Shown here piece after piece: positions 1 to 64,000 of a DNA stretch of 64,000 bases. The stretch's first letter is position 1, and every line of letters starts with the position of its first letter. Both the position numbers and the translations under genes were made by a program. The notes below the pieces were generated by a model that saw only the letters and a list, made by a program, of their open reading frames with translations, ran no database searches and was not told where the DNA came from. The DNA comes from Bradyrhizobium iriomotense (GTDB taxonomy: Bacteria; Pseudomonadota; Alphaproteobacteria; Rhizobiales; Xanthobacteraceae), in contig NZ_JAFCJZ010000027.1 in the NCBI RefSeq assembly GCF_018130765.1, forward strand, positions 1 to 64,000. Direction: 5' to 3'.

Positions 1-384
1 TCCGGCCGCGCCTCGCAATCGGCCGGTTCGTTCCAGCCTGAGCAACCAAACCACCAATTCTTGCCCAGCCTCGACGGGTCAAACGAATTTCGGATAATGC
101 GTAAGTACTTGTTTTCGCACGCCCCGGCTACTGTGCATGGGGTTGTTTTGCGACTTTTTTGTTCAGCTCGTCCGGGCGGCGTGAGGAATCCGTGCGGCTC
201 TCACATTCGCGTGCGGAAAAATTCCGTCTGCATCGCCGCGACCGTTTGAAAGATTAATCATGCACTCCGCCACAAGCGCAGTGCTCGCATCGCTATTTTT
301 CCGCGTGTCTCGACACCTCCGCCGCTCCGCACCATCATTCCCGAAACGTGAATGGTGACGGGCGCAGGCGGCCGGGAGTGTGGA
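1..384. other. Intergenic region upstream of ssuA
   Basis: No convincing gene is visible in these 384 bases. A 50-codon frame (97-249, plus) could be opened, but its arginine- and cysteine-containing product has no signal sequence or recognisable domain. The region probably holds the promoter of the sulfonate operon. I see no clear sigma-54 motif and no long dyad; the only small symmetry noticed is the octamer AAGTACTT near 103-110. Confidence 0.4.
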
Positions 385-1335
385 ATGAAGCGTCGGGACT
401 TTCTGAAACTGTCGATCGGAACAGCGGCTGCCGCGGCGTTCGCCTCACGCGCGAATGCACAAGGCGCGGTGAAGGAAATTCGTATCGGCTACCAGAAGAA
501 CGGCGTGCTGGTCATCACGCGCCAGCAGGCCGCCCTGGAAAAACATTTCGCCCCGCAAGGCATCGAGGTGAAATGGGTGGAGTTCTCCTCAGGTCCTCCG
601 ATGATGGAGGCGATGAATGTCGGCAGCGTCGATTACGGCGCCGTCGGCGATTCCCCGCCGGTGTTCGCCCAGGCCGCGGGCGCGGCGATCGTCTACGCCG
701 CCGGACAGCCGATCACCAACGGCCAGGGCATCCTGGTGCCGAAGGATTCGCCGATCCGCTCCATTGCTGAACTGAAGGGCAAGCGCGTCGGCTTCACCAA
801 GGGCTCCAGCGCCCACAACATCGTGGTGCAGACGCTGGAGAAGGCCGGCCTCACCTATGCCGACATCACCCCGGTCTATCTGACGCCGCCGGACGCCGGC
901 CCCGCCTTCGCCAATGGCAGCATCGAGGCCTGGGCGATCTGGGATCCGTATTTCGCGATCGGCGAGACCAAGCAGAACGGCCGCATCCTGATCAATGCGC
1001 GCGAGGTCACCAAGACCAACTCGTTCTACATCGCCAACCGCGACTTCGCGAAGAACCACGGCGCCATTCTGCAGCAGATCGTCGACGTCACCACCGCGAC
1101 CGCCAAATGGGCCGAGCAGCATCGCGATGATGTGGCAAAGTCGCTCGCCGCAGTCACCGGCATTCCGCTAGACATCCAGACCATCGCTGCCAACCGCTCG
1201 TCCTTCGTGGTCGGCCCCGTCACCGACGACATCGTCGCGACCCAGCAGGGCGTTGCCGACCGCTTCCACAAGCTCGGCCTGATCCCGAGGCCGATCGTCA
1301 TCCGCGACATCGTCTGGCGCAACTCGGCAGCCTGA
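385..1335 (+). CDS. ssuA: ABC transporter periplasmic aliphatic-sulfonate-binding protein
   Basis: This is a 316-aa solute-binding protein of the SsuA/NrtA family that should capture sulfonates in the periplasm and deliver them to SsuBC. The N-terminus MKRRDFLK, followed by an Ala-rich stretch ending near ANAQ, is a twin-arginine-type signal peptide. The body shows family features: IRIGYQKNGVLVITRQQ after cleavage, then a VDYGAVGD segment and an AWAIWDPYF segment. An upstream in-frame ATG at 352 would add eleven residues without a signal-like character, so I use 385. It heads the set ssuA-peptide-ssuD-ssuC-ssuB-flavin reductase. The exact ligand (alkanesulfonate, taurine or ester) cannot be read from sequence; the adjacent ssuD favours alkanesulfonates. 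Confidence 0.82.
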   Translation: MKRRDFLKLSIGTAAAAAFASRANAQGAVKEIRIGYQKNGVLVITRQQAALEKHFAPQGIEVKWVEFSSGPPMMEAMNVGSVDYGAVGDSPPVFAQAAGAAIVYAAGQPITNGQGILVPKDSPIRSIAELKGKRVGFTKGSSAHNIVVQTLEKAGLTYADITPVYLTPPDAGPAFANGSIEAWAIWDPYFAIGETKQNGRILINAREVTKTNSFYIANRDFAKNHGAILQQIVDVTTATAKWAEQHRDDVAKSLAAVTGIPLDIQTIAANRSSFVVGPVTDDIVATQQGVADRFHKLGLIPRPIVIRDIVWRNSAA

Positions 1336-1373
1336 CCGTGCCGATCGATCTTCCCATTTCAAAAGGTCTGAAC

Positions 1374-1460
1374 ATGAAACGCATCGTTCAACGCGTGATC
1401 GCAGCCATCGTCATGTCGATCGGCATCGTCGCGGCCGCCGTCGGCACGACCTACGGCTAG
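1374..1460 (+). CDS. 28-aa hydrophobic peptide between ssuA and ssuD
   Basis: A short complete frame starts at ATG 1374 and stops with TAG 1458-1460. It encodes Met-Lys-Arg, then a mostly Ile/Val/Ala/Gly helix, ending in GTTYG. It has the look of a single-pass membrane micropeptide (positive N-terminus, about 18 hydrophobic residues). It sits 38 nt after ssuA and 10 nt before ssuD, co-directional with both. The upstream sequence AAAAGGTCTGAAC offers an AAAGG-type ribosome site. No function is known to me. Context suggests either a membrane micropeptide associated with the transporter or a translational coupler for ssuD. It could also be a chance frame, though the spacing and composition argue against that. 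Confidence 0.5.
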
Positions 1461-1470
1461 GGGCACAGAG

Positions 1471-2637
1471 ATGAGTAAACAATCAAACGCCAACATCCTC
1501 TGGTTCCTGCCGACCCACGGTGACGGCCGCTATCTCGGCACCGGCATCGGCGGCCGCGAGGTCAATTTCAACTATCTGCGCCAGGTCGCGCAGGCCGCCG
1601 ACCAGCTCGGCTATTTTGGCGTGCTGCTGCCGACGGGCCGATCCTGCGAGGATTCCTGGATCGTCGCGTCCAGCGTCGCACCGTTCACCGAGCGGCTTCG
1701 CTACCTCGTGGCGGTGAGGCCCGGTCTGCAATCGCCAAGCGTTGCCGCGCGCATGACCGCGACGCTCGACCGTGTCACGGGCGGCCGGCTCCTCGTCAAC
1801 GTCGTCACCGGCGGCGATCCCGTCGAGAACAAGGGTGACGGGATCTTCCTCGCCCACGACGAGCGCTACGAGGTCACCCGCGAGTTCCTCAACGTCTATA
1901 GCGACCTGCTCGCGGGCAAGACGGTGAATGTCGAGGGCAAGCACATCCACATCGAGGATGGCAAGCTGCTGTTTCCGCCGGTGCAGTCGCCGCGCCCGCC
2001 GCTCTATTTCGGCGGCTCGTCGGATGCCGGCATCGACGTCGCCGTCGACACCGTCGACAAATATCTCACCTGGGGCGAGCCGCCGGCCCTGGTTGCGGAG
2101 AAGATCGCCAAGGTGAGGGAGGTCGCAGCGGCCCGCGGCCGAAAACTATCCTTCGGCATCCGTCTTCATGTGATCGTCCGCGAGACCAATGAAGAGGCCT
2201 GGCGCGCCGCGAATGAGCTGATCAAGCATGTCAGCGACGACACCATCGCGCTGGCGCAGAAGAACTTTGCCCGCATGGACTCGGTCGGTCAGCAGCGCAT
2301 GGCGCAGCTCCATGGCGGCAAGCGCGACAAGCTCGAGATCGCCCCGAACCTGTGGGCCGGGGTCGGCCTCGTGCGCGGCGGCGCCGGCACGGCGCTGGTC
2401 GGCGATGCCCGGACCGTCGCGGCCCGCATCAAGGAGTATCAGGACATCGGCATCGATACCTTCATCATGTCGGGCTATCCGCATCTGGAGGAGGCCTATC
2501 GCTTCGCCGAGCTGGTGTTCCCGCTGCTCTCGCTGGAGCAGCCGAGCGACGTGACCAGGCTGCACTTCAACGGCGGTCCTTTCGGCGAGACGGTCGGCAG
2601 CGATTTCCGTCCGCAGCACCGGGTGTCGCAATCATGA
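1471..2637 (+). CDS. ssuD: FMNH2-dependent alkanesulfonate monooxygenase
   Basis: This 388-aa enzyme of the bacterial luciferase-like superfamily uses reduced flavin and O2 to cleave alkanesulfonates to aldehyde plus sulfite in the cytoplasm, releasing sulfur for assimilation. Family landmarks are [16 protein letters not shown] at the start, [17 protein letters not shown] around residues 50-65, [13 protein letters not shown] around 110, and [12 protein letters not shown] near 175. Length matches SsuD (about 380). Reduced flavin would come from the flavin reductase at 4330-4911. The stop codon overlaps the start of ssuC (ATGA), indicating translational coupling. Confidence 0.93.
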
Positions 2638-3440
2638 GTCTCATCGACAGCATTCCCCTTCCGCGTAGCCTTCGCCTGCCGCGCGTGGACGGCCTGGTCC
2701 AGTGGATCGTGCCGCTCGCCATCATCGCGATCTGGCAGGTCGCGAGCGTCACCGGCTTCGTGCCGGTTCGCGTGCTGCCGGCGCCGAGCGATGTCGCGCT
2801 GGCGGGCTGGAAGCTGCTGCTCTCCGGCGAGCTCGTCCGCAACATCTGGGTGTCGTTCTGGCGCGCCTCGATCGGCTTTCTGATCGGCGGCAGCATCGGC
2901 TTCGCCTTCGGGCTCGCCAACGGCCTGTCGCAGCTTTCGGCCAAGCTCACCGACACCACGCTGCAGATGGTGCGCAACGTGCCGCATCTGGCGCTGATCC
3001 CGCTGGTCATCCTCTGGTTCGGCATCGACGAGAGCGCCAAGCTCTTCCTCGTGGCGTTAGGGGTGTTCTTCCCGATCTATCTCAACACGCTGCACGGCAT
3101 CCGCACCGTCGATCCGCAGCTGATCGAGATGGGCCGCATCTACGGCATGACCGATGGCGAATTGTTCCGCCGCGTCATCTTCCCGGGCGCGCTGCCCTCG
3201 ATCTTCGTCGGCATCCGCTTCGCGCTCGGCATCATGTGGCTGACGCTGATCGTCGCCGAGACCATCGCTGCGTCCTCAGGGCTAGGCTACATGGCGATGC
3301 AGGCGCGCGAGTTCATGTTGATCGACGTCGTCGTGCTCTCGATCCTGATCTACGCCCTGCTCGGCAAGCTCGCCGACAGCGCCTCCCGCGTGCTGGAGCG
3401 CCTGACGCTCTCCTGGCACCCCGCCTTCCAGAAACGTTGA
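2634..3440 (+). CDS. ssuC: ABC transporter permease, sulfonate type
   Basis: This 268-aa inner-membrane permease of the SsuC/TauC/NrtB (BPD-transport) family forms the translocation channel for sulfonates with SsuB. Several hydrophobic helices are apparent, starting with [19 protein letters not shown]. The EAA-like loop is [28 protein letters not shown] around residues 165-195, the site that contacts the ATPase. ATG 2634 overlaps the ssuD stop by four bases (ATGA). Length is normal for the family. Confidence 0.9.
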
Positions 3441-3460
3441 GCAGAAATACTGGGAATCAC

Positions 3461-4297
3461 ATGCAGACAGCGCTTCGTACGTCCCTTTCCGAGACCGAGT
3501 TCGCCAGCCGCGCCAGTTTTGCGCCTCACGCCCGCGTGGTCCGTGAGGAGCGGCCGATGCAGATCAGCGGCCTGCCGCTCAGCATCCGCGGCTTGCGCAA
3601 ATCCTTCGGTGATAACGAGGTGCTGCGCGGTATCGATCTGCACATCCCCGCCGGCCAGTTCGTCGCTATCGTGGGAAAAAGCGGTTGCGGCAAGAGCACG
3701 CTGCTGCGCCTGATCGCTGGCCTGGACAAGATCGATGCCGGCAGCATCAGCTTCGGCGGTGACGTCCAGCCCGAAGACATCCGTGTCATGTTCCAGGAGC
3801 CGCGGCTGCTGCCCTGGGCCCGCGTGCTCGCCAATGTCGAGGTCGGTCTCGGCCGCGATCGCGCCTCGAAGGACGCGCATGCCCGCGCCGAGAAGGCGCT
3901 GACCGAGGTCGGTCTCGCCGACAAGCGCGACCAGTGGCCTTCCGTGCTGTCGGGCGGCCAGAAGCAGCGCGTCGCGCTCGGCCGCGCGCTGGTCTCCCGT
4001 CCGCGCGTGCTCGCCTTCGACGAGCCGCTTGGTGCGCTCGATGCCCTGACCCGCATCTCGATGCAGCGCCTTCTGGAGCGCGTCTGGCGCGACCAGGGCT
4101 TTACCGCGATTCTGGTCACCCACGACGTCGCCGAGGCTGTCGCCCTGGCCGACCGGGTGCTGGTGATCGAGGAGGGCCGTATCGCCCATGATGTCACGAT
4201 TAACGTGGCTCGCCCCCGCCAGCGTGGCTCGGCCGAGCTGGCGGGCCTCGAAGGCTCGATCCTGAGCCACCTTTTGTCGGCGGACGATCGTACCTAA
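3461..4297 (+). CDS. ssuB: ABC transporter ATP-binding protein, sulfonate type
   Basis: A 278-aa cytoplasmic ATPase that powers SsuC. The Walker A is GKSGCGKST, the signature is LSGGQKQR, the Walker B is [13 protein letters not shown], and the switch histidine is in VTHDVAEA. About 32 residues precede the conserved ABC core ([10 protein letters not shown]), a common N-terminal extension in SsuB. A downstream ATG (MQISGLPLS, about 3557) is an alternative start that would remove it. The gene follows ssuC by 20 nt in the same operon. Confidence 0.9.
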
Positions 4298-4329
4298 ATA
4301 GAAGGGAACCCCATTTCGGGGACCACGCC

Positions 4330-4911
4330 ATGAATGTAGTGCCCCGCGATCTCATGACCGAAATCCCCGTTTCGCCCGCCGATTTCCGCGGCGCCATGCG
4401 CCACCTCACCGGTGGCGTCAGCGTCATCACCGCCGGGCGGGGCAAGGACATCACCGGCATGACGGTGACATCCGTAACCTCGCTGTCGGTGGAGCCGCCA
4501 ACCCTGCTGGTCAGCATCAATCGCGATGCCTCGTCCTTCCCGCTGATCAAGCGCCATGGCGCCTTCGGCGTGAACATCCTCAATGCCGACCAGCTCGATG
4601 TCGCCGAGCGCTTTGCCGGCAAGGGCGGGCTGAAGGGCGCCGATCGCTTTGCCGGCGCCCAGTGGGTGACGGCAGTCTCGGGAGTCCCGCTGCTGGTCGG
4701 TGCATTGTCGGTGTTCGACTGCGAGGTCGAGGAGATCGTCGAGCGTCACTCGCACGGCATCGTCATCGGCCGTGTCAGGGACGTCAGGAACTCGACGCGC
4801 AATGCGGCGCTCGCCTATTGGCACGGCCAGTATGTGGCGGTCGACCAGGACGAGGACGCCGCAAGGCTCGCCGATGTCAGCGTTCCCGCGCGCACCCGGC
4901 GCGGCATTTGA
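4330..4911 (+). CDS. NAD(P)H:flavin reductase, HpaC-like
   Basis: A 193-aa protein of the flavin-reductase-like (HpaC/NtaB, FMN-binding split barrel) family. It probably supplies reduced FMN to SsuD. Typical segments are FRGAMRHLTGGVSVIT, TGMTVTSVTSLSVEPPTLLVSIN and the FGVNIL motif, with a DCEVEEIVERHSHGIVIGRV stretch near the C-terminus. It is therefore not the flavodoxin-like SsuE of enterics but an analogous partner. It lies 32 nt after ssuB and is very probably co-transcribed. Confidence 0.85.
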   Translation: MNVVPRDLMTEIPVSPADFRGAMRHLTGGVSVITAGRGKDITGMTVTSVTSLSVEPPTLLVSINRDASSFPLIKRHGAFGVNILNADQLDVAERFAGKGGLKGADRFAGAQWVTAVSGVPLLVGALSVFDCEVEEIVERHSHGIVIGRVRDVRNSTRNAALAYWHGQYVAVDQDEDAARLADVSVPARTRRGI

Positions 4912-5004
4912 TCGCCGCCCGCAGGCGCCGGCTGGCCTTTTCCGCCTCATCGCTCTAGAAGCGCTGCTTGAGCCGTCCCGCCGGGACGGCATCGGAGCGG
5001 ATAG

Positions 5005-5160
5005 ATGAAGCGCGTCGCGACCCTAGCCTTCTACGCCATCGGCGCGCTCGCGATCGCCTATCTCGCGCTCTACGCCTACGCGATGTTCTCCGGGCAGCCG
5101 ATCGTGCCTGGCGATCCCATCCACATCTTCCGCAAGCCCGACGCGCCGAGTTATTCGTGA
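5005..5160 (+). CDS. 51-aa single-pass membrane protein
   Basis: A complete 52-codon frame from ATG 5005 to TGA 5160. The product begins MKRVATLAFYAIG, has one hydrophobic helix (about residues 5-30, rich in Ala, Ile, Leu, Tyr), and ends in a short polar tail with GDPIHIFRKPDAPSY. This is the arrangement of a small inner-membrane protein with a periplasmic tail. It stands 93 nt after the flavin reductase and just before a palindromic repeat, so it may be the last gene of the sulfonate unit. I do not recognise a family. Confidence 0.6.
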   Translation: MKRVATLAFYAIGALAIAYLALYAYAMFSGQPIVPGDPIHIFRKPDAPSYS

Positions 5161-5174
5161 CGGTCTCGTAGGTG

Positions 5175-5290
5175 CGTAGGGTGGGTTAGCCGAAGGCGTA
5201 ACCCACCACTGTTTGTGTCCGCGGAGACGAAAGAGGTGGGTTACGCCGAGCAGATGCGCGTCGCGCATCTGCAGGGCTAACCCACCCTAC
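5175..5290. repeat. Palindromic intergenic repeat (CGTAGGGTGGGTTAG type)
   Basis: The outer ends CGTAGGGTGGGTTAGC and GCTAACCCACCCTACG are near-perfect inverted copies about 80 bases apart. Inside are GGCGTAACCCACC and GGTGGGTTACGCC, plus GCAGATGCGCGTCGCGCATCTGC. The whole can fold into a large branched hairpin. It separates the convergent 51-aa gene and the carboxypeptidase, and it resembles dispersed repeats seen in Bradyrhizobium-like genomes. Confidence 0.8.
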
Positions 5291-5310
5291 GACCCTACGG
5301 CACCTCTCCC

Positions 5311-6459
5311 TCACCCCCTCAAAATCGCCAGCGCCAGCGCCTGTGCGCGCGGCACGATGCTGTCGACCTCGAGATATTCCTCCGGCGTGTGCGCGAGCCC
5401 GCCGACCGGGCCGAGGCCGCAAATCGTCGGCGTGCCCACCGCGGCGGTGAAGCCGGAATCGGCGCAGCCGCCGGAGAACTCGCCCTGCAGCGTGGTGAGG
5501 CCGACCTGCCTAGCAGCGGCCTGATAGCCCTCGAACAGCGTCTTCGACTCCGCGCTTTGCACCACCGGCACGAACTCGCCCTTGATCGTCAGCGTCGCGC
5601 TGGTGCCCGGCACGTAAGATGTGGCGACGATCTTTTCGATTGCGGCCATGATCCGCGCGCGATCGGCCGGATCGACATAGCGCAGGTCGATCTGGCCTTC
5701 GGCGAAAGGCGCCGTGGTGTTGACGGACTGGCCGCCCGAGACGAGGCCGACATTGAGCGTGATGCCCTTGTCGAGATCGGTCAGCGCGTGGATCTGGACG
5801 ATCTTGTGCGCGAGCTCGCCGATCGCGCTGACGCCGGCAGCGAAATTGGCGCCGGAATGCGCGGCCTTGCCGGTGATGGTCATGTGCATGAAGATGCCGC
5901 CCTTGCGTCCCGTCACGACATTGCCCGTGGGCCGGCCAGGCTCGGAGTTGAACACGGCGCGCGCGGCGCGTCCTTCGCGCTCGATGATGGGGCGGCAGGC
6001 GGGCGAGCCAATCTCCTCGTCCGAGGTGATCAGCACCTTGATCGGATGCGGCGAGCCGCCGAACTTATGGAAGGCGGTGGCCACGAACACGTTCATGACG
6101 AGGCCCGACTTCATATCGGCGACGCCGGGGCCATAGGCGCGGCCGTCTTTGATGGTGAACGCGCGCCGCCCGGCCTCGCCCTTGCCGAACACGGTGTCGC
6201 GATGCCCCATCAACAGCACCGGCTTCTCGTTGCTGCCGGGCTTGGCCACCTCGGCATGGATCGCATCGCCGAAGGTGGCGTTGGCCTCGCGCCGGAACGG
6301 AATGCCGTGCTCGGCAAAATGCCGCTCGAACCGCGCACCGACCGCATCGACGCCTTCCTTGTCATAGGACCCGGAATCGATGTTCACGACGTCGCGCAAG
6401 AGATCGATCATCGCCTGCTTCTGCGACGCCAGCCAGTCCGTGATTTGAGCTTCAGACAT
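5311..6459 (-). CDS. M20 family metallopeptidase (glutamate carboxypeptidase-like)
   Basis: A 382-aa zinc peptidase of the M20A/ArgE-DapE-CPG2 family, predicted to release C-terminal glutamate or another amino acid from peptides or folate-like conjugates. Metal-ligand motifs are visible: LMGHRDTVFGKG (His and Asp), GVADMKSGL (bridging Asp), TSDEEIGS (catalytic Glu-Glu) and the late GGCADSGF with a PTICGLGPVGGLAHTPEEY segment (His). No signal peptide is visible, in contrast to Pseudomonas CPG2, so it is probably cytoplasmic. The frame extends upstream to 6480, but MSEAQITDWL at 6459 is the natural start. Confidence 0.85.
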   Translation of the reverse strand: MSEAQITDWLASQKQAMIDLLRDVVNIDSGSYDKEGVDAVGARFERHFAEHGIPFRREANATFGDAIHAEVAKPGSNEKPVLLMGHRDTVFGKGEAGRRAFTIKDGRAYGPGVADMKSGLVMNVFVATAFHKFGGSPHPIKVLITSDEEIGSPACRPIIEREGRAARAVFNSEPGRPTGNVVTGRKGGIFMHMTITGKAAHSGANFAAGVSAIGELAHKIVQIHALTDLDKGITLNVGLVSGGQSVNTTAPFAEGQIDLRYVDPADRARIMAAIEKIVATSYVPGTSATLTIKGEFVPVVQSAESKTLFEGYQAAARQVGLTTLQGEFSGGCADSGFTAAVGTPTICGLGPVGGLAHTPEEYLEVDSIVPRAQALALAILRG

Positions 6460-6548
6460 GTTTACCCTCGTGGTTCTCACGCGGGGTTATAGGGCCTTGC
6501 GCCGGCCGGACCTAGTCGCCGGATGCGGTGCGGCCATGTGCTGGCTCC

Positions 6549-6627
6549 CGTAGCCCGGATGAGCGAAGCGATATCCGGGACTCTTTTTCACGGCTTCCCG
6601 CATGTCGCTGCGCTCATGCGGGCTACG
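6549..6627. repeat. Palindromic repeat, CGTAGCCCGGATGAGCG type, copy 1
   Basis: GTAGCCCGGATGAGCG at the left end and CGCTCATGCGGGCTAC at the right end form an imperfect inverted pair. The same element in the same orientation recurs at 8066-8147, so two copies bracket the haloperoxidase-like gene. Confidence 0.85.
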
Positions 6628-6649
6628 GCGCTCCAAAAAGGTCGCCCGC

Positions 6650-7900
6650 CTAGCGGCTTGGCTGCGCTATTGCCTCGACACCGCGAAGCTGCGTCGCGAC
6701 GACCAGCGCACCGACCTTTCGGCCCATGTCCTTGCCGACTTCGGTCGAGAAGCGGTAGTGAAAGCCGGCCCAGATGCGCGCATTGGAGACTTCGTCGCTA
6801 TAGTCCTGCAGCCGCGACCATTTGCGCGTGACCCCCGGTGCCGTCGGGCTGGTCAGGGAGAACTCGCCAAAATCTCCAACGACAGTTTGCAGCACGGTCG
6901 AAATTGCGGCCGAGACGATGCAGTGGGCGCAGGGATATTCCGGATGCATCGGCGTGTCCCCGAGCGGCAGCCAGGAGGGATCGCGAGGCGTCGCGGCATT
7001 CGAGGTCAGATCGGCATTGCGTATGGCCGTGATCGGGCGCCAGAAATTGTAGTGGTACTTGGCGTCAAACACGGCGACGATGGCATCGTTGCCGGCAATC
7101 GACGTCAAGGCGAACAGGCGGGCGCAGTCGACGAGATCCATTCCCTTGGCCATCGCGGCCTGCCTCACGATGGGATTGTAGGTGCGGGCGCCGACAAAGA
7201 ACCAGAAGCGGCCGATCGTCGTTTGCTCAGGCGTCCGGGCCGAACTGCCCCGGCTGCCGACCTCGCGGATTTCGTTGACGTCCCTGGTCCAGACCTCTGA
7301 ATCGAGCGCGGGCGGCGGTCCGGGACGGAACTGCGATCCCGACGTCATGACCCACGGCGTCGTCGCACCCGTGGTCGAGAAAAGCGGGACGACGGTTGGA
7401 ACATAGGCGCCCGGCGTGGTCAGGGGCCGGTACGTTTCCACGGCGGCGCTGCCATCCTTCGCACGAAGCTCGATGATCTGCACTGCCGCCTCTTTCCCGA
7501 GCGTGATGCCGGCAGTCTTGGACTCGCCGTCGGCAATCGGCGCCAGCGCGTTCGTCAGTGTCGCATCCAGGTCCGGCTTGAGGTCCGGATAGATCGACAG
7601 CAGTACGTCGTGAGCCGCAACTGCCGCTGCAGCTTCCCGCGAGGTCGAACGATCCGCGGACAACGAGATCTTGTAAGGCGCGTAGCGGTGGTCGATCGCG
7701 TTGACGGCCTCGAACATGGCAACGTGCATCATGGACAAGGCGCGGCTATGCGGCGCCGGTAGAATTTGCTTCTCGGCAGCGATCGCGTCGGCTTTGGCGT
7801 TCCAGTCCATGATCACGTCGGCGCGCGCAAGCGGCGCTGTGGCTGCGATCAGCGTTGCAATCAGCGATAAGCGGGAAATCGTCCACGAAAAGCGGTTCAT
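6650..7900 (-). CDS. Secreted vanadium-haloperoxidase/PAP2-like enzyme
   Basis: A 416-aa protein with an N-terminal signal peptide (MNRFSWTISRLSL..., cleavage near ARA-DVI), so exported. The phosphate/vanadate-binding triad of the vanadium haloperoxidase-PAP2 superfamily is recognisable: KYHYNFWRPITAIR (Lys...ArgPro), MHPEYPCAHCIVSAA where the usual PSGH is PCAH, and ARIWAGFHYRFS (Arg...His). These bind vanadate in haloperoxidases or phosphate in acid phosphatases; which reaction applies here cannot be decided. The start is placed at MNRFSW rather than at the frame opening at 7933. The gene stands alone between two copies of one palindromic repeat. Confidence 0.78.
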   Translation of the reverse strand: MNRFSWTISRLSLIATLIAATAPLARADVIMDWNAKADAIAAEKQILPAPHSRALSMMHVAMFEAVNAIDHRYAPYKISLSADRSTSREAAAAVAAHDVLLSIYPDLKPDLDATLTNALAPIADGESKTAGITLGKEAAVQIIELRAKDGSAAVETYRPLTTPGAYVPTVVPLFSTTGATTPWVMTSGSQFRPGPPPALDSEVWTRDVNEIREVGSRGSSARTPEQTTIGRFWFFVGARTYNPIVRQAAMAKGMDLVDCARLFALTSIAGNDAIVAVFDAKYHYNFWRPITAIRNADLTSNAATPRDPSWLPLGDTPMHPEYPCAHCIVSAAISTVLQTVVGDFGEFSLTSPTAPGVTRKWSRLQDYSDEVSNARIWAGFHYRFSTEVGKDMGRKVGALVVATQLRGVEAIAQPSR

Positions 7901-8065
7901 GGCATGCCCTTTCGGTTGGAAGGACGTTCGCAAAGCGGATGCGCCCCCCGGTGGACGGACATCACGCCACGCTGCTCTTGAACACTAGCGCTCCCGGCGC
8001 ATCCTGCTTGTGAACTGCTTCACTCTGCGCGCGGCCGGGTCAGTCTCGGCCGGCACGATAGTCCG

Positions 8066-8147
8066 GTAGCCCGGATGAGCGAAGCGATATCCGGGGTTCC
8101 ATAAGGCGGCGCTGTTCCCGCATGTCGCTGCGCTCATGCGGGCTACG
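8066..8147. repeat. Palindromic repeat, CGTAGCCCGGATGAGCG type, copy 2
   Basis: Nearly identical to 6549-6627 over both arms (GTAGCCCGGATGAGCGAAGC... and ...GCTGCGCTCATGCGGGCTAC) with a different central loop. It is in direct orientation relative to copy 1. Confidence 0.85.
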
Positions 8148-8160
8148 ACAGCAGTGTATC

Positions 8161-8284
8161 TCCGTCATCCTGAGGTGCTCGCGAAGCGAGCCTCGAAGGG
8201 CGACGGCCCGGCTGAGGCCGTGCATCCTTCGAGGCTCCCCATGGGACGCGTCGCGTCCCATGCCTCGCACCTCAGGATGACGGA
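8161..8284. repeat. Palindromic repeat with 18-bp perfect terminal arms
   Basis: TCCGTCATCCTGAGGTGC at the left is the exact reverse complement of GCACCTCAGGATGACGGA at the right. Nested inside are CCTCGAAGG/CCTTCGAGG and the palindrome ATGGGACGCGTCGCGTCCCAT. The element starts 13 bases after the previous repeat. It can form a long hairpin or cruciform and is of the dispersed type found in Bradyrhizobium intergenic spaces. Confidence 0.85.
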
Positions 8285-8310
8285 ACGGGTGTTGGTGCGT
8301 GTGGCGAAAA

Positions 8311-8338
8311 GAAAATGCCCGGGACTGGCCCGGGCATT
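8311..8338 (-). terminator. Rho-independent terminator after flbD
   Basis: AATGCCCGGG-ACTGG-CCCGGGCATT forms a perfect 10-bp stem. On the minus strand it lies about 28 bases after the flbD stop and is followed by TTTTCTTTTC, as expected of an intrinsic terminator ending the fliFGHN-flbD unit. Confidence 0.8.
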
Positions 8339-8366
8339 TGCATCTCTCAATCTTCGAACGAGGCGC

Positions 8367-9752
8367 CTATGCCCCCACCATCGGCATCCGCGGATACTCC
8401 CCTGGCGTGCCCGCGGGCGGGATCGGGATGCCGCCGTCGGCGTATTCGTTGAGCTTGTTGCGCAGCGTGCGGATGGAGATGCCGAGAATGTTGGCGGCAT
8501 GGGTGCGGTTGCCGAGGCAGTGCTTCAGCGTCTCCAGGATCAGGTCGCGTTCGACGTCGGCGACGGTGCGCCCCACGAGCGCGCGCGTCACCTGCTCGGC
8601 GGCCATGGTCGCATGCGCCACGGCCGGGGCGGTCTTGGCGAGGTCGAGGCGGTCGCCGTCCGGGGTGATGATCGCGTCGGGGCCGATCTCGTCGCCCTGC
8701 GCCATCAGCACCGCGCGGTGCATGGTGTTCTCGAGCTCGCGGACGTTGCCCTGCCAGCGGTTGGCCGAGAGCACGCGGCGCGCCTCCGCCGAGATCGGGC
8801 GCAGCGGAACGCCGTTGGCCTCGGCATATTTCTTCACGAAGTGCTGGGCGAGCTCGAGGATGTCGGCGGGACGCTCGCGCAGCGGCGGGATCTTCAAATT
8901 GACGACGTTGAGGCGGAACAGCAAATCCTCGCGGAACGTGCCTTCGCGCACGGCCTCCGCCAGATTGCGGTTCGAGGTCGCGATGATGCGGATGTCCACG
9001 GCGACAGGCTTGGTGCCGCCGACGCGGTCGATCACGCGCTCCTGGATGGCGCGCAGCAGTTTTGATTGCAGGCGGACGTCCATCTCCGAGATTTCGTCGA
9101 GCAGCAGCGTGCCGCCGGTGGCTTCCTCGAACTTGCCGATGCGGCGGGCCACCGCCCCGGTGAACGCGCCCTTCTCGTGGCCGAACAGCTCGGACTCCAG
9201 CAGATGCTCGGGGATCGCGGCGCAATTGATCGAGATGAACGGACGCTTGGCGCGAGCCGAGCGGGTGTGGACGTAGCGCGCCAGCACTTCCTTGCCCGTG
9301 CCGGACTCGCCGGTGATCATCACCGAGGCGTCGGAGCCTGCGATCTGCTGGGCGAGCTTGATCACGCGCGCCATGGCTTCGTCGCGATAGACCAGCTCGC
9401 GGGAATCATTGGCGACGGCAGCCAGCACCGCAGCGATCAGCTCCGGATCCGGCGGCAGCGGGATGTATTCCTTAGCGCCGGCGTGGATCGCGGCGACCGC
9501 GGCGCGGGCGTCGTTGGTGATGCCGCATGCGACGATCGGAGCGTGGATGTGCTCGGCCTCCAGCCGCATCACGAGGTCGCGGATGTCGAGGGCGACATCG
9601 ACCAGCAGGAGGTCGGCGCCCTTGCCGCCGCGCAGCACCCGCATCGCCTGCTCGTGATCCTCGGCGTGGGTCACGGTGGCGCCGTTCTCCATCGCGATCT
9701 TGGTGGCGGTGGTGAGCTGGCCCTTCAATGTGCCAACGATGAGAAGCCGCAT
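8367..9752 (-). CDS. flbD: Sigma-54-dependent flagellar transcriptional activator FlbD
   Basis: A 461-aa bacterial enhancer-binding protein. Residues about 1-125 form a receiver-like domain (LLLVDVALDIRDL). Residues about 140-370 form the AAA+ domain with Walker A GESGTGKE, the sigma-54-contacting loop GAFTGA and Walker B GGTLLLDEIS. The C-terminus has a Fis-type HTH (THAANILGISIRTLRNKL). In Caulobacter-type alphaproteobacteria FlbD activates late flagellar genes with sigma-54. The gene lies directly after fliN and before a strong terminator, as in related genomes. Confidence 0.92.
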   Translation of the reverse strand: MRLLIVGTLKGQLTTATKIAMENGATVTHAEDHEQAMRVLRGGKGADLLLVDVALDIRDLVMRLEAEHIHAPIVACGITNDARAAVAAIHAGAKEYIPLPPDPELIAAVLAAVANDSRELVYRDEAMARVIKLAQQIAGSDASVMITGESGTGKEVLARYVHTRSARAKRPFISINCAAIPEHLLESELFGHEKGAFTGAVARRIGKFEEATGGTLLLDEISEMDVRLQSKLLRAIQERVIDRVGGTKPVAVDIRIIATSNRNLAEAVREGTFREDLLFRLNVVNLKIPPLRERPADILELAQHFVKKYAEANGVPLRPISAEARRVLSANRWQGNVRELENTMHRAVLMAQGDEIGPDAIITPDGDRLDLAKTAPAVAHATMAAEQVTRALVGRTVADVERDLILETLKHCLGNRTHAANILGISIRTLRNKLNEYADGGIPIPPAGTPGEYPRMPMVGA

Positions 9753-9791
9753 GTCAGTCTCCTGTCCGTCTGGTCGCGCTATTGCGCGTTA

Positions 9792-10139
9792 TCACGTGCG
9801 TTCGGTCTTGATGATTTCGGTCATGGTCACGCCGAGCTTGTCCTCGACCAGGACGACCTCGCCGCGGGCGACCAGCTTGTTGTTGACGTAGATGTCGATG
9901 GCCTCGCCGACGCGCCGGTCGAGCTCGAGCACGGTGCCGGGCCCGAGCTTCAGGAGCTCGCCGACATCCATCTTGGAGCGGCCGAGCACGGCCGAGACCT
10001 GCACCGGCACGTCGAACACCGCCTCGAGGTCGGCGGCGGCGCGCGCCGCATATTCGTCCTCGTTGTAGCCGACATCCGCGGTCGGCGGCATCGGGCCGTT
10101 GAGATCGGGCAGCGGGACCTGTCCGTCGGTGTCGCTCAT
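9792..10139 (-). CDS. fliN: Flagellar motor switch protein FliN
   Basis: A 115-aa C-ring subunit. The C-terminal SpoA domain is clear: LEAVFDVPVQVSAVLGRSKM, LLKLGPGTVLELDRRVGEAIDIYVNNKLVARGEVV, then VEDKLGVTMTEI. FliN works with FliG and FliM in rotation switching and export. It starts 3 nt after the fliH stop, so it is translationally linked, and is followed by flbD. Confidence 0.95.
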   Translation of the reverse strand: MSDTDGQVPLPDLNGPMPPTADVGYNEDEYAARAAADLEAVFDVPVQVSAVLGRSKMDVGELLKLGPGTVLELDRRVGEAIDIYVNNKLVARGEVVLVEDKLGVTMTEIIKTERT

Positions 10140-10142
10140 GGC

Positions 10143-10766
10143 TTAGCTCCCCCTGCGGGACGCGATATAGCGTCCGACCATGTCGTCGATCTTGGCCGCG
10201 ATGGCGCCGCGCTCCAGCACGACACCGCCATCGGCCCATTCGATCCGGCAGTCGCCGGTGGCAATTTCCGGCTCGGCCAGGATCACCAGCCGTCCCTCGA
10301 AGCCGCTCTGCTTGGCGAGCCGCTCGATCTTCTCGCGCGCGCTGTCGTAGAGCGAATCGTTGATGCGGACGACGAGATGCGGCGTCGCGACCAGATGCGA
10401 GAAGCAATCCTTGACCAGCGCGACGATCTCGCCGAGCGGCTCGGCGGCGACGAGGTCGGCGCACAGCTTGCGCGCCACCGCGATCGCGACCTCGACCGCC
10501 TCGGTCTCCATCTTGGTCTCGATGTTGCCGAAGCCAGCGGCGACGCCCCGGATACCGATATTGATCTCTTCCATGGCGAGCGCGACGCGGCGGTCGCTCT
10601 CGGCCTTGGCCTCGCGCTGGCCGGCGGCAAAACCGTCCTGATAGGCGCGCGCCTCCGCTTCCGCGATCTTCTGTGCGATCTCGGCCGCGGTCGCGGCCTT
10701 CTCGCGCGGCGACCGCTCGGGCGCCGCGAAGTCGGTGTCGAACAGGAATTTTGCCGGAGCGGCCAT
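10143..10766 (-). CDS. fliH: Flagellar assembly protein FliH
   Basis: A 207-aa protein expected to bind and regulate the export ATPase FliI. The N-terminus [13 protein letters not shown] is typical of alphaproteobacterial FliH. It is followed by an Ala/Glu-rich coiled coil (EKAATAAEIAQKIAEAEARAYQDG, with a GFAAGQREA segment) and a FliH/YscL-type C-terminal domain ending GAIAAKIDDMVGRYIASRRGS. The ATG shares one base with the fliG stop (TGATG), so the genes are coupled. The open frame continues upstream through fliG, but that extension is not coding. Confidence 0.88.
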   Translation of the reverse strand: MAAPAKFLFDTDFAAPERSPREKAATAAEIAQKIAEAEARAYQDGFAAGQREAKAESDRRVALAMEEINIGIRGVAAGFGNIETKMETEAVEVAIAVARKLCADLVAAEPLGEIVALVKDCFSHLVATPHLVVRINDSLYDSAREKIERLAKQSGFEGRLVILAEPEIATGDCRIEWADGGVVLERGAIAAKIDDMVGRYIASRRGS

Positions 10767-11863
10767 CAATACACCAGCTCGTCGTCGGCGCGGTTCTTGG
10801 TCAGCATGATCTCGCCCTTGGCCGCGAGGTCTTTCGCGAGATTGACCAGCAGCGCCTGGGCCTCGTCGACGTCGCGCAGGCGCACGGGGCCCATCGCCGC
10901 CATGTCGTCCTGGAGCATCTTGGCCGCGCGCGAGGACATGTTGCCGAAGAAGAAGTTGCGGACGTCCTCGTTGGCGCTCTTGAGCGCGACGCCGAGCTTG
11001 TCCTTGTCGACGTTGCGCATCAGGGTCTGGGCCGAGCCGGAATCCAGCTTCACGAGGTCGTCGAAGGTGAACATCAGCGCCTTGATGCGTTCGGCCGATT
11101 CCCGGTTCTCCTCTTCCAGCGAGGTGATGAAGCGGGTTTCGGTCTGGCGATCGAAATTGTTGAAGATTTCCGCCATCACCTCGTGGGCGTCGCGGCGGCG
11201 GGTCTGCGACAGGTTCGACATGAACTCGGTGCGCAGCGTCTTCTCCACGCTCTCGATCACCTCCTTCTGCACCGCCTCCATCTTCAGCATGCGGTTGACG
11301 ACGTCGAGCGCGAGATCCTCGGGGAAGATGCCGAGCACGCGTGCGGCGTGTTCCGGCTTCAGCTTCGACAGCACCACGGCGATGGTCTGCGGGTATTCGT
11401 TCTTGAGGTAGTTGGCGAGGACCTCTTCCTGCACGTTGGAGAGCTTCTCCCACATGTTGCGGCCCGCGGGGCCGCGGATCTCGTCCATGATGCCGTTGAC
11501 GCGCTCCGGCGGCAGGTATTGCTGCAGCAGCCGCTCGGTGGCGTCGAAATTGCCCATCAGCGCGCCGGAGGCCGACATGCGCGAGACGAATTCGAGCAGC
11601 ATGTCCTCGACGGTGTCGACCTCGACGGTGCCGAGCGTCGACATTTCCAGCGAGAGCTGGCGCACCTCGTCGTCGTCAAGCAGCCCCCAGATCTTGCCGC
11701 CATACTGCTCGCCCAGCGCCAGCATCAGGATCGCGGCGCGCCGCGGCCCGGCCAATTGCTCGGGACCCTTGCCGCCCTTGGCGCGGTCGCCGGCACGCTG
11801 GCCGAGCGTGGAGATCACGCTGGTGATGTCGTTGGAGTTGGCATTCTGCAGGGAAGCGGCCAT
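10766..11863 (-). CDS. fliG: Flagellar motor switch protein FliG
   Basis: A 365-aa rotor protein that links the FliF ring to the C-ring and contacts the stator. N-terminal residues include [22 protein letters not shown]. The middle EHPQ-like motif appears as [14 protein letters not shown]. The C-terminal torque helix region is [23 protein letters not shown] with the charged residues expected for stator contact. It lies 17 nt after fliF and overlaps fliH by one base. Confidence 0.95.
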
Positions 11864-11880
11864 GTCAGTTCACTTCTCGA

Positions 11881-13497
11881 TCACTTCGTGGGTTCCGCCA
11901 GCCACTGGCGGATGATGGCGACGGTTTCGTTGGGGTTGCGCTCGGCGAGCTCGCCGACGCGATGAACTGACTGGGCGTGGACCTGGCCCTGGATGGTGGC
12001 GACGTCGATGGCGCTGGCGGCGCCGCCGGGCAGCAGCGCCTGTCCGCCGGCGGCGGGAGCTGTCTCTTCCGAGGCGGAGGGGCCGGCGAGGACGCCGGAG
12101 ATGGCGGCGGCGACTTCGTCCGAGGCGAGGATGCGCTTGACCAGCGGGCGGATCACCATGAACAGCACGACGAGGCCGAGCAGCATCATCACGCCGAGCT
12201 CGACGAAGTACATGACGTCGTCCTTGGTGAACTGCAGCATGCCGAGGAAGCCGCCGGGTTCGCCGATCGGGGCGGTGGAGGGGGCGTCGGCGAAGCGCAG
12301 ATTGACGACCTCGACCTGGTCGCCGCGCTTCTGGTCGAAGCCGATCGCCGAGCGCACCAGAGTGGCGATGCTGTCGAGCTGCTCCTTGGTGCGGTCCGTA
12401 TAGGCGAGCTCGCCCTTGTCGTTCTTGGTGTAGATGCCGTCGACCAGCACTGCGACCGAGATGCGGTTGACCCGGCCGGCCTCGGTCACCTCGGTCTTGG
12501 TGGTGCGGGAGATCTCGTAATTGTTGGTCTCCTCGGTCTTCTTGCTCTGGTCCTTGGCCGCGACGCCGTTGTTCTGCTGGTTGCCGGGCAGCTCGTTGTT
12601 GACGGTGACCTGGCCGTTATTGTCGGCGGTCATGCTGCTTTCTTCGCGGGTCTGGCTCGAGCGCAGCACGCGGCCCTCGGGGTCGAACTTGTCCGAGGTC
12701 TGGGTGATCTTGTTGAAGTCGAAATCGGCGGAGAGCTGGACGCGGGCCCGGCCGGAGCCGACCACCGAGGAGACGATGTCCTCGACCTGCTTGCGCATCC
12801 GCTTCTCGAAGGCGGTGCGGCGTTCGTCGCCGAGCGCCTGCTCCGGATCGGTCTGGGCGCCGTCGGCGAGCAGCTGGCCGGCCTCATCGACGATCGAGAC
12901 CCGCTGCGGCTTCAACCCGTTGACGGCGGAGGCGACGAGATGGCGGATGGCGCGGATCTGCTGGGCTTCGAGCGAGCCGCGCACGCGCACGACGATCGAG
13001 GCCGACGGCTCCGGCGCCTCGCGCGCGAACAGCGGACGCTCGGGCAGCACCAAATGCACGCGAGCGGCCTGGATGCGGTCGATGGCGCGGATGGTGCGGG
13101 CGAGCTCGCCTTCGAGGGCGCGGAGATGATTGATGTTTTGGACGAAGGAGGTGGTGCCGAGCGCGTCCGACTTGTCGAACACCTCGTAGCCGACGCCGCC
13201 GCCCTTGGGCAGGCCGCCCTCGGCGAGCTTCATCCGCAGCCGCGTGACCTTGTCCTTGGGCACCATGATGATGGAGCCCTCATTGCGGATCTCGAACTGG
13301 ATCCCCTGGCGTTCCAGATCCTTGATAATGCTGGAGGAATCTTCGACGCTGAGGTCCGTGAACAGCGTCGTCATCTGCGGCGTGGTGACGCGCATGATGA
13401 CGAACGCGAAGAAGCCGATGAGCGCGGCGGTGACCGCGATCATCGCCCCGAACCGGGCGGCGCCGATACTTTTTAAGAAGTCCGCAAGACCTTGCAA
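11881..13497 (-). CDS. fliF: Flagellar MS-ring protein FliF
   Basis: A 538-aa membrane ring protein. An N-terminal transmembrane helix (GAMIAVTAALIGFFAFVIM, about residues 15-35) is followed by the YscJ-like ring-building modules. The periplasmic part holds KVTRLRMKLAEGGLPKGGGVGYEVFD. A second transmembrane helix (YFVELGVMMLLGLVVLFMVI) lies near residue 430, and the cytoplasmic tail that binds FliG ends in NPNETVAIIRQWLAEPTK. It is the first gene of the fliF-G-H-N-flbD run. Confidence 0.95.
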   Translation of the reverse strand: MQGLADFLKSIGAARFGAMIAVTAALIGFFAFVIMRVTTPQMTTLFTDLSVEDSSSIIKDLERQGIQFEIRNEGSIIMVPKDKVTRLRMKLAEGGLPKGGGVGYEVFDKSDALGTTSFVQNINHLRALEGELARTIRAIDRIQAARVHLVLPERPLFAREAPEPSASIVVRVRGSLEAQQIRAIRHLVASAVNGLKPQRVSIVDEAGQLLADGAQTDPEQALGDERRTAFEKRMRKQVEDIVSSVVGSGRARVQLSADFDFNKITQTSDKFDPEGRVLRSSQTREESSMTADNNGQVTVNNELPGNQQNNGVAAKDQSKKTEETNNYEISRTTKTEVTEAGRVNRISVAVLVDGIYTKNDKGELAYTDRTKEQLDSIATLVRSAIGFDQKRGDQVEVVNLRFADAPSTAPIGEPGGFLGMLQFTKDDVMYFVELGVMMLLGLVVLFMVIRPLVKRILASDEVAAAISGVLAGPSASEETAPAAGGQALLPGGAASAIDVATIQGQVHAQSVHRVGELAERNPNETVAIIRQWLAEPTK

Positions 13498-13614
13498 GCA
13501 ACCGCCCCGACCAATTCGACCCGCAACCGAGCGGCCGACTGGGCAATTATTGCCTAGGGGATGGTTTCGATATGGTTAACGAAGGTTAAGAGGTCGGACA
13601 AAAGTAGCGTCATG

Positions 13615-13647
13615 AAAAAAATCGGCCTCGCGGGGCGAGGCCGATTT
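13615..13647. terminator. Bidirectional-looking hairpin terminator between sciP and fliF
   Basis: AAAATCGGCCTCG-CGGGG-CGAGGCCGATTTT is a perfect stem with A and T runs on both flanks. On the minus strand it lies about 30 nt after the sciP stop, so it should end the sciP transcript before fliF. Confidence 0.8.
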
Positions 13648-13676
13648 TCGTCAAAAGCTGCAGATTTCCGGATCGC

Positions 13677-13952
13677 TTACTGGCGATATTGCTGGATGCG
13701 GGTGGTGCGAAGACCCGCCAGACCGTGCTGGTCAATGGAAAACTGCCAGGAGAGGAATTCGTCGACCGTCAGGGTGTAACGGCTGCAGGCCTCCTCAAGG
13801 GAGAGAAGTCCGCCACGCACAGCGGCGACGACCTCGGCCTTGCGGCGGATGACCCAGCGTTTGGTGCCGGGTGCGGGCAGATCTGCGATCGTCAGCGGAC
13901 TGCCGTCCGGCCCGATGACGTATTTTACCCTCGGGCGATGGGGTTCTGTCAT
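13677..13952 (-). CDS. sciP: CtrA inhibitor SciP (DUF1153)
   Basis: A 91-aa protein matching the DUF1153/SciP family end to end: it starts MTEPHRPRVKYVIGPDGSPL, has the helical part VIRRKAEVVAAVRGGLLSLE and ends GLAGLRTTRIQQYRQ. In Caulobacter SciP blocks CtrA-activated transcription, including flagellar genes. I start at the second methionine (13952) because the family begins there; the frame opens at 13973. It sits between flgD and fliF with its own downstream terminator. Confidence 0.93.
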   Translation of the reverse strand: MTEPHRPRVKYVIGPDGSPLTIADLPAPGTKRWVIRRKAEVVAAVRGGLLSLEEACSRYTLTVDEFLSWQFSIDQHGLAGLRTTRIQQYRQ

Positions 13953-14351
13953 GGCGTACTCACAAACTCTCAACCACTGAACTCACGCCGTAACCGTAAC
14001 CCCGGCGGCTTAAAAATCCGCTAAGCCTAAGGCTTCAATACAATTCTCGTTGAAACTTGCGGGAACGCGGCCGGCCTGGCGGGCGAAAAGGCCGGTCAGG
14101 CGGGCAGAAGGTAAATACTTTACTAACGAACAGGGGCCTGTGCGCGATGTCGGCAAGCCCTCAAACCGTCGTCCCGGGGCGCGCGTAGCGCGAGCTATGA
14201 TGCGCAATTGCGCATCTGAGGACCCATAACCCCAGGAAGGGGTTTGACGAAGACTCGGAGTGACCAGCTGCGCGCTACAACCGCTCCCTGGGGTTATGGA
14301 GCCCCGCGTTCGCGGGGATGACACTGAATCTGTTGCTGCAGCGTTCCGCTA
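13953..14351. other. Intergenic region between flgD and sciP
   Basis: About 400 bases without a supported gene. The part next to sciP (13953-14010) should carry its promoter. The middle and flgD-proximal part is occupied by a palindromic repeat (14160-14317). Confidence 0.6.
14160..14317. repeat. Palindromic repeat containing CCATAACCCCAGG arms
   Basis: CCATAACCCCAGG at 14224-14236 is the exact reverse complement of CCTGGGGTTATGG at 14287-14299. Right of it is the hairpin CCCCGCGTTCGCGGGG (14302-14317), and left of it GCGCAATTGCGC. It is probably another dispersed Bradyrhizobium-type repeat and may also stop transcription from flgD. Confidence 0.75.
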
Positions 14352-15059
14352 TCAATTGCTGCTCGTCGCGATGATGCTCTTCACCTGGCTCAGCGTGTAG
14401 CTGGCGCCGTCGATGGTGAGCAGCGGCGGCGACTGGGTCAGGTCGACGGACGACACCACGCCCTGCACCTGCGCGGCGATGCCGATATTGTTGTTCGCGA
14501 CGTCCTTGCCCGTGGCGGAGATCGTGTACTTGCCGTCGGGCCATTGCGTGCCGTCATTGCCCATGCCGTTCCAGGTGAAGGGAATGTCGGTGCCGGCGGC
14601 GGCGGTGTATTTGCCGGTGAACACGGTCTGGCCGCTGGCATTGGCGACGGTGATGTCGACGGTGGAGTCGGTCGGCACGTTGAGATGCCAGGTCGCCGAC
14701 GAATTCTTCATGGTCGCGGTCGAGCCGTCGACCAGCGCGGTCTTGCCGACGAAGCCCAGCGCCTGGGTCGCCTGCGTGGTCTGCTGCAGGGTGACGAGCT
14801 GGGCCAGCGAGTCGTTGGTTTTGAGCTGCTGCTCGACGCCGGCGAACTGCACCAGCTGCTGCGTGAACTGGTTGGTGTCGAGCGGATCGAGCGGGTTCTG
14901 GTTCTGCAGCTGCGTCGTCAGCAGCGTCAGGAAGGTCTGGAAGTTGCCGGCGAGCGTCGAGCCCGTGCTCGAGCTCATGGTCGAGCTCGATGAGGATTTC
15001 GGGATGTCGGTCGTGCCGGAGACGACGGCGGGCGCGGTGGCGGCATTCGTTGTGGTCAT
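14352..15059 (-). CDS. flgD: Flagellar hook-capping protein FlgD
   Basis: A 235-aa scaffold protein for hook assembly. The hallmark NFQTFLTLLTTQLQNQNPLDPLD lies near residues 38-60, followed by QFTQQLVQFAGVEQQLKTN. The C-terminal part has the FlgD tudor/Ig-like region with FTWNGMGNDGTQWPDGKYTI. The N-terminal 35 residues are a Ser/Thr-rich tail. It is 13 nt downstream of fliK on the same strand. Confidence 0.95.
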   Translation of the reverse strand: MTTTNAATAPAVVSGTTDIPKSSSSSTMSSSTGSTLAGNFQTFLTLLTTQLQNQNPLDPLDTNQFTQQLVQFAGVEQQLKTNDSLAQLVTLQQTTQATQALGFVGKTALVDGSTATMKNSSATWHLNVPTDSTVDITVANASGQTVFTGKYTAAAGTDIPFTWNGMGNDGTQWPDGKYTISATGKDVANNNIGIAAQVQGVVSSVDLTQSPPLLTIDGASYTLSQVKSIIATSSN

Positions 15060-15072
15060 TGTCGAATACTCC

Positions 15073-16701
15073 TCACACTCTGATGTCGACGCCGCTGCTC
15101 GATCCGAGCAGGCGGCCGTAGCCGCGCCCCACGGGCGCTGCGGGAACGCTGTCGTCCTCGCTGATGATCAGCCGGCGGGCATTGCCGCCATTGTCGTTGT
15201 TCTGGCCGGACTGCTGGCCCGATGAATTCTGGTCGCGCAGGCTGAAGGAGAGCCCGTTGCTGCCGGTCTTGAAGCCGGCATCGTCGAGCGCGCGCTGCAA
15301 TTGCGGCGCGTCCTGGCGCAGCATCTGCAGCGTCTCCGGCTTCTCGACCGTGAGATGCGAGGTGACCTGGCCGTTGCGGTCGACATTGATGCGGACGTCG
15401 ATGCGGCCGAGATCGACCGGATCGAGGCTGATGTCGAAGCGTGTCTTGCCCGCGCGTGCGGCCGCCGCGATCTCGATCGGCACGGCGTTGATCGGCACCG
15501 CCGCGGAGGTCGCCGCAGTCGCGGTCAGCGTTGCGGTCGAGGCGGTCGCGGCCGAGGTCGTCGTGGTCAGCGGGGCCTGGACGGCGGCGGCGGCCTGCGC
15601 GCTGCTGTCGGTTGCGTTGAAAGCGGCCTGCGCATTGGCATGGGCGTGGGCGGCCGGTGCCGCCGGGATCGCGTCGGGCGCACGGTCCGCGGTACCTGGC
15701 TTCGCGTCGGTCGCGCTGCCATCGGCCTGCGGCTTGGCGGCTTGCGGATGCGCGGCGGCGTTGGTCGCGGTCGCGGGCGCCTGCGGCGTGGCCGCGCTGG
15801 TCTTGCCCGTATCCTGGCCGATGTTGGAGACGTCGGTCTGGGCCTGCGCGGTCGCGGCGGCCTTGAACGAGGTTTTTGGCGTGCCCTGGTCGACGGCGGC
15901 GATCAGCCCGCCTTTGCTCTTGGCCTCGGTCGCGGTGCCGTCGGTGGTGCCGGTCGCGGCATCGGCAAGCGTCGCCGAGGTGTCGGCATCGACCTTCGCG
16001 CCGGCGGTCTTGGCGCTCTTGTCGCCGGGCGTCGCGGTGTCGGTCTTGCTGCCCGCGATCTGCGCCGCGGTGGAGGCGCTGGCGGCGATGCCGGCGGCGG
16101 CGATCGTCAGCGGCGAGGACGCGGTGTCGGTGGCCTGGCTCGCAGCCGCATTCGGATCGACCGGCACGACGGGCGCGGCGACCGGAATCGCGTTCGGATC
16201 GGGCACGGCGGTTTGCGTCGCGTCGACTTGCACTGTCGCCGCGGCATCGACGGCAGCAAGACCGTCGGTGGTCTTGTCACCCTTTGTCTCGTCGGACTTG
16301 TCCGCCGACTTGGCGTCTGACGTCTCGGACTTGTCCTTGGCTTTGGTGGGCTTGGTGGAATCCTTGGCCGGATCGGCGGTCGCCTCGCTCATGGTGTCGT
16401 TCCCGGCGGGCGCAGTGTCGGTGTCGTCGCTGGCCTTGCTCCGCGCGGAGGAGTCCGTGGAGGCGGTGTCGCGCGAGCTGCGGTCGGAGGCGGAGGACGA
16501 CGAGGCGGAATCGGTCCGGCGCGGCGCGGTGTCCTGGGCCGGCGAATTGTTGCTGATCGCCTGGGTGTTGCTGTCGACCAGCGAGCCGAAGGAGTCGCTC
16601 GGAGAGGTGTCCTTGTGCCCTTGCGACCGCGCAGGCTTCTGCTGCGCGCTCGAAACCTGCACGCTGGCAGCTAGATCTGAGGAAACACCGACCACAGGCA
16701 A
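15073..16701 (-). CDS. fliK: Flagellar hook-length control protein FliK
   Basis: A 542-aa protein. About 390 residues form an extremely Ala/Asp/Ser/Thr/Lys-rich, low-complexity ruler region. The C-terminal Flg_hook domain reads RFDISLDPVDLGRIDVRINVDRNG with a HLTVEKPETLQMLRQDAPQLQRAL continuation. FliK measures hook length and switches export specificity. Order fliK-flgD fits a hook-assembly unit. The repetitive composition produces very long open frames on the opposite strand that are not genes. Confidence 0.88.
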   Translation of the reverse strand: MPVVGVSSDLAASVQVSSAQQKPARSQGHKDTSPSDSFGSLVDSNTQAISNNSPAQDTAPRRTDSASSSSASDRSSRDTASTDSSARSKASDDTDTAPAGNDTMSEATADPAKDSTKPTKAKDKSETSDAKSADKSDETKGDKTTDGLAAVDAAATVQVDATQTAVPDPNAIPVAAPVVPVDPNAAASQATDTASSPLTIAAAGIAASASTAAQIAGSKTDTATPGDKSAKTAGAKVDADTSATLADAATGTTDGTATEAKSKGGLIAAVDQGTPKTSFKAAATAQAQTDVSNIGQDTGKTSAATPQAPATATNAAAHPQAAKPQADGSATDAKPGTADRAPDAIPAAPAAHAHANAQAAFNATDSSAQAAAAVQAPLTTTTSAATASTATLTATAATSAAVPINAVPIEIAAAARAGKTRFDISLDPVDLGRIDVRINVDRNGQVTSHLTVEKPETLQMLRQDAPQLQRALDDAGFKTGSNGLSFSLRDQNSSGQQSGQNNDNGGNARRLIISEDDSVPAAPVGRGYGRLLGSSSGVDIRV

Positions 16702-17039
16702 CCCCTTGGAAACATCTTCGGCAGAGGGGTAGCAAGGAGCGGGCCAGCCCCTTCATGTGCGATTTTATCAAGTAAAATCAATGCATTACATGATTTGTCG
16801 CCGAGCTGCGAGGGGCGCAAAAGCCCCGCCATTTCTGCCGCCCCGGCAAGAATTGCCCCAAGCTTGAGGCCGGCGTGATTGCTTCACCGGAAGGCCGCCT
16901 ATATTAAAGAGGCAGCTCTCAGCCGCTTTCGACCGGGCAAGCCGCGCCCCCGCGGGAACCGAAGTTCCCCCGGGACCGTTCATGTCCCGGCCAGAAGCAA
17001 ATCGCGGATCGCCGAACCGCCGTCACAGCTTAAGAACCC
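16702..17039. other. Divergent intergenic region fliK/mnmA
   Basis: This 338-base space should carry the promoters of fliK (minus) and mnmA (plus). A small hairpin GGGGC-GCAAAA-GCCCC lies at 16812-16827. An AT-richer stretch at 16762-16798 next to fliK is the likely promoter area. I cannot assign a specific sigma factor. Confidence 0.4.
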
Positions 17040-18221
17040 ATGCTCAACAGTCTGGATCTTGAAGGCCGTCCTGAGGACACCAGGGTCGTCGTCGCCATGT
17101 CGGGCGGCGTCGATTCCTCGACGACGGCTGCGCTGCTGAAGGCTGAAGGCTACGACGTCGTCGGCATCACGCTGCAGCTTTACGACCATGGCGCGGCCAC
17201 CCATCGCAAGGGCGCCTGCTGCGCCGGCCAGGACATCCACGACGCCCGCGACGTCGCCGCCAAGCTTGGCATTCCCCATTACGTGCTCGACTACGAGGAC
17301 CGCTTCCGCGAGTCGGTCATCGACAATTTTGCCGACTCTTACGCGCTCGGTGAGACACCGGTCCCGTGCATCGAGTGCAACCGCAGCGTCAAATTCCGCG
17401 ACCTGCTGAAGACCGCGCGCGAGTTAGGGGCGCAGGCGCTCGCCACCGGCCATTACGTTGCTTCGCGCCGCCAGGGCGACGGCTCGCGCGCGCTGGTCTG
17501 CGCCGCCGACGCCGACCGGGACCAGAGCTATTTCCTGTTCGCGACCACGCAGGAGCAGCTCGACTTCCTGCGCTTCCCGCTCGGCGACATGACCAAGCCC
17601 GAGACGCGCGAGCTGGCTCGCCGCTTTGGCCTCAGCGTCGCCGACAAGCACGACAGCCAGGACATCTGCTTCGTGCCGACGGGCCGCTACACCGACATCA
17701 TCACGCGCCTGCGTCCGAACGCGATGGACCCCGGCGACATCGTCGATCTCGACGGTCGCGTGCTCGGCCAGCATCACGGCATCGCCAATTTCACCGTCGG
17801 CCAGCGCCGCGGCCTCGGCATCGCCTCCGGCTCGCCGCTGTTCGTGGTGAGGCTGGATGCGGCGCACCGCCGCGTCGTCGTCGGCCCGCGCGATGCGCTG
17901 AAGATGCACCGCATCAGCTTGCGCGACGTCAACTGGATCGGCGGCGGCGACATCGATAGCGCCATCGGCAACGGCTTGGAGATGTTCGTGCGCGTGCGCT
18001 CGACCCGCTCGCCGCAGCCGGCCTGGCTGCGCGGCGGCAATGGCCATTACGAGGTCGAGCTCGTCGCCGGCGAAGAGGGTGTCTCGCCCGGCCAGGCCTG
18101 CGTGTTCTACGACGCGCCTGGCGGCCAGGCCCGTGTGCTCGGCGGCGGTTTTATTCAGAGCGCGGCGGCGAAGGTCGCGACAAGCACAGCGAGGCCGCTC
18201 GCTGAGGCGGTCCGCGGCTAA
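17040..18221 (+). CDS. mnmA: tRNA-specific 2-thiouridylase MnmA
   Basis: A 393-aa enzyme that installs s2U34 in tRNAs for Lys, Glu and Gln. The PP-loop ATP-binding motif is [17 protein letters not shown] at the N-terminus. The catalytic cysteine region is [13 protein letters not shown], and the second cysteine lies in [13 protein letters not shown]. The domain [24 protein letters not shown] is present in the form [20 protein letters not shown]. It stands alone on the plus strand between flagellar genes and the methyltransferase. Confidence 0.95.
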
Positions 18222-18263
18222 TCTTGCCGAGATTGGCCCCACCTGCTACCGCGAAGGCAGTGC

Positions 18264-18384
18264 ACCCCCTCTCCCGCTTGCGGGGGAGGGTCGGGGAGGG
18301 GGCTCTCTCCACCAGCGATATATCGCGAACGGATAAAGCCCTCACCCGGCGCTACGCGCCGACCTCTCCCGCAAGCGGGAGAGG
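18264..18384. repeat. Palindromic repeat with CCTCTCCCGCTTGCGGGAGAGG arms
   Basis: The left part CCCTCTCCCGCTTGCGGGGG and the right part CCTCTCCCGCAAGCGGGAG are each hairpins and also inverted copies of one another. It lies 43 nt after mnmA and may act as a transcription stop. The same theme appears at 19518-19570. Confidence 0.75.
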
Positions 18385-18462
18385 CGCTAGACCGAGTTCG
18401 GGACTGACTCCAATCTCACCAATGATCATTTCTCTTTAGAGTTTCGCGTAAGGGCAGGGGGC

Positions 18463-19101
18463 ATGGCAGCAGACATCTCGCGGGCCGGGGTCGAGAAGGC
18501 CTATGGCCGCTGGGCGCCGGTCTACGATCTCGTGTTCGGCAAGGTCTTCGACGCCGGACGGCAGTCGACGATTGCGGAGGCCGACCGCATCGGCGGCCGC
18601 ATCCTCGACGTCGGCGTCGGCACCGGTCTGTCGCTGTCGGATTACGCGCGCACCACAAAAATCTGTGGCGTCGACATTTCCGAGCCGATGCTGCGCAAGG
18701 CGCAGGCCCGCGTGCGCGCGTTGCGCCTTAGCAATGTCGAAGTGCTCTCGGTGATGGATGCGAAGAACCTCGCCTTCCCCGCAAACTTCTTCGATGCGGT
18801 GGTCGCGCAATATGTCATCACCGCCGTGCCCGATCCGGAAGGAACGCTCGACGAGTTCGTCCGCGTGCTCAAGCCGGGCGGCGAGCTGATCCTCGTCAAC
18901 CACATCGGCGCCGAGAAGGGTCTTCGCAAGCTCTCCGAGCTCGCCTTCGCGCCCCTGGCGCGCCGGCTCGGCTGGCGCCCGGAATTCCCGTGGGACCGCC
19001 TCGTCAATTGGGCCGCAAAGCACGGCGGCGTCACGCTCGCCGAGCGCCGCCCGATGCCGCCGATGGGCCATTTCTCGCTGATCCGCTACCGCAAATCGTG
19101 A
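18463..19101 (+). CDS. pmtA: Class I SAM methyltransferase, PmtA-like (phosphatidylethanolamine N-methyltransferase)
   Basis: A 212-aa soluble methyltransferase. Motif I is ILDVGVGTGLSLSDY, post-I ICGVDISEPMLRKAQ, motif II-III VVAQYVITAVPDPEGTLDEFVRVLKPGGELILVNH. The N-terminus (VEKAYGRWAPVYDLVFGKVFDAGR) is characteristic of bacterial PmtA of the Rhodobacter/Bradyrhizobium type, which methylates PE towards phosphatidylcholine at the membrane. A generic ubiquinone/menaquinone-type methyltransferase remains possible. The gene is solitary, with a palindromic repeat upstream. Confidence 0.75.
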   Translation: MAADISRAGVEKAYGRWAPVYDLVFGKVFDAGRQSTIAEADRIGGRILDVGVGTGLSLSDYARTTKICGVDISEPMLRKAQARVRALRLSNVEVLSVMDAKNLAFPANFFDAVVAQYVITAVPDPEGTLDEFVRVLKPGGELILVNHIGAEKGLRKLSELAFAPLARRLGWRPEFPWDRLVNWAAKHGGVTLAERRPMPPMGHFSLIRYRKS

Positions 19102-19145
19102 TCGTGTCGGGGGAACGCGCGCCAAGGCCGGCGCGTTTTCCTCCC

Positions 19146-19502
19146 ATGCGCACGACATCAAACATCATCCTGGCTGGCCTCCTGATCGCCGCCTCAGGCG
19201 CAGCGATCGCGCAGGCCCCGCCCGCTCCTGCGACGCCGCCGCAAGCGACCGCGCCGCCATCCCCGCAGCATGCGGCCAACTGCACCCCGCAGGACCGCCC
19301 GAACCGTCTGGCCGACGGCACCACCACCGGCCAGTCCCGGGAACCGCTCGGCGACAAGCTGGCAAAGTCCGACGGCGTGCTCTGCCCGCCCGCCGGCATC
19401 GACCCCGACATGCACGCCCCGGCCCCCGACACCGGCGGCAACACCCCGGTCATCCCGCCCCCCGGCAGCCCCGGCGGCGACCCGAATGTGAGGCCGAAAT
19501 AG
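19146..19502 (+). CDS. Small secreted Pro-rich hypothetical protein
   Basis: A 118-aa protein with a signal peptide (MRTTSNIILAGLLIAASGAAIA-QAPP). The mature part is rich in Pro, Ala and Thr, with two Cys (NCTPQDRPNRLADGTTTG and VLCPPAGIDPDMHAPAPDTG) that may form a disulfide, and a Pro/Gly tail (IPPPGSPGGDPNVRPK). This looks like a Bradyrhizobiaceae-restricted periplasmic protein; I know no function. It is 44 nt after pmtA and could share its transcript. Confidence 0.7.
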   Translation: MRTTSNIILAGLLIAASGAAIAQAPPAPATPPQATAPPSPQHAANCTPQDRPNRLADGTTTGQSREPLGDKLAKSDGVLCPPAGIDPDMHAPAPDTGGNTPVIPPPGSPGGDPNVRPK

Positions 19503-19517
19503 GCGGCTTTTCTTTCG

Positions 19518-19570
19518 CCTCTCCCCGCGCGCGGGGAGAGGCCGGAATCCGCGCAAAGCGCGGATTCCGG
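19518..19570. repeat. Double hairpin after the small secreted protein
   Basis: CCTCTCCCCGCGCGCGGGGAGAGG (19518-19541) and CCGGAATCCGCGCAAAGCGCGGATTCCGG (19542-19570) are two adjacent perfect hairpins. They start 15 nt after the stop codon and probably end transcription or protect the 3' end. The first resembles the arms of the 18264-18384 repeat. Confidence 0.75.
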
Positions 19571-19756
19571 GTGAGGGGGCTCTCCGCGAGTCTGGTGCCG
19601 GAAACGGACGAATCCGGCGCCAAATCGCCCGCTTTTCCACCCTCAAACGCCTCGTCTTGCAAACCTTTCCGCAAACGCGGATTGACTTCCCGCCGCCCCC
19701 TTCATTATATGCCGCGCGTTCGCGAGATCGGCGGTAACAGCCGTTCGCGACCCTGT

Positions 19757-19833
19757 GGCGGGGTAGCTCAGCTGGTTAGAGCACGGGAATCATAATCCTG
19801 GGGTCGGGGGTTCGAGTCCCTCTCCCGCTACCA
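19757..19833 (+). tRNA. tRNA-Met (anticodon CAU), elongator type
   Basis: A 77-nt cloverleaf with encoded CCA. The acceptor stem GGCGGGG pairs with TCCCGCT, the D arm is GCTC-AGCTGGTTA-GAGC, and the anticodon stem CGGGA/TCCTG encloses loop ATCATAA with CAT at the anticodon. The T arm contains GGTTCGAGTCC. The G1-U72 wobble pair at the acceptor end and the absence of the initiator-type C1-A72 mismatch favour elongator Met. A tRNA-Ile2 with a lysidine-modified CAU anticodon is less likely. The lower-GC methyltransferase island starts just downstream. Confidence 0.93.
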
Positions 19834-20085
19834 AATTGACTTCCCCAATTGATCTGCATTTCTGTGCGCTGAAGGACGAGCCCTAGCGGCGCTACAGTTT
19901 TTTACCCAGACTACGACTATCGAGCTCGTTTCTCATTGTTTGGGCTCGGCCTTCGGATTCGCTTGACCGCAACCAAAGTTGCGTTTCCCCCGATATGTTA
20001 ATCGCTTCACTTTTTAGCGACGATTCGAGGCGCTATAGATCTTACGTCAATTAATCGGGTGGCGACCTTTGGTTGCAAGGCCATC

Positions 20086-21198
20086 ATGGGGGCTGTGAAG
20101 AAGATGGCGTCCGGCGATCGTAGGTCGCTGGCGTGCGTTGATCTATTTGCCGGGGCTGGCGGCTTTTCACTGGCTGCCCATCGGGCCGGCTTTTCGGTGA
20201 AGCTCGCAGTGGAGCGAGACAAGCATGCATGTGCCACCTACAAGCATAACTTCCGTCGACGCCGAACGATTCTCGAAGAGGGCGACATAACCGAAATGTC
20301 GCCGCGTGAATTGGCGCGCAGGCACTTTGATCGGGGCAGCATTTGCGACCTCCTATTGGGTGGCCCGCCATGCCAAGGATTCTCGATACATCGCATCAAC
20401 GACGCTGGCGTCGAGGATCCGCGAAACAACCTGATACATACTTACTTTGATTTCGTTAGAGCGTTTGAACCGTCGATATTCCTGATGGAAAACGTGCCCG
20501 GGATGCTCTGGAGCCGCCACTCAGAATTCCTCGCAGACTTCTATGCCCGTGCAAGGGCCGCCCATTATGACGTCCGCCAGCCTGTGGTTATTGACGCTCG
20601 GGACCATGGATTGCCTCAACGGCGGAAGCGAGTCTTCATCCTAGGCGTCCGAAAAGAGTTGGAGAGTGACAGCCTATCGTGGCCACCAGCTCCCACGCAT
20701 GGTAATGACGCAAAGCTTTTGAAAAACAAGAACTTGAAGCGCTGGATCTCTTGCGCTTCAGTCTTTAGAAATTTGCCGCTGGACGATGAGAACGCCATCT
20801 GTATGCAGCATTCTAAGGAGTTGGTGGAAGCATTCAGAAATACGCCCGCCAACGGCGGTAGCCGCAGCGATTCCGGCCGAGTGCTGGATTGCCACAAGGG
20901 GCATGACGGACATCGAGACGTCTACGGTCGGATTGACCCGAGGCAGCCTGGTCCGACAATGACAACCGCCTGCATTAATCCTTCTAAGGGAAGATTCGTG
21001 CACCCCACGCAGCACCATGGCATTACGGTCCGCCAAGCCGCACGTATTCAAACGTTCCCAGACGACTTTCTGTTCAAGGGCGGATTAATGGCCGCCGGAG
21101 TGCAGATTGGAAACGCGGTGCCGGTGCAACTGGGCGAGATCCTCATCAAGTCTCTTCGGCCGTTTTTAAGGAAGGCAAGACGGCAAAGAAGTGGCTGA
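20086..21198 (+). CDS. DNA (cytosine-5-)-methyltransferase (Dcm family)
   Basis: A 370-aa C5-cytosine methylase. In order: motif I DLFAGAGGFS (19-28), motif IV GGPPCQGFS with catalytic Cys96, motif VI ENVPG (135-139), motif VIII QRRKRVF (178-184), motif IX RQAARIQTFPDDF and motif X GVQIGNAVP (from 338). The target-recognition region (about 200-300) is fairly short, and its specificity cannot be predicted. A GTG at 20059 opens the frame, but ATG 20086 has an AAGG site at suitable distance; ATG 20104 is also possible. It converges with the receiver-like gene (33 nt apart). Vsr nearby (26.2 kb) supports a Dcm/Vsr-type modification system. The gene is visibly less GC-rich than the flanking core. 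Confidence 0.93.
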   Translation: MGAVKKMASGDRRSLACVDLFAGAGGFSLAAHRAGFSVKLAVERDKHACATYKHNFRRRRTILEEGDITEMSPRELARRHFDRGSICDLLLGGPPCQGFSIHRINDAGVEDPRNNLIHTYFDFVRAFEPSIFLMENVPGMLWSRHSEFLADFYARARAAHYDVRQPVVIDARDHGLPQRRKRVFILGVRKELESDSLSWPPAPTHGNDAKLLKNKNLKRWISCASVFRNLPLDDENAICMQHSKELVEAFRNTPANGGSRSDSGRVLDCHKGHDGHRDVYGRIDPRQPGPTMTTACINPSKGRFVHPTQHHGITVRQAARIQTFPDDFLFKGGLMAAGVQIGNAVPVQLGEILIKSLRPFLRKARRQRSG

Positions 21199-21231
21199 TC
21201 GATCGAGGTTTTTTATCGCGAGTGATTCGCC

Positions 21232-23007
21232 CTATGCCACCCGATCAGACCCGATGAAGTCGAGCCCGACGCGGGTAAAATTGGTGCCCAGCATCTGTGC
21301 AAGATTGATGGCGTATTCGTAGCGGAGTTGTGCGACTACCGCGGCTTGATGTTCCTTGGCAGCGATTTTTCCCTGATCTATATGCAGTTTGGTGAATGTG
21401 AATCTTTTGTCCTCATCTTCAAAGCGCCCAAGGTTGGACGCGTGTAGAGGGTACCAGTGTGGCGATGAATTTGGATGGTCCGGTTCATTGATGCACAGGG
21501 TGTGGGACTTGCCATCCAACTCCAGGAAAATATATCGATTCGAATGCACGTCGGGGGGCACCTCGCTCTTGTGCCATGGCTTGAGCCGAACGGCTAGAAA
21601 CGGCATGTGGTCCGACATATCCTTGAACATCCCGGTTTTCCTCTGGCCGGGAACAAGATCGCACGAGGGTGACAAACATACCCAGAAAGCATTCTCAGCC
21701 CTGAAAATATGCCCAGTCTGCAGATGCCAGCCATGCGCCTTCTTCGTGCACGCGAAGATATTGTGATCTTCGTCTGCCTTGTTGCTCGATCTCTTGTCGG
21801 TGAGATCTACCTTAAAATGCTGCTTGACGAGTTCGTCACCGGCTAGTGGTCCGTTGGAATCAGCCTTTATCAGTCGTTCCGCAAACTCGAGCACATTCTC
21901 TTGCACATAGTCCAACAGCTGCTCCGAGTGGCGTGCAACAGCAGTGCCGATGAGCGTGCGACGCGCAGGTAGATCGCCTTTCAAGAGCTCACTGTACCAT
22001 CTTGCAAGCACGTAATCATTGCCAAGTGCGGCATCCTCGGCGGCTACGCCGAACTCCCCTAGCTGCGAGCGAAGCTTGGTCAAGAAGAGCCGAGACGGTT
22101 TGGGACTCCACGCGATCAGGGACTTGAAGAGCACCTGTAGTATATCGACCTCACCGTCATTCTTGTTCGTGAACGCTATAAATCCTTCTTTCGACCGGAT
22201 CCAAAGATCGTCCTCGCTCCACTGAGGCTGTGCCTGCACTTTGGCCGGCTGCATTTTGCCGGCGGATCGTTGTTCGAAATCCTTCACGATCCACCTGAAA
22301 ATAATCTTCAGATCAGCTTCCCTCCAGCCAGCCGCTTCGCAGATGTCAGATAGGATCGAGAAGGGCTGTTCGCCTTTTCGAAATGCGATAAACGCCTTCT
22401 TTGCGTCCTTCCTCAAGCAGAAATATTGCTCTACGCGGAAAGCTGCGCGGATATTCACCAGCAAGTTGTCATCATCAAATTCGGCTTTGGATATAAGATG
22501 CGTGGAGCGATCGCTTTCTTTCTCGGATAGCTTCTCAGTGCAGGGCGACATCAGCCCAAGCAGCATCTCTCGAAACGCATCCTCCAACTTGGCAGATGTG
22601 TGAACCACGACAAGATTGAAGCGATCATTCGCCATGACTTGGCGTGCGATTTCGATCGCGCGCGTTCCGTCGCCGTCAGCCCCATTCAACTGATAATCGA
22701 GAACCAAGAGATCAGATTGATGAAGGTGATATGCGAGCTGTTCCTCGCTTCCATCATTGCCGCGGCCGTCATGGATGTCGACCAAGAGAGGGAGCTTACG
22801 GAAACCTTCTACGATCTTTTTGATTTTCGTAGGACCCTTCATCCACGCCTTGGTGGATTGTGGGGGCTTTTCACCCTTGAGGACAATGCTTTGAATATCG
22901 AGGATTTCAGAATACGTGGGATAATCGTCGTCCACGATCAAGACCGATCTAATCGGCTTGATGAATGCCTCCTCTATAAACGCGTGATAGCCGGGGTTAC
23001 TCCCCAT
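21232..23007 (-). CDS. Receiver-domain-like protein of unknown effector function
   Basis: A 591-aa protein. Residues about 18-165 resemble a response-regulator receiver with an insertion: VLIVDDDYPTYSEIL (acidic pocket), then about 70 inserted residues, then LLVLDYQLNGADGDG (phospho-acceptor-like Asp), then VVVHTSAK (Thr/Ser-Lys switch). The rest has no domain I recognise. It is largely helical in appearance to about residue 440, then a beta-rich part containing WVCLSPSCDLVPGQRKTG. No HTH or nuclease motif is evident. Its start overlaps the end of the GHKL gene by 11 nt, so the two proteins are made together and probably form a kinase-like/receiver-like pair. Composition is AT-richer than the chromosome core. 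Confidence 0.72.
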   Translation of the reverse strand: MGSNPGYHAFIEEAFIKPIRSVLIVDDDYPTYSEILDIQSIVLKGEKPPQSTKAWMKGPTKIKKIVEGFRKLPLLVDIHDGRGNDGSEEQLAYHLHQSDLLVLDYQLNGADGDGTRAIEIARQVMANDRFNLVVVHTSAKLEDAFREMLLGLMSPCTEKLSEKESDRSTHLISKAEFDDDNLLVNIRAAFRVEQYFCLRKDAKKAFIAFRKGEQPFSILSDICEAAGWREADLKIIFRWIVKDFEQRSAGKMQPAKVQAQPQWSEDDLWIRSKEGFIAFTNKNDGEVDILQVLFKSLIAWSPKPSRLFLTKLRSQLGEFGVAAEDAALGNDYVLARWYSELLKGDLPARRTLIGTAVARHSEQLLDYVQENVLEFAERLIKADSNGPLAGDELVKQHFKVDLTDKRSSNKADEDHNIFACTKKAHGWHLQTGHIFRAENAFWVCLSPSCDLVPGQRKTGMFKDMSDHMPFLAVRLKPWHKSEVPPDVHSNRYIFLELDGKSHTLCINEPDHPNSSPHWYPLHASNLGRFEDEDKRFTFTKLHIDQGKIAAKEHQAAVVAQLRYEYAINLAQMLGTNFTRVGLDFIGSDRVA

Positions 23008-25978
23008 ATTCCGCCCCTCTAAATTCTATTACGAAGTTTGCGCCCGGTAACTCCGGTCCCGAACTAGAGCCGCGCAAATAACTGATCTTGTGGCCGCCAG
23101 CTGCTAGATTTGCCCGGCACAGATAAAGTCCCACGCCCCGTCCGCCTCGAAGCTTACGTGTAAAGAACAAACTAAAGAGGTTATTCACGTCGTCGCTATC
23201 TACACCTGGGCCAGTGTCGGAAACGACCACCCGATTTTGGGCGGCGGATAGCAAAATCTTTCGGGGCGGCTCCTTCACCCCGACCCAATAGAGACTGTTG
23301 TTCACCAGGTTTATAAAGACCGGATACAATCTTGAAGGTTGATCGTAGACTCTGAATTTTTTGAATTCCGGCGTCGCCTCGAAGGATACTGTGGCTCTGA
23401 CGAACAGTGGCCCAAAGAAATCTCTGATGTAGTTGAAAATCTGCTCTCCTGTCACCCAGAGTGTCGGTCGATGTCCCGACAGCTTGAGTGGAGATAGAAA
23501 GCGCAGTTGGTCCGTCAGTCCCTCGCAGCCGAACTCGATATCCTTTGCCGCCGAACTCGATTTCACTTCAGGCGGTAAACGATTGAGGCCTGATCGAATC
23601 ATGTCGTCGTAAGATTCCATCTCATGGCCAATAATCTCGACAGCTATTCCGAGTTGAGCGAGGCTATTCAAGCGATCGAGTTCCTGTCGGAGCTCGTTGA
23701 CTTCCTCCATGCCGAAATTCGCGAGATGTTCTAAGTCGATGCTTTCGCCGAGGCTCTCGAGAGCGCTGATATAGGGCTCGAATAGATTGGCGTTCTCGCG
23801 ATCCATGCGCTCGCGCAAATCGTCCATCGTCTTGACGAGAACAGGCAGGCTCAGCTCGTTGCGGTCGAGGGAGTTTAGGAGAGGGGACATTTGTAAGTGA
23901 AAGGCTTTGTTGCGCTGATCTATGAGCGCAAGCATCCTTGAGAATTCTTGCTTTTGAAGCACGTCAATCCTTTTTCGCCATGTGCTGATGCGGCGGGATA
24001 ATAGTGTGCCGTTCCGCGCCAAATGGCGTTGCGCAAATTCCCGTGGTTTGGTCGGTGCAAGGGTTTTTATTGCCTCTTGAATGCGCTCGTCCAAACCAGA
24101 GATCGCCGCCTGCGCGGACTGGATATCGCTCCGATACTGTTTGAAGGCGGACTCTAAGCTGCCGAGATTTTGTGGTGTCTCTCCCAAATTGAAGCCGACG
24201 CGTCGGTCCTTGAGCTCGCCGAGACTTGCCTGTGCAGCCTCAACACCCTTTTCCGAGTCGAGTTTTGCGGATTGCTCGGCTTCTCGGATCATCGCCAAGA
24301 AGGCTGGAAGCTCCCTGCTAAACTGTCTTAGTTTCGTGCTGAACTGCGATCTCTGTTTTCGTCGTAGCTTGTTTCTTTCTTCAGTCGCCTTCGCCTTTCT
24401 GTTGGCTTCCTGAATCTCCGGCAGTATTTCGGTTCGGATGTCCGACGCCGATCCGAAGAACTCCCGCGCAAGCTTCATTAAGATATTGGATACTATGATC
24501 TTCAGCGCCTTCGCGGCATTATTGTCTAGAAGTCCCTCGCGGCCGGCCTTGTCCTTTAAGTTGGGGTTGCGCGCACGACTGATGCCGAGACGTCCGAACA
24601 TCTGCCGGTGGTTCCAGAACTCGCGACCCGCGCTCTTAGAGCGCCTCATCTCAATCTCGAAGAAGTCGTTGTCCGTTCTGCCGTAGGGCATGATCCGCAA
24701 TCCGTCGCGGAACATCATGAAACCAGCGTACCTTTTGGCGAGCTCTCTGAAGTGAGTGAATTGGGCCGTTGTTAGTGTCGAGTTGATAGCTTCGAACTCC
24801 ATTGCAGCGATGTAGATGTCAATCGGGCCCATTGCTGCATCGGGACGTTTGGAGATGACAAGGTCTTGAGGAGGCTGGATCTCGAAGCTGCTGGAACGCC
24901 ACTCGCCGAAGGCCTTAATTCGTCCCCGAAACACTCCATTGATGTCTATGACGCCATCAATGATGTGCTCGATAGGATCGAGCATCTGACGGTTGAATTC
25001 TTTGCCGACCCCGACGATCGTCCTCGACTTGTCTCCCGCCCAACTTCGTACTTCGTAAGCGAATTGCGGATCTCTTGCGCTGATCGTTAGCGCGCTGGAC
25101 GATATGTAAGGATCAACGAAATTAGATAGAGTTTCGGTGAACTTCTCCCGCGCAGCCGTCGAGGCGGCGTCTGGAACGGTGGAGGGCAGCTGTGCCTGCA
25201 AATCGAAGTTGATTTGGGAAACGAGGAGAGCGGTTCCATGATCCGATGCTCCGGACCAAACCGGCCATTGCGCAATGTGCCGCTCTTCGAACGATGCATC
25301 GATAAGAGTAGCCGCGATTCGAGCCGACGGTGCTGGACGCTTCTCCGGCGGATCACGTCGAGCATCCTCCCGTTCCTGCAGAGCGTCATAGTCGTTCCAA
25401 GCTGCCCGGATGCGCGATTGTCGCGCCACATCCCCACCTCCCCACACGTTTTCCATGAGCTGGTCATATAATCCACCCAGAAGCTCAAAGAGTTGTCTTT
25501 TACTTGAGAATTCGACGACAGGAATTTGGACGTCGGCCAGATTGAGAAACGGGTTTTCGAATAGACGCCAATCCAACAGAGCCGCGACGAAGTCTTGATC
25601 GCGACGTTTCGATACGAACAGCAGCAGAGGGCCTAAGTTCGCGCATGAGAGTCGACCGATACCCTTCTGGCCCTGCTTGGGTCTATAGTCCAAGCCGTTG
25701 CGGTCCTCGATATCAGCTAGACTATCGACGGCTTTAGACTCGGTTCCAACGACGAGCCATTTCTCTACGAACTCGCGACGGTTCATTCCATGACCATCGT
25801 CGACGACGGCCGCGACCGGTTCCGCTCCGTCGAAGATGTCCAGATATACCGACCGCGCGTAGGCGTCGAAACTATTCTTCCATAGCTCGGAGATGGCGGT
25901 TGGGCAGTCGGCAATCTGCTCGCGTCCGAGATGGTCGAGAGTTCGGGCCTTCGTCTGAAAAGCAATGCTTTCAATCAT
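22997..25978 (-). CDS. Dual-GHKL ATPase: MORC/Hsp90-like N-terminus, coiled coil, histidine-kinase-like C-terminus
   Basis: A 993-aa protein. The N-terminal GHKL module has E31-N35-D38 in ISELWKNSFDAYA, the DDGHGM loop at 60-65 and lid motif GQKGIGR at 103-109, as in MORC/Hsp90/MutL-type ATPases. A central charged region (about 520-760) is predicted coiled coil. The C-terminus carries an H-box-like EIIGHEMESYDDM (His about 785), N-box NLVNNS (about 890), G1 DTGPG (about 921), an F-box-like LFFTRK, and G2 GGRGVGLYL (about 945), as in sensor kinases. No transmembrane helix is seen, so it is cytosolic. I start at MIESIAFQTK (25978), not at the frame opening at 26026. It overlaps the receiver-like gene downstream. 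Confidence 0.82.
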   Translation of the reverse strand: MIESIAFQTKARTLDHLGREQIADCPTAISELWKNSFDAYARSVYLDIFDGAEPVAAVVDDGHGMNRREFVEKWLVVGTESKAVDSLADIEDRNGLDYRPKQGQKGIGRLSCANLGPLLLFVSKRRDQDFVAALLDWRLFENPFLNLADVQIPVVEFSSKRQLFELLGGLYDQLMENVWGGGDVARQSRIRAAWNDYDALQEREDARRDPPEKRPAPSARIAATLIDASFEERHIAQWPVWSGASDHGTALLVSQINFDLQAQLPSTVPDAASTAAREKFTETLSNFVDPYISSSALTISARDPQFAYEVRSWAGDKSRTIVGVGKEFNRQMLDPIEHIIDGVIDINGVFRGRIKAFGEWRSSSFEIQPPQDLVISKRPDAAMGPIDIYIAAMEFEAINSTLTTAQFTHFRELAKRYAGFMMFRDGLRIMPYGRTDNDFFEIEMRRSKSAGREFWNHRQMFGRLGISRARNPNLKDKAGREGLLDNNAAKALKIIVSNILMKLAREFFGSASDIRTEILPEIQEANRKAKATEERNKLRRKQRSQFSTKLRQFSRELPAFLAMIREAEQSAKLDSEKGVEAAQASLGELKDRRVGFNLGETPQNLGSLESAFKQYRSDIQSAQAAISGLDERIQEAIKTLAPTKPREFAQRHLARNGTLLSRRISTWRKRIDVLQKQEFSRMLALIDQRNKAFHLQMSPLLNSLDRNELSLPVLVKTMDDLRERMDRENANLFEPYISALESLGESIDLEHLANFGMEEVNELRQELDRLNSLAQLGIAVEIIGHEMESYDDMIRSGLNRLPPEVKSSSAAKDIEFGCEGLTDQLRFLSPLKLSGHRPTLWVTGEQIFNYIRDFFGPLFVRATVSFEATPEFKKFRVYDQPSRLYPVFINLVNNSLYWVGVKEPPRKILLSAAQNRVVVSDTGPGVDSDDVNNLFSLFFTRKLRGGRGVGLYLCRANLAAGGHKISYLRGSSSGPELPGANFVIEFRGAEYGE

Positions 25979-26232
25979 GAAGAGGCTGGGAAAATGAAAT
26001 GAGAAAAGAGCAGGACCGACTCCCAAGTGGCAAACGGATGGCTCTGAGCGTTGGCTCGGCGCCCGAACGATGCGGCCGCCGAAGTCCGGTGAGGGAGACC
26101 CAGGCCGACCGTACCTATGACCATAAGAGCAATCCCCCGCTTCGACAACCAGGAGACGTTATGGCGCGGGCCGCCGATGGCTTATACTTAATTCCAATGC
26201 CAGCAGGAGAGAGCAAGGCAGCCGTCGCTTCA

Positions 26233-26661
26233 TCACTTCCGGGGACGCCGGAACGCTAACGAGGGAATGCGTCGGAGGGCTTCGGTTGCCGCAAGATCAT
26301 CGCCAATATTGCATTGCCAAATAACCGCGACGTGCCAGCCTATGGCCCGGAGTGCAGCATGGTTCTGGCGATCTCGTTTGACATTCCCCGCCAACTTCTT
26401 GCGCCAGAATTCAACGTTGGAGGTCGGCAATCTGGACCTACGACACCCCCGGTGGCCGTGCCAAAAGCAGCCGTTCACAAATACAGCCGTTTTCCATCGA
26501 GGAAAGATCAAGTCGGGACATCCCGGCAAATCTCGGCGATGCAAACGGAAACGCAGGCCTAATTTGTGAGCTGCCCTCCGCACGGCCATTTCGGGGGCCG
26601 TATTCTTTCCTCGGACCGCCTTCATGTTGGCCGACCGTTGGAGCTTCGAAATCGTATCCAT
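26233..26661 (-). CDS. vsr: Very short patch repair endonuclease
   Basis: A 142-aa Vsr-family nuclease. It starts MDTISKLQRSANMKAVRGKNT, with the catalytic Asp at 50 (PGCPDLIFP), and has FVNGCFWHGH at 61-70 (His68/His70) followed by zinc-binding-type Cys residues. Vsr nicks at T:G mismatches arising from 5-methylcytosine deamination, so it normally accompanies a Dcm-type methylase, here at 20086-21198. A longer open frame to 26922 is not conserved in character, and the family start lies at 26661. It lies 254 nt upstream of the GHKL gene on the same strand. Confidence 0.93.
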   Translation of the reverse strand: MDTISKLQRSANMKAVRGKNTAPEMAVRRAAHKLGLRFRLHRRDLPGCPDLIFPRWKTAVFVNGCFWHGHRGCRRSRLPTSNVEFWRKKLAGNVKRDRQNHAALRAIGWHVAVIWQCNIGDDLAATEALRRIPSLAFRRPRK

Positions 26662-27540
26662 TCGTCGTACGCTAAGGGACGGTCGCTGCTGATGCAACGG
26701 GCGAGCGGCGATTTGATTTTGCAAGAAGGCTGAACGGTGGTTCTCGCGAGAAGCTCCAGCACTGTGTCGCCACCCCGTCAACCCCTCCCCGCAAAAATAT
26801 TCCACTTTACCGAAATTCGGAAATAGCGTACATCTCGCCCATCCCGGCTCATCCTTGAGGGGCGATCGTGAGGTCGTCATTTTCGCGAGCCGGGCTTGCG
26901 GTGGACGCGGCAGCGTCGGCACGAGAGGGTGCGGGCAGGGCGGGTAGTCCCTGTGAGCTCGTCACCGCGTGCGGACGAGCGGCGCTGCTAGGCTTCGTCT
27001 CGTCTGTAAGTTTTCGGCTCCGTCGACAGGGCTGGAAATACTGCGGCGACATGGCGGGCCGAGCGTACGGCAAAACCGTGTGGTCCTGGCCGTCGTTGCT
27101 ACGGTCAAGCTCTTGCGAAGATGCGCGCGAACCCAACCGGGCAGACGGCATCGTCAATTCGCGAGGGCGAGGGAGGCCAGAGGGAACTCGGCTCCCGGGA
27201 GAGCGCGGCATAAGCCGTCCAACCATCGCGCAGGGAAGGCCGAGTGATTGGCTCCACCTGTATGCTGCTGTGCGGTCTCCTTGCGCTACATTTTCGCGCG
27301 GCGGACCGCGGGTGCGATGTCAGCACCCGGCCTTCCCTGCGCCCTCTTGGCTTTGAGGGTGGAGAGATCAAGCAAAACTCGGGCGACATCAGCCGCGAGA
27401 ATTCAGAGCTGCGTCGCGTGCGCGGCGCAGGCTGCCGCAGCGACGATCAAGAGAATGAGAGATGTGAGGGATCTCACACGGGGATCTCGAGTCTTGCACT
27501 AGTCAGGGCTTCGACTCTCTTCGAACCAACGGAGGTTCGC
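26662..27540. other. Island right flank, no supported gene
   Basis: About 880 bases with several overlapping short frames on both strands, none with a recognisable domain or a good ribosome site. The part from about 26,860 returns to high GC. Translated fragments around 27,200-27,350 resemble recurrent non-coding remnants that I associate with Bradyrhizobium intergenic regions, which I cannot verify here. The vsr promoter should lie near 26,662-26,830. Confidence 0.5.
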
Positions 27541-27753
27541 ATGAAGCTCCTGATGATCTCTGTCCTGGCCGCGCTGACGGCTGTCGTGGCCGCGGAGAAT
27601 ATGCTGCGCTCGCATCCGCTACCGGTGAATAGTACATCGCGGGCAGGGATGCCTTCGGTGCAAGAGATGCAAAGGCAGGCGCAACAGCGCGGACTTCCGG
27701 TTCAAGATTTCGCAGATCGATCTCTGGTGTTTCCAGGGGGAACGCAGCAGTAG
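27541..27753 (+). CDS. 70-aa secreted hypothetical protein
   Basis: ATG 27541 is preceded by a strong ribosome site (AACGGAGGTTCGC). The product begins MKLLMISVLAALTAVVAA, a signal peptide, and continues with HPLPVNSTSRAGMPSVQEMQRQAQQRGLPVQDFADRS in pieces, ending VFPGGTQQ. It resembles small periplasmic proteins common in Bradyrhizobium; no function is assigned. The frame opens further upstream at 27244, but only this start has both SD and signal peptide. Confidence 0.72.
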   Translation: MKLLMISVLAALTAVVAAENMLRSHPLPVNSTSRAGMPSVQEMQRQAQQRGLPVQDFADRSLVFPGGTQQ

Positions 27754-27889
27754 AGAAAATCCTGCCGTTGCGTCTCAACCAACAGTGATCGAGCCAGGAC
27801 GTCCTGGACGGCTCGCATATCTTCGAACAGGGCGATGCGTCATGCGGCCGGTCGAGCCGCGCGTGCCCGCAATGGCCGCACGCGCGGTC

Positions 27890-28180
27890 TCAAGGACTCA
27901 TGAAGATCGGGTTGATCCCATGGGGATCGCCGGGCAGATCCAGGGATGGAAGCCGGTGGAGGTCGATTTCAAGCACAACCAGGAGCGTCGCCAACACGAC
28001 GACGATGTAGATGAGCAGCGGCGATGCGCCCTGCGTGTCGGGATCGCGATGTCGCGGCGGCTGCGCGAGAAAGTGCCACAACCGCGAGATGAATTGCAGA
28101 TAGGCTTTCGGGCGTAGCTGCATCTTCGGCCTCGGTCCATGAGGCGCCGCTAGCCAGACTGCGACCACGTTGATCGCCAT
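27890..28180 (-). CDS. Small membrane-anchored hypothetical protein
   Basis: A 96-aa frame with one clear transmembrane helix (PLLIYIVVVLATLLVVLEIDL, about residues 52-72), a basic N-terminal half (FISRLWHFLAQPPRHRDP) and a short C-terminal tail. An internal start MQLRPKAYLQF would give 77 aa. The helix with flanking charges looks genuine, and plus-strand alternatives over the same bases have no recognisable features. Function unknown. It diverges from the WD40-cytochrome gene. Confidence 0.5.
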   Translation of the reverse strand: MAINVVAVWLAAPHGPRPKMQLRPKAYLQFISRLWHFLAQPPRHRDPDTQGASPLLIYIVVVLATLLVVLEIDLHRLPSLDLPGDPHGINPIFMSP

Positions 28181-28406
28181 TCAAGGCGCCGCTTGTCGCA
28201 CCTGGAACCGGATACGAGCTGCCCTCGTTGAGCTGGATCAAGGGGCTGCGCTTTTGCCCGGAGGCCAGGACTGCGCGACGCGCCACGGCGGATCGCCGCA
28301 GAACGATCGCCGGCGGCAATCGCCCGGCGTCACGGGACCGAATTTGGCCGTGGTGCAAAGCCGGGCAGAGTGGCACGGTGGGGGCTTCGAGTGTCTCCGA
28401 CGGCCA

Positions 28407-29699
28407 ATGGATTTGACCTTGCGCCTTGCCACCGTCCTTCTGACGGCATCGCTGCTGCTCCCGCTGCGGCCCACGCAGGCGCAACTGGCGGGGCACGGCG
28501 GGCCTGTCCGCGCGATCGCCGTTTCGGTCGATGGCAGGACGGTCTTGTCGGGCAGCTTCGACACGGCCGCGATCCGATGGTCGCTGGCCACCGAGTCCGC
28601 CGAGCAGGTCCTTCGCTTCCATTCGGGTGCGGTGAACGCGGCCGCCTTTCTCGGAGACGGACGAATGGCGACGGCCGGTGCGGACGGCCAGATTGCGATC
28701 TGGAAGGCGGGCCAGCCGCAACCGGACCAGGTCGTCGAAGCTCATACGGGACCCATTGTCGGGCTCGCCGTGTCTCCCGATGCATCGAAGCTCGCATCAG
28801 CCTCGTGGGACCACACCGTGCGGATCTTGTCGCTGTCCGACGGCGGGACGCGCGTGCTGCATGGCCACTCGCAAGGTGTGAACGGCGTGGCCTTTGCTCC
28901 GGACGGACAATCGCTGGTGAGCGTCGGCTACGACCTGACGGTGCGGATCTGGCCCCTGCCGGGCGGCAGCCCCGAGACCATCGTGATGCCGGCACCGCTG
29001 AACGTCGTCGCCATTTCGCCCGATGGCGGAATCGTCACCGGCGCGGCAGACGGCAAGCTGCGCATGATGACCGCCGATGGCAAGGAAAACGGCGAGGTCA
29101 TGGTCGGCGCCAGTCCGATCGTGGCGCTTGCGATTGCGCAAGACGGCACCTTGCTGGCCACGGGGGCCATCGACGGCACTGTCGCGATCGTCGATCGCAA
29201 GGCGAGGAGCGTGTTGCGCACGCTCGCCGGGCCTGGCGCGCCGGTCTGGTCGGTCGCGTTCTTGCCCGATGGCGCGACGCTGCTGACTGGCGGTGCTGAC
29301 GGCAGGATCAGGCGCTGGAACGCGCTGACCGGCGCGGCGATCGGGTCGAATGTGCTGGGCACGCCGGCGGATCCGCTTGCGGCCTATGCCGGCGATCACG
29401 GCGCCGAAATCTTCAGGGCTTGCGTGGCCTGCCATACATTGTCGGAAACCGAGGTCCAGCGTGCCGGGCCGACGCTTGCGGGACTGTTCGGCCGGAAGAT
29501 CGCCTCGCTGCCGGGGTATCGCTTCTCCGACGCGCTCAAGGCCATGGATATCGTCTGGACGCCGGAGACCGTCTCAAGACTGTTCGAGATCGGGCCGAAC
29601 GCCTACACGCCCGGCACCAAGATGCCGGAGCAGCACATCGGCTCGGCCGAGGATCGCCGCGCGCTCACCGACTTTCTGGCGCGCGCGACGTCGAAATAG
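28407..29699 (+). CDS. WD40 beta-propeller fused to C-terminal cytochrome c
   Basis: A 430-aa exported protein. A signal peptide (MDLTLRLATVLLTASLLLPLRPTQA) is followed by about seven WD40-like blades (for example LAGHGGPVRAIAVSVDGRTVLSG, then HTGPIVGLAVSPDASKLASAS in shorter pieces), covering residues about 27-315. A class I cytochrome c domain comes last, with heme motif CVACH and a probable Met ligand in GTKMPEQH. It should be a periplasmic electron carrier with a protein-binding propeller. Its position beside the formate dehydrogenase locus suggests it could take electrons from it or from another periplasmic dehydrogenase. ATG 28407 is the start that gives the signal peptide; the frame opens at 28170. 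Confidence 0.85.
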   Translation: MDLTLRLATVLLTASLLLPLRPTQAQLAGHGGPVRAIAVSVDGRTVLSGSFDTAAIRWSLATESAEQVLRFHSGAVNAAAFLGDGRMATAGADGQIAIWKAGQPQPDQVVEAHTGPIVGLAVSPDASKLASASWDHTVRILSLSDGGTRVLHGHSQGVNGVAFAPDGQSLVSVGYDLTVRIWPLPGGSPETIVMPAPLNVVAISPDGGIVTGAADGKLRMMTADGKENGEVMVGASPIVALAIAQDGTLLATGAIDGTVAIVDRKARSVLRTLAGPGAPVWSVAFLPDGATLLTGGADGRIRRWNALTGAAIGSNVLGTPADPLAAYAGDHGAEIFRACVACHTLSETEVQRAGPTLAGLFGRKIASLPGYRFSDALKAMDIVWTPETVSRLFEIGPNAYTPGTKMPEQHIGSAEDRRALTDFLARATSK

Positions 29700-29714
29700 C
29701 CCGGCAACAACGCT

Positions 29715-30008
29715 CTAATAGGCCGGCCATTGCTCGACGGGAATATCTGTCAGCTCCGGGTTCTCGTTGAGCATGCTAGCGACGTCGATGCTGGGATGTT
29801 CCTTGAGCGCCGTCACGACGCACTCATTGACGTATTTCCGGCGTGACAGCCACTTGATCTTCTTGCCCTTTGCCTCGGCCTTGCAGGCAACGACCGCCTG
29901 TTTGAGCGCGACCTTTTCCGCCTTGGTGAGGGCGGCGGCCTCGGCGGCCGTGCCGGCGAGAACCGTGATGGCAAGGCACGTCGAAAAACCCATCGTGAAA
30001 CGAGGCAT
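29715..30008 (-). CDS. PsiF-like secreted protein
   Basis: A 97-aa protein with a signal peptide (MPRFTMGFSTCLAITVLAGTAAEA) and a mature part containing VACKAEAKGKKIKWLSRRKYVNEC split around two Cys. This resembles the PsiF repeat (Cys...Ala-rich...Arg-x-x-F/Y-x-x-x-Cys). Function in PsiF proteins is not established. It ends 4 nt after the polyferredoxin stop on the same strand, so it is probably the second gene of that transcript. Confidence 0.65.
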   Translation of the reverse strand: MPRFTMGFSTCLAITVLAGTAAEAAALTKAEKVALKQAVVACKAEAKGKKIKWLSRRKYVNECVVTALKEHPSIDVASMLNENPELTDIPVEQWPAY

Positions 30009-30012
30009 GCGG

Positions 30013-32031
30013 CTATTCCTTGTTCTCGCGTTGACGCAGATAGTCGTCCGTCGTCCGTGGTGGCGCGCGCTCCGGAACGTCCTGGATCGGATCGAACTGC
30101 TGTTCGCTCATGACAATGACGCGACAATCGGCGCACATCCGCAAGGCCTCGGTTCGGCGGTCCCCGGCGGGATACATCCAATGGCGCCCCTCGAGCTTGG
30201 CCGCGATCCGATCGATCGTGCTCTTGACGCCGAAGGGCGTGCCGCAGCGAACGCACAGGGCCGGTTCTTCCTCCTTGATCACCCGCGCCGGCGCGCGCCT
30301 CGCCCGGAAGTCGATCTGCGGGGTGAGCGTGATGACTTTCTCAGGACAGGTGCTCTGGCACAGACCGCACTGCACGCAGGCGTCCTCCACGAATTTCAGG
30401 ACGGGACGCTCGGGATCGGCGCGAAGCGCGCCGGTCGGGCAGGCCGACACACAGGACAGGCACAGCGTGCAACCGCCGGTGTCAACGGTGACTGCACCGA
30501 TCGGTGCGCCCGAGGGCAGGGCGATCACGTCGACCGGCTTGGGCGCGAGGTTATGCAATTCACTGAGGCCAAAGCGAAGCAGATCGCCGCGCTTGCCGAC
30601 CGTCCGGAAAGTTGCAGGAGTGGCGAGGCTGGCGAGGGGACCAATCCCCGTCAGCTGGTCAGCCAGAATGTCGGGATCGTCGGTTTCGATCGTGGCCACG
30701 CGGCGGCCGTCAAATCCGAGCCCGGCAAGAACCGTCTCGGCCATGGCGATCGTCTGCAACAACCCGGTCACACCGTGTCGCGGCTTGGCGCGCAGCAGGA
30801 ACCGTACGGCCGCCGCGCCATACGCAAACACGCCGATCACGGCCTCCAGGCCGACCTGCGTCAACTCGTTGACGGCGAGGGGAAGCACGTTGGCCGGCAA
30901 TCCGTCGCCATGACGGGCGAGCGCATCGATCAGCGGCGTGCCGTGCCCGCTGTCATGCAGCAGCAGGACCGGATCCGCACCGCCGGCCTCGCGATAGGCG
31001 AGCAACATGGCGCGAAGGATCTGCAACTGGGTGTCGGCGGGCGGCAGCGCGTAGGATGCTGCTCCCGTCGGGCAAGCCGCCGCGCATTGCCCGCAACCTG
31101 CGCAGACTTCTGCGTTGACGACGACATGGTCGCCGCCCGGCGTGATCGCGCCGGTCGGGCAGAGATCGAGGCAGCGATGGCATCCGGTCAGCTTCGAGCG
31201 CGAATGCGCGCAGAGGCTGGGGGTGAAGTCGACATATCTCGGCTTGTCGAAACGTCCGACGAGATCGCGCGCGGCAAGCACCGCACGCAGCACGGCCGCG
31301 GGATCTCTCGGGTCCGCGCGGAGATAGCCGTCCCGCAGGTCGTGCGCAGGGAACAGCGGCGAGTCGCCGGAGAGGTCGAGCACGAGATTGCAGCGTGAGG
31401 TCGCCCCATTGCGCGGGGTTTGGAACACAAAGTGGTCGCGCGAAGACGGGTGCGGCTGTGCGTAGTCGTCGATCGTGAGCTCGAATGCGCCAAAATGGCC
31501 GCGCGCGTTGCGGATCGTGCCCTTCACGATCGGGAACACTGCCGCGGCAGGCGGCGTCACGTCTGCCGGCTGCTTGAGCATGACCGTCACATCGAGATGA
31601 TCGGCGAGCAGCCGCCCGGCTTCGATCGCGGCCTCGTCCCGCCCATAGACCAGGATGATGCCGTCGCTCGACAGCGTGACGAGCGGATAGTCCGGCGCGG
31701 GAATCTCAGCCGCGGCAAGCAGCGCCGCCATCTTCGCGCCAGCATTCGCGCCGTCGCGAGACCAGCCCGCCGTCTCGCGGATGTTGACGAAGCTGATCCC
31801 TCCAGGGCGTTCGCCTGCCTCATCGGTGAACTGTGCAGCCTGCTGGGTGCAGGCAACCGTCAGCGGGCCATCAGCCTTTGCCGCGTTGCGGAAATGATCG
31901 AGCTCCGCGCCGCAGAGATGACGATAGCTGCTGATCTCGCAATTGGGGCATCCACGCCGGATCGTGGCCACGTCTGGGCGCATCGTGTCTTCACACGAGC
32001 AGATCAGGACGGTTTTCGCTGGCTGCTTCAG
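30013..32031 (-). CDS. Multi-[4Fe-4S] ferredoxin-like protein of the formate dehydrogenase locus
   Basis: A large iron-sulfur protein (672 aa from the start proposed here). Near the N-terminus is LICSCEDTM, then a glutamate-synthase/HdrA-like middle (VTLSSDGIILVYGRDEAAIEAG). Clusters of cysteines follow: GCHRCLDLCPTGAI, CAGCGQCAAACPTGAA, CTLCLSCVSACPTGAL, CVQCGLCQSTCPEKVI, and late CVRCG...CADC. It is typical of the polyferredoxins that accompany DUF3305/DUF3306-type formate dehydrogenases, presumably for electron transfer or cofactor assembly. There is no ATG at the expected start; CTG 32031 has GGAGGG 6 nt upstream, and in-frame GTG 32085 is the conventional alternative. Confidence 0.82.
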   Translation of the reverse strand: MKQPAKTVLICSCEDTMRPDVATIRRGCPNCEISSYRHLCGAELDHFRNAAKADGPLTVACTQQAAQFTDEAGERPGGISFVNIRETAGWSRDGANAGAKMAALLAAAEIPAPDYPLVTLSSDGIILVYGRDEAAIEAGRLLADHLDVTVMLKQPADVTPPAAAVFPIVKGTIRNARGHFGAFELTIDDYAQPHPSSRDHFVFQTPRNGATSRCNLVLDLSGDSPLFPAHDLRDGYLRADPRDPAAVLRAVLAARDLVGRFDKPRYVDFTPSLCAHSRSKLTGCHRCLDLCPTGAITPGGDHVVVNAEVCAGCGQCAAACPTGAASYALPPADTQLQILRAMLLAYREAGGADPVLLLHDSGHGTPLIDALARHGDGLPANVLPLAVNELTQVGLEAVIGVFAYGAAAVRFLLRAKPRHGVTGLLQTIAMAETVLAGLGFDGRRVATIETDDPDILADQLTGIGPLASLATPATFRTVGKRGDLLRFGLSELHNLAPKPVDVIALPSGAPIGAVTVDTGGCTLCLSCVSACPTGALRADPERPVLKFVEDACVQCGLCQSTCPEKVITLTPQIDFRARRAPARVIKEEEPALCVRCGTPFGVKSTIDRIAAKLEGRHWMYPAGDRRTEALRMCADCRVIVMSEQQFDPIQDVPERAPPRTTDDYLRQRENKE

Positions 32032-32134
32032 GTCAATCCCTCCGCCAGTGCGGCGCCGACTTACGGACTCGCGCCATTGTTGCACCTCGTATAGATATTC
32101 ACTATCGGGAAGAAAAGGAAAGTGGAGGACGGCC
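32032..32134. promoter_or_regulatory. Divergent promoter region of the formate dehydrogenase accessory genes
   Basis: This 103-base space separates the outward-facing polyferredoxin and ligase-like genes if the CTG starts are right. Each side ends in a Shine-Dalgarno sequence (GGAGGG on minus at 32043-32038; GGAGG on plus at 32124-32128). An AT-richer core (TATAGATATTCACTAT, about 32090-32105) is the likely promoter. I could not match a sigma-54 or other specific motif. Confidence 0.45.
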
Positions 32135-32890
32135 CTGCGGTCGACCCCAACCAGCCACGTTTCCCTGGCGGAGCCGATCCAGCTGCCGCCGCCATTCACG
32201 CTCGTCCGCTTGCGTGAGAGCAAAGACGCCTTTGCCGACGCTTGCCGCATTGCACCCAAGAGCGGCGCCGGCACGCTGGTGTATGTCGGGCGGTTCGATC
32301 TCGCCGAATTCGCCGTGGTGCTCGAGCCGGGCGAACCCTTGCGCACCGCGCGGCGCGCCTTCTACGCCGGCATGGTCGCGCTCACGGACGCTCTTCGCGC
32401 CTACGCACCGCCGAACAAGACCGTCACGATCGGCTGGCCCGATGCCGTCGAGATCGATGGCGGGCTGGTCGGCGGTGGGCGGATGGGATGGCCGTCGTCT
32501 GTGCGCGAGGCCGCGCGGCCCGCCTGGCTGGTGTTTGGCGCCATGATCCGGACGGTCGCAATGGCCGACCAGGGGCCCGGCATTCATCCGCTCGCGTCCG
32601 CACTGGATGAGGAGGGGTTTGGCGAAGCCGGAGCCGCAGAGGTGACCGAGAGTTTTGCGCGGCACCTGATGCGGGTGTTCGATAGTTGGCAGGTCGACGG
32701 CTTTGACAGCGTCGCACGCGATTATCTGAGCCGGGTTCCCCGTGAGCGGCGGACCGTGCTGAGGATCGACGAGAGCGGCGATCTCCTCACGCGCCGTGTC
32801 GGCACCGATAGGGTCGAGCGGAGCGAGCTCGTCAAGGCGCTCGCCAAGCCATCCTGGCTCGATCCGAAACTCGGAGGACCGCGACTGTGA
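32135..32890 (+). CDS. Biotin/lipoate-ligase-family protein of the FDH locus
   Basis: About 251 aa. The body resembles the biotin/lipoate A/B protein ligase fold (LPPPFTLVRLRESKDAFADAC; AGTLVYVGRFDLAEFAVVLEP; VTIGWPDAVEIDGGLVGGGRMGW) found in DUF4444-type proteins at formate dehydrogenase loci. Whether it ligates a cofactor or has lost that activity is unknown. No ATG, GTG or TTG lies in frame between an improbable ATG at 31943 (inside the opposite gene) and the conserved body. CTG 32135, 6 nt after GGAGG, is my proposed start. It overlaps the next gene by 4 nt (GTGA). Confidence 0.72.
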   Translation: MRSTPTSHVSLAEPIQLPPPFTLVRLRESKDAFADACRIAPKSGAGTLVYVGRFDLAEFAVVLEPGEPLRTARRAFYAGMVALTDALRAYAPPNKTVTIGWPDAVEIDGGLVGGGRMGWPSSVREAARPAWLVFGAMIRTVAMADQGPGIHPLASALDEEGFGEAGAAEVTESFARHLMRVFDSWQVDGFDSVARDYLSRVPRERRTVLRIDESGDLLTRRVGTDRVERSELVKALAKPSWLDPKLGGPRL

Positions 32891-33426
32891 AACTGCTCCG
32901 CACCATCGCGCTCGATCCCTCCGACACCTTCGTGTTCGATGCGGCGGCGGAGCCCGGCGAATGGGCCGTCTCAGGCGCGTTCCGCTTCTGCGACCAGGAT
33001 CCCGCGACGCTGAGCGGCAAGGCGCGCGCGGCGTTTCGCAGCGGCTTCCTCGGGGTGCAATCCTGGGGCTGGTCGACGCTGGCGCAGATTGTGCCGGCAA
33101 CGGAGAGCGATTGCCGGGCGCTGATCGAGCTCCTTGCCGGCCAACTCATCGATCGTTTCGGCGCGCCGGATCCTGCAACCGCGCGAACGGCCGCCGAAGA
33201 GGAGGTCGCCTTTGTGCAGTCGCTCTGCACGCATCCGATCAGTTCGCTCATCGCCGTCCACCGCTCGGTGAGCGACGGCGAAGTCCGCGAGTCGTTCCGC
33301 AGGCTGCAGCTGCGGCAAGGGCAGGGGCACAGCAAGGCGTTCTCGTTCATGGAGGTCGAGGAGGACGTCGAACCCGACGGCAATGTCAGACTTGCCGATA
33401 TGAGCCAGGAGCGACAGCACCGATGA
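32887..33426 (+). CDS. DUF6505-like formate dehydrogenase accessory protein
   Basis: A 179-aa cytoplasmic protein starting at GTG 32887 (GTGA overlap with the preceding gene). It reads MKLLRTIALDPSDTFVFD at the start, with WAVSGAFRFCDQDPATL and GFLGVQSWGWSTL segments. It matches what I recall of the DUF6505 family, always near DUF3305/3306 and FDH. No catalytic motif is evident. The stop overlaps the next start (ATGA), so it is translationally coupled in both directions. Confidence 0.7.
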   Translation: MKLLRTIALDPSDTFVFDAAAEPGEWAVSGAFRFCDQDPATLSGKARAAFRSGFLGVQSWGWSTLAQIVPATESDCRALIELLAGQLIDRFGAPDPATARTAAEEEVAFVQSLCTHPISSLIAVHRSVSDGEVRESFRRLQLRQGQGHSKAFSFMEVEEDVEPDGNVRLADMSQERQHR

Positions 33427-34430
33427 ACGATTTCTGGATCGCGTGCGGCCACCATCTGCTCGATCGCAATGAGAGCGGCGGGCTTTGCGTCACCGACGAG
33501 TTCCTGAAGGCCTATTTTGCTCGTCCCGAGCTGATGCCGCCGGACGAGGCGTGCCCGGTCGAGCGGCGGCTGCACCGCGCGCTGCTCGCCGCTCCCCGCC
33601 GACCGGTCGGCGCTGATGAGGTCGCAGCGATTGTCGATGCGGATGCCCGGGAGAACTGGCGGTTCGTGCTTGCCTTTCGCGATCTCCTGGTGCGGCATCC
33701 GACGCTCGAGGCCGCCTATCTCGCAACCGTCCGCTCGCGGACCAACGATCTGCCGCCGCTGTTCGTCAATCAGCTCGTGCATGTGATCCTGCGCAATGCG
33801 CTCGATGGCTGCGATGATCCCTTCGTGCTGCGCGCAGCCGAACTGTTCTTCCGCCCGCAGCGCATCCTGCCGCATGAGCAGGCCTTGCTGCTCGGAGATG
33901 AGGAGGTCGTCGGTGGGCAGAGCCCGACCCCGGTGCTGTCGCTGATGTCGATGCTGGGGGCCGTGACCGATGCCCAGCTCGACGTCCTGAGCGAGGACAA
34001 TGCCGACGACTATTGGCACCGAAGCGACGATTTCGACATGGCCTTCGACCTCACCGCAGGGGGCCGCGGGCCGAAGGCGTTGGCGCAGGCGATGGCGCGC
34101 TGGATCTCCCATCTGCTTGGGATCGACGTCGGCATCGAGCCGCTGCGCGAATTGCGTGATGTGCGGCTCACCTGGTATGTCGGGCTCGACGCCGATGCGA
34201 CCAGGCTGGGCGACCGTCTCTGGCACGGGGAGCAACTCGATGACCGCAGCGCCGGCCGTGTGCTTTCATTGTTCCGCCTGACGTTTGCGGACAAGAGTGC
34301 GGCCGCGGACGAGATGCAGGGTGAGCCGATCTATCTCATTCTGTCGATGAATTCCGATCAGAAGCTCCGGATGAAGCCGCAGAATTTGCTGACGGGGTTG
34401 CCGATCAAACATCTGGAGATGGTGACATGA
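33423..34430 (+). CDS. DUF6352-like formate dehydrogenase accessory protein
   Basis: A 335-aa soluble protein beginning MNDFWIACGHHLLDRNESGG and LCVTDEFLKAYFARPELMPP. The C-terminal part RNDLPPLF-type and YLILSMNSDQKLRMKPQNLL segments are characteristic of the DUF6352 genes that accompany this FDH locus. Function unknown; context suggests cofactor insertion or enzyme maturation. ATGA overlaps at both ends. Confidence 0.7.
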   Translation: MNDFWIACGHHLLDRNESGGLCVTDEFLKAYFARPELMPPDEACPVERRLHRALLAAPRRPVGADEVAAIVDADARENWRFVLAFRDLLVRHPTLEAAYLATVRSRTNDLPPLFVNQLVHVILRNALDGCDDPFVLRAAELFFRPQRILPHEQALLLGDEEVVGGQSPTPVLSLMSMLGAVTDAQLDVLSEDNADDYWHRSDDFDMAFDLTAGGRGPKALAQAMARWISHLLGIDVGIEPLRELRDVRLTWYVGLDADATRLGDRLWHGEQLDDRSAGRVLSLFRLTFADKSAAADEMQGEPIYLILSMNSDQKLRMKPQNLLTGLPIKHLEMVT

Positions 34431-34942
34431 GCCCGGCTGCGCTGCCGCTCGTGCGCATTCCCGTCGGCATCGTGGTCGAGCGCCACAAGGCGGAATCGCC
34501 CTGGGCCGACTTTGTCTGGCGCGCTGTCGCCGTGCTGCCGGACGAGCCGGACACAAGGTCCTGGACGGTGCTCCGTCAAGAGGGCGGCGAGACACTGTTT
34601 TATGCCGGCAGCGCTATGGTCGATCTCTACAGTTCCGAGACGGCGCGCTATCGCGATAATCTCGTTTCGGGCAGTCCGAGCATCTGGACAGTGTTGTCGC
34701 CTGCGGAAGGCGCCTGGCCCTATTCGGTGGTTGCCGCCACCGCCGATCCTGCGGAAGGCGAAGCGTTCACGGAGGCCGGTGCCAATCTGGTCGAGGCCGT
34801 TCCCATGCCCGACGTGCTGCGCGAGCAGATTGAAAGCTTCGTTGCCGAGCACCACGTCGAACGGGAGTTCTTCAAACGCAAGCGGCGGCAGGCCGATCCG
34901 GAGGCGCTGGCGCGCCGGCAGCATGAAGGCGGACACGAATGA
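34427..34942 (+). CDS. DUF3305 protein
   Basis: A 171-aa protein with the DUF3305 pattern: IPVGIVVERHKAESPWADFVW, then AVLPDEPDTRSWTVL and ETARYRDNLVSGSPSIWTVL, ending in a basic tail (REFFKRKRRQADPEALARR). DUF3305 genes are almost always paired with DUF3306 next to formate dehydrogenase, suggesting a maturation role. ATGA overlap with the previous gene and with the DUF3306 gene. Confidence 0.85.
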   Translation: MSPAALPLVRIPVGIVVERHKAESPWADFVWRAVAVLPDEPDTRSWTVLRQEGGETLFYAGSAMVDLYSSETARYRDNLVSGSPSIWTVLSPAEGAWPYSVVAATADPAEGEAFTEAGANLVEAVPMPDVLREQIESFVAEHHVEREFFKRKRRQADPEALARRQHEGGHE

Positions 34943-35565
34943 GCGAGGATAAGTTCCTGGCGCGCTGGTCCCGGCTCAAGCAGGAGGCAAAGACGAACGC
35001 CCCGCAGCCGGATCCGGCAATGCGCGACGACCTGCAGCCGGCACCGCCGCCCGCCACGAAGGACGACGAAGTGGCGTTCGACCTCTCGAGCCTGCCTTCG
35101 ATCGACTCGATTACGTCAGCGACCGATATCCAGGCGTTCCTGCGAAAAGGGATACCGCAGGAGCTGACACGTGCGGCGCTTCGTCGCGCCTGGAGCGCCG
35201 ATCCCGCCATACGCGACTTCGTAGGACTTGCCGAAAACGCATGGGACTTCAACGATCCCTCCGCAATGCCGGGTTTTGGGCCGCTGGATTGTTCGGAAGC
35301 AGAATTGGCTGCGTTCGTGGACAGGATCATCGGTGGCATCAGCAAGTCAGCCGAGACGCTGTCCGAGACCCCGGTTGAAGTCGCGGATTCTTCGCGGGAA
35401 TTGCGCCAGGTCGAGGGACTAGGTGACGAGATCGTCGCCGAAGAAGAAGTGCGACCCGAGCTAGCACCTGCTCCTGCTGCAACGCAACGAACGGTCGCCG
35501 AAAGCTCTGGAAGCGAACAGCTGTCGATTCCTCGGCGCACGCATGGCGGCGCGCTGCCCCGCTAG
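34939..35565 (+). CDS. DUF3306 protein
   Basis: A 208-aa protein with the DUF3306 signature: FLARWSRLKQEAK at the N-terminus, then LSSLPSIDSITSATDIQAFL, and LRRAWSADPAIRDFVGLAEN, with NDPSAMPGFGPL near residue 112. The C-terminal 80 residues are acidic and low in complexity. It is the last gene of the overlapping accessory run; a structured segment follows immediately. Confidence 0.85.
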   Translation: MSEDKFLARWSRLKQEAKTNAPQPDPAMRDDLQPAPPPATKDDEVAFDLSSLPSIDSITSATDIQAFLRKGIPQELTRAALRRAWSADPAIRDFVGLAENAWDFNDPSAMPGFGPLDCSEAELAAFVDRIIGGISKSAETLSETPVEVADSSRELRQVEGLGDEIVAEEEVRPELAPAPAATQRTVAESSGSEQLSIPRRTHGGALPR

Positions 35566-35626
35566 GGCCCCCGACGAAAGACCATAGCCTCAGACTATGG
35601 GGAGGTGATTGACCCTCTGTCGGGCC
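35566..35626 (+). ncRNA. Candidate structured RNA (three-way junction) upstream of the TorD gene
   Basis: Starting right after the DUF3306 stop, an outer stem (CCCGAC 35570-35575 with GTCGGG 35619-35624) encloses two hairpins. One is CCATAG-CCTCAGA-CTATGG (35582-35600). The other is GGAGGT-GATTG-ACCCTC (about 35601-35617), in which pairing includes a small bulge. It lies about 70 nt before the GTG start of the TorD-like gene, so it could be a riboswitch-like leader, an attenuator or an RNA processing site. I recognise no known class. It lacks a trailing U-run, so a simple terminator is unlikely. Confidence 0.4.
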
Positions 35627-35697
35627 AGGACTACGCTTCGTCTAGTGCTTTGTAGCAAAAGCAAAATCAGCACCTGGGACTTGGATGGGAGGTCCAC

Positions 35698-36477
35698 GTG
35701 CGTGATGACGGCCTTGAACGAGCCATTGACGCCGCTGGCGGCGTCGCAGGACTTGCGCGCAAAATCGGCATTAGCCAGCCCTCCGTTTCGAACTGGAACA
35801 AGGTGCCCGCACAGCGGGTGATTGCGGTCGAAGCGGCCACCGGCGTATCGCGCAATGACTTGCGGCCTGATCTGTACGGCGAGGCGCTTCTGTCCGAAGT
35901 TCCGATTGAACCCGTCGATGCGGCGCGCGCGCAGGAATATCTGTTGCTGGCGACGCTCTTGTCGGCAGCACCGTCAGGAAGGCTGCTCGATCAACTGGCC
36001 GCATTGACTGGTGATGCGACGCCGCTCGGGCGCGCGCATGCCGAGCTGGCCGCAGCCGCCGCCAATGCAGTCCCAGCGAAGGTCGAGCGCGAATATTTCG
36101 ATCTGTTCACAGGTCTCGGCCGCGGCGAGCTCCTGCCCTATGCCTCCTACTACCTGACGGGATTTCTCAACGAGCGGCCGCTGTCGCGCCTGCGCGCCGA
36201 TCTCGCCGTGTCAGGGATCGAGCGCGCCGCGAACAATCCGGAGCCGGAAGATCACGCCGCCATCCTGTGCGAGATCATGGCGGGCTTCGCGGGAGGCCGC
36301 TTCCCGGCGTCGTTCGAGGCGCAGCGCGCATTCTTTGACAAACACCTCGGGCCCTGGATAGGCCGGCTGTTCGCCGACATCGAGCGCGCGGAGAGCGCCA
36401 ACTTCTATCGTGCAGTCGGCGCGCTCGGTCGCGCCTTTATCGACATCGAGACGGAAGCATTCACGTTCGCCAACTGA
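35698..36477 (+). CDS. TorD-family maturation chaperone with N-terminal YdaS/Cro-like HTH
   Basis: A 259-aa protein starting at GTG 35698, 5 nt after GGAGG. Residues about 5-57 look like a YdaS/Cro-type helix-turn-helix (LERAIDAAGGVAGLARKIGI, SQPSVSNWNKVPAQRVIAVE, then ATGVSRNDLRPDLYG). Residues about 75-250 are a TorD/DmsD-type chaperone: AQEYLLLATLLSAAP, YFDLFTGLGRGELLPYASYY, and EDHAAILCEIMAGF. TorD-family chaperones bind the Tat leader of molybdoenzymes and help cofactor insertion, here presumably for FdhA. The HTH suggests the chaperone may also bind DNA. It lies 30 nt before the Tat-target peptide gene. Confidence 0.85.
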   Translation: MRDDGLERAIDAAGGVAGLARKIGISQPSVSNWNKVPAQRVIAVEAATGVSRNDLRPDLYGEALLSEVPIEPVDAARAQEYLLLATLLSAAPSGRLLDQLAALTGDATPLGRAHAELAAAAANAVPAKVEREYFDLFTGLGRGELLPYASYYLTGFLNERPLSRLRADLAVSGIERAANNPEPEDHAAILCEIMAGFAGGRFPASFEAQRAFFDKHLGPWIGRLFADIERAESANFYRAVGALGRAFIDIETEAFTFAN

Positions 36478-36506
36478 CCTGCACCGGCAGGTCCAGGAGA
36501 GATGCG

Positions 36507-36725
36507 ATGAGTGAAGACAGGAAAACCACAGTCGGGCGGCGCGATTTCCTGCGCAAGGTCGGCGTCGGCGCGGCGGGCGCCGGCGCGACGCTCGCGACAC
36601 CGCTGGTCGGATCCGCTCAGGCGGATAGCGAAACCAGCGATGAAAAGCGCAAGGCGCGCTACAAGGAAACCGATCACGTCAAGACCTTCTATCGCGTCAA
36701 TCGTTATCCGGCCAAGGGAGGTTGA
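36507..36725 (+). CDS. Formate dehydrogenase region Tat-target peptide (FdhX-like)
   Basis: A 72-aa protein with a twin-arginine signal (VGRRDFLRKVGVGAAGAGAT, cleavage near AQA) and a short mature part with DHVKTFYRVNRYPAKGG. This is the 'formate dehydrogenase region Tat target' family, always just upstream of fdhA; it may help assembly or membrane attachment. SD AGGAGAG precedes ATG 36507. Confidence 0.9.
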   Translation: MSEDRKTTVGRRDFLRKVGVGAAGAGATLATPLVGSAQADSETSDEKRKARYKETDHVKTFYRVNRYPAKGG

Positions 36726-36727
36726 CC

Positions 36728-39670
36728 GTGCTGATCAAGCGAACAAACCCGCGTTCCCTGCGCCATGGTTCCGTTGCCGAATCCCTTGCGGGGCAAGCCG
36801 GCGGTCTCGACCGCCGCAGCTTCTTGCGCAAATCCGGTCTTGCCGGTGGCGCGCTCGCCGCGCTCGGCACGCTGCCGGTTGGCGGCGTACGCAAGGCGGA
36901 AGCGGCGGTGGCCGGTCCGCTCACCGCAGGCGCGACCGTCCGCAAGAGCATCTGCACGCATTGCTCGGTTGGGTGCACGGTCACGGCCGAGGTCCTGAAC
37001 GGGGTATGGATCGGTCAGGAGCCGAGCTGGGATTCGCCGATCAATCGCGGTTCGCATTGCGCGAAGGGCGCCTCCGTGCGTGAGCTCGTGCATAGCGAGC
37101 GGCGGTTGCGCTATCCGATGAAACTGGTGGGTGGCCAGTGGACCCGCGTCTCCTGGGATACCGCGATCAACGAGATTGGAGACAAGCTTCAGGCTGTGCG
37201 CGAGAAGTCGGGCCCTGACTCCGTTTATTGGCTCGGCTCGGCCAAGATGACCAATGAAGGCGCGTACCTGTTCCGCAAGCTCGGTGCATTCTGGGGAACC
37301 AACAACACCGATCACCAGGCCCGCATCTGCCATTCGACCACCGTCACCGGCGTCGCCAACACCTGGGGCTACGGCGCGATGACCAACAGCTACAATGACA
37401 TCCGCAATGCGAAGACGCAGATGATCCTGGGCGGCAATCCGGCAGAGGCACATCCGGTCTCGCTGCAGCACCTGCTCGAGGGGAAGGAGCTGAAAAAGGC
37501 CAACTTCATCGTCATCGACCCGCGCCTGACGCGCACCGCCGCGCACGCGACCGAATATGTGCGGATGCGGCCGGGCACCGACATCCCCATACTCTACGGC
37601 ATGATGTGGCACATCCTCCAGAACGGCTGGGAGGACAAGGAGTTCATCCGGCAGCGGGTCTACGGTTTTGACGACCTCAAGAAGGAGGTTGAGAAGTGGA
37701 ATCCGGAAGAAGTCGAGCGTGTCACCGGCATTCCCGGCGAGCAGCTCAAGCGCGTCGCCAAGATGTTTGCCACCGAGAAGCCGGCGACGCTGATCTGGGC
37801 GATGGGGCAGACCCAGAAGACCGTCGGCACCGCCAACGTGCGCGCCAGCTGCATCCTGCTGCTGATGACCGGCAATGTCGGCGGAGAGGGCAAGGGAGCC
37901 AACATCTTCCGTGGCCACGACAACGTGCAGGGCGCGACCGACGTCGGGCTCGATATCGTCACGCTGCCGTTCTACTACGGCCTCGCCGAAGGCGCCTGGA
38001 AGCATTGGTCGCGGGTTTGGGAAGTCGACTATGACTTCCTGAAGTCGCGCTTCGACTCCAAGCAGATCATGGAAACGCCGGGCATCCCGCTGACCCGCTG
38101 GTTCGAAGCGGCGACGCTGCCGAAGGACCAGGTCGCGCAGAAGGACAATGTCAGGGCGGTGTTCGTGCAGGGACACGCCTCCAACAGCATCACCCGTATC
38201 CCTGAATCCCTCAATGGCCTGAAGGCGCTGGAACTGCTCGTCATTGCCGACCCGCATCCGACGACCTGGGCCTCGCTGGCAGTCGAAGCGGGGCGCAAGG
38301 ATGGCGTCTACATTCTGCCGGTCGCCACGCAATTCGAGTGCAAGGGCTCGCGCGTCGCCTCCAACCGCTCGCTGCAATGGGGCGAGCAGATCGTGAAGCC
38401 GGTCTTCGAGTCGAAGGATGATCTCGAAATCATCTATCTGATGGCGAAGAAGCTCGGCGTCGCCGACCAGATGTTCAAGAAGATCAAGGTCGAGAACAAT
38501 CTTCCTGAAGCGGAGGATGTCCTGCGCGAGATGAACCGCGGCAGCTGGTCGACCGGCTATTGCGGGCAATCGCCTGAGCGCCTCAAGGCGCACATGAAGA
38601 ACCAGGCCAAGTTCGACATGCTGACGATGCGCGCGCCGAAGGACGACCCCGAGGTCGGCGGCGACTATTACGGCCTGCCCTGGCCGTGCTGGGGATCACC
38701 GGAGGTCAAGCATCCCGGCACGCCGCTGCTCTACAATACCAATCTGCACGTGATGGACGGCGGCGGCACGTTCCGCCCGCGGTTCGGCATCGAGCGCGAG
38801 GAGAAGCTGCCGGACGGCACGACGCGCAAGGTGAGCCTGCTCGCGGATGGCTCGTACTCGCTGGGGTCGGGTATCCAGGACGGCTATCCGGAATTTACGC
38901 TCGCGAGCTTGAAGAAGCTCGGCTGGGACACCGAACTCACCGAAGCGGAAATGGCCGTGATCAACAAGGTCAACCCGGCCACTCCGGACGCGGTGTCGTG
39001 GGCGCTCGACCTGTCGGGCGGCATCCAGCGCGTCGCGCTGGCGCATGGCTGCGTTCCCTATGGTAACGGCAAGGCCCGTATGCATGCCTTCGGCTTGCCC
39101 GATCCCATCCCGGTTCACCGCGAGCCGATCTACACGCCGCGCGTCGATCTCGTCGCCAAATACCCGACGCTGCCCGACGCCAAGCAGTTCCGGATGCCCA
39201 ATATCGGCTTCTCCGTGCAGAAGGCTGCGGTGGAGAAGGGAATTGCAAAACAGTTCCCGCTCATCCTGTCGTCCGGCCGCCTGGTCGAATATGAGGGTGG
39301 CGGCGAGGAGACCCGGACCAACCCGTGGCTCGCCGAATTGCAGCAGGACATGTTCATCGAGATCAACCCTGCCGACGCCGCCGAGCGCGGCGTCAAGGAC
39401 GGCGGCTGGGTCTGGGTTACGGGAGCCGAGAACAATTCCCGGGCAAGGATGAAGGCGCTCGTCACCGAGCGGGTCGGCAAGGGCGTTGCCTGGATGCCGT
39501 TCCACTTCGGTGGCTGGCTTGGAGGCAAGGACCTTCGCGGCAACTACCCGAAGGGCACCGACCCGATCGTGCTCGGCGAAAGCGCGAACACGATCACCAC
39601 CTACGGCTACGATCCCGCGACGAACATGCAGGAAGCCAAGGTCACTCTCTGCCAGATCGCGGCGGCATAA
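36728..39670 (+). CDS. fdhA: Formate dehydrogenase alpha subunit, molybdopterin/Fe-S, Tat-exported
   Basis: A 980-aa catalytic subunit that oxidises formate to CO2 on the periplasmic side. Tat leader LDRRSFLRKSGLAGGALAAL (about 28-48) is followed by the [4Fe-4S] motif CTHCSVGC...HCAKGA. The Mo/W ligand is Cys, not selenocysteine (ARICHSTTVTG). Then come the NTQMILGGNPAEAHP-like and FIVIDPRLTRTA molybdopterin segments and the C-terminal IEINPADAAERGVKDG. GTG 36728 has GGGAGG 6 nt upstream and is preferred. TTG 36722, overlapping the previous stop, is also in frame. It forms an operon with fdhB and fdhC. Confidence 0.95.
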   Translation: MLIKRTNPRSLRHGSVAESLAGQAGGLDRRSFLRKSGLAGGALAALGTLPVGGVRKAEAAVAGPLTAGATVRKSICTHCSVGCTVTAEVLNGVWIGQEPSWDSPINRGSHCAKGASVRELVHSERRLRYPMKLVGGQWTRVSWDTAINEIGDKLQAVREKSGPDSVYWLGSAKMTNEGAYLFRKLGAFWGTNNTDHQARICHSTTVTGVANTWGYGAMTNSYNDIRNAKTQMILGGNPAEAHPVSLQHLLEGKELKKANFIVIDPRLTRTAAHATEYVRMRPGTDIPILYGMMWHILQNGWEDKEFIRQRVYGFDDLKKEVEKWNPEEVERVTGIPGEQLKRVAKMFATEKPATLIWAMGQTQKTVGTANVRASCILLLMTGNVGGEGKGANIFRGHDNVQGATDVGLDIVTLPFYYGLAEGAWKHWSRVWEVDYDFLKSRFDSKQIMETPGIPLTRWFEAATLPKDQVAQKDNVRAVFVQGHASNSITRIPESLNGLKALELLVIADPHPTTWASLAVEAGRKDGVYILPVATQFECKGSRVASNRSLQWGEQIVKPVFESKDDLEIIYLMAKKLGVADQMFKKIKVENNLPEAEDVLREMNRGSWSTGYCGQSPERLKAHMKNQAKFDMLTMRAPKDDPEVGGDYYGLPWPCWGSPEVKHPGTPLLYNTNLHVMDGGGTFRPRFGIEREEKLPDGTTRKVSLLADGSYSLGSGIQDGYPEFTLASLKKLGWDTELTEAEMAVINKVNPATPDAVSWALDLSGGIQRVALAHGCVPYGNGKARMHAFGLPDPIPVHREPIYTPRVDLVAKYPTLPDAKQFRMPNIGFSVQKAAVEKGIAKQFPLILSSGRLVEYEGGGEETRTNPWLAELQQDMFIEINPADAAERGVKDGGWVWVTGAENNSRARMKALVTERVGKGVAWMPFHFGGWLGGKDLRGNYPKGTDPIVLGESANTITTYGYDPATNMQEAKVTLCQIAAA

Positions 39671-39682
39671 GGAGCAACGACG

Positions 39683-40279
39683 ATGGCACGTATGAAGTTT
39701 CTCTGCGACGCCGACCGTTGCATCGAGTGCAACGCCTGCGTCACGGCCTGCAAGAACGAGCACGAAGTCCCCTGGGGCATCAACCGCCGCAGGGTCGTCA
39801 CCATCGCCGACGGCAAGCCGGGCGAACGATCGGTCTCGATGGCCTGCATGCACTGCACGGATGCGCCGTGCGCGGCAGTGTGTCCGGTGAACTGCTTCTA
39901 TACCACCGCCGATGGCGTGGTCCTGCACTCCAAGGATCTCTGCATCGGCTGCGGCTATTGCTTCTACGCTTGCCCGTTTGGCGCGCCGCAATATCCGAAG
40001 GTCGGCAATTTCGGCTCGCGCGGAAAAATGGACAAATGCACCTATTGCGCCGGCGGCCCCGAGGCCGACGGCAGCAAGGAGGAATACGAAAAATACGGTG
40101 CGAACCGCCTGGCCGAGGGCAAGCTGCCGCTGTGTGCCGAGATGTGCTCGACCAAGTCGCTGCTCGCCGGCGACGGCGAGATCATCGCCCAGATCTATAA
40201 GGAGCGCGTGTTGAAGCGCGGCTATGGCTCAGGCGCATGGGGCTGGAAGACCGCCTATCGCGAAACAATCGAGTCCTGA
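39683..40279 (+). CDS. fdhB: Formate dehydrogenase beta subunit, four [4Fe-4S]
   Basis: A 198-aa ferredoxin-type subunit that passes electrons from FdhA to the cytochrome b subunit. Four cysteine groups are visible: CDADRCIECNACVTAC, CMHCTDAPCAAVCPVNC, CIGCGYCFYACPFGAP, and CTYCAGG...CAEMC. It has no own leader and should be co-exported with FdhA. It lies 12 nt after fdhA with GGAG upstream. Confidence 0.93.
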   Translation: MARMKFLCDADRCIECNACVTACKNEHEVPWGINRRRVVTIADGKPGERSVSMACMHCTDAPCAAVCPVNCFYTTADGVVLHSKDLCIGCGYCFYACPFGAPQYPKVGNFGSRGKMDKCTYCAGGPEADGSKEEYEKYGANRLAEGKLPLCAEMCSTKSLLAGDGEIIAQIYKERVLKRGYGSGAWGWKTAYRETIES

Positions 40280-40318
40280 AGGCGCCGCGCGCCGGGGCAT
40301 AAATGCCGGGAGGAGCAG

Positions 40319-41332
40319 ATGTCCTCATTTGCAAGGTTCATTCGACCAGCCATCGGCGCGTGGGCGTTGCTTCTGTTGGTCATGGCAGCGCCAATGCCGT
40401 CGCCGGCCCAGCAGATCAATCCGACGGCGAGCTCGGTCAATGAGCAGAAGTTGCTACAGGAGATGGATCGGATCCAGGGACGCGTCAGCATCCCCGACCA
40501 GCGCTCCGGCGTGCTGATGCAACCTGCCGGCCGCGAATGGCGTGAATTCCGCAACGTCGCGCTGCGGTGGATCGGCGGCGTTGCTGTGCTCGGCATGCTG
40601 GTGGTGCTGGTGATCTTCTATCTGACACGCGGCATGGTCCGCCTCGAAAGCGGGCGATCCGGCCGCACCATCGTGCGGTTCAACACCTTCGAGCGTTTCG
40701 TGCACTGGATGACCGCGACCTGCTTCATCATCCTGGCGGTCTCGGGATTGAACATCACGTTCGGGCGCCCGCTGCTGCTTCCGCTGATCGGATTTGACGC
40801 CTTCTCGGAATGGTCGCAATGGGCGAAATTCGCCCACAACTACCTGAGCTTTCCCTTCACGATCGGCGTCGTGCTGATCTTTTTGATGTGGGTCGGCGGC
40901 AATATCCCGAGCAAGGTGGATCTGGAGTGGATCAAGCGCGGAGGCGGCCTGTTCGGTCACGATCATCCGCCGGCTCGCCGTTTCAACGCGGGTCAAAAGG
41001 GGATCTACTGGATCGTTGTGATCGGCGGTGGCCTCGTGGCGGCAACGGGCTACGTGCTGATGTTCCCGTTCTACCTGACGGGGATCGAGGGCATGCAGAT
41101 GGCCCAGATCGTTCACTCCATCGTGGCCGTGCTGTTCATCGCCGCGATGCTCGCTCACATCTACATCGGCACGATCGGGATGGAGGGGGCTTTCGAGGCG
41201 ATGGGATCAGGCGAGGTGGATGTCAACTGGGCGCGCGAGCACCATAGTCTGTGGCTCGACCAGGAAATGGCACGGAGCGGCCCGAACGATTCTCGGCCGC
41301 AGCCTCGCCATGCTGCGTCCGCAGCCGAATAG
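40319..41332 (+). CDS. fdhC: Formate dehydrogenase gamma subunit, cytochrome b556
   Basis: A 337-aa membrane protein with an N-terminal signal-like helix (WALLLLVMAAPMPSPA) followed by about five hydrophobic helices. Heme-ligand histidines appear in ERFVHWMTATCFIILAVSG, KFAHNYLSFPF, and IVHSIVAVLFIAAMLAHIYIG. It should transfer electrons from FdhB to quinone. The periplasmic N-terminal extension (QQINPTASSVNEQKLLQEMD) is typical of this FDH type. It is 39 nt after fdhB and ends the operon. Confidence 0.92.
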   Translation: MSSFARFIRPAIGAWALLLLVMAAPMPSPAQQINPTASSVNEQKLLQEMDRIQGRVSIPDQRSGVLMQPAGREWREFRNVALRWIGGVAVLGMLVVLVIFYLTRGMVRLESGRSGRTIVRFNTFERFVHWMTATCFIILAVSGLNITFGRPLLLPLIGFDAFSEWSQWAKFAHNYLSFPFTIGVVLIFLMWVGGNIPSKVDLEWIKRGGGLFGHDHPPARRFNAGQKGIYWIVVIGGGLVAATGYVLMFPFYLTGIEGMQMAQIVHSIVAVLFIAAMLAHIYIGTIGMEGAFEAMGSGEVDVNWAREHHSLWLDQEMARSGPNDSRPQPRHAASAAE

Positions 41333-41434
41333 AGCTGACGGAGTATTGCCTAAAGCACGAAGCGGTTCTCCGGAAAGATCATGCGTAAACAATAGCCTAA
41401 AGCGCGATGACGATTCATCCAAATCTCATCGCGT

Positions 41435-41557
41435 TTAGAGCCGCACGCCCGTCGTCGCAAAGGCTTCTGCGACGGGTTGCTGTAGGCTGTCGAGCACGGC
41501 AACTCCGGCCATCGTGATGACGATCGTCGCAACACAGGCAAGGATGAAAGCCTTCAT
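41435..41557 (-). CDS. 40-aa small membrane protein
   Basis: A 41-codon frame with a very strong ribosome site (GAGGAGGGATCGCG before ATG 41557). The product starts MKAFILACVATIVITMAGVA, a hydrophobic helix, and ends LQQPVAEAFATTGVRL. It resembles a widespread Bradyrhizobiaceae small membrane protein ending in TTGVRL that I recall from several genomes. Function unknown. Convergent with fdhC. Confidence 0.75.
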   Translation of the reverse strand: MKAFILACVATIVITMAGVAVLDSLQQPVAEAFATTGVRL

Positions 41558-41694
41558 CGCGATCCCTCCTCGCGAGCATTATACAGGAGCTCCGGCCGCG
41601 GACAAAGGCTGCGCTTGGGATCGCGTAAGGAGATGCAGACCGCCCGCCCGGGCCCGCGTTCGTTCATCCGTGGCTCCAATCAAGGCCGGGCGAT

Positions 41695-41982
41695 CTATCC
41701 TTGTCGCCGGATGAACCCGGTGATCGTGACCTTCTCCCAGATGCCGGCCGCTGCGAAGGGGTCCGCGCGGTTAAAGGCCTCGACTTCCGCACGCGTGGGG
41801 GCCTCGACCAGGAACAGGCTGCCGATCATGGTCCCGCCGTCGTCGGAGACGAGTGGTCCCGACATCACAATCTTGATGCCGAAACGCGAGGTGTCGCCGA
41901 GGAAGGCCTTGTGCGCGTCGTAGTTCGCAAGCCGGGTGGGAAGCGCGCCGGCGCGGTCGAGGGCATGTATGGCAAAGAGCAT
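41695..41982 (-). CDS. YciI family protein
   Basis: A 95-aa protein with the YciI pattern: MLFAIHALDRAGALPTRLAN, then HKAFLGDTSRFGIKIVMSGPL, and FLVEAPTRAEVEAFNRADPF. A conserved His-Asp pair (YDAH and the DP near the end) is typical. YciI-like proteins occur in aromatic catabolic clusters, where they act as muconolactone-isomerase-like or dehalogenase-like enzymes. It is the last gene of the minus-strand catabolic operon, 77 nt after the solute-binding gene. Confidence 0.85.
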   Translation of the reverse strand: MLFAIHALDRAGALPTRLANYDAHKAFLGDTSRFGIKIVMSGPLVSDDGGTMIGSLFLVEAPTRAEVEAFNRADPFAAAGIWEKVTITGFIRRQG

Positions 41983-42059
41983 GGTGTTCTCCGTTTTCTT
42001 GCTTCGGTTCTTGGGACGGCCGCGCGGGGCGGCCGTCCGGGCTTGTCGCGATGGGGCGT

Positions 42060-43034
42060 CTATTTGCCGCCGAGCTTGCCGGCGTCCTCGAAGGTCGGGC
42101 AGCTCCGCTGCTCCAGCGGGACGTCGAACGGCCCAAAATTGTCCTTGGTGATGACGGTCGGCTTCAGCACGATCTCGTTGATGACGGGTTGATTGCGCAG
42201 CGAGCGGACAGCCATCATGGTGCCGAGGCAGCCTTGCGCGAACCCGTTGTAGTCGCCGCTCGCGAGCAGCTTGCCGGACTTGATCGCGTCGATCGCCTCC
42301 TTGGTGCCGTTGATGCCGATCACCTGCGCCTTGCGGTTGGCGCCGTCGAGTGCCTCGATCGCGCCGACCGCCATGGCGTCGTTGGCAGCTAACACGCCGT
42401 CGATCTGCGAATTCGACTGCATCAGGTTCTCCATCACCTGAAGCGCCTGGAGCCGCTGATAGTTACCGGGTTGCGAGACCAGCAGCTTGGCGCCCGGCGT
42501 CTCCTTCAGCGCGTCGTTGAACCCGCGCACGCGATCGACATTGGTCAGCGAGCCCTTGACGCCCTCGATGATGACGATATTGCCCTTGCCGCCCAGCGTC
42601 TTGAGCAGGAACCGCGCGGTCTCGAGGCCGAGGCTGTAATCGTCGGCGCCGACAAAGGAGAGGAATTTTCCGCCGGCGGAGCGGTCGGTGATGTTGACGA
42701 CGGGGATCTTGGCATCGTTGATCTTCTCGACACCCGGCACCATCGCCTTGTAGTCGACCGGCGTGAAGACGATCGCGCTCGGCTTCTTCACCACGACGTC
42801 CTCGATCTGGCTGAGTTGCTCGGGGATCGAGTCCGGCTTGGTCGGGATGTACTGCAGCGTCTTAGCGTTCAGCGCCTTGGCCATGTTGTCGGCGCCGACC
42901 CGTACCGTCTGGAAGAACGGGTTGGTCTGGTTCTTGGTGAAGACGGCGATGGTTTCGCCGTCGGCGCGCGCCCCGGTCGTGAACGCGGCCGCCATCAGCA
43001 GCGGCAGCGCCAGATAGTCCAGTCTCAATTTCAT
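42060..43034 (-). CDS. Ribose-type ABC transporter substrate-binding protein
   Basis: A 324-aa periplasmic protein with signal peptide (MKLRLDYLALPLLMAAAFTTGARA). It belongs to the RbsB-like family: TIAVFTKNQTNPFFQTVRVGA, IVFTPVDYKAMVPGVEKIND, GKGNIVIIEG, VLAANDAMAVGAIEAL. A Cys near the C-terminus (SCPTFED) is unusual for RbsB. The ligand is unknown; linkage to ring-cleavage genes suggests a catabolic substrate rather than ribose. It sits 41 nt after the permease gene. Confidence 0.85.
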   Translation of the reverse strand: MKLRLDYLALPLLMAAAFTTGARADGETIAVFTKNQTNPFFQTVRVGADNMAKALNAKTLQYIPTKPDSIPEQLSQIEDVVVKKPSAIVFTPVDYKAMVPGVEKINDAKIPVVNITDRSAGGKFLSFVGADDYSLGLETARFLLKTLGGKGNIVIIEGVKGSLTNVDRVRGFNDALKETPGAKLLVSQPGNYQRLQALQVMENLMQSNSQIDGVLAANDAMAVGAIEALDGANRKAQVIGINGTKEAIDAIKSGKLLASGDYNGFAQGCLGTMMAVRSLRNQPVINEIVLKPTVITKDNFGPFDVPLEQRSCPTFEDAGKLGGK

Positions 43035-43075
43035 ATTGCCTCCATCCCTGATCTTGCTTGTTGGATTTCTAAAAC

Positions 43076-44053
43076 TCATTGCGCGCGGCGGCGCGTCTTC
43101 ATGTCGAGCCAGACCGCGAGAATGACGATGATGCCTGTCACCAGCGGCTGCCAATTGGCGCTGACCGACAAAAGGTTCATGCCGTTCAGCACCAGCGTCA
43201 GGATCAGCGCGCCGATGAAGGTGCCGAACACGGTGCCGACGCCGCCGAACAGCGAGGTGCCGCCGATCAGCACAGCCGCGATCGCCGGCAGCGTCAGGCT
43301 TTCGCCGATGTCGGCTTCCGCCGAATTGAGGCGCGACAGGAAGATGATCGAGGCAAGGCCCGCCATGGTGCCGGAGACCGCGTAGACCAGCAGCAAGCGG
43401 CGCGCGACGGGGATACCTGATAGTCGTGCTGCGACCGGATTGGCGCCGATCGCGTAGATCTCCTGGCCCCAGATCGTGCGTTGCGCGAACAGCGTTCCGA
43501 TCCCGAGAAACACCAGCAGCAGATAGACCGGGATGGGCAGGCCGAACAGATAGCCGCTGCCGATCTGGCGGAAGCCCGCCGGGAAGCCGTGCAGGGTCTC
43601 GCCCGCCATGTACCAATAGGTGAGGCCGTTCAGCACCCAGAGCATGCCGTAGGTGGCAATGAAGGAGGGGATGCGGAGCGCGGTGACCATGATGCCGTTG
43701 AGCAGGCCCACGATGCCGCCGCAGGCAAGCCCGGTGAGGATGCCGAGCGCAGGCGAGCCGGTCTTGTGGATCACGGTGCCGGCGATACAGGCCGACAGCG
43801 CGACATTGGCGCCGACGGAGAGATCGAGGCCGGCAGTAAGCACCACCAGCGTCAGGCCGGAGGCGATGAAGAAGGTCAGGCTCGCCTGCCGGAGCACGTT
43901 GAGGATGTTGCCGAGGCTGAGGAAGGAATCGCTGAGCACGGCGAGCACCGCGCAGATCAGGAGCGCGGCGAGCAGGCGATAGAACACCTGGATCGCATCC
44001 TGCGACAGGAACGAGCGGGGCGGCATCATCGCCTCTTTGGTGATGTCGGTCAT
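43076..44053 (-). CDS. Ribose-type ABC transporter permease 1
   Basis: A 325-aa inner-membrane permease of the RbsC/AraH family. The signature GLTLVVLTAGLDLSVGANVAL lies near residue 75, and the ATPase-contact loop reads YAIGANPVAARLSGIPVARRLL. Ends in VTGIIVILAVWLDMKTRRR. ATGA overlap with the second permease suggests a heterodimeric channel. Confidence 0.9.
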   Translation of the reverse strand: MTDITKEAMMPPRSFLSQDAIQVFYRLLAALLICAVLAVLSDSFLSLGNILNVLRQASLTFFIASGLTLVVLTAGLDLSVGANVALSACIAGTVIHKTGSPALGILTGLACGGIVGLLNGIMVTALRIPSFIATYGMLWVLNGLTYWYMAGETLHGFPAGFRQIGSGYLFGLPIPVYLLLVFLGIGTLFAQRTIWGQEIYAIGANPVAARLSGIPVARRLLLVYAVSGTMAGLASIIFLSRLNSAEADIGESLTLPAIAAVLIGGTSLFGGVGTVFGTFIGALILTLVLNGMNLLSVSANWQPLVTGIIVILAVWLDMKTRRRAQ

Positions 44054-45000
44054 GCGCGGCTCCGGAGGCCATCGAGGAACAGGGCAACGATCACGAGCAC
44101 GCCGACGCTTGCGACCTGCACCGAGGACGGCAGCGAGATCAGGTTCAGCCCGTTGCGCAAGACGCCGACGGAGAGCACGCCGAGGAGCGTGCCGAGCAGC
44201 CAGCCATTGCCGCGTTCGAACGAGGTGCCGCCGACGGCGACGGCGGCGATCGCATCGAATTCGAGGCCAAGGCCGGCGGTCGGGTGGCCGGAATTCATCC
44301 GCGCGGTCATCAGCAAGCCGGCGATGCCGGCCATGGCGCCGCCGATTGCGTAGACCGCGATCAGCAGCTTGTTCGGCGAGAGACCGGCATAGCGCAGCGC
44401 CTCGCGATTGCCGCCGAGCGCGAAGATGTAGGTGCCAAAGCGGGTGTGATAGAGCAGGCCGTGGAACGCTGCGTAAGTTACCAGCGCCATCACGATCGGC
44501 ACGGGCACGCCGAGCAACGTCGCCGAGTAGATGTCGCGCACGCTGTGGGGGATGCCGACCACGCTCTGGCCGTCGCTGACGATCAGCGAGAGGCCCTGCG
44601 CCATGCCGAGTGTGCCGAGCGTAGCGACGAAGGGCGGGATGCCAAGGATCGCGATCAGCCAGCCGTTGGCGACGCCGAAGGCCGCGCCGACGAGGAGGCC
44701 GGCGCCAAGGCCGAGCAGCATCGACTTGGTCGCGAGCGACACGATCGCGACGCAGAGCGAGGTCAGCGTCAGCACCGCACCCATCGACAAGTCGAGCCCC
44801 TCGGTCATGATGATCAAGGTCATCGGCAGTGCGAGCATGGTCAGGATGGTCGACTGCACCAGCACGTTGGAAAGGTTGGCGACCGACAGGAAGCCGGGCG
44901 CGATCGCGCTGAACAGCGCGATCAGCAGCACCAGCACGATGGCAACGCCGGGAATCCGTTGCAGCGGATTGGGCTCCGAGACGACCGCGGCCTCACGCAT
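44050..45000 (-). CDS. Ribose-type ABC transporter permease 2
   Basis: A 316-aa RbsC-type permease with ALPMTLIIMTEGLDLSMGAV near residue 65 and GGNREALRYAGLSPNKLL in the ATPase-contact loop. It starts within the last codons of the ATPase gene (8-nt overlap) and overlaps permease 1 by 4 nt. Two different permeases in one importer imply an asymmetric channel. Confidence 0.9.
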   Translation of the reverse strand: MREAAVVSEPNPLQRIPGVAIVLVLLIALFSAIAPGFLSVANLSNVLVQSTILTMLALPMTLIIMTEGLDLSMGAVLTLTSLCVAIVSLATKSMLLGLGAGLLVGAAFGVANGWLIAILGIPPFVATLGTLGMAQGLSLIVSDGQSVVGIPHSVRDIYSATLLGVPVPIVMALVTYAAFHGLLYHTRFGTYIFALGGNREALRYAGLSPNKLLIAVYAIGGAMAGIAGLLMTARMNSGHPTAGLGLEFDAIAAVAVGGTSFERGNGWLLGTLLGVLSVGVLRNGLNLISLPSSVQVASVGVLVIVALFLDGLRSRA

Positions 45001-46516
45001 GATGCATCCCCAGTCGCACGATGTTCTCCTCGGTCAGTTCGTTGCGTGTCAAATGTCCGGCGATGCGCCCCTCGCGCATCACATAGGCGCGGTCGCAGAC
45101 ATGGCAGATCTCGACCTGCTCGGACGAGATCATCAGCGCCGCCGCGCCCTCGGCGACCAGCCGGTCGATCAGTGCAAAGATCTCGGACTTGGCGCCGATA
45201 TCGATGCCGCGCGTCGGCTCGTCGAAGATGAAAAGCTTTGACCCGGCAGCGAGCCACTTCCCGATCACGACCTTCTGCTGGTTGCCGCCGGAGAGCAGGC
45301 CGACGGTCTGCCGCGCGCTGGGCGTCGCGATGCGCAGCTGCCGGATCAGGCCGTCGGAGGTGCGCTGCGCGCTGCGCTGGTCGAACAGGCCGCTCGGAAA
45401 AAGCTTCTTGAGTGCGGACACCACCAGATTGTCGCCGACGGACCGGAGCAGCGCGAGACCTTCGCTCTTGCGGCTCTCCGGGATCAGTGCGATGCCACGG
45501 CGGGCGGACAGATCAGGCTCGCCCGACATGGTCTTGCCGTCGAAGACGATCTCGCCTGAGGTCACGGGATCAGCGCCGAAGATGGCGCGCGCGACCTCGC
45601 TGCGGCCGGAGCCGACCAGACCGCACAGGCCGACGATCTCGCCCCGCCGCACCTCGATGTTGATGTCGGCGATGCCGGTGGACGAAGTCAGGCCCTTGAC
45701 CTCGAGCAGCAGTTCGCCGGGCTTGTCGGCAAAATTTCGCGGATAGGTCATGTCGACGTTGCGGCCGACCATCATGCGGACGAGCTGGTCCGGCGTGACG
45801 TCGGCCGGTCGGACGCCGTCGATGCGCCGGCCGTCGCGCAGTACCGTGATGCGGTCGCCGAGCGCGAACACCTCGGCCATGCGGTGCGAGATGTAGACGA
45901 TGGAGACGCCGTCCGCCTTCAGCCGCGCGATCAGCGCGAACAAGAGCTCGGTCTCGCGGTCGGACAGCGCCGCGGTCGGCTCGTCCATCACGAGGATGCG
46001 GGCATTCTGGCTGATCGCCTTGGCGATCTCGACCATCTGCTGCTGTGCCACCCCTAGCTTGTCGACGGTGGTGGAGGGATCGATATCGAAGCCGATCGTG
46101 TCGAGCACGCGCTTCGCATCGGCCAGTATCCTGCGGCGGTCGATGGTGCCGGGAATCCGGCCCTTCGGCTCGCGTCCCAGAAAGATGTTCTGGGCGATGT
46201 CGAGATAGGGGACCAGCGAGAATTCCTGGAAGATCACGGCAATGCCGAGCTGCTGCGCGTCGGCGGTGGATGAGATCGCGACCTTCTCGCCGTTATAGTA
46301 GAACTCGCCGGCGTCGGCGCGGTAGGCGCCGCACAGCACCTTCATCAGGCTCGACTTGCCGGCGCCGTTCTCGCCGAGCAGCATGTGAACTTCGCCGGGA
46401 TAGACGGCAAAGGACACGTCATCCAGCGCCTTGACGCCGGGAAACTCCTTGCTGATGCCGCGCAGCTCCAGCAGCGGGACAGGCGAGGTGACTTCGATCG
46501 GGAGCGCGTCGCTCAT
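44993..46516 (-). CDS. Ribose-type ABC transporter ATPase (tandem NBD)
   Basis: A 507-aa protein with two ABC domains, as in RbsA/XylG. The first has Walker [10 protein letters not shown], signature-like LGVAQQQMVEIAKA, and Walker B LVMDEPTAAL. The second has the degenerate Walker A GLVGSGRSE, signature LSGGNQQK and Walker B FIFDEPTRGID. It powers the two permeases and is 10 nt after the FAD-linked oxidase gene. Confidence 0.92.
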   Translation of the reverse strand: MSDALPIEVTSPVPLLELRGISKEFPGVKALDDVSFAVYPGEVHMLLGENGAGKSSLMKVLCGAYRADAGEFYYNGEKVAISSTADAQQLGIAVIFQEFSLVPYLDIAQNIFLGREPKGRIPGTIDRRRILADAKRVLDTIGFDIDPSTTVDKLGVAQQQMVEIAKAISQNARILVMDEPTAALSDRETELLFALIARLKADGVSIVYISHRMAEVFALGDRITVLRDGRRIDGVRPADVTPDQLVRMMVGRNVDMTYPRNFADKPGELLLEVKGLTSSTGIADINIEVRRGEIVGLCGLVGSGRSEVARAIFGADPVTSGEIVFDGKTMSGEPDLSARRGIALIPESRKSEGLALLRSVGDNLVVSALKKLFPSGLFDQRSAQRTSDGLIRQLRIATPSARQTVGLLSGGNQQKVVIGKWLAAGSKLFIFDEPTRGIDIGAKSEIFALIDRLVAEGAAALMISSEQVEICHVCDRAYVMREGRIAGHLTRNELTEENIVRLGMHHA

Positions 46517-46526
46517 GCCTTATCAC

Positions 46527-47921
46527 TCATGCCTTGGCTCCGCCTGCAAAGATCTTTCCAGGGTTCATCAGTCCATCAGGATCGAGCGCCGTCTTGATCG
46601 ATCGCATGACATCCACGGCCTCGCCGAGCTCGTCAGCGAGATAGTCGATCTTGCCGAGCCCGATGCCGTGCTCGCCGGTGCAGGTGCCGTCCATGGCGAT
46701 GGCGCGGGCGACCATGCGGGCCTGCAGCGCCTTGGCGCCTTCGGCCTCCTCGGGCTTGGCCGGATCGATCAGGATCAGCATGTGGAAATTGCCGTCGCCG
46801 ACATGGCCGACGATGGGCGCAGTGAAGCCGTGCTCATCCGCATCGCGCCGCGTTTCGGTGAGGCATTCCGCCAGCCGCGAGATCGGCACGCAGACGTCGG
46901 TGATCACCGCGCGGGCGCCGGGCCGCAGGCCCAGGCCCGCATAGAGCGTGTTGTCGCGGGCGTGCCAGAGCCGGCTGCGGTCTTCCTGTGCCTTGGCCCA
47001 GGCAAAGCCGTGGCCGCCATGGTCGGCAGCGATGGCCTGTGCTGCCTCGGCCTGCTCGGCGACGGAGGCTTCCGAGCCGTGGAATTCGAAGAACAGGGTG
47101 GGCGCTTCGCGATATCCGAGCTTGGCGTAGGCGTTGATGCCGCGCATCATGACATCGTCGACCAGCTCGATGCGCGCCACGGGGATCGCGGACTGGATCA
47201 CGGAGATCGCGGTGTCGACGGCATCGTGCAGGGTGTCGAAGCTGCACACCGCGGCCGAGATCGCCTGCGGCACGGGATGCACCTTCAGCGTGATCTCGGT
47301 GATGACGCCGAGCGTGCCTTCGGCACCGACGAACATGCGCGTCAGGTCATAGCCGGCGGCCGACTTCCGCGCGCGCTTCGCTGTCCGGATCACGCGCCCG
47401 TCCGCGAGCACCACCTCCAGCGCCATGACATTGTCCTTCATGGTGCCGTAGCGCACCGCCATCGTGCCGGAGGCGCGGGTGGAGGTCATGCCGCCGATCG
47501 AGGCGTCGGCGCCGGGGTCGATCGGGAAGAACAGGCCGGTGTTGCGCAGCTCCGCATTGAGCTGCTTGCGGGTGATGCCGGGCTGCACCACGACATCCAT
47601 GTCGCTGTCGTGGACCGCCAGCACCTTGTTCATGCGCGCGAAGTCGAAGCAGACGCCTCCCGCGACCGCCGCGGCATTGCCTTCGAGCGAGGTCCCGGCG
47701 CCGAACGGGACGATCGGCATGCCCGCGCTCGCGCACAGCTTCACGATCTCGGCCACCTCCTGCGTCGTCTCGGGGAAGACGACGATGTCAGGCGGCAAAT
47801 TGCGATAATGCGACTCGCTCTGCCCATGCTGATCGAGCACGCCGCGCGCAACGCTCGCGCGCGGACCGATCATGCCGGTGAGGCGATCGGCCAATATGCT
47901 CGTGCTGACCCGCGGTCCCAT
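46527..47921 (-). CDS. FAD-linked oxidase, D-lactate/2-hydroxyacid dehydrogenase type
   Basis: A 464-aa PCMH-type flavoprotein. FAD-binding motif PIVPFGAGTSLEGNAAAVAGG, FVGAEGTLGVITEITLKVHP, and the C-terminal GTCTGEHGIGLGKIDYL (His-x-x-Gly active-site region) with NPGKIF at the end. Close to GlcD/DLD-type enzymes that oxidise D-2-hydroxy acids. In this operon it may oxidise a hydroxyacid side product of the pathway. No signal or transmembrane segment. Confidence 0.85.
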   Translation of the reverse strand: MGPRVSTSILADRLTGMIGPRASVARGVLDQHGQSESHYRNLPPDIVVFPETTQEVAEIVKLCASAGMPIVPFGAGTSLEGNAAAVAGGVCFDFARMNKVLAVHDSDMDVVVQPGITRKQLNAELRNTGLFFPIDPGADASIGGMTSTRASGTMAVRYGTMKDNVMALEVVLADGRVIRTAKRARKSAAGYDLTRMFVGAEGTLGVITEITLKVHPVPQAISAAVCSFDTLHDAVDTAISVIQSAIPVARIELVDDVMMRGINAYAKLGYREAPTLFFEFHGSEASVAEQAEAAQAIAADHGGHGFAWAKAQEDRSRLWHARDNTLYAGLGLRPGARAVITDVCVPISRLAECLTETRRDADEHGFTAPIVGHVGDGNFHMLILIDPAKPEEAEGAKALQARMVARAIAMDGTCTGEHGIGLGKIDYLADELGEAVDVMRSIKTALDPDGLMNPGKIFAGGAKA

Positions 47922-47981
47922 CCTTGCTCCCTGTCTGCCCCGATCACGGACTCTTATCGGCCCGCTGCGTTGTCGTTTGGC

Positions 47982-48866
47982 TTAGGCGGCTCTTGCGCTG
48001 CTCGCAACCTGCTTCAAGCCGAAATCATAGTTGAGATGAAAGTAGTCGCTGTCCACCATGCGACCATCCGGCGCACGGCCGGCGGGATGACGAACGAATT
48101 CGCGGATCAGGCTGTCCTTGACGCCGAACACCACGTCGCTGTCGAGATACTGGTCGCCGGCGACGAACACATGCGTCACCAGCTGCTCGAAACCGGGCGC
48201 CGAAATCATGAAATGCACATGCGCCGGCCGCCACGGATGGCGACCCTGCGCCTCCAGCATGTCGCCGACCGGGCCGTCATGCGGGATCGGATAGGCGGCA
48301 GGCTTGATCGACCAGAAATGGAAGCGGCCGTTGCTGTCGGTGTGGAAGCGCGCGCGCATCGCGAGATCGCCGATCTGGTCGAGCTGCTGCACATCGTAAT
48401 AGCCGTCATCGTCGGAATGCCAGACATCCACGACGGCACCCGCGAGCGGCTTGCCGTCGACGGTCGAGACCGAGCCGGTGACCAGCATCGGATCGCCTTC
48501 CATCGGGCCGGAGATATCCGAGCCGCTGTCCTTCTCCGGTGCGGCCTGGACGAAGAACGGGCCGAGCACGGTCGTCTCGGTCGCGCCCTCCGGCACCGGA
48601 TGATTGATCGCATCGACCAGCATGGAAACGCCGAGCGTGTCCGACAGCAGGATGAACTCCTGGCGCTTGTCGTCGCACATGTGCCCGGTGCGGGTCAGGA
48701 AGTCGATGCCGTACTCCCATTCCTTCTGGGTCGGCCGCACCTCGCGGACGAAGGCGTGCAAGTGCCGCACCAGCGCTTCGCTGACCTCTTTGATGCGCGG
48801 ATCGGTTGCGCCCGCGATCCGCTCCAGCACCGCGTCCGTGATCGTGTTCTCGTTGAAGTTACGCAT
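47982..48866 (-). CDS. Intradiol ring-cleavage dioxygenase, hydroxyquinol 1,2-dioxygenase-like
   Basis: A 294-aa Fe(III) dioxygenase. N-terminal dimerisation region (SEALVRHLHAFVREVRPTQK, then EWEYGIDFLTRTGHMCDDKR) is followed by the catalytic beta-sandwich. Iron-ligand candidates are Tyr in DGYYDVQ, Tyr in AAYPIPHDGP and two His in RHPWRPAHVHFMI. The sequence is closest in feel to hydroxyquinol/6-chlorohydroxyquinol 1,2-dioxygenases. The product maleylacetate is the substrate of the maleylacetate reductase three genes upstream, which supports hydroxyquinol as the ring substrate. Confidence 0.88.
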   Translation of the reverse strand: MRNFNENTITDAVLERIAGATDPRIKEVSEALVRHLHAFVREVRPTQKEWEYGIDFLTRTGHMCDDKRQEFILLSDTLGVSMLVDAINHPVPEGATETTVLGPFFVQAAPEKDSGSDISGPMEGDPMLVTGSVSTVDGKPLAGAVVDVWHSDDDGYYDVQQLDQIGDLAMRARFHTDSNGRFHFWSIKPAAYPIPHDGPVGDMLEAQGRHPWRPAHVHFMISAPGFEQLVTHVFVAGDQYLDSDVVFGVKDSLIREFVRHPAGRAPDGRMVDSDYFHLNYDFGLKQVASSARAA

Positions 48867-48881
48867 AGGGGGCTCCGTGGA

Positions 48882-49784
48882 TCAGAGTTTGGGCTCACCG
48901 AGGCCGGACAACCGCTCGAGATGCTTGACGGTCGCGATGAAATCAGTGTCGCCGTCGCCCTGGGCGACCAGCGAGCCATAGGTCTCGCGTACTTGTGCGG
49001 CGAGCTGCAGCGGCACGCCGACGGCGTGGCCGGCGCCGAGGATCAAATCGAGATCCTTGGCCATCTGCTTGCAGGAGAAGGTGGACTCGAAGTCCCGCGT
49101 GCGCAGCGGCGCGGTCTTGTACTTGACCATAGGGGAGGCGACCGCGCTGTCGTCGAGCACCTTCAAGATGTCCTGCCAGGCGATGCCGCCCTTGCGCGCC
49201 AGCGCCAGGCTCTCCGCCATCATCGCCGCCGATACCGCGATCATCAGATTGACCGAGAGCTTTGCGTAGCGGGCTTCCTCGGCCGGCCCGAGATAAGTCT
49301 GGGCGCGGGTGAAGGCTGCGAACAGCGGCTTTGCGCTTTCGAAAGCGTCCTTCGGACCTGAGACGAAGCAGGTGAGGGCGCCGGTATGAACGATGCTGGC
49401 ATTGCCGGAGACCGGGGAGCGCAGATAGGCAATACCGCGCGCCTGCGCTGCGGTTGCAACTTCGGTCGATGCCTCGACGCTCACGGTGCTGGTCTCGATC
49501 AGAACGGTTTTGGGCGCCATCGCGGCGATCAGGCCGGTAGGGCCGAGCAGGGCGCCGCGCAGGGCGGCGTCATCGGGAAGAGACGTAATGACGGCGGCCT
49601 TGCCGCTAACGGCCTCGGTCGGCGAGGCGGCAATCGCAATGCCCTGCGCGCGAGCCTCATCGATCCGCGCCGCGCTCTGGTCGAATGCGGTGACGGCGTA
49701 GCCGGCCTTGGCGACGAGCGCTGACATCGGCAGGCCCATCTTGCCGATCCCGACGAAAGCGACGCTCTTTGGCGTGTCAGTCAT
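48882..49784 (-). CDS. NAD(P)-dependent 3-hydroxyisobutyrate dehydrogenase-like oxidoreductase
   Basis: A 300-aa beta-hydroxyacid dehydrogenase. Rossmann motif FVGIGKMGLPMSALVAKAGY at the N-terminus, substrate-binding LRSPVSGNASIVHTGAL near residue 120, catalytic Lys in RYAKLSVNLMIAVSAA. It oxidises or reduces a beta-hydroxyacid; tartronate semialdehyde and glyoxylate reductases are close relatives. Sits 15 nt before the dioxygenase gene. Confidence 0.88.
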   Translation of the reverse strand: MTDTPKSVAFVGIGKMGLPMSALVAKAGYAVTAFDQSAARIDEARAQGIAIAASPTEAVSGKAAVITSLPDDAALRGALLGPTGLIAAMAPKTVLIETSTVSVEASTEVATAAQARGIAYLRSPVSGNASIVHTGALTCFVSGPKDAFESAKPLFAAFTRAQTYLGPAEEARYAKLSVNLMIAVSAAMMAESLALARKGGIAWQDILKVLDDSAVASPMVKYKTAPLRTRDFESTFSCKQMAKDLDLILGAGHAVGVPLQLAAQVRETYGSLVAQGDGDTDFIATVKHLERLSGLGEPKL

Positions 49785-49805
49785 TGTTGTTATCCATTGG
49801 CGTCG

Positions 49806-51170
49806 TCAGGCGGCGCGTCCCTGTCGTTCGATGTCCTGAACGAGCCGCCGGCCGGATTGCGCCAGCAGCTCCTTCTTCGTCTCCAGCCCCTCGACCAGCA
49901 GCCGGCCGTTCCGCTTCTTCCAGGCGCCGCCGATCATGACGGACTCGATATTGGCAAGGCTCGTCTGCATCACCACGGTCGCGACGGGATCGTGCATTGG
50001 GACGAGATTGAGATCGGAGGCGTTGATGATGACGAGGTCGGCGAGCTTGCCCGGCGTCAGCGATCCGATCCGGTGTTCGCGGCCGAGCATGCGGGCGCCC
50101 TCCGTCGTGATCCAACGCAGCGCTTCCCGCACGGGGATCGTGGTGCTCGCCGGAATGGTGCCGCTCGCTTTGCGCGACTGCGCATTGTCGAGCGCCCGCT
50201 GCATCGACAGGGCAACGCGGGCGGCGGAGAAGAGATCGCCGGCCAGCACGGATTCGAGATCGATGCCGATGGTCGGCCGCACGCCGCGCTTGAGCAGCCG
50301 CCCGGTGATCGGAAAACCGTGGCCCTGGATCATTTCGTTCTCGGGCGTCACCGAGAACGACACGCCGAGATCGATCATCCGATCCAGCAAGGTGTCGGGC
50401 AGATCGTTGCCATGGACGATGTTGATGCCGGGGCCGACGAGGCCGGCCTCGATCAGCTTCTCCCAGCCATCAGGCGTCTTGGCTGGTCCGCCGCCCTGAT
50501 GCATGGATGCGATCAGGTTCAGCTCGCGCGCCAGGCGGAAATCGTGCATGGCAACATCGAGCGTCGAGTAGTGCGGACCGAGAATGGCGAGCCCGAGCGT
50601 GACGAGGCCGTCGCGATCGGCGAGGGGACCTGCCAGCAGCCGCTCGACCTCGCGGCGCGGATGCGGCACTTCCGAGAAATGCGGCTCGCCCGGCTTCGGC
50701 TCCGGTTTGGGCGAGCCGTGGAAGAAGGCGGCGCGAATGCCGCTTTCGATCAGGCCGCGGACGGCGGCGTCGGTGTGATCGGGCGTCGGGTTGTTGTGGC
50801 ACCAGTCGACCAGCGTGGTGACGCCGTGGTTGATCTGGTTCAGCGCGCCGACGAGCGTTGCGATATGGATGTCGTCGGGCCGGAACACAGTCGCGAGACC
50901 GGCATGCATGCGGCGGAAATATTCCAGCAGCGTCCAGTTCGCGGCAAAGCCGCGCAAGCCCGTCTGCCAGGTGTGCATATGCGCGTTGATGAGGCCGGGA
51001 ATGACGATGCGGCCCCTGCCGTCGACGATCTCCGTGTCGGCCGCGACGTCGATCGACGGCCGCACATCGACGATGCGGCTGCCCTCGACCAGCACGTCGC
51101 CGGTGCCGAGGTCGCCGATCGCGTCATCCATGCTGATGACGGTGGCCGATCTGATCAGCGTGCGCCGCAT
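49806..51170 (-). CDS. Metal-dependent amidohydrolase of the TRZ/ATZ (deaminase) type
   Basis: A 454-aa (beta/alpha)8 amidohydrolase. Metal site residues: HxH in GLINAHMHTW, His in ASMHQGG, His in VHGND, Asp in IGIDLES. N- and C-terminal beta-sandwich flanks are typical (LIRSATVISMDD, TPGKLADLVIINA). The His-x-x-Glu of classical deaminases is HQGG here, so the reaction may be hydrolysis or deamination of an unusual substrate, for example removal of an N-substituent from a ring. Lies 4 nt after maleylacetate reductase. Confidence 0.83.
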   Translation of the reverse strand: MRRTLIRSATVISMDDAIGDLGTGDVLVEGSRIVDVRPSIDVAADTEIVDGRGRIVIPGLINAHMHTWQTGLRGFAANWTLLEYFRRMHAGLATVFRPDDIHIATLVGALNQINHGVTTLVDWCHNNPTPDHTDAAVRGLIESGIRAAFFHGSPKPEPKPGEPHFSEVPHPRREVERLLAGPLADRDGLVTLGLAILGPHYSTLDVAMHDFRLARELNLIASMHQGGGPAKTPDGWEKLIEAGLVGPGINIVHGNDLPDTLLDRMIDLGVSFSVTPENEMIQGHGFPITGRLLKRGVRPTIGIDLESVLAGDLFSAARVALSMQRALDNAQSRKASGTIPASTTIPVREALRWITTEGARMLGREHRIGSLTPGKLADLVIINASDLNLVPMHDPVATVVMQTSLANIESVMIGGAWKKRNGRLLVEGLETKKELLAQSGRRLVQDIERQGRAA

Positions 51171-51174
51171 CGCG

Positions 51175-52254
51175 TTACGCCGCCGCTTTGGCGGCGCCCG
51201 GCGGCTCGCCGGCCCAGGCGCGTGCGATCAGGTCGCGGATGGCATTGCGCTCGAGCGGGCGCGGGTTCCAATAGGCGTTCGTGACGGCGAGATCGGCCGC
51301 CTTGTCGATGCCGCTTTCGGGCATGCCGACATCGCGTAGCGCCAGCTTTGCGCCCAGTCCCTTCGCAAGGTCGTAGAGACCCTGCGATGCATCGGCAGCG
51401 CCGATCGCGCGCGAAATGCGGGCCATAGCGTCGGGCACGGCCGGCGCGTTGTAGGCCAGCGCATGGGGCAGCACGATGGTATGGGTCTCCGCATGCGGCA
51501 GATCAAAAGTGCCGCCGAGCGTGTGGCAGAGCTTGTGGTGCAGCGCCATGCCGACGGTACCGAGGCAGACGCCGCACAGCCATGCGCCATAGAGTGCTTC
51601 GGTGCGGGCCTCGCGATCGTCGCTTTTCGCAGCGATTGCGGGCAGGGCGCGCGCCAGCGCGCGGATGCCTTCTTCCGCCATCAGCGAGGTCACGGGATTG
51701 GTGTCGCGTGCATAGAGCGCTTCGACCGCATGCGCGATCGCGTTGATGCCTGATGTCGCAGCCAGGCTCGCCGGCAGCGTCAGGGTGAGGTCGACATCGT
51801 AGATCACGGTCTCCGGCAGTATCGCCGCGTCGCGCACCGTGGTCTTCAGGCCGTTCTCGGTCTGGCCGACGATCGGTGTCATCTCCGACCCGGCATAGGT
51901 GGTGGGAATGCAGAGCTGGTTGACGCCGGTGCGCAGGGCCAGCGCCTTGCCGAGGCCGGTGGTCGAGCCACCGCCGAGCGAGACGACACAGTCGGCCTCG
52001 CACGCCTTCATCGCTGCGAGCGCGCGCTCCGTGACCTCGACCGGCGTGTGCATGGTGGCGCCAGGAAAGATGCCGGCATAGAGCGGGCCGAGCGCGGCCC
52101 CCAGGCTCTTGCCCTGGGCCTCCTGCTGCGGCGTTGTCAGCACCAGCGCGCGTTTGCCGCCGAGCCGTTCGACCTCGGCCTTGGCCGAAGCCAGCGTTCC
52201 GCTGCCGAACACGACACGGCAGGGCAGGTTTTCAAAGGTGAACGAACCGATCAT
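51175..52254 (-). CDS. Maleylacetate reductase (iron-containing alcohol dehydrogenase family)
   Basis: A 359-aa enzyme that reduces maleylacetate to 3-oxoadipate with NAD(P)H. N-terminus FTFENLPCRVVFGSGTL is characteristic of maleylacetate reductases, followed by SLGGGSTTGLGKALALRTG, then IPTTYAGSEMTPI, a conserved His in INAIAHAVEALYA, and HHKLCHTLGGTFDLPHAETH near residue 240. ATG 52254 overlaps the Dabb stop by 4 nt. Confidence 0.93.
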   Translation of the reverse strand: MIGSFTFENLPCRVVFGSGTLASAKAEVERLGGKRALVLTTPQQEAQGKSLGAALGPLYAGIFPGATMHTPVEVTERALAAMKACEADCVVSLGGGSTTGLGKALALRTGVNQLCIPTTYAGSEMTPIVGQTENGLKTTVRDAAILPETVIYDVDLTLTLPASLAATSGINAIAHAVEALYARDTNPVTSLMAEEGIRALARALPAIAAKSDDREARTEALYGAWLCGVCLGTVGMALHHKLCHTLGGTFDLPHAETHTIVLPHALAYNAPAVPDAMARISRAIGAADASQGLYDLAKGLGAKLALRDVGMPESGIDKAADLAVTNAYWNPRPLERNAIRDLIARAWAGEPPGAAKAAA

Positions 52255-52574
52255 GCGCCGGTCTCTTTGATGGGATAATCGACCTGGAAGCGTCCGATCC
52301 GCAAGTCGCCCAGCGCCTCGCGGACGCGCAAATGCTCGGGGTGATTGGCATAGGCGCTGAGCGCGGCCTGGTCGGTGAATTCGGAGAAGAGGACCACGTC
52401 GCAGGCGTAGTCGACGGCACTGACGTCCATGCCAACTTCGATATGGGTGAGGCCGTCGATCCGGCCCTTGAGGCCCTCGAACAGGGTCTTGACCTTGATC
52501 CGGGCGGCGGAGCGCTCCTCTTGGGTCTCCCCACGCAGCCGCCACATCACGATGTGCCTGATCGGGCCCGACAT
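52251..52574 (-). CDS. Dabb (stress-responsive A/B barrel) domain protein
   Basis: A 107-aa Dabb protein: IRHIVMWRLRG at the start, FEGLKGRIDGLTHIEVGMD and VVLFSEFTDQAALSAYANHP. Dabb proteins occur in aromatic catabolic operons as dimeric lyase- or isomerase-like enzymes or ligand-binding partners. First gene of the minus-strand operon, coupled to the reductase by ATGA. The frame extends upstream to 53246 through the regulator gene, but 52574 is the natural start. Confidence 0.88.
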   Translation of the reverse strand: MSGPIRHIVMWRLRGETQEERSAARIKVKTLFEGLKGRIDGLTHIEVGMDVSAVDYACDVVLFSEFTDQAALSAYANHPEHLRVREALGDLRIGRFQVDYPIKETGA

Positions 52575-52682
52575 TTCCCTGCTTCCTCGCCTGCTATTCT
52601 GCTTGTGTTCTGGCCATTTTGGCTTGCGGAAGACGGAAATAAAGACCAATAATCGCAAGTCTCTTTTCCTGTTTGCGAAAAA
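52575..52682. promoter_or_regulatory. Divergent Dabb/LysR promoter region
   Basis: This 108-base space between the catabolic operon and its likely LysR regulator contains CTTGCG (52623-52628) and CGCAAG (52654-52659) as an inverted pair, and a third TTTGCG just before the LysR start. The region is AT-richer than its flanks. A LysR protein usually binds such a site and controls both directions. Confidence 0.5.
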
Positions 52683-53606
52683 ATGGACCGCCTGCTCCAG
52701 CTGGAGGTGTTTTCCAAGACGGCCGAGCTCGGCAGCCTGTCCAAGGCCGCCGAGGCGCTGCGCATGTCGAACGCAGCCGCGAGCCGCCATCTCAGCGCGC
52801 TCGAGGAGCGCCTCGCCGTTCGCCTGATCGAGCGCAACACGCGCCGGCTGTGGTTGACGGAGGCGGGACAGGAGCTGTTGGAGCGCTCCAGCCGGGTCTT
52901 GAGCGAATTGGCGGAAGCCGAGGACATCGTCAGCGATCGCGCACTGTCGCCGCAAGGCATGCTGCGGGTCACCAGTTCGCTGTCCTTTGCGGTGATCTAT
53001 CTCGCGCCGATGCTGCCCGCCTTCCGCGCGCGCTACCCGAAGCTCAACGTGCAGATCACGACCGCCAACCGCTATCCTGATTTCATCGAGGCCGGCATCG
53101 ATGTGGCGATCCGCACGCGCGAGCAGGAGCCGGATTCGAACATCATCGTCCGCCGCATCGGCCAGATGCGGCGCGTGCTCGCGGCCGCGCCCTCTTATCT
53201 CGCAAGCTGCGGCGCGCCTGAACAGCCAGCCGATCTCGCTCGCCACAACATGCTGGTCTACAATCTCGCCAACGATCCCTATTCACTGCGCCTGCGCAAA
53301 GGCCATGGCGCGCAGACTGTCCGCATCGCGCCGACGCTCGACAGCAATGACGGCCAGGTCATCCGCGGTGCGGCACTCGCCGGGCTCGGCATCCTCATCC
53401 AGCCGCTCTACATCGTTCAGAACGACATCGCGGCGGGCCGTCTCGTTCCGGTCCTGATGGATTGGGAGCTGCCGCTGCTCACCATGAACATCGCCTATCA
53501 GAACCGCGCCGGCCTGCCCGCCAAGATCAGGGTCTTCTCCGACTTCCTGGTCGCCCATATCCGCGAGCATTCGGAGCCGGGGATATGGATCGACGCGACG
53601 AAGTAG
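52683..53606 (+). CDS. LysR family transcriptional regulator
   Basis: A 307-aa regulator. HTH: LEVFSKTAELGSLSKAAEAL, then RMSNAAASRHLSALEERLAVRL (about 6-48). The ligand-binding part has LRVTSSLSFAVIYLAPMLPAF and AALAGLGILIQPLYI. Its divergent placement suggests it controls the operon starting with the Dabb gene, with a pathway intermediate as inducer. The 13-nt gap to the kinase gene suggests they also share a transcript. Confidence 0.9.
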   Translation: MDRLLQLEVFSKTAELGSLSKAAEALRMSNAAASRHLSALEERLAVRLIERNTRRLWLTEAGQELLERSSRVLSELAEAEDIVSDRALSPQGMLRVTSSLSFAVIYLAPMLPAFRARYPKLNVQITTANRYPDFIEAGIDVAIRTREQEPDSNIIVRRIGQMRRVLAAAPSYLASCGAPEQPADLARHNMLVYNLANDPYSLRLRKGHGAQTVRIAPTLDSNDGQVIRGAALAGLGILIQPLYIVQNDIAAGRLVPVLMDWELPLLTMNIAYQNRAGLPAKIRVFSDFLVAHIREHSEPGIWIDATK

Positions 53607-53619
53607 ACGGGAAGCATCC

Positions 53620-55065
53620 ATGTATCTCGGCATCGATCTCGGCACCTCGGCGGTCAAGACCGTTCTCGTCGATGATGCCCAGCGCGTGATTGCAAGCGAG
53701 AGCCGGCTGCTTGCGACCGCCTCGCCGCAATCGGGCTATTACGAGCAGGACCCCGCGCAGTGGATCGATGCGACCTTTGCCACGCTGGATGCCCTGAAGG
53801 CGTCGCACGCCGACGCGTTGGCGGCGGTCCGGGGCATCGGACTGTCCGGCCAGATGCATGGCGCCACGCTGCTCGACTCGAGCTTGAGACCCTTGCGGCC
53901 CTGCATCCTCTGGAACGACGGACGCGCTGCCGCCGAGTGCCGTATCCTGGAGCAGCGCTGGCCTGCGCTGCGTGCTGTGACGGGCAACAAGGCGATGGCT
54001 GGATTCACCGCGCCAAAACTGCTCTGGATCGCGACGCACGAGTCGGAGATCTTTGCGGCGACGAAACTCGTTCTGCTGCCGAAGGCCTATTTGCGCCTGG
54101 TGCTATCAGGCGAGGCCATCGAGGATGTCTCGGATGCATCGGGATCGCTCTGGCTCGACGCTGCGCGCCGGGATTGGTCGGACGCCGCACTGGCAGCAAC
54201 CGGCCTGTCGCGCGATCACATGCCGCGTCTGGTCGAGGGATGCGCGCCGGCAACGACGCTACGCAGCGAGCTCGCGCGGCGCTGGGGCATGGCCAGGCCG
54301 CCGATCATCGCGGGCGGTGCCGGCGACAATCCGGCCGGCGCCGTCGGTATCGGCGCGATCGAGCCGGGAACCGCATTCGTATCGCTGGGAACCTCGGGTG
54401 CCTTGTTGGCGCCGACCAACAGAATAGCCGCCAATCCCGATCGCGTCGTGCACACGTTCTGCCACGCCATTCCCGGCATGTGGATTCAGGCCGGCGCGAT
54501 CCTCTCGGCCGCCTCCTGCCTCGCCTGGGCTGCGCGCCTGTTTGGCGTCACCGAAGCCGAGTTGCTGGCGCCGCTTGGAGCGCGCCCGCAGGCGCCGTCG
54601 CCGGTGAGCTTCCTGCCGTATCTCGCAGGTGAGCGGACGCCTCACGACGATCCCGCCGTGCGCGGCATGCTCGACGGTTTGAGCCATGGCACCGATCGCG
54701 GGGAGATCGTGCAGGCGGTGCTCGAGGGCGTTGCCTTCGCGCTCGCCGATTGCCGCGACGTGCTTGCGGATGCCGGCATTGCGATTGCCGAAGCCGATGT
54801 CATTGGCGGCGGTTCACGATCCCCGTACTGGCTCGCGGTGCTGGCGGGCGTGCTGAACATTCCGATCCATCGCTTCGCCGGAGGCGAGACCGGCGCGGCG
54901 TTCGGTGCGGCAAGATTGGGGCGGCTTGCTGTCACGGGTGAGGCAATCGCCGCCGTGTGCACGCGGCCGCAGCGCGTCGAGACGTTTGAACCCGACGCTG
55001 GACTGGCCGATGCCTATGCCGAGCGGCTTCCGGCCTGGCGCGAACTGTATCGGCCGCGCCACTAG
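53620..55065 (+). CDS. xylB: FGGY-family carbohydrate kinase, xylulokinase-like
   Basis: A 481-aa kinase. MYLGIDLGTSAVKTVLVDD (phosphate 1), GIGLSGQMHGATLLD (xylulokinase-type substrate site), AGGAGDNPAGAVGIGAI, FVSLGTSGALLAP (phosphate 2), and IGGGSRSPYWLAVLAGVL (adenosine). The MHG motif favours D-xylulose or a related ketose. Next to a sugar-type ABC importer, so it may phosphorylate the imported sugar. Confidence 0.88.
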   Translation: MYLGIDLGTSAVKTVLVDDAQRVIASESRLLATASPQSGYYEQDPAQWIDATFATLDALKASHADALAAVRGIGLSGQMHGATLLDSSLRPLRPCILWNDGRAAAECRILEQRWPALRAVTGNKAMAGFTAPKLLWIATHESEIFAATKLVLLPKAYLRLVLSGEAIEDVSDASGSLWLDAARRDWSDAALAATGLSRDHMPRLVEGCAPATTLRSELARRWGMARPPIIAGGAGDNPAGAVGIGAIEPGTAFVSLGTSGALLAPTNRIAANPDRVVHTFCHAIPGMWIQAGAILSAASCLAWAARLFGVTEAELLAPLGARPQAPSPVSFLPYLAGERTPHDDPAVRGMLDGLSHGTDRGEIVQAVLEGVAFALADCRDVLADAGIAIAEADVIGGGSRSPYWLAVLAGVLNIPIHRFAGGETGAAFGAARLGRLAVTGEAIAAVCTRPQRVETFEPDAGLADAYAERLPAWRELYRPRH

Positions 55066-55195
55066 CCTCGCCTTGATGCTGCATTCCCGTCTGTTCGGTA
55101 TTGCCCTGGCCTGCGGCCTTTTGTTTAATGCGCGAACCGCGCTGACAGACTGATTGAGACGCGGGTGGGAAACGCATTGTGCGCCGGGAGGCACG

Positions 55196-56719
55196 ATGAA
55201 CGATCCGATCCTCGAGATGCGCGGGGTCTCAAAGACCTTCTTCGGCATCAGGGCGCTGCGTGCCGTAGATCTCACCGTCTATGCCGGCGAAATTCATGCG
55301 CTGATGGGGGAGAACGGCGCCGGCAAGTCGACGCTGATGAAGATCCTGTCCGGCGCCTACCGGCCTGATCCCGGCGGCGAGATCCGCATCGAAGGACACC
55401 CGGTGCGGATCGAAGGTCCGCTCGGCGGCCGCGCCGCGGGCATCTCCATCATCTATCAGGAGCTGTCGCTGGCGCCCAATCTCAGTGTTGCCGAGAACAT
55501 CTATTTGGGACGGGAGATGTCGCGCGCAGGCTTGCTGGCACGCGGCGCCATGCGCGAGGGCGTCGGCCCGATCCTGAAACGGCTGGGTGCGGACTTCCTG
55601 CCGTCGACGCTGGTGGCGCACCTCTCCATGGGCCAGCGGCAACTGGTCGAGATCGCGCGTGCGCTGCACGCCAGATCAAAGATCCTTATCATGGACGAGC
55701 CGACCACATCGTTGTCGGCCGCCGAAAGCGAGCGGCTGTTCGCGCTGGTCCGCCAGCTTCGCTCCGAGGGGCTTGCGATCATCTACATCTCGCATCGCAT
55801 GGACGAGGTCTATGCGCTCGGCGACCGCGTCACCGTGCTGCGCGACGGCCGGCTGGTCGGCTCACTCGACAAGCCTGAGATCCGCGCCGACACCATCGTC
55901 CGGCTGATGGTCGGGCGCGACGTCTCCTCGTTCTACAAGAAGGATCACGATCCCGAAGCGGGGCGGGGACATCCCGTGCTCTCGGCGATCGACATGGCCG
56001 ACGGCCAGCGCGTCAAGGGTTGCTCGCTGACCGTGCATGCGGGCGAGGTGGTCGGGCTTGCCGGCCTGATCGGCGCCGGCCGCACCGAGCTTGCGCATCT
56101 CATCATCGGCGCGGCGTCGAAAACCTCCGGCCGGCTCGAGTTGGAGGGACGTCCGGTCGAGATCCGCACGCCGGGCGAGGCGCTCGAGGCCGGCATCGCC
56201 TATCTGACCGAGGACAGGAAGGCGCTCGGCTTGTTCCTGGACATGTCGTGCCTCGACAACATCAATCTCGCCGTGCTCGGACGCGATGCGAAGCTCGGCT
56301 GGGTCCTGGATCGCGATAAGGCGCGTGAGCGCGCCGACCGGGCCTTCGTCGGGCTCAGCATCCGCGCCGCCAATGTCGGTGTCCCCGCCGGCGGCCTGTC
56401 CGGCGGCAACCAGCAGAAGGTGCTGCTGTCGCGCCTTCTCGCCATTGCGCCCAAGGTCCTCATCCTCGACGAGCCGACGCGTGGCGTCGACGTCGGTGCC
56501 AAGTCCGAGATCTATTCGATCATCGACAATCTCGCCAAGGCCGGCACCGCGATTCTCGTCATCTCCTCCGATCTGCCCGAGATCATCGGCATCTGCGACC
56601 GCGTCGTCGTGATGCGTAGTGGGCACATCGCCGGCGAGGTCACCCGCGGCCCGAATTCGCCGCTGACGCAGGAAGACATTATGGCGCTTGCCACGGGGAT
56701 GGAGCATATCGATGCCTGA
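55196..56719 (+). CDS. Second ribose-type ABC transporter ATPase (tandem NBD)
   Basis: A 507-aa double ABC protein. First [37 protein letters not shown]. Second [42 protein letters not shown] 55196 is preceded by GGGAGGCACG. The last 8 nt overlap the permease start. It lies 130 nt after xylB. Confidence 0.92.
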
Positions 56720-57752
56720 CAATGGTGCTTCGGAGGCCCAGCCCGCCCCGGCGACGACCAACGGCGCCGCCGCAGAGACACGGCGCCAGCGGATGCGGAT
56801 GCTGATCAGCGCGCTCGGGATGCTGCCGGTGCTGCTGATCCTCTGTATCGGCTTTCATGTTCTTTCCGAGGGCCGCTTCTTTACCGGACAAAATCTCGGC
56901 ATCGTGTTGCAGCAGGCCGCGGTGAACACCGTGCTCGCCGCAGGCATGACCTTCGTCATCCTCACCGGCGGCATCGACCTCTCGGTCGGCTCGATCCTGG
57001 CGGCTTCCGCGATGGCCGGGCTGACGCTCTCCAAGCTGCCGGAGCTTGGGATGCTGTGGCTGCCGGCTGCGCTGCTCACGGGCCTTGGCTTCGGGGTCGT
57101 CAACGGCGCGCTGATCGCGCTGCTTCGCCTGCCGCCCTTCATCGTCACGCTCGGCTCGCTCACCGCGGTGCGCGGTCTGGCGCGGCTGCTCGGGGCCGAC
57201 ACCACCGTGTTCAACCCCTCCATTCCCTATGCCTTCATCGGCAACGGCTCGCTGACGCTCATCCCTGGCGTCGCGTCGATCCCGTGGCTCTCGGTGATCG
57301 CCCTGTTCGTCATCTTCGTCTCGTGGCTGGTGCTGCGCCGGACCGTGCTCGGCGTGCACATCTACGCGGTGGGCGGCAATGAAAGCGCGGCGCGGCTTGC
57401 CGGCATCAAGGTCTGGGCCGTGCTAATCTTCGTCTACGGCGTCTCCGGACTTTTCGCCGGGCTCGGCGGCGCCATGCAGGCGGCGCGGCTCTATGCGGCC
57501 AACGGCCTGCAGCTCGGTCAGTCCTATGAGCTCGATGCCATCACCGCCGTGATCCTCGGCGGCACCTCCTTCGTCGGCGGTATCGGCTCGATCTGGGGCA
57601 CGCTGGTCGGCGCGCTGATCATCGCCGTGCTCTCGAACGGCCTCATCCTCATCGGTGTCTCCGACATCTGGCAATATGTGATCAAGGGCCTGGTGATCAT
57701 CGGCGCCGTGGCACTCGATCGCTACCGGTTGCAGGGCTCCGCCAGGACTTAG
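56712..57752 (+). CDS. Second ribose-type ABC transporter permease
   Basis: A 346-aa RbsC-type permease with an N-terminal polar tail (about 35 aa). It carries [40 protein letters not shown] and [20 protein letters not shown]. Only one permease gene is present in this set, unlike the minus-strand importer, so the channel is probably a homodimer. The start [10 protein letters not shown] lies inside the end of the ATPase gene. Confidence 0.92.
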
Positions 57753-57778
57753 GGGGCTCCGCCAGAACCTGAAGGTTC
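57735..57778 (+). repeat. Short direct repeats and hairpin between permease and binding-protein genes
   Basis: GGCTCCGCCAG occurs twice (57735-57745 and 57755-57765), followed by the hairpin GAACC-TGAA-GGTTC (57765-57778). Such structures between permease and binding-protein genes often stabilise or segregate the highly expressed binding-protein mRNA; that role here is inference. Confidence 0.5.
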
Positions 57779-57871
57779 GGTGCGCACCTGAGGGCGCGTG
57801 GTTTGATGCAAGTTCCGTTGCGGCAACTGGTCTGCCGTGCCGGGGATGAAGACAGACCAGGGAGGAAACCA

Positions 57872-58819
57872 ATGTTGAAGACGATCACGCTCGCCGGCGC
57901 CGCCATGGCGCTTGCCCTAAGCACCGCGCCGTCCTTCGCCAAGGAGCTCAAGTCGATCGGCGTCTCGCTGGGATCGATGGGCAACCCGTTCTTCGTCGCG
58001 CTGTCGAAGGGCGCCGAGTTCGAGGCGAAGAAGACCAATCCCAATGTAAAGATCACCGCGGTCGGCTTCGAATACGACCTCGGCAAGCAGGTCACCCAGA
58101 TCGACAATTTCATCGCCGCCGGCGTCGACCTGATCCTGCTCAATCCCGGCGATCCCAAGGCGATCGGGCCGGCGATCAAGAAGGCGCAAGGCGCCGGCAT
58201 CGTCGTCGTCGCCGTCGACACCGCGGCCGAAGGCGCCGATGCCACCGTGACCACGAACAACGTGCAGGCCGGCGAGATCTCCTGCCAGTACATCGTCGAC
58301 AAGCTGGGCGGCAAGGGCGACGTCGTCATCGAGAACGGGCCGCAGGTCTCCGCGGTGATCGACCGCGTCGTCGGCTGCAAGAACGTCTTCTCGAAGAATC
58401 CCGGCATCAAGGTGCTGTCCAGCGATCAGGACGGCAAGGGCTCGCGCGAGGGCGGTCTCACCGTCGCGCAGGGCTATCTGACGCGCTTCCCCAAGATCGA
58501 CGCCATCTTCGCCATCAACGACCCGCAGGCGATCGGCACCGACCTTGCCGCTCGCCAGCAGAACCGTACGGGCATTGTCATCACGGCGGTGGACGGTGCG
58601 CCCGATATCGAGGCCGCGCTGAAAGATCCGCAATCGCCGCAGGTCCAGGCCTCGGCTTCGCAGGATCCGTTCTTCATGGCGCGGCGGGCCGTGCAGGTCG
58701 GTGTCGGCATTCTCAACGGCCAGAAGCCGGCCTCGACCGTCGAGCTCCTGCCGTCCAAGCTCGTGACCAGGGACAACGTCGCCGAGTACAAGGGCTGGAC
58801 CTCGGATCGCTCGCAGTAA
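57872..58819 (+). CDS. Second ribose-type ABC transporter substrate-binding protein
   Basis: A 315-aa periplasmic protein with signal peptide (MLKTITLAGAAMALALSTAPSFA) and RbsB-like body: SIGVSLGSMGNPFFVALSKG, VDLILLNPGDPKAIGPAIKK, AIFAINDPQAIGTDLAA. Strong SD GGGAGGAAACC. Ligand probably a pentose or polyol, given the neighbouring xylulokinase. Confidence 0.9.
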   Translation: MLKTITLAGAAMALALSTAPSFAKELKSIGVSLGSMGNPFFVALSKGAEFEAKKTNPNVKITAVGFEYDLGKQVTQIDNFIAAGVDLILLNPGDPKAIGPAIKKAQGAGIVVVAVDTAAEGADATVTTNNVQAGEISCQYIVDKLGGKGDVVIENGPQVSAVIDRVVGCKNVFSKNPGIKVLSSDQDGKGSREGGLTVAQGYLTRFPKIDAIFAINDPQAIGTDLAARQQNRTGIVITAVDGAPDIEAALKDPQSPQVQASASQDPFFMARRAVQVGVGILNGQKPASTVELLPSKLVTRDNVAEYKGWTSDRSQ

Positions 58820-58987
58820 GACGCGGTCCGCTACCGAGAACGCCCGAAACACGAGATGACGGGCGGCGTTTTGCTCGACGCCGCTCGCCGCCAACGCAAC
58901 TGCGCTGATCGGCCGTACGAGCGCGCCGGGCTGCCTGTTGTGTTAGCGTGGCACGATCTCGATCGGTCGATTCGGAAAGCAGATCTC

Positions 58988-59467
58988 GTGAAAGCCAAGA
59001 CCCCCGGCACAGCATCCGGCACCGCGTGGCGGCATGCCAATATCGGTCGCCTGCTCAACAACGCCGTGCGGCGCTTCGAAGGCCGCGTGCTCGAATTGAT
59101 GAGCGAGCGCGGGCACGACGAGACACGCATCGCCCATGTCAGCCTGACCCGCAATCTCGACGTGGAGGGGACGCGGCTCACCGAGCTCGCCCGCCGCGCC
59201 TCCATGAGCAAGCAGGCGATGGGCGAGCTGGTCGATCAATGCGCCGAGCTCGGTCTCGTCGATCGCATCGCGGACCCGACCGACCGGCGCGCGCGCATCG
59301 TCATGTTCACGCCGGCCGGGCGCAAATGGCTGGATGCGTTTCGGGACGCCGTCGACGTCGCCGAGCGGGAGATGCGCGCCGAGCTCGGCAAGGCCACCAT
59401 GGACGCGATCCTGAAGGGGTTGGCGGTCTATGGCGAGAGGTTCGACACGCTCGATGATGCCGATTAG
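58988..59467 (+). CDS. MarR family transcriptional regulator
   Basis: About 159 aa from GTG 58988. The winged HTH reads HVSLTRNLDVEGTRLTELAR, RASMSKQAMGELVDQCAELG, then LVDRIADPTDRRARIVMFTP. The frame opens at 58856, but the upstream part does not look like MarR. The start is uncertain: there is no strong SD before 58988. It precedes the flavin monooxygenase and a palindromic operator candidate, suggesting local autoregulation. Confidence 0.82.
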   Translation: MKAKTPGTASGTAWRHANIGRLLNNAVRRFEGRVLELMSERGHDETRIAHVSLTRNLDVEGTRLTELARRASMSKQAMGELVDQCAELGLVDRIADPTDRRARIVMFTPAGRKWLDAFRDAVDVAEREMRAELGKATMDAILKGLAVYGERFDTLDDAD

Positions 59468-59497
59468 TCAGGCTACTTGACGATATCGTCAGGCTAC
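59467..59497. promoter_or_regulatory. Candidate MarR operator
   Basis: The 14-bp perfect palindrome TGACGATATCGTCA (59478-59491) lies between two direct copies of GTCAGGCTAC (59467-59476 and 59488-59497) spaced 21 bp apart, two helical turns. It lies directly after the MarR stop and about 40 nt before the monooxygenase start. Confidence 0.6.
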
Positions 59498-59534
59498 CTT
59501 ACCATGCAAGATAATGCTGGTAGGGAGAAGCGTC

Positions 59535-61223
59535 TTGGAAACACGTCTGACGGCCGCGGTGCTCATCGTGGGCGGGGGCCCTTGCGGGCTGATGCTGGCC
59601 AACGAGCTCGGCCGACGCGGCGTGTCCGCGATCCTGGTCGATGAAAAGCCCGGTACGGCCTTCAATCCGCAAGCCAATGCGACGCAGGCGCGCTCGATGG
59701 AGCATTATCGGCGGTTGGGTTTCGCCGACGAGATCAGGCGCGAAGGTCTGCCCGCGGATTATCCGACCGACGTTGCCTACTTCACGCGCTATACGGCTTA
59801 CGAGCTGGCGCGCTTTGCGTTGCCGTCATCATCACGCGCGGGCGAGCTGATCAAGGGCATGTCGGGCTCCTGGAGCGCGGCGGAGCTGCCGCACCGGGTC
59901 TCGCAGAAATATGTCGAGGCGGTGTTGCGACGCCACGCCGAACGGCTTGCCGGCATCAAGCTCAACTATGGTCACCGTCTGATCGGCTACACCGAAAGCG
60001 ACGACGGCATCGTCGGCGACATCGAATGTCTCGATGACGGCAGTCGCTTCCAGGTCCGGGCCGATTTTTTGGTCGGCGCCGACGGACCGCGCTCGATGGT
60101 CCGGCAATCGCTGGGGATCGTCTACGGCGGCGAAACCGGGACGCAGCGCGATTTCATGGGCGGCCGCATGCTGGCGGTCTATCTTCGTTCGCCGGAGTTC
60201 TACGCCAGCGTCCCGCACGCCAAGGCGTGGATGTACAATTGCTTCAACGGCGATCGCCGCGCTTTCATGGCGTCGGTGAACGGGCGCGACGAATTCGCCT
60301 TTCACACGCAGCTTCGGCCGGGCGAGGACGAGAATGCGATCACGGTCAACGAGGCCAGGGCCGCGTTCCAGCGTGCCTGCGGCGCGCCGATCGAATGCGA
60401 GGTGCTGTCGTTCCTGACCTGGACCGCCGGTCATGCGCTGGTCGCGAATGGGATGCAGCGGGGCAGGGTGTTCCTCGGCGGCGACGCGGCGCATCTGTTC
60501 ACGCCGACCGGCGGGCTCGGCTACAACACCGCGATCGAGGACGCTGTCAATCTCGGCTGGAAGCTTGCCAGCGTCGTCAAGGGTGTCAGCCCGGCGACAC
60601 TGCTCGACAGCTACGAGATTGAGCGGCGACCGGTGGCGCTGCGCAACACCGATTATGCGCGGCGCTTTGCCGATTCCCTCGGTCTGTTCGCGCCGGCGCC
60701 TGACATCGAGGACGCCACGGACGCCGGCGGCGCGGCGCGGCAGACGGCGGGCGTCTATCTCGAGCAGCATGCCCGCGCCGAGTTCAACATCCCCGGCGTC
60801 ACCTTCGGCGGACGCTACGACGGCTCGCCGATCATCGTCTCCGATGGCAGCCAGCCGCCGCCGGATGCCGCGAACGTCTACATCCCGAGCGCCTGTCCCG
60901 GCGGCCGCGCACCGCATGCCTGGCTGGAGGACGGCGTGTCCTTGTACGACCTGTTCGGGTTCGAATGGACGCTGCTCCAGTTTGGCGAGGTCGCGCCGGC
61001 TCGCGCTGCGGTCACGGATGCCGTCCGCAAGCTCGGCGTCGACGTGAAGCTCGTGAAGCTCCCGGCATCTCTGCGCGACCTCTATGAGGCCGATCTCGCC
61101 CTGATACGTCCCGACCAGATCGTGGCCTGGCGCGGTGCCGCATCGCAGGCCGGAAATATCGGACGCGTCCTTGCCCGTGCGCTCGGGCACAGCGCGAGCG
61201 ACGGCGCGCGGCTGGCAAGCTGA
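59535..61223 (+). CDS. FAD-dependent aromatic hydroxylase (PheA/TfdB type)
   Basis: About 562 aa of the class A flavoprotein monooxygenases. GxGxxG FAD motif VLIVGGGPCGLMLANELGRR, the DG motif FLVGADGPRSMVRQSLG, and the second FAD motif FLGGDAAHLFTPTGGLGYN. The C-terminal part fits the thioredoxin-like domain of phenol hydroxylases. It probably hydroxylates a phenolic ring, which could supply hydroxyquinol to the dioxygenase. TTG 59535, 7 nt after AGGGAG, is preferred; ATG 59514 would add seven residues. Confidence 0.85.
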   Translation: METRLTAAVLIVGGGPCGLMLANELGRRGVSAILVDEKPGTAFNPQANATQARSMEHYRRLGFADEIRREGLPADYPTDVAYFTRYTAYELARFALPSSSRAGELIKGMSGSWSAAELPHRVSQKYVEAVLRRHAERLAGIKLNYGHRLIGYTESDDGIVGDIECLDDGSRFQVRADFLVGADGPRSMVRQSLGIVYGGETGTQRDFMGGRMLAVYLRSPEFYASVPHAKAWMYNCFNGDRRAFMASVNGRDEFAFHTQLRPGEDENAITVNEARAAFQRACGAPIECEVLSFLTWTAGHALVANGMQRGRVFLGGDAAHLFTPTGGLGYNTAIEDAVNLGWKLASVVKGVSPATLLDSYEIERRPVALRNTDYARRFADSLGLFAPAPDIEDATDAGGAARQTAGVYLEQHARAEFNIPGVTFGGRYDGSPIIVSDGSQPPPDAANVYIPSACPGGRAPHAWLEDGVSLYDLFGFEWTLLQFGEVAPARAAVTDAVRKLGVDVKLVKLPASLRDLYEADLALIRPDQIVAWRGAASQAGNIGRVLARALGHSASDGARLAS

Positions 61224-61297
61224 GCAATTTCCGCCGCCGCACCGATGCGGCAGCGCGGCCAATAACAACAAGACAACAAGACACCGGAGGAGGAAAC

Positions 61298-62620
61298 ATG
61301 ACCACTGGAGCATTCGAGGACTACGACGATCGGGTCGCCACCGTCGGCGCCGGGCAGACGGCCAGCAGCCGCCGGCGCATCCTGATCGCCGGCACCATCG
61401 GCACCGCGATCGAATGGTACGACTTCTTCATCTACGGCCTGATCGCGCCGCTGGTGTTCGACCAGCTGTTCTTTCCGAAGTTCGATCAGCTCACGGCCAC
61501 CATCGCGGTGTTCGCGACGTTCGCCGTCGGATTCCTGGCGCGTCCGCTCGGCGGTCTCGTGTTCGGCCATTTCGGCGACCGCCTCGGCCGCAAGTCGGTC
61601 CTTCTGTGCACGCTGCTGCTCATGGGTCTTGCGACCATGTCGATCGGGTTGTTGCCGACCTATGCCAGCGCGGGTTTGGGCGCGACCGTCGCGCTCGTCG
61701 TGCTGCGCTTCCTCCAGGGCTTTGCGCTCGGCGGCGAATCCACCGCGGCGATCCTCATGGCGATCGAGACCGCGCCCGGCCATCGGCGCGGCTTCTCGGC
61801 CGCGGTGATCCAGGCTGCAGGCCCCGTCGGCGTCGTGCTCGCCTCGTTCGCCGCGCTGGCGATCTCGCGGCTGCCTGAGGCGGACCTCTTGTCATGGGGC
61901 TGGCGCGTGCCGTTCCTGATCAGCGCGGTGCTGGTGGCGCTCGGCGTCTACATGCGCTGGCGCATCGAGGAGAGCACGACTTTCCGCGAGGCCGGAGAGT
62001 CCGAAGAGGTGCCGGCTGTCGAGGCAATCAAAGGACACTGGCGGCCGATCCTCATCGTGTTCTTCGCCGAGATGGCGCAGACGTCGTATTTCTACCTGAC
62101 GGCCATCTTCACCATCTCGTTTGCGACGCGTCAGCTCGGTGTCCAGAAGGACGTGATCACGCAAGCCGTGCTGTTCGCCAATCTCGTCGGGCTCGTGGCC
62201 ATGCCGCTGATCGGCGCCTGGTCCGACCGGATCGGACGCAAGCGCCTGTTCCTCGCCGGCGTCGTGCTCGCGGCCGCCTCGATGTTCGCATTCTACGGCG
62301 TGGTCGCGAGCCGCGATACGCTTCTGATAACGGGCGCGGTGATCCTTGCCGCGGGCATCATCCATCCGCTGATGTTCAGCACCGAGGGAAGCTATTTCCC
62401 GGAGCTGTTTCCGACCCGCATCCGCTTCACCGGCGTGTCGATCGGAAAGCAGCTCGGCACGGTGCTCGGCGGCGGCATCGCGCCGCTCGTCGCCACCAGC
62501 CTGTTTGCGCAGACGGGCTCCACCTACGCGATCACGGGCTACTACGTGGCCCTCGCGCTTGCGGCGATGATCGCGCTTGGCTTCGCGCACGAAACCAGCA
62601 AATCGCGGCTGCTCGGCTGA
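61298..62620 (+). CDS. MFS transporter, metabolite:H+ symporter family
   Basis: A 440-aa transporter with about 12 helices. Family hallmarks: GTAIEWYDFFIYGLIAPLVF in the first helix, GHFGDRLGRKSVLL in the loop 2-3, and SDRIGRKRLFLAG in the second half. MHS carriers import organic acids and aromatic acids such as shikimate, citrate or protocatechuate. SD GGAGGAGG before ATG 61298. Likely imports the substrate of the adjacent hydroxylase or dehydrogenase. Confidence 0.92.
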   Translation: MTTGAFEDYDDRVATVGAGQTASSRRRILIAGTIGTAIEWYDFFIYGLIAPLVFDQLFFPKFDQLTATIAVFATFAVGFLARPLGGLVFGHFGDRLGRKSVLLCTLLLMGLATMSIGLLPTYASAGLGATVALVVLRFLQGFALGGESTAAILMAIETAPGHRRGFSAAVIQAAGPVGVVLASFAALAISRLPEADLLSWGWRVPFLISAVLVALGVYMRWRIEESTTFREAGESEEVPAVEAIKGHWRPILIVFFAEMAQTSYFYLTAIFTISFATRQLGVQKDVITQAVLFANLVGLVAMPLIGAWSDRIGRKRLFLAGVVLAAASMFAFYGVVASRDTLLITGAVILAAGIIHPLMFSTEGSYFPELFPTRIRFTGVSIGKQLGTVLGGGIAPLVATSLFAQTGSTYAITGYYVALALAAMIALGFAHETSKSRLLG

Positions 62621-62659
62621 GCCCGGCCAAGACATCAGCAAGACATCAGGGAGGTTCTC

Positions 62660-64000
62660 ATGGACGTCAGTCTTCTCATCAACGGCCAGGATCAGGCCGC
62701 GTCGACCGGCAAGATGTTCGAGCGGCGCAATCCGCTGTCGCAGGAGATCGCAAGCCGCGCCGCCGCCGCGACGACTTCGGATGCCGATGCCGCGGTGGCG
62801 GCGGCCTCCGCCGCGCTTCCCGCATGGTCTGCGCTTGGCCCCAACGCAAGACGCGCGCTGCTGCTGAAGGCGGCCGATGCGCTCGATGCCAGGCGCGATG
62901 CCTTCATCAAGATCATGATGGCGGAGATCGGCACGACCGAGGTCTGGTCGGCCTTCAATGTCAAGCTCGCTTCCGGCATGCTGCGCGAGGCGGCGTCGCT
63001 GACGACGCAGATCGCAGGCGAGGTGATCCCGTCCGACAAGCCGGGATGCCTTGCGATGTCCGTGCGCCAGCCGGCGGGCGTGTGTCTCGGCATCGCGCCG
63101 TGGAATGCGCCGATCATTCTCGGCGTGCGCGCGGTGGCGACGCCGCTCGCCTGCGGCAACACGGTGGTGCTCAAGGCCTCCGAGATCTGCCCGGGAACGC
63201 ACCGGCTGGTTGGTGAGGTTTTCAAGGACGCAGGCTTCCCGCCCGGCGTGGTGAACGTCGTGACCAATGCACTGGCGGATGCGCCCGCCGTGGTCGAGCG
63301 TCTCATCGCCAATCCTGCGGTGCGGCGGATCAACTTCACCGGCTCGACCCGCGTCGGCCGCGTCATTGCCGAGCTCGCGGGACGCCACCTCAAGCCGGTG
63401 TTGCTGGAGCTTGGCGGCAAGGCGCCGCTGGTCGTGCTCGACGATGCCGATCTCGATGCTGCCGTCGCGGCCGTGGCGTTCGGCGCCTTCATCAACCAGG
63501 GCCAGGTCTGCATGTCGACCGAGCGGGTGATCGTCGACGAGGCGGTGGCCGCGTCCTTTGTCGAGAAGCTCGCGAAGAAGGCGAGCGCGCTTCCGGCCGG
63601 CGACCCGCGCTCCGGCCCGGTGGTCGTCGGCTCGATGATCGACGAAGCGCCGGCCAAGCACGTCGTCGCGCTGATCGACGACGCCATCGCCAAGGGCGCC
63701 GTCAAGCTCGCGGGCGGAGAACGCGCCGGCACGGTCGTTCCGGCGACCGTGCTCGACCGCGTCGTGCCGGGCATGCGGATCTATACCGAAGAGAGTTTTG
63801 GTCCGGTCGTCTCCGTGATCCGTGCCCGCGGCGTCGACGAGGCCGTGCGGCTCGCCAATGACACCGAGTACGGCCTCTCGGCCGCGGTGTTCGGCCGCGA
63901 CGTCGCGCGTGCGTTGACGGTGGCGCAGCGCATCGAGAGCGGTATCTGCCACGTCAACGGCCCGACCGTGCATGACGAGGCGCAGATGCCGTTCGGCGGC
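62660..64000 (+). CDS. Aldehyde dehydrogenase, salicylaldehyde/vanillin type (3' end outside window)
   Basis: 447 codons are present; the frame runs off the window at a PFGG motif, so about 30-40 residues are probably missing. Visible: APWNAPIILGVRAVATPLAC, NFTGSTRVGR (cofactor), catalytic Glu in LLELGGKAPL, catalytic Cys in NQGQVCMSTERVIVDE. Best fit is the benzaldehyde-type class (salicylaldehyde or vanillin dehydrogenases) that oxidise aromatic aldehydes. SD GGGAGG before ATG 62660. Confidence 0.88.
   Translation, partial: MDVSLLINGQDQAASTGKMFERRNPLSQEIASRAAAATTSDADAAVAAASAALPAWSALGPNARRALLLKAADALDARRDAFIKIMMAEIGTTEVWSAFNVKLASGMLREAASLTTQIAGEVIPSDKPGCLAMSVRQPAGVCLGIAPWNAPIILGVRAVATPLACGNTVVLKASEICPGTHRLVGEVFKDAGFPPGVVNVVTNALADAPAVVERLIANPAVRRINFTGSTRVGRVIAELAGRHLKPVLLELGGKAPLVVLDDADLDAAVAAVAFGAFINQGQVCMSTERVIVDEAVAASFVEKLAKKASALPAGDPRSGPVVVGSMIDEAPAKHVVALIDDAIAKGAVKLAGGERAGTVVPATVLDRVVPGMRIYTEESFGPVVSVIRARGVDEAVRLANDTEYGLSAAVFGRDVARALTVAQRIESGICHVNGPTVHDEAQMPFGG

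Follow-up and report, generated by a model that had tools for sequence, protein, structure and literature searches.

A chaperone gene in which the N-terminal part of the protein resembles a phage repressor raises the question of whether the chaperone also regulates transcription and, if it does, which genes are its targets. Such a gene lies in the window analysed here, a stretch of 64,000 nucleotides from Bradyrhizobium iriomotense. A first-pass annotation, made from the sequence alone, had described it as a TorD-type chaperone with a YdaS/Cro-like helix-turn-helix (HTH) domain and proposed a feedback on the neighbouring formate dehydrogenase (FDH) operon. As the phage-type HTH goes together with a matching palindrome before its own gene in nearly all relatives, the HTH-TorD protein probably controls its operon. 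The reading favoured here is that of a bifunctional chaperone and transcription factor, which would regulate itself on its own operon via this palindrome (probability about 0.72). A chaperone with its own HTH and a named candidate operator beside its client makes the matching of molybdenum or tungsten enzyme synthesis to cofactor supply and Tat export directly testable, and the natural variants, in which helix and operator seemingly change together, are useful for studying the specificity of Cro-type HTH domains. The features of the locus are collected in Table 1.

Table 1. Features around the HTH-TorD gene, in coordinates of the window.
Feature	Position	Strand	Basis or remark
Second ATAG-N7-CTAT, at the divergent promoter	32091..32105	+	weak candidate site
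DUF6505, DUF6352, DUF3305 and DUF3306 accessory genes, upstream in the same cluster	32887..35565	+	Pfam
Possible second promoter P1: CCGACG, 16 bp, GACTAT; right half of the candidate operator = -10	35571..35598	+	weak, inferred from other lineages
Candidate operator palindrome ATAGCCTCAGACTAT, ATAG-N7-CTAT, before the fused gene	35584..35598	+	
Likely promoter P2: TTGACC (35609-35614), 17 bp, TACGCT (35632-35637)	35609..35637	+	consensus, conservation across relatives
HTH-TorD fusion gene	35698..36477	+	259 aa, GTG start
YdaS/Cro-type HTH, residues 6-63	35713..35886	+	PF15943, 3bd1 fold match, conservation
TorD/NarJ-type chaperone domain, residues about 72-257	35911..36468	+	PF02613, TorD/DmsD alignments, YcdY/DmsD folds
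Formate dehydrogenase region TAT target (TIGR02811), sharing the unit of HTH-TorD and downstream of it	36507..36725	+	
FdhA-like catalytic subunit, presumed client	36722..39670	+	twin-arginine leader RRSFLRK
FDH3 beta subunit (NF038355)	39683..40279	+	339.7 bits vs 240
Likely membrane cytochrome b (gamma) subunit	40319..41332	+	ORF, family judged by eye

The gene is preceded by GGGAGGT just 5' of its start codon. Its proposed division into an HTH within the first 57 or so residues and a TorD remainder was borne out, with the HTH ending at about residue 60 and followed by a variable linker. In Pfam, residues 6-63 matched YdaS_toxin (PF15943; E 3.8e-16; 59.1 bits, cut-off 30) and P22_Cro (PF14549) was matched at cut-off level (30.3 against 30.2), while residues 106-225 matched Nitrate_red_del, the TorD/NarJ family (PF02613; E 8e-31, 107.3 bits against 22.2). 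A profile built from 42 fused proteins and compared with solved structures aligned residues 6-64 with Cro of prophage Xfaso 1 (3bd1, E 2.6e-10) and residues 72-249 with TorD (1n1c, E 8.5e-9). An AlphaFold2 model reached a mean pLDDT of 80.5, with poor modelling of residues 139-159. Structure prediction of residues 1-60, suggested earlier as a check, gave ten-residue blocks at 85-95, and residues 3-61 of the model matched 3bd1 with a Z score of 9.4 (rmsd 1.6, 59 residues). Among the matches listed, the TorD part of the model resembled YcdY (9m26, Z 17.5 over 172 residues, for model residues 73-259), DmsD (3efp, Z 15.4) and NarJ (Z 13.6). The model thereby predicts the HTH fold of Cro in the N-terminal part and the all-helical TorD/DmsD fold in the remainder. 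The recognition helix spans about Q27-W33. An EPEDH motif (residues 182-186) in the TorD part corresponds in alignments to EPEDH in DmsD and EPADH in TorD, and 44 positions of this part are conserved in fused and unfused proteins alike. These residues fit a leader-binding TorD domain, and the simplest reading would be that the chaperone role was retained and DNA binding gained on top.

The fusion is not a chance event, since full-length fused homologues were found in many genomes, and sequence comparison indicates that it is old. A scan of 146 genomes of the genus gave 105 with a match at E up to 1e-20, and the 93 of these with a full-length fusion were all examined; one fused match from a different scan (G1131) was left out of the locus set. 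In the order, 100 of 199 genomes were matched at E up to 0.001; among the matched places were 16 full-length fusions, the one of the window included, and about 60 TorD proteins without HTH. The scan of the class (385 genomes, 57 matched) added seven genomes with the fusion outside the order. In the phylum (398 genomes, 64 matched), no match outside the class spanned both domains; TorD matches there started at residue 53 or later, and one match (G1009) covered the HTH alone. Altogether, the scans yielded 190 distinct upstream regions of fused genes, which, as far as sampled, are all alphaproteobacterial. Relatives with named records (best 80 of 120) include Bradyrhizobium, Afipia, Nitrobacter, Pseudolabrys and Pseudorhodoplanes, and plasmid relatives carry the NCBI name 'molecular chaperone TorD family protein'. 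Most loci belong to a subfamily 1, whose fused proteins are 50-100% identical to that of the window; the genome of the window itself has one match to the HTH-TorD protein at E up to 0.001. In another genome, a related HTH (query residues 1-91) lies inside an open frame of 588 aa (G354:C86:35768-36046), perhaps another HTH fusion.

Across 179 distinct fused proteins, the majority residue had a mean share of 0.793 in the HTH (residues 2-60), 0.411 in the linker (61-73) and 0.736 in the TorD part (74-255), which puts the conservation of the HTH slightly above that of the chaperone domain. At each of Q27, P28, S31 and W33, 177 or 178 of the 179 agree, and R40 is almost invariant too; the HTH is thus conserved in homologues, as had been asked of it. 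Loss of the recognition helix in orthologues had been named as the outcome that would speak against DNA binding; with helix residues almost invariant over the 179 proteins, it is confined to single copies such as L130, L315, L092 and L105. These shares, and the link of the palindromes described below to the fusion, argue against the notion that the HTH is a relic, or a module for dimerisation or partner binding only, for which DNA binding would be irrelevant. About 60 TorD loci of the order scan serve without an HTH, as that notion would allow, and it is nevertheless rated very improbable.

A genetic link to the presumed client enzyme, as seen in the TorD/NarJ family, is present. The HTH-TorD gene is flanked by the DUF3306 gene and the formate_TAT gene, followed by the FdhA-like gene, for which the best NCBIfam match was TIGR01591 Fdh-alpha (462.8 bits, below the cut-off of 666), and the FDH3 beta gene. 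Where enough DNA was available, fdhA lay downstream in all 136 loci of subfamily 1, all 11 of a divergent subfamily 2 and 55 of 75 unfused loci, and DUF3306 lay upstream in 137/137, 9/11 and 47/76, respectively. In second FDH loci of Bradyrhizobium genomes (L153-L156), DUF3306 seemingly runs in frame into TorD with no stop, by sequence without HTH and without palindrome. In the window, the open reading frame at 28170-29699 reads by eye like a WD40-repeat protein with a terminal cytochrome c domain.

The segment just upstream of the gene (35566-35697) had been named as a natural target, and it indeed contains a palindrome present in nearly all fused relatives. The copy of the window reads CCATAG-N7-CTATGG and lies in the gap 5' of the HTH-TorD gene. 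ATAG-N7-CTAT was found in 101 of 104 distinct fused upstream regions of a first set and, at a later but still early stage, in 147 of 155 (three of the 155 being subfamily 2) against 0 of 76 unfused ones; a search within 500 nt found the exact form in none of 53 unfused torD loci. Of 179 distinct fused subfamily-1 regions, a set that includes the families of three divergent genomes, added later, 177 have the wider form ATAR-N7-YTAT in the 300 nt before the gene, compared with one of 76 unfused regions (L226) and none of the 11 of subfamily 2. In 200 single-base shuffles of the 179 upstream regions, the mean was 0.81 and the maximum 4. For unfused genes, whose start codons were left unassigned, the 300 nt were counted back from where the TorD match starts and hence extend less far beyond the gene. 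Upstream regions with identical last 150 nt were counted once in the 147/155, the 177/179 and the helix/site counts, whereas the counts for the 32.1-kb site (of 74), the 53 unfused loci and the 297 other upstream regions (below) refer to all loci, repeats included; L191 (not TorD) and L158 (106 nt upstream) were left out. On a tree, fused and unfused sets are clustered, with six label changes, and the 177 of 179 are therefore to be read as a footprint within a few lineages and not as 177 independent events. Two loci (L195 and L307) carry two operator palindromes each before the fused gene.

The palindrome also varies, and its form tends to follow the recognition helix. Proteins with Ser at residue 29 have ATAG/CTAT in 160 of 164 cases and those with Thr in 6 of 6, whereas with Ala ATAA/TTAT is found in 6 of 8; ATAA-N7-TTAT together with Ala29 was seen in L009 and L222, and the rest came from a targeted search of their families. 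Residue 29 of lambda Cro sits close to the corresponding base. Among the matches listed (best 10 of 63), no printed Cro helix/operator code was found in the literature. Subfamily 2 (L197-L199 and L316-L323) has the helix KQANVWHW or SQGHVWHW and a different palindrome, ACAAA-N4-TTTGT, exact in 9 of 11 loci and with one mismatch in the other 2, and absent from 297 other upstream regions; the same two Pfam families were found in L198 and L316. In L130, helix and palindrome are both degraded. There are exceptions to the rule: L294 combines Ala29 with ATAG/CTAT, the sites of L290 (Ala29), L289 and L251 (both Ser29) are mixed, L058 has an intact HTH and a broken palindrome, and L092 (W33G) and L105 (S31P) retain the site despite an altered helix. 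L315 keeps ATAA/TTAT with Ser29 within a damaged HTH, which speaks against simple co-decay. On a tree of 61 rows, residue 29 changes five times and the site three times, and of three independent pairs on well-supported branches, one shows a site difference, in the same direction, and two show none; with so few independent pairs, a formal test of helix/site covariation has no power. That the site tends to change with the recognition helix is thus suggestive, with about three site switches as its basis. The palindrome is very probably bound by the HTH.

The palindrome has the shape T-N11-A, known from LysR-type sites, and it could belong to another regulator, with the HTH of the TorD protein having another target or none. 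In the own genome, the second-best site (ATAGCTTCAGCCTAT, L149:1501-1515, contig C23:85065; score 21.5) lies just before a LysR-looking open reading frame and a divergent SDR-looking one, both judged by eye, and is perhaps the T-N11-A box of this neighbouring regulator. However, a search of the DNA flanking 80 fused loci and of 14 kb of the window, with the L149 LysR-like protein as the one query (E up to 1e-4), detected no relative, and a LysR-type neighbour was rejected as owner of the site. The near confinement of the palindrome to HTH-fused genes (177/179 against 1/76), its tendency to change with the helix and its loss in L130 along with a decayed HTH also point away from a foreign regulator, which is considered improbable.

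Alternatively, the repeat might act in RNA, as a hairpin in a transcript reading through from DUF3306 that serves as attenuator or processing site instead of an operator. The window copy is able to pair (CCATAG...CTATGG) and is located between two genes of one cluster. Over the 177 sites, pairing exceeds expectation at the second (0.51 against 0.36) and eighth flanking pair (0.44 against 0.27) and at the first central pair (0.49 against 0.38), but not clearly at the first flanking pair (0.42 against 0.39) or the two central pairs further in (0.53 against 0.47; 0.33 against 0.38); flanking pairs three to seven are at or near expectation. Moreover, the half-sites are fixed apart from the switch from G-C to A-T, no Rfam family matched at gathering score, and site and promoter overlap in some of the family. 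As excess pairing outside the half-sites occurs at some positions only and Rfam gave no match, the RNA element was rejected, its probability being put at a few in a hundred.

If the HTH binds the palindrome, the sign of regulation would depend on where the site lies relative to the promoter. In Bradyrhizobium and relatives, the site stands just before TTGAC (103 of 177 loci, referred to as P2-type). For 100 distinct upstream regions with a best-scoring promoter of score at least 5, the distance from the palindrome centre to the -35 box is 15-18 in 80, 7 in 11 (8 of them with TTGAC) and elsewhere in 9; the two main distances are about one helical turn apart and put the centres near -52 and -42. 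In Bradyrhizobium, where the site abuts the -35 box with its centre 15-18 bp before it, this position fits an activator as well as a repressor. Lambda CI recruits RNA polymerase to PRM from OR2, and the HTH-TorD protein, bound beside the -35 box, might likewise recruit it to P2, possibly blocking the upstream P1, so that the chaperone would boost its own operon; the helical spacing agrees with this. Against it, P2 has a near-consensus -35 box, TTGACC, and elsewhere in the family, in the two sets of loci described next, the site often lies where an activator of this kind is not expected. Within subfamily 1, 20 of the 43 clusters without TTGAC after the site have a TTG-N16-18 type promoter whose -10 box is overlapped by the right half of the site, some of these 20 being related to each other; 500 shuffles of the left flank gave a mean of 1.6 and a maximum of 8, none reaching 20. 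A cruder control is less sharp than the shuffles, with TTG starting between -13 and -4 relative to the site in 21 of 43 clusters and in 8, 13, 18, 7, 10 and 1 of 43 for six other ten-base windows. In 10 of the 11 subfamily-2 loci, a TTG box and a TA box, 16-17 bp apart, enclose the palindrome, a count that stands without shuffle control and by a criterion chosen after viewing the sequences. A site over the -10 box or spacer is, by its layout, that of a repressor. The P1-type layout occurs with a better -35 box in other lineages, and 73 of 103 P2-type loci have CGAC at position -12 relative to the site, perhaps as a relic of this other promoter. No transcription-start map of an HTH-TorD/fdh operon was found in the open-licence literature. 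Autoactivation is on this basis rated unlikely; over the family, the layouts make repression the likely sign, and at the promoter of the window itself repression is slightly favoured.

As a further target, the divergent promoter at 32.0-32.1 kb had been put forward. ATAG-N7-CTAT does occur there (32091-32105), and two copies in 64 kb compare with 0.04 expected from shuffling. The second copy, however, scores 6.0 against 22.8, near the bottom of 14 sites in the genome, its left half belongs to a likely -10 box, and of 74 loci with sufficient upstream sequence, 10 have it. It was for these reasons rejected as a real second target and appears chance-like or clade-specific. Nor does a wider regulon show in the own genome, where the 8-base pattern has 14 matches and a control pattern 17; this candidate was dropped as well.

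The HTH-TorD protein as autoregulator would then work as follows. The Cro-type HTH, presumably dimeric, would bind ATAG-N7-CTAT before its own gene and thereby regulate the unit torD - TAT - fdhA - fdhB, which encodes both chaperone and client, and autorepression is expected in most lineages. The ability to bind FdhA, by its Tat leader or in its apo form, has most likely been retained in the TorD part, and this binding probably alters operator occupancy, so that transcription would respond to the balance between free chaperone and enzyme still to be matured. For the gating of the operator by apo-FdhA in particular, the chances are judged even. A bolder version, held tentatively and at somewhat less than even odds, unites chaperone, client sensor and transcription factor in one polypeptide: apo-FdhA at the TorD domain would change the grip of the HTH, FDH synthesis would be set by cofactor supply and export capacity, and the circuit would have been re-targeted several times in Alphaproteobacteria (ATAG, ATAA, ACAAA) in step with the helix.

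With the redox enzyme maturation proteins TorD, DmsD and NarJ, the HTH-TorD protein shares the domain, the fold and the EP(E/A)DH motif. TorD-type proteins of fdh operons have been described as the TorDfdh clade (PMC4464133) and as FdhM of Campylobacter jejuni, a TorD homologue needed for a formate dehydrogenase (PMC10609526), and they resemble it in their place beside a Tat-exported catalytic subunit. They differ in that no DNA-binding domain is described for them in the parts of these sources available: the main text of the 2015 family survey makes no mention of DNA-binding, helix-turn, fused, fusion or transcription (PMC4464133), and the accessible text of the 2023 review contains no wording on a DNA-binding domain, autoregulation or repression, and transcription once (PMC10609526). 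The HTH has sequence and fold in common with YdaS, P22 Cro and Xfaso 1 Cro. YdaS of E. coli O157:H7 gives footprints over two promoters, its own at higher concentration, and its reading as toxin or antitoxin is disputed; its exact binding sequence is described there as still to be determined (PMC8630535), and the likeness drawn here covers sequence and fold. Whereas YdaS and Cro are free-standing prophage regulators, the HTH of HTH-TorD forms one chain with an enzyme chaperone and is encoded in a metabolic operon. In titles and abstract starts of the open-licence literature, no description of a TorD-family chaperone with a DNA-binding domain was found.

Trigger enzymes and chaperone-coupled autoregulators such as PutA, BirA, HrcA-GroE and HspR-DnaK report the occupancy of a metabolic or chaperone activity to the transcription of their own genes. 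The likeness to the HTH-TorD protein lies in this coupling, which on the side of HTH-TorD is proposed. The parts are known, and their combination with matched candidate operators appears to be new: compared with these systems, HTH-TorD would join chaperone and regulator in one chain, with a single client encoded next door.
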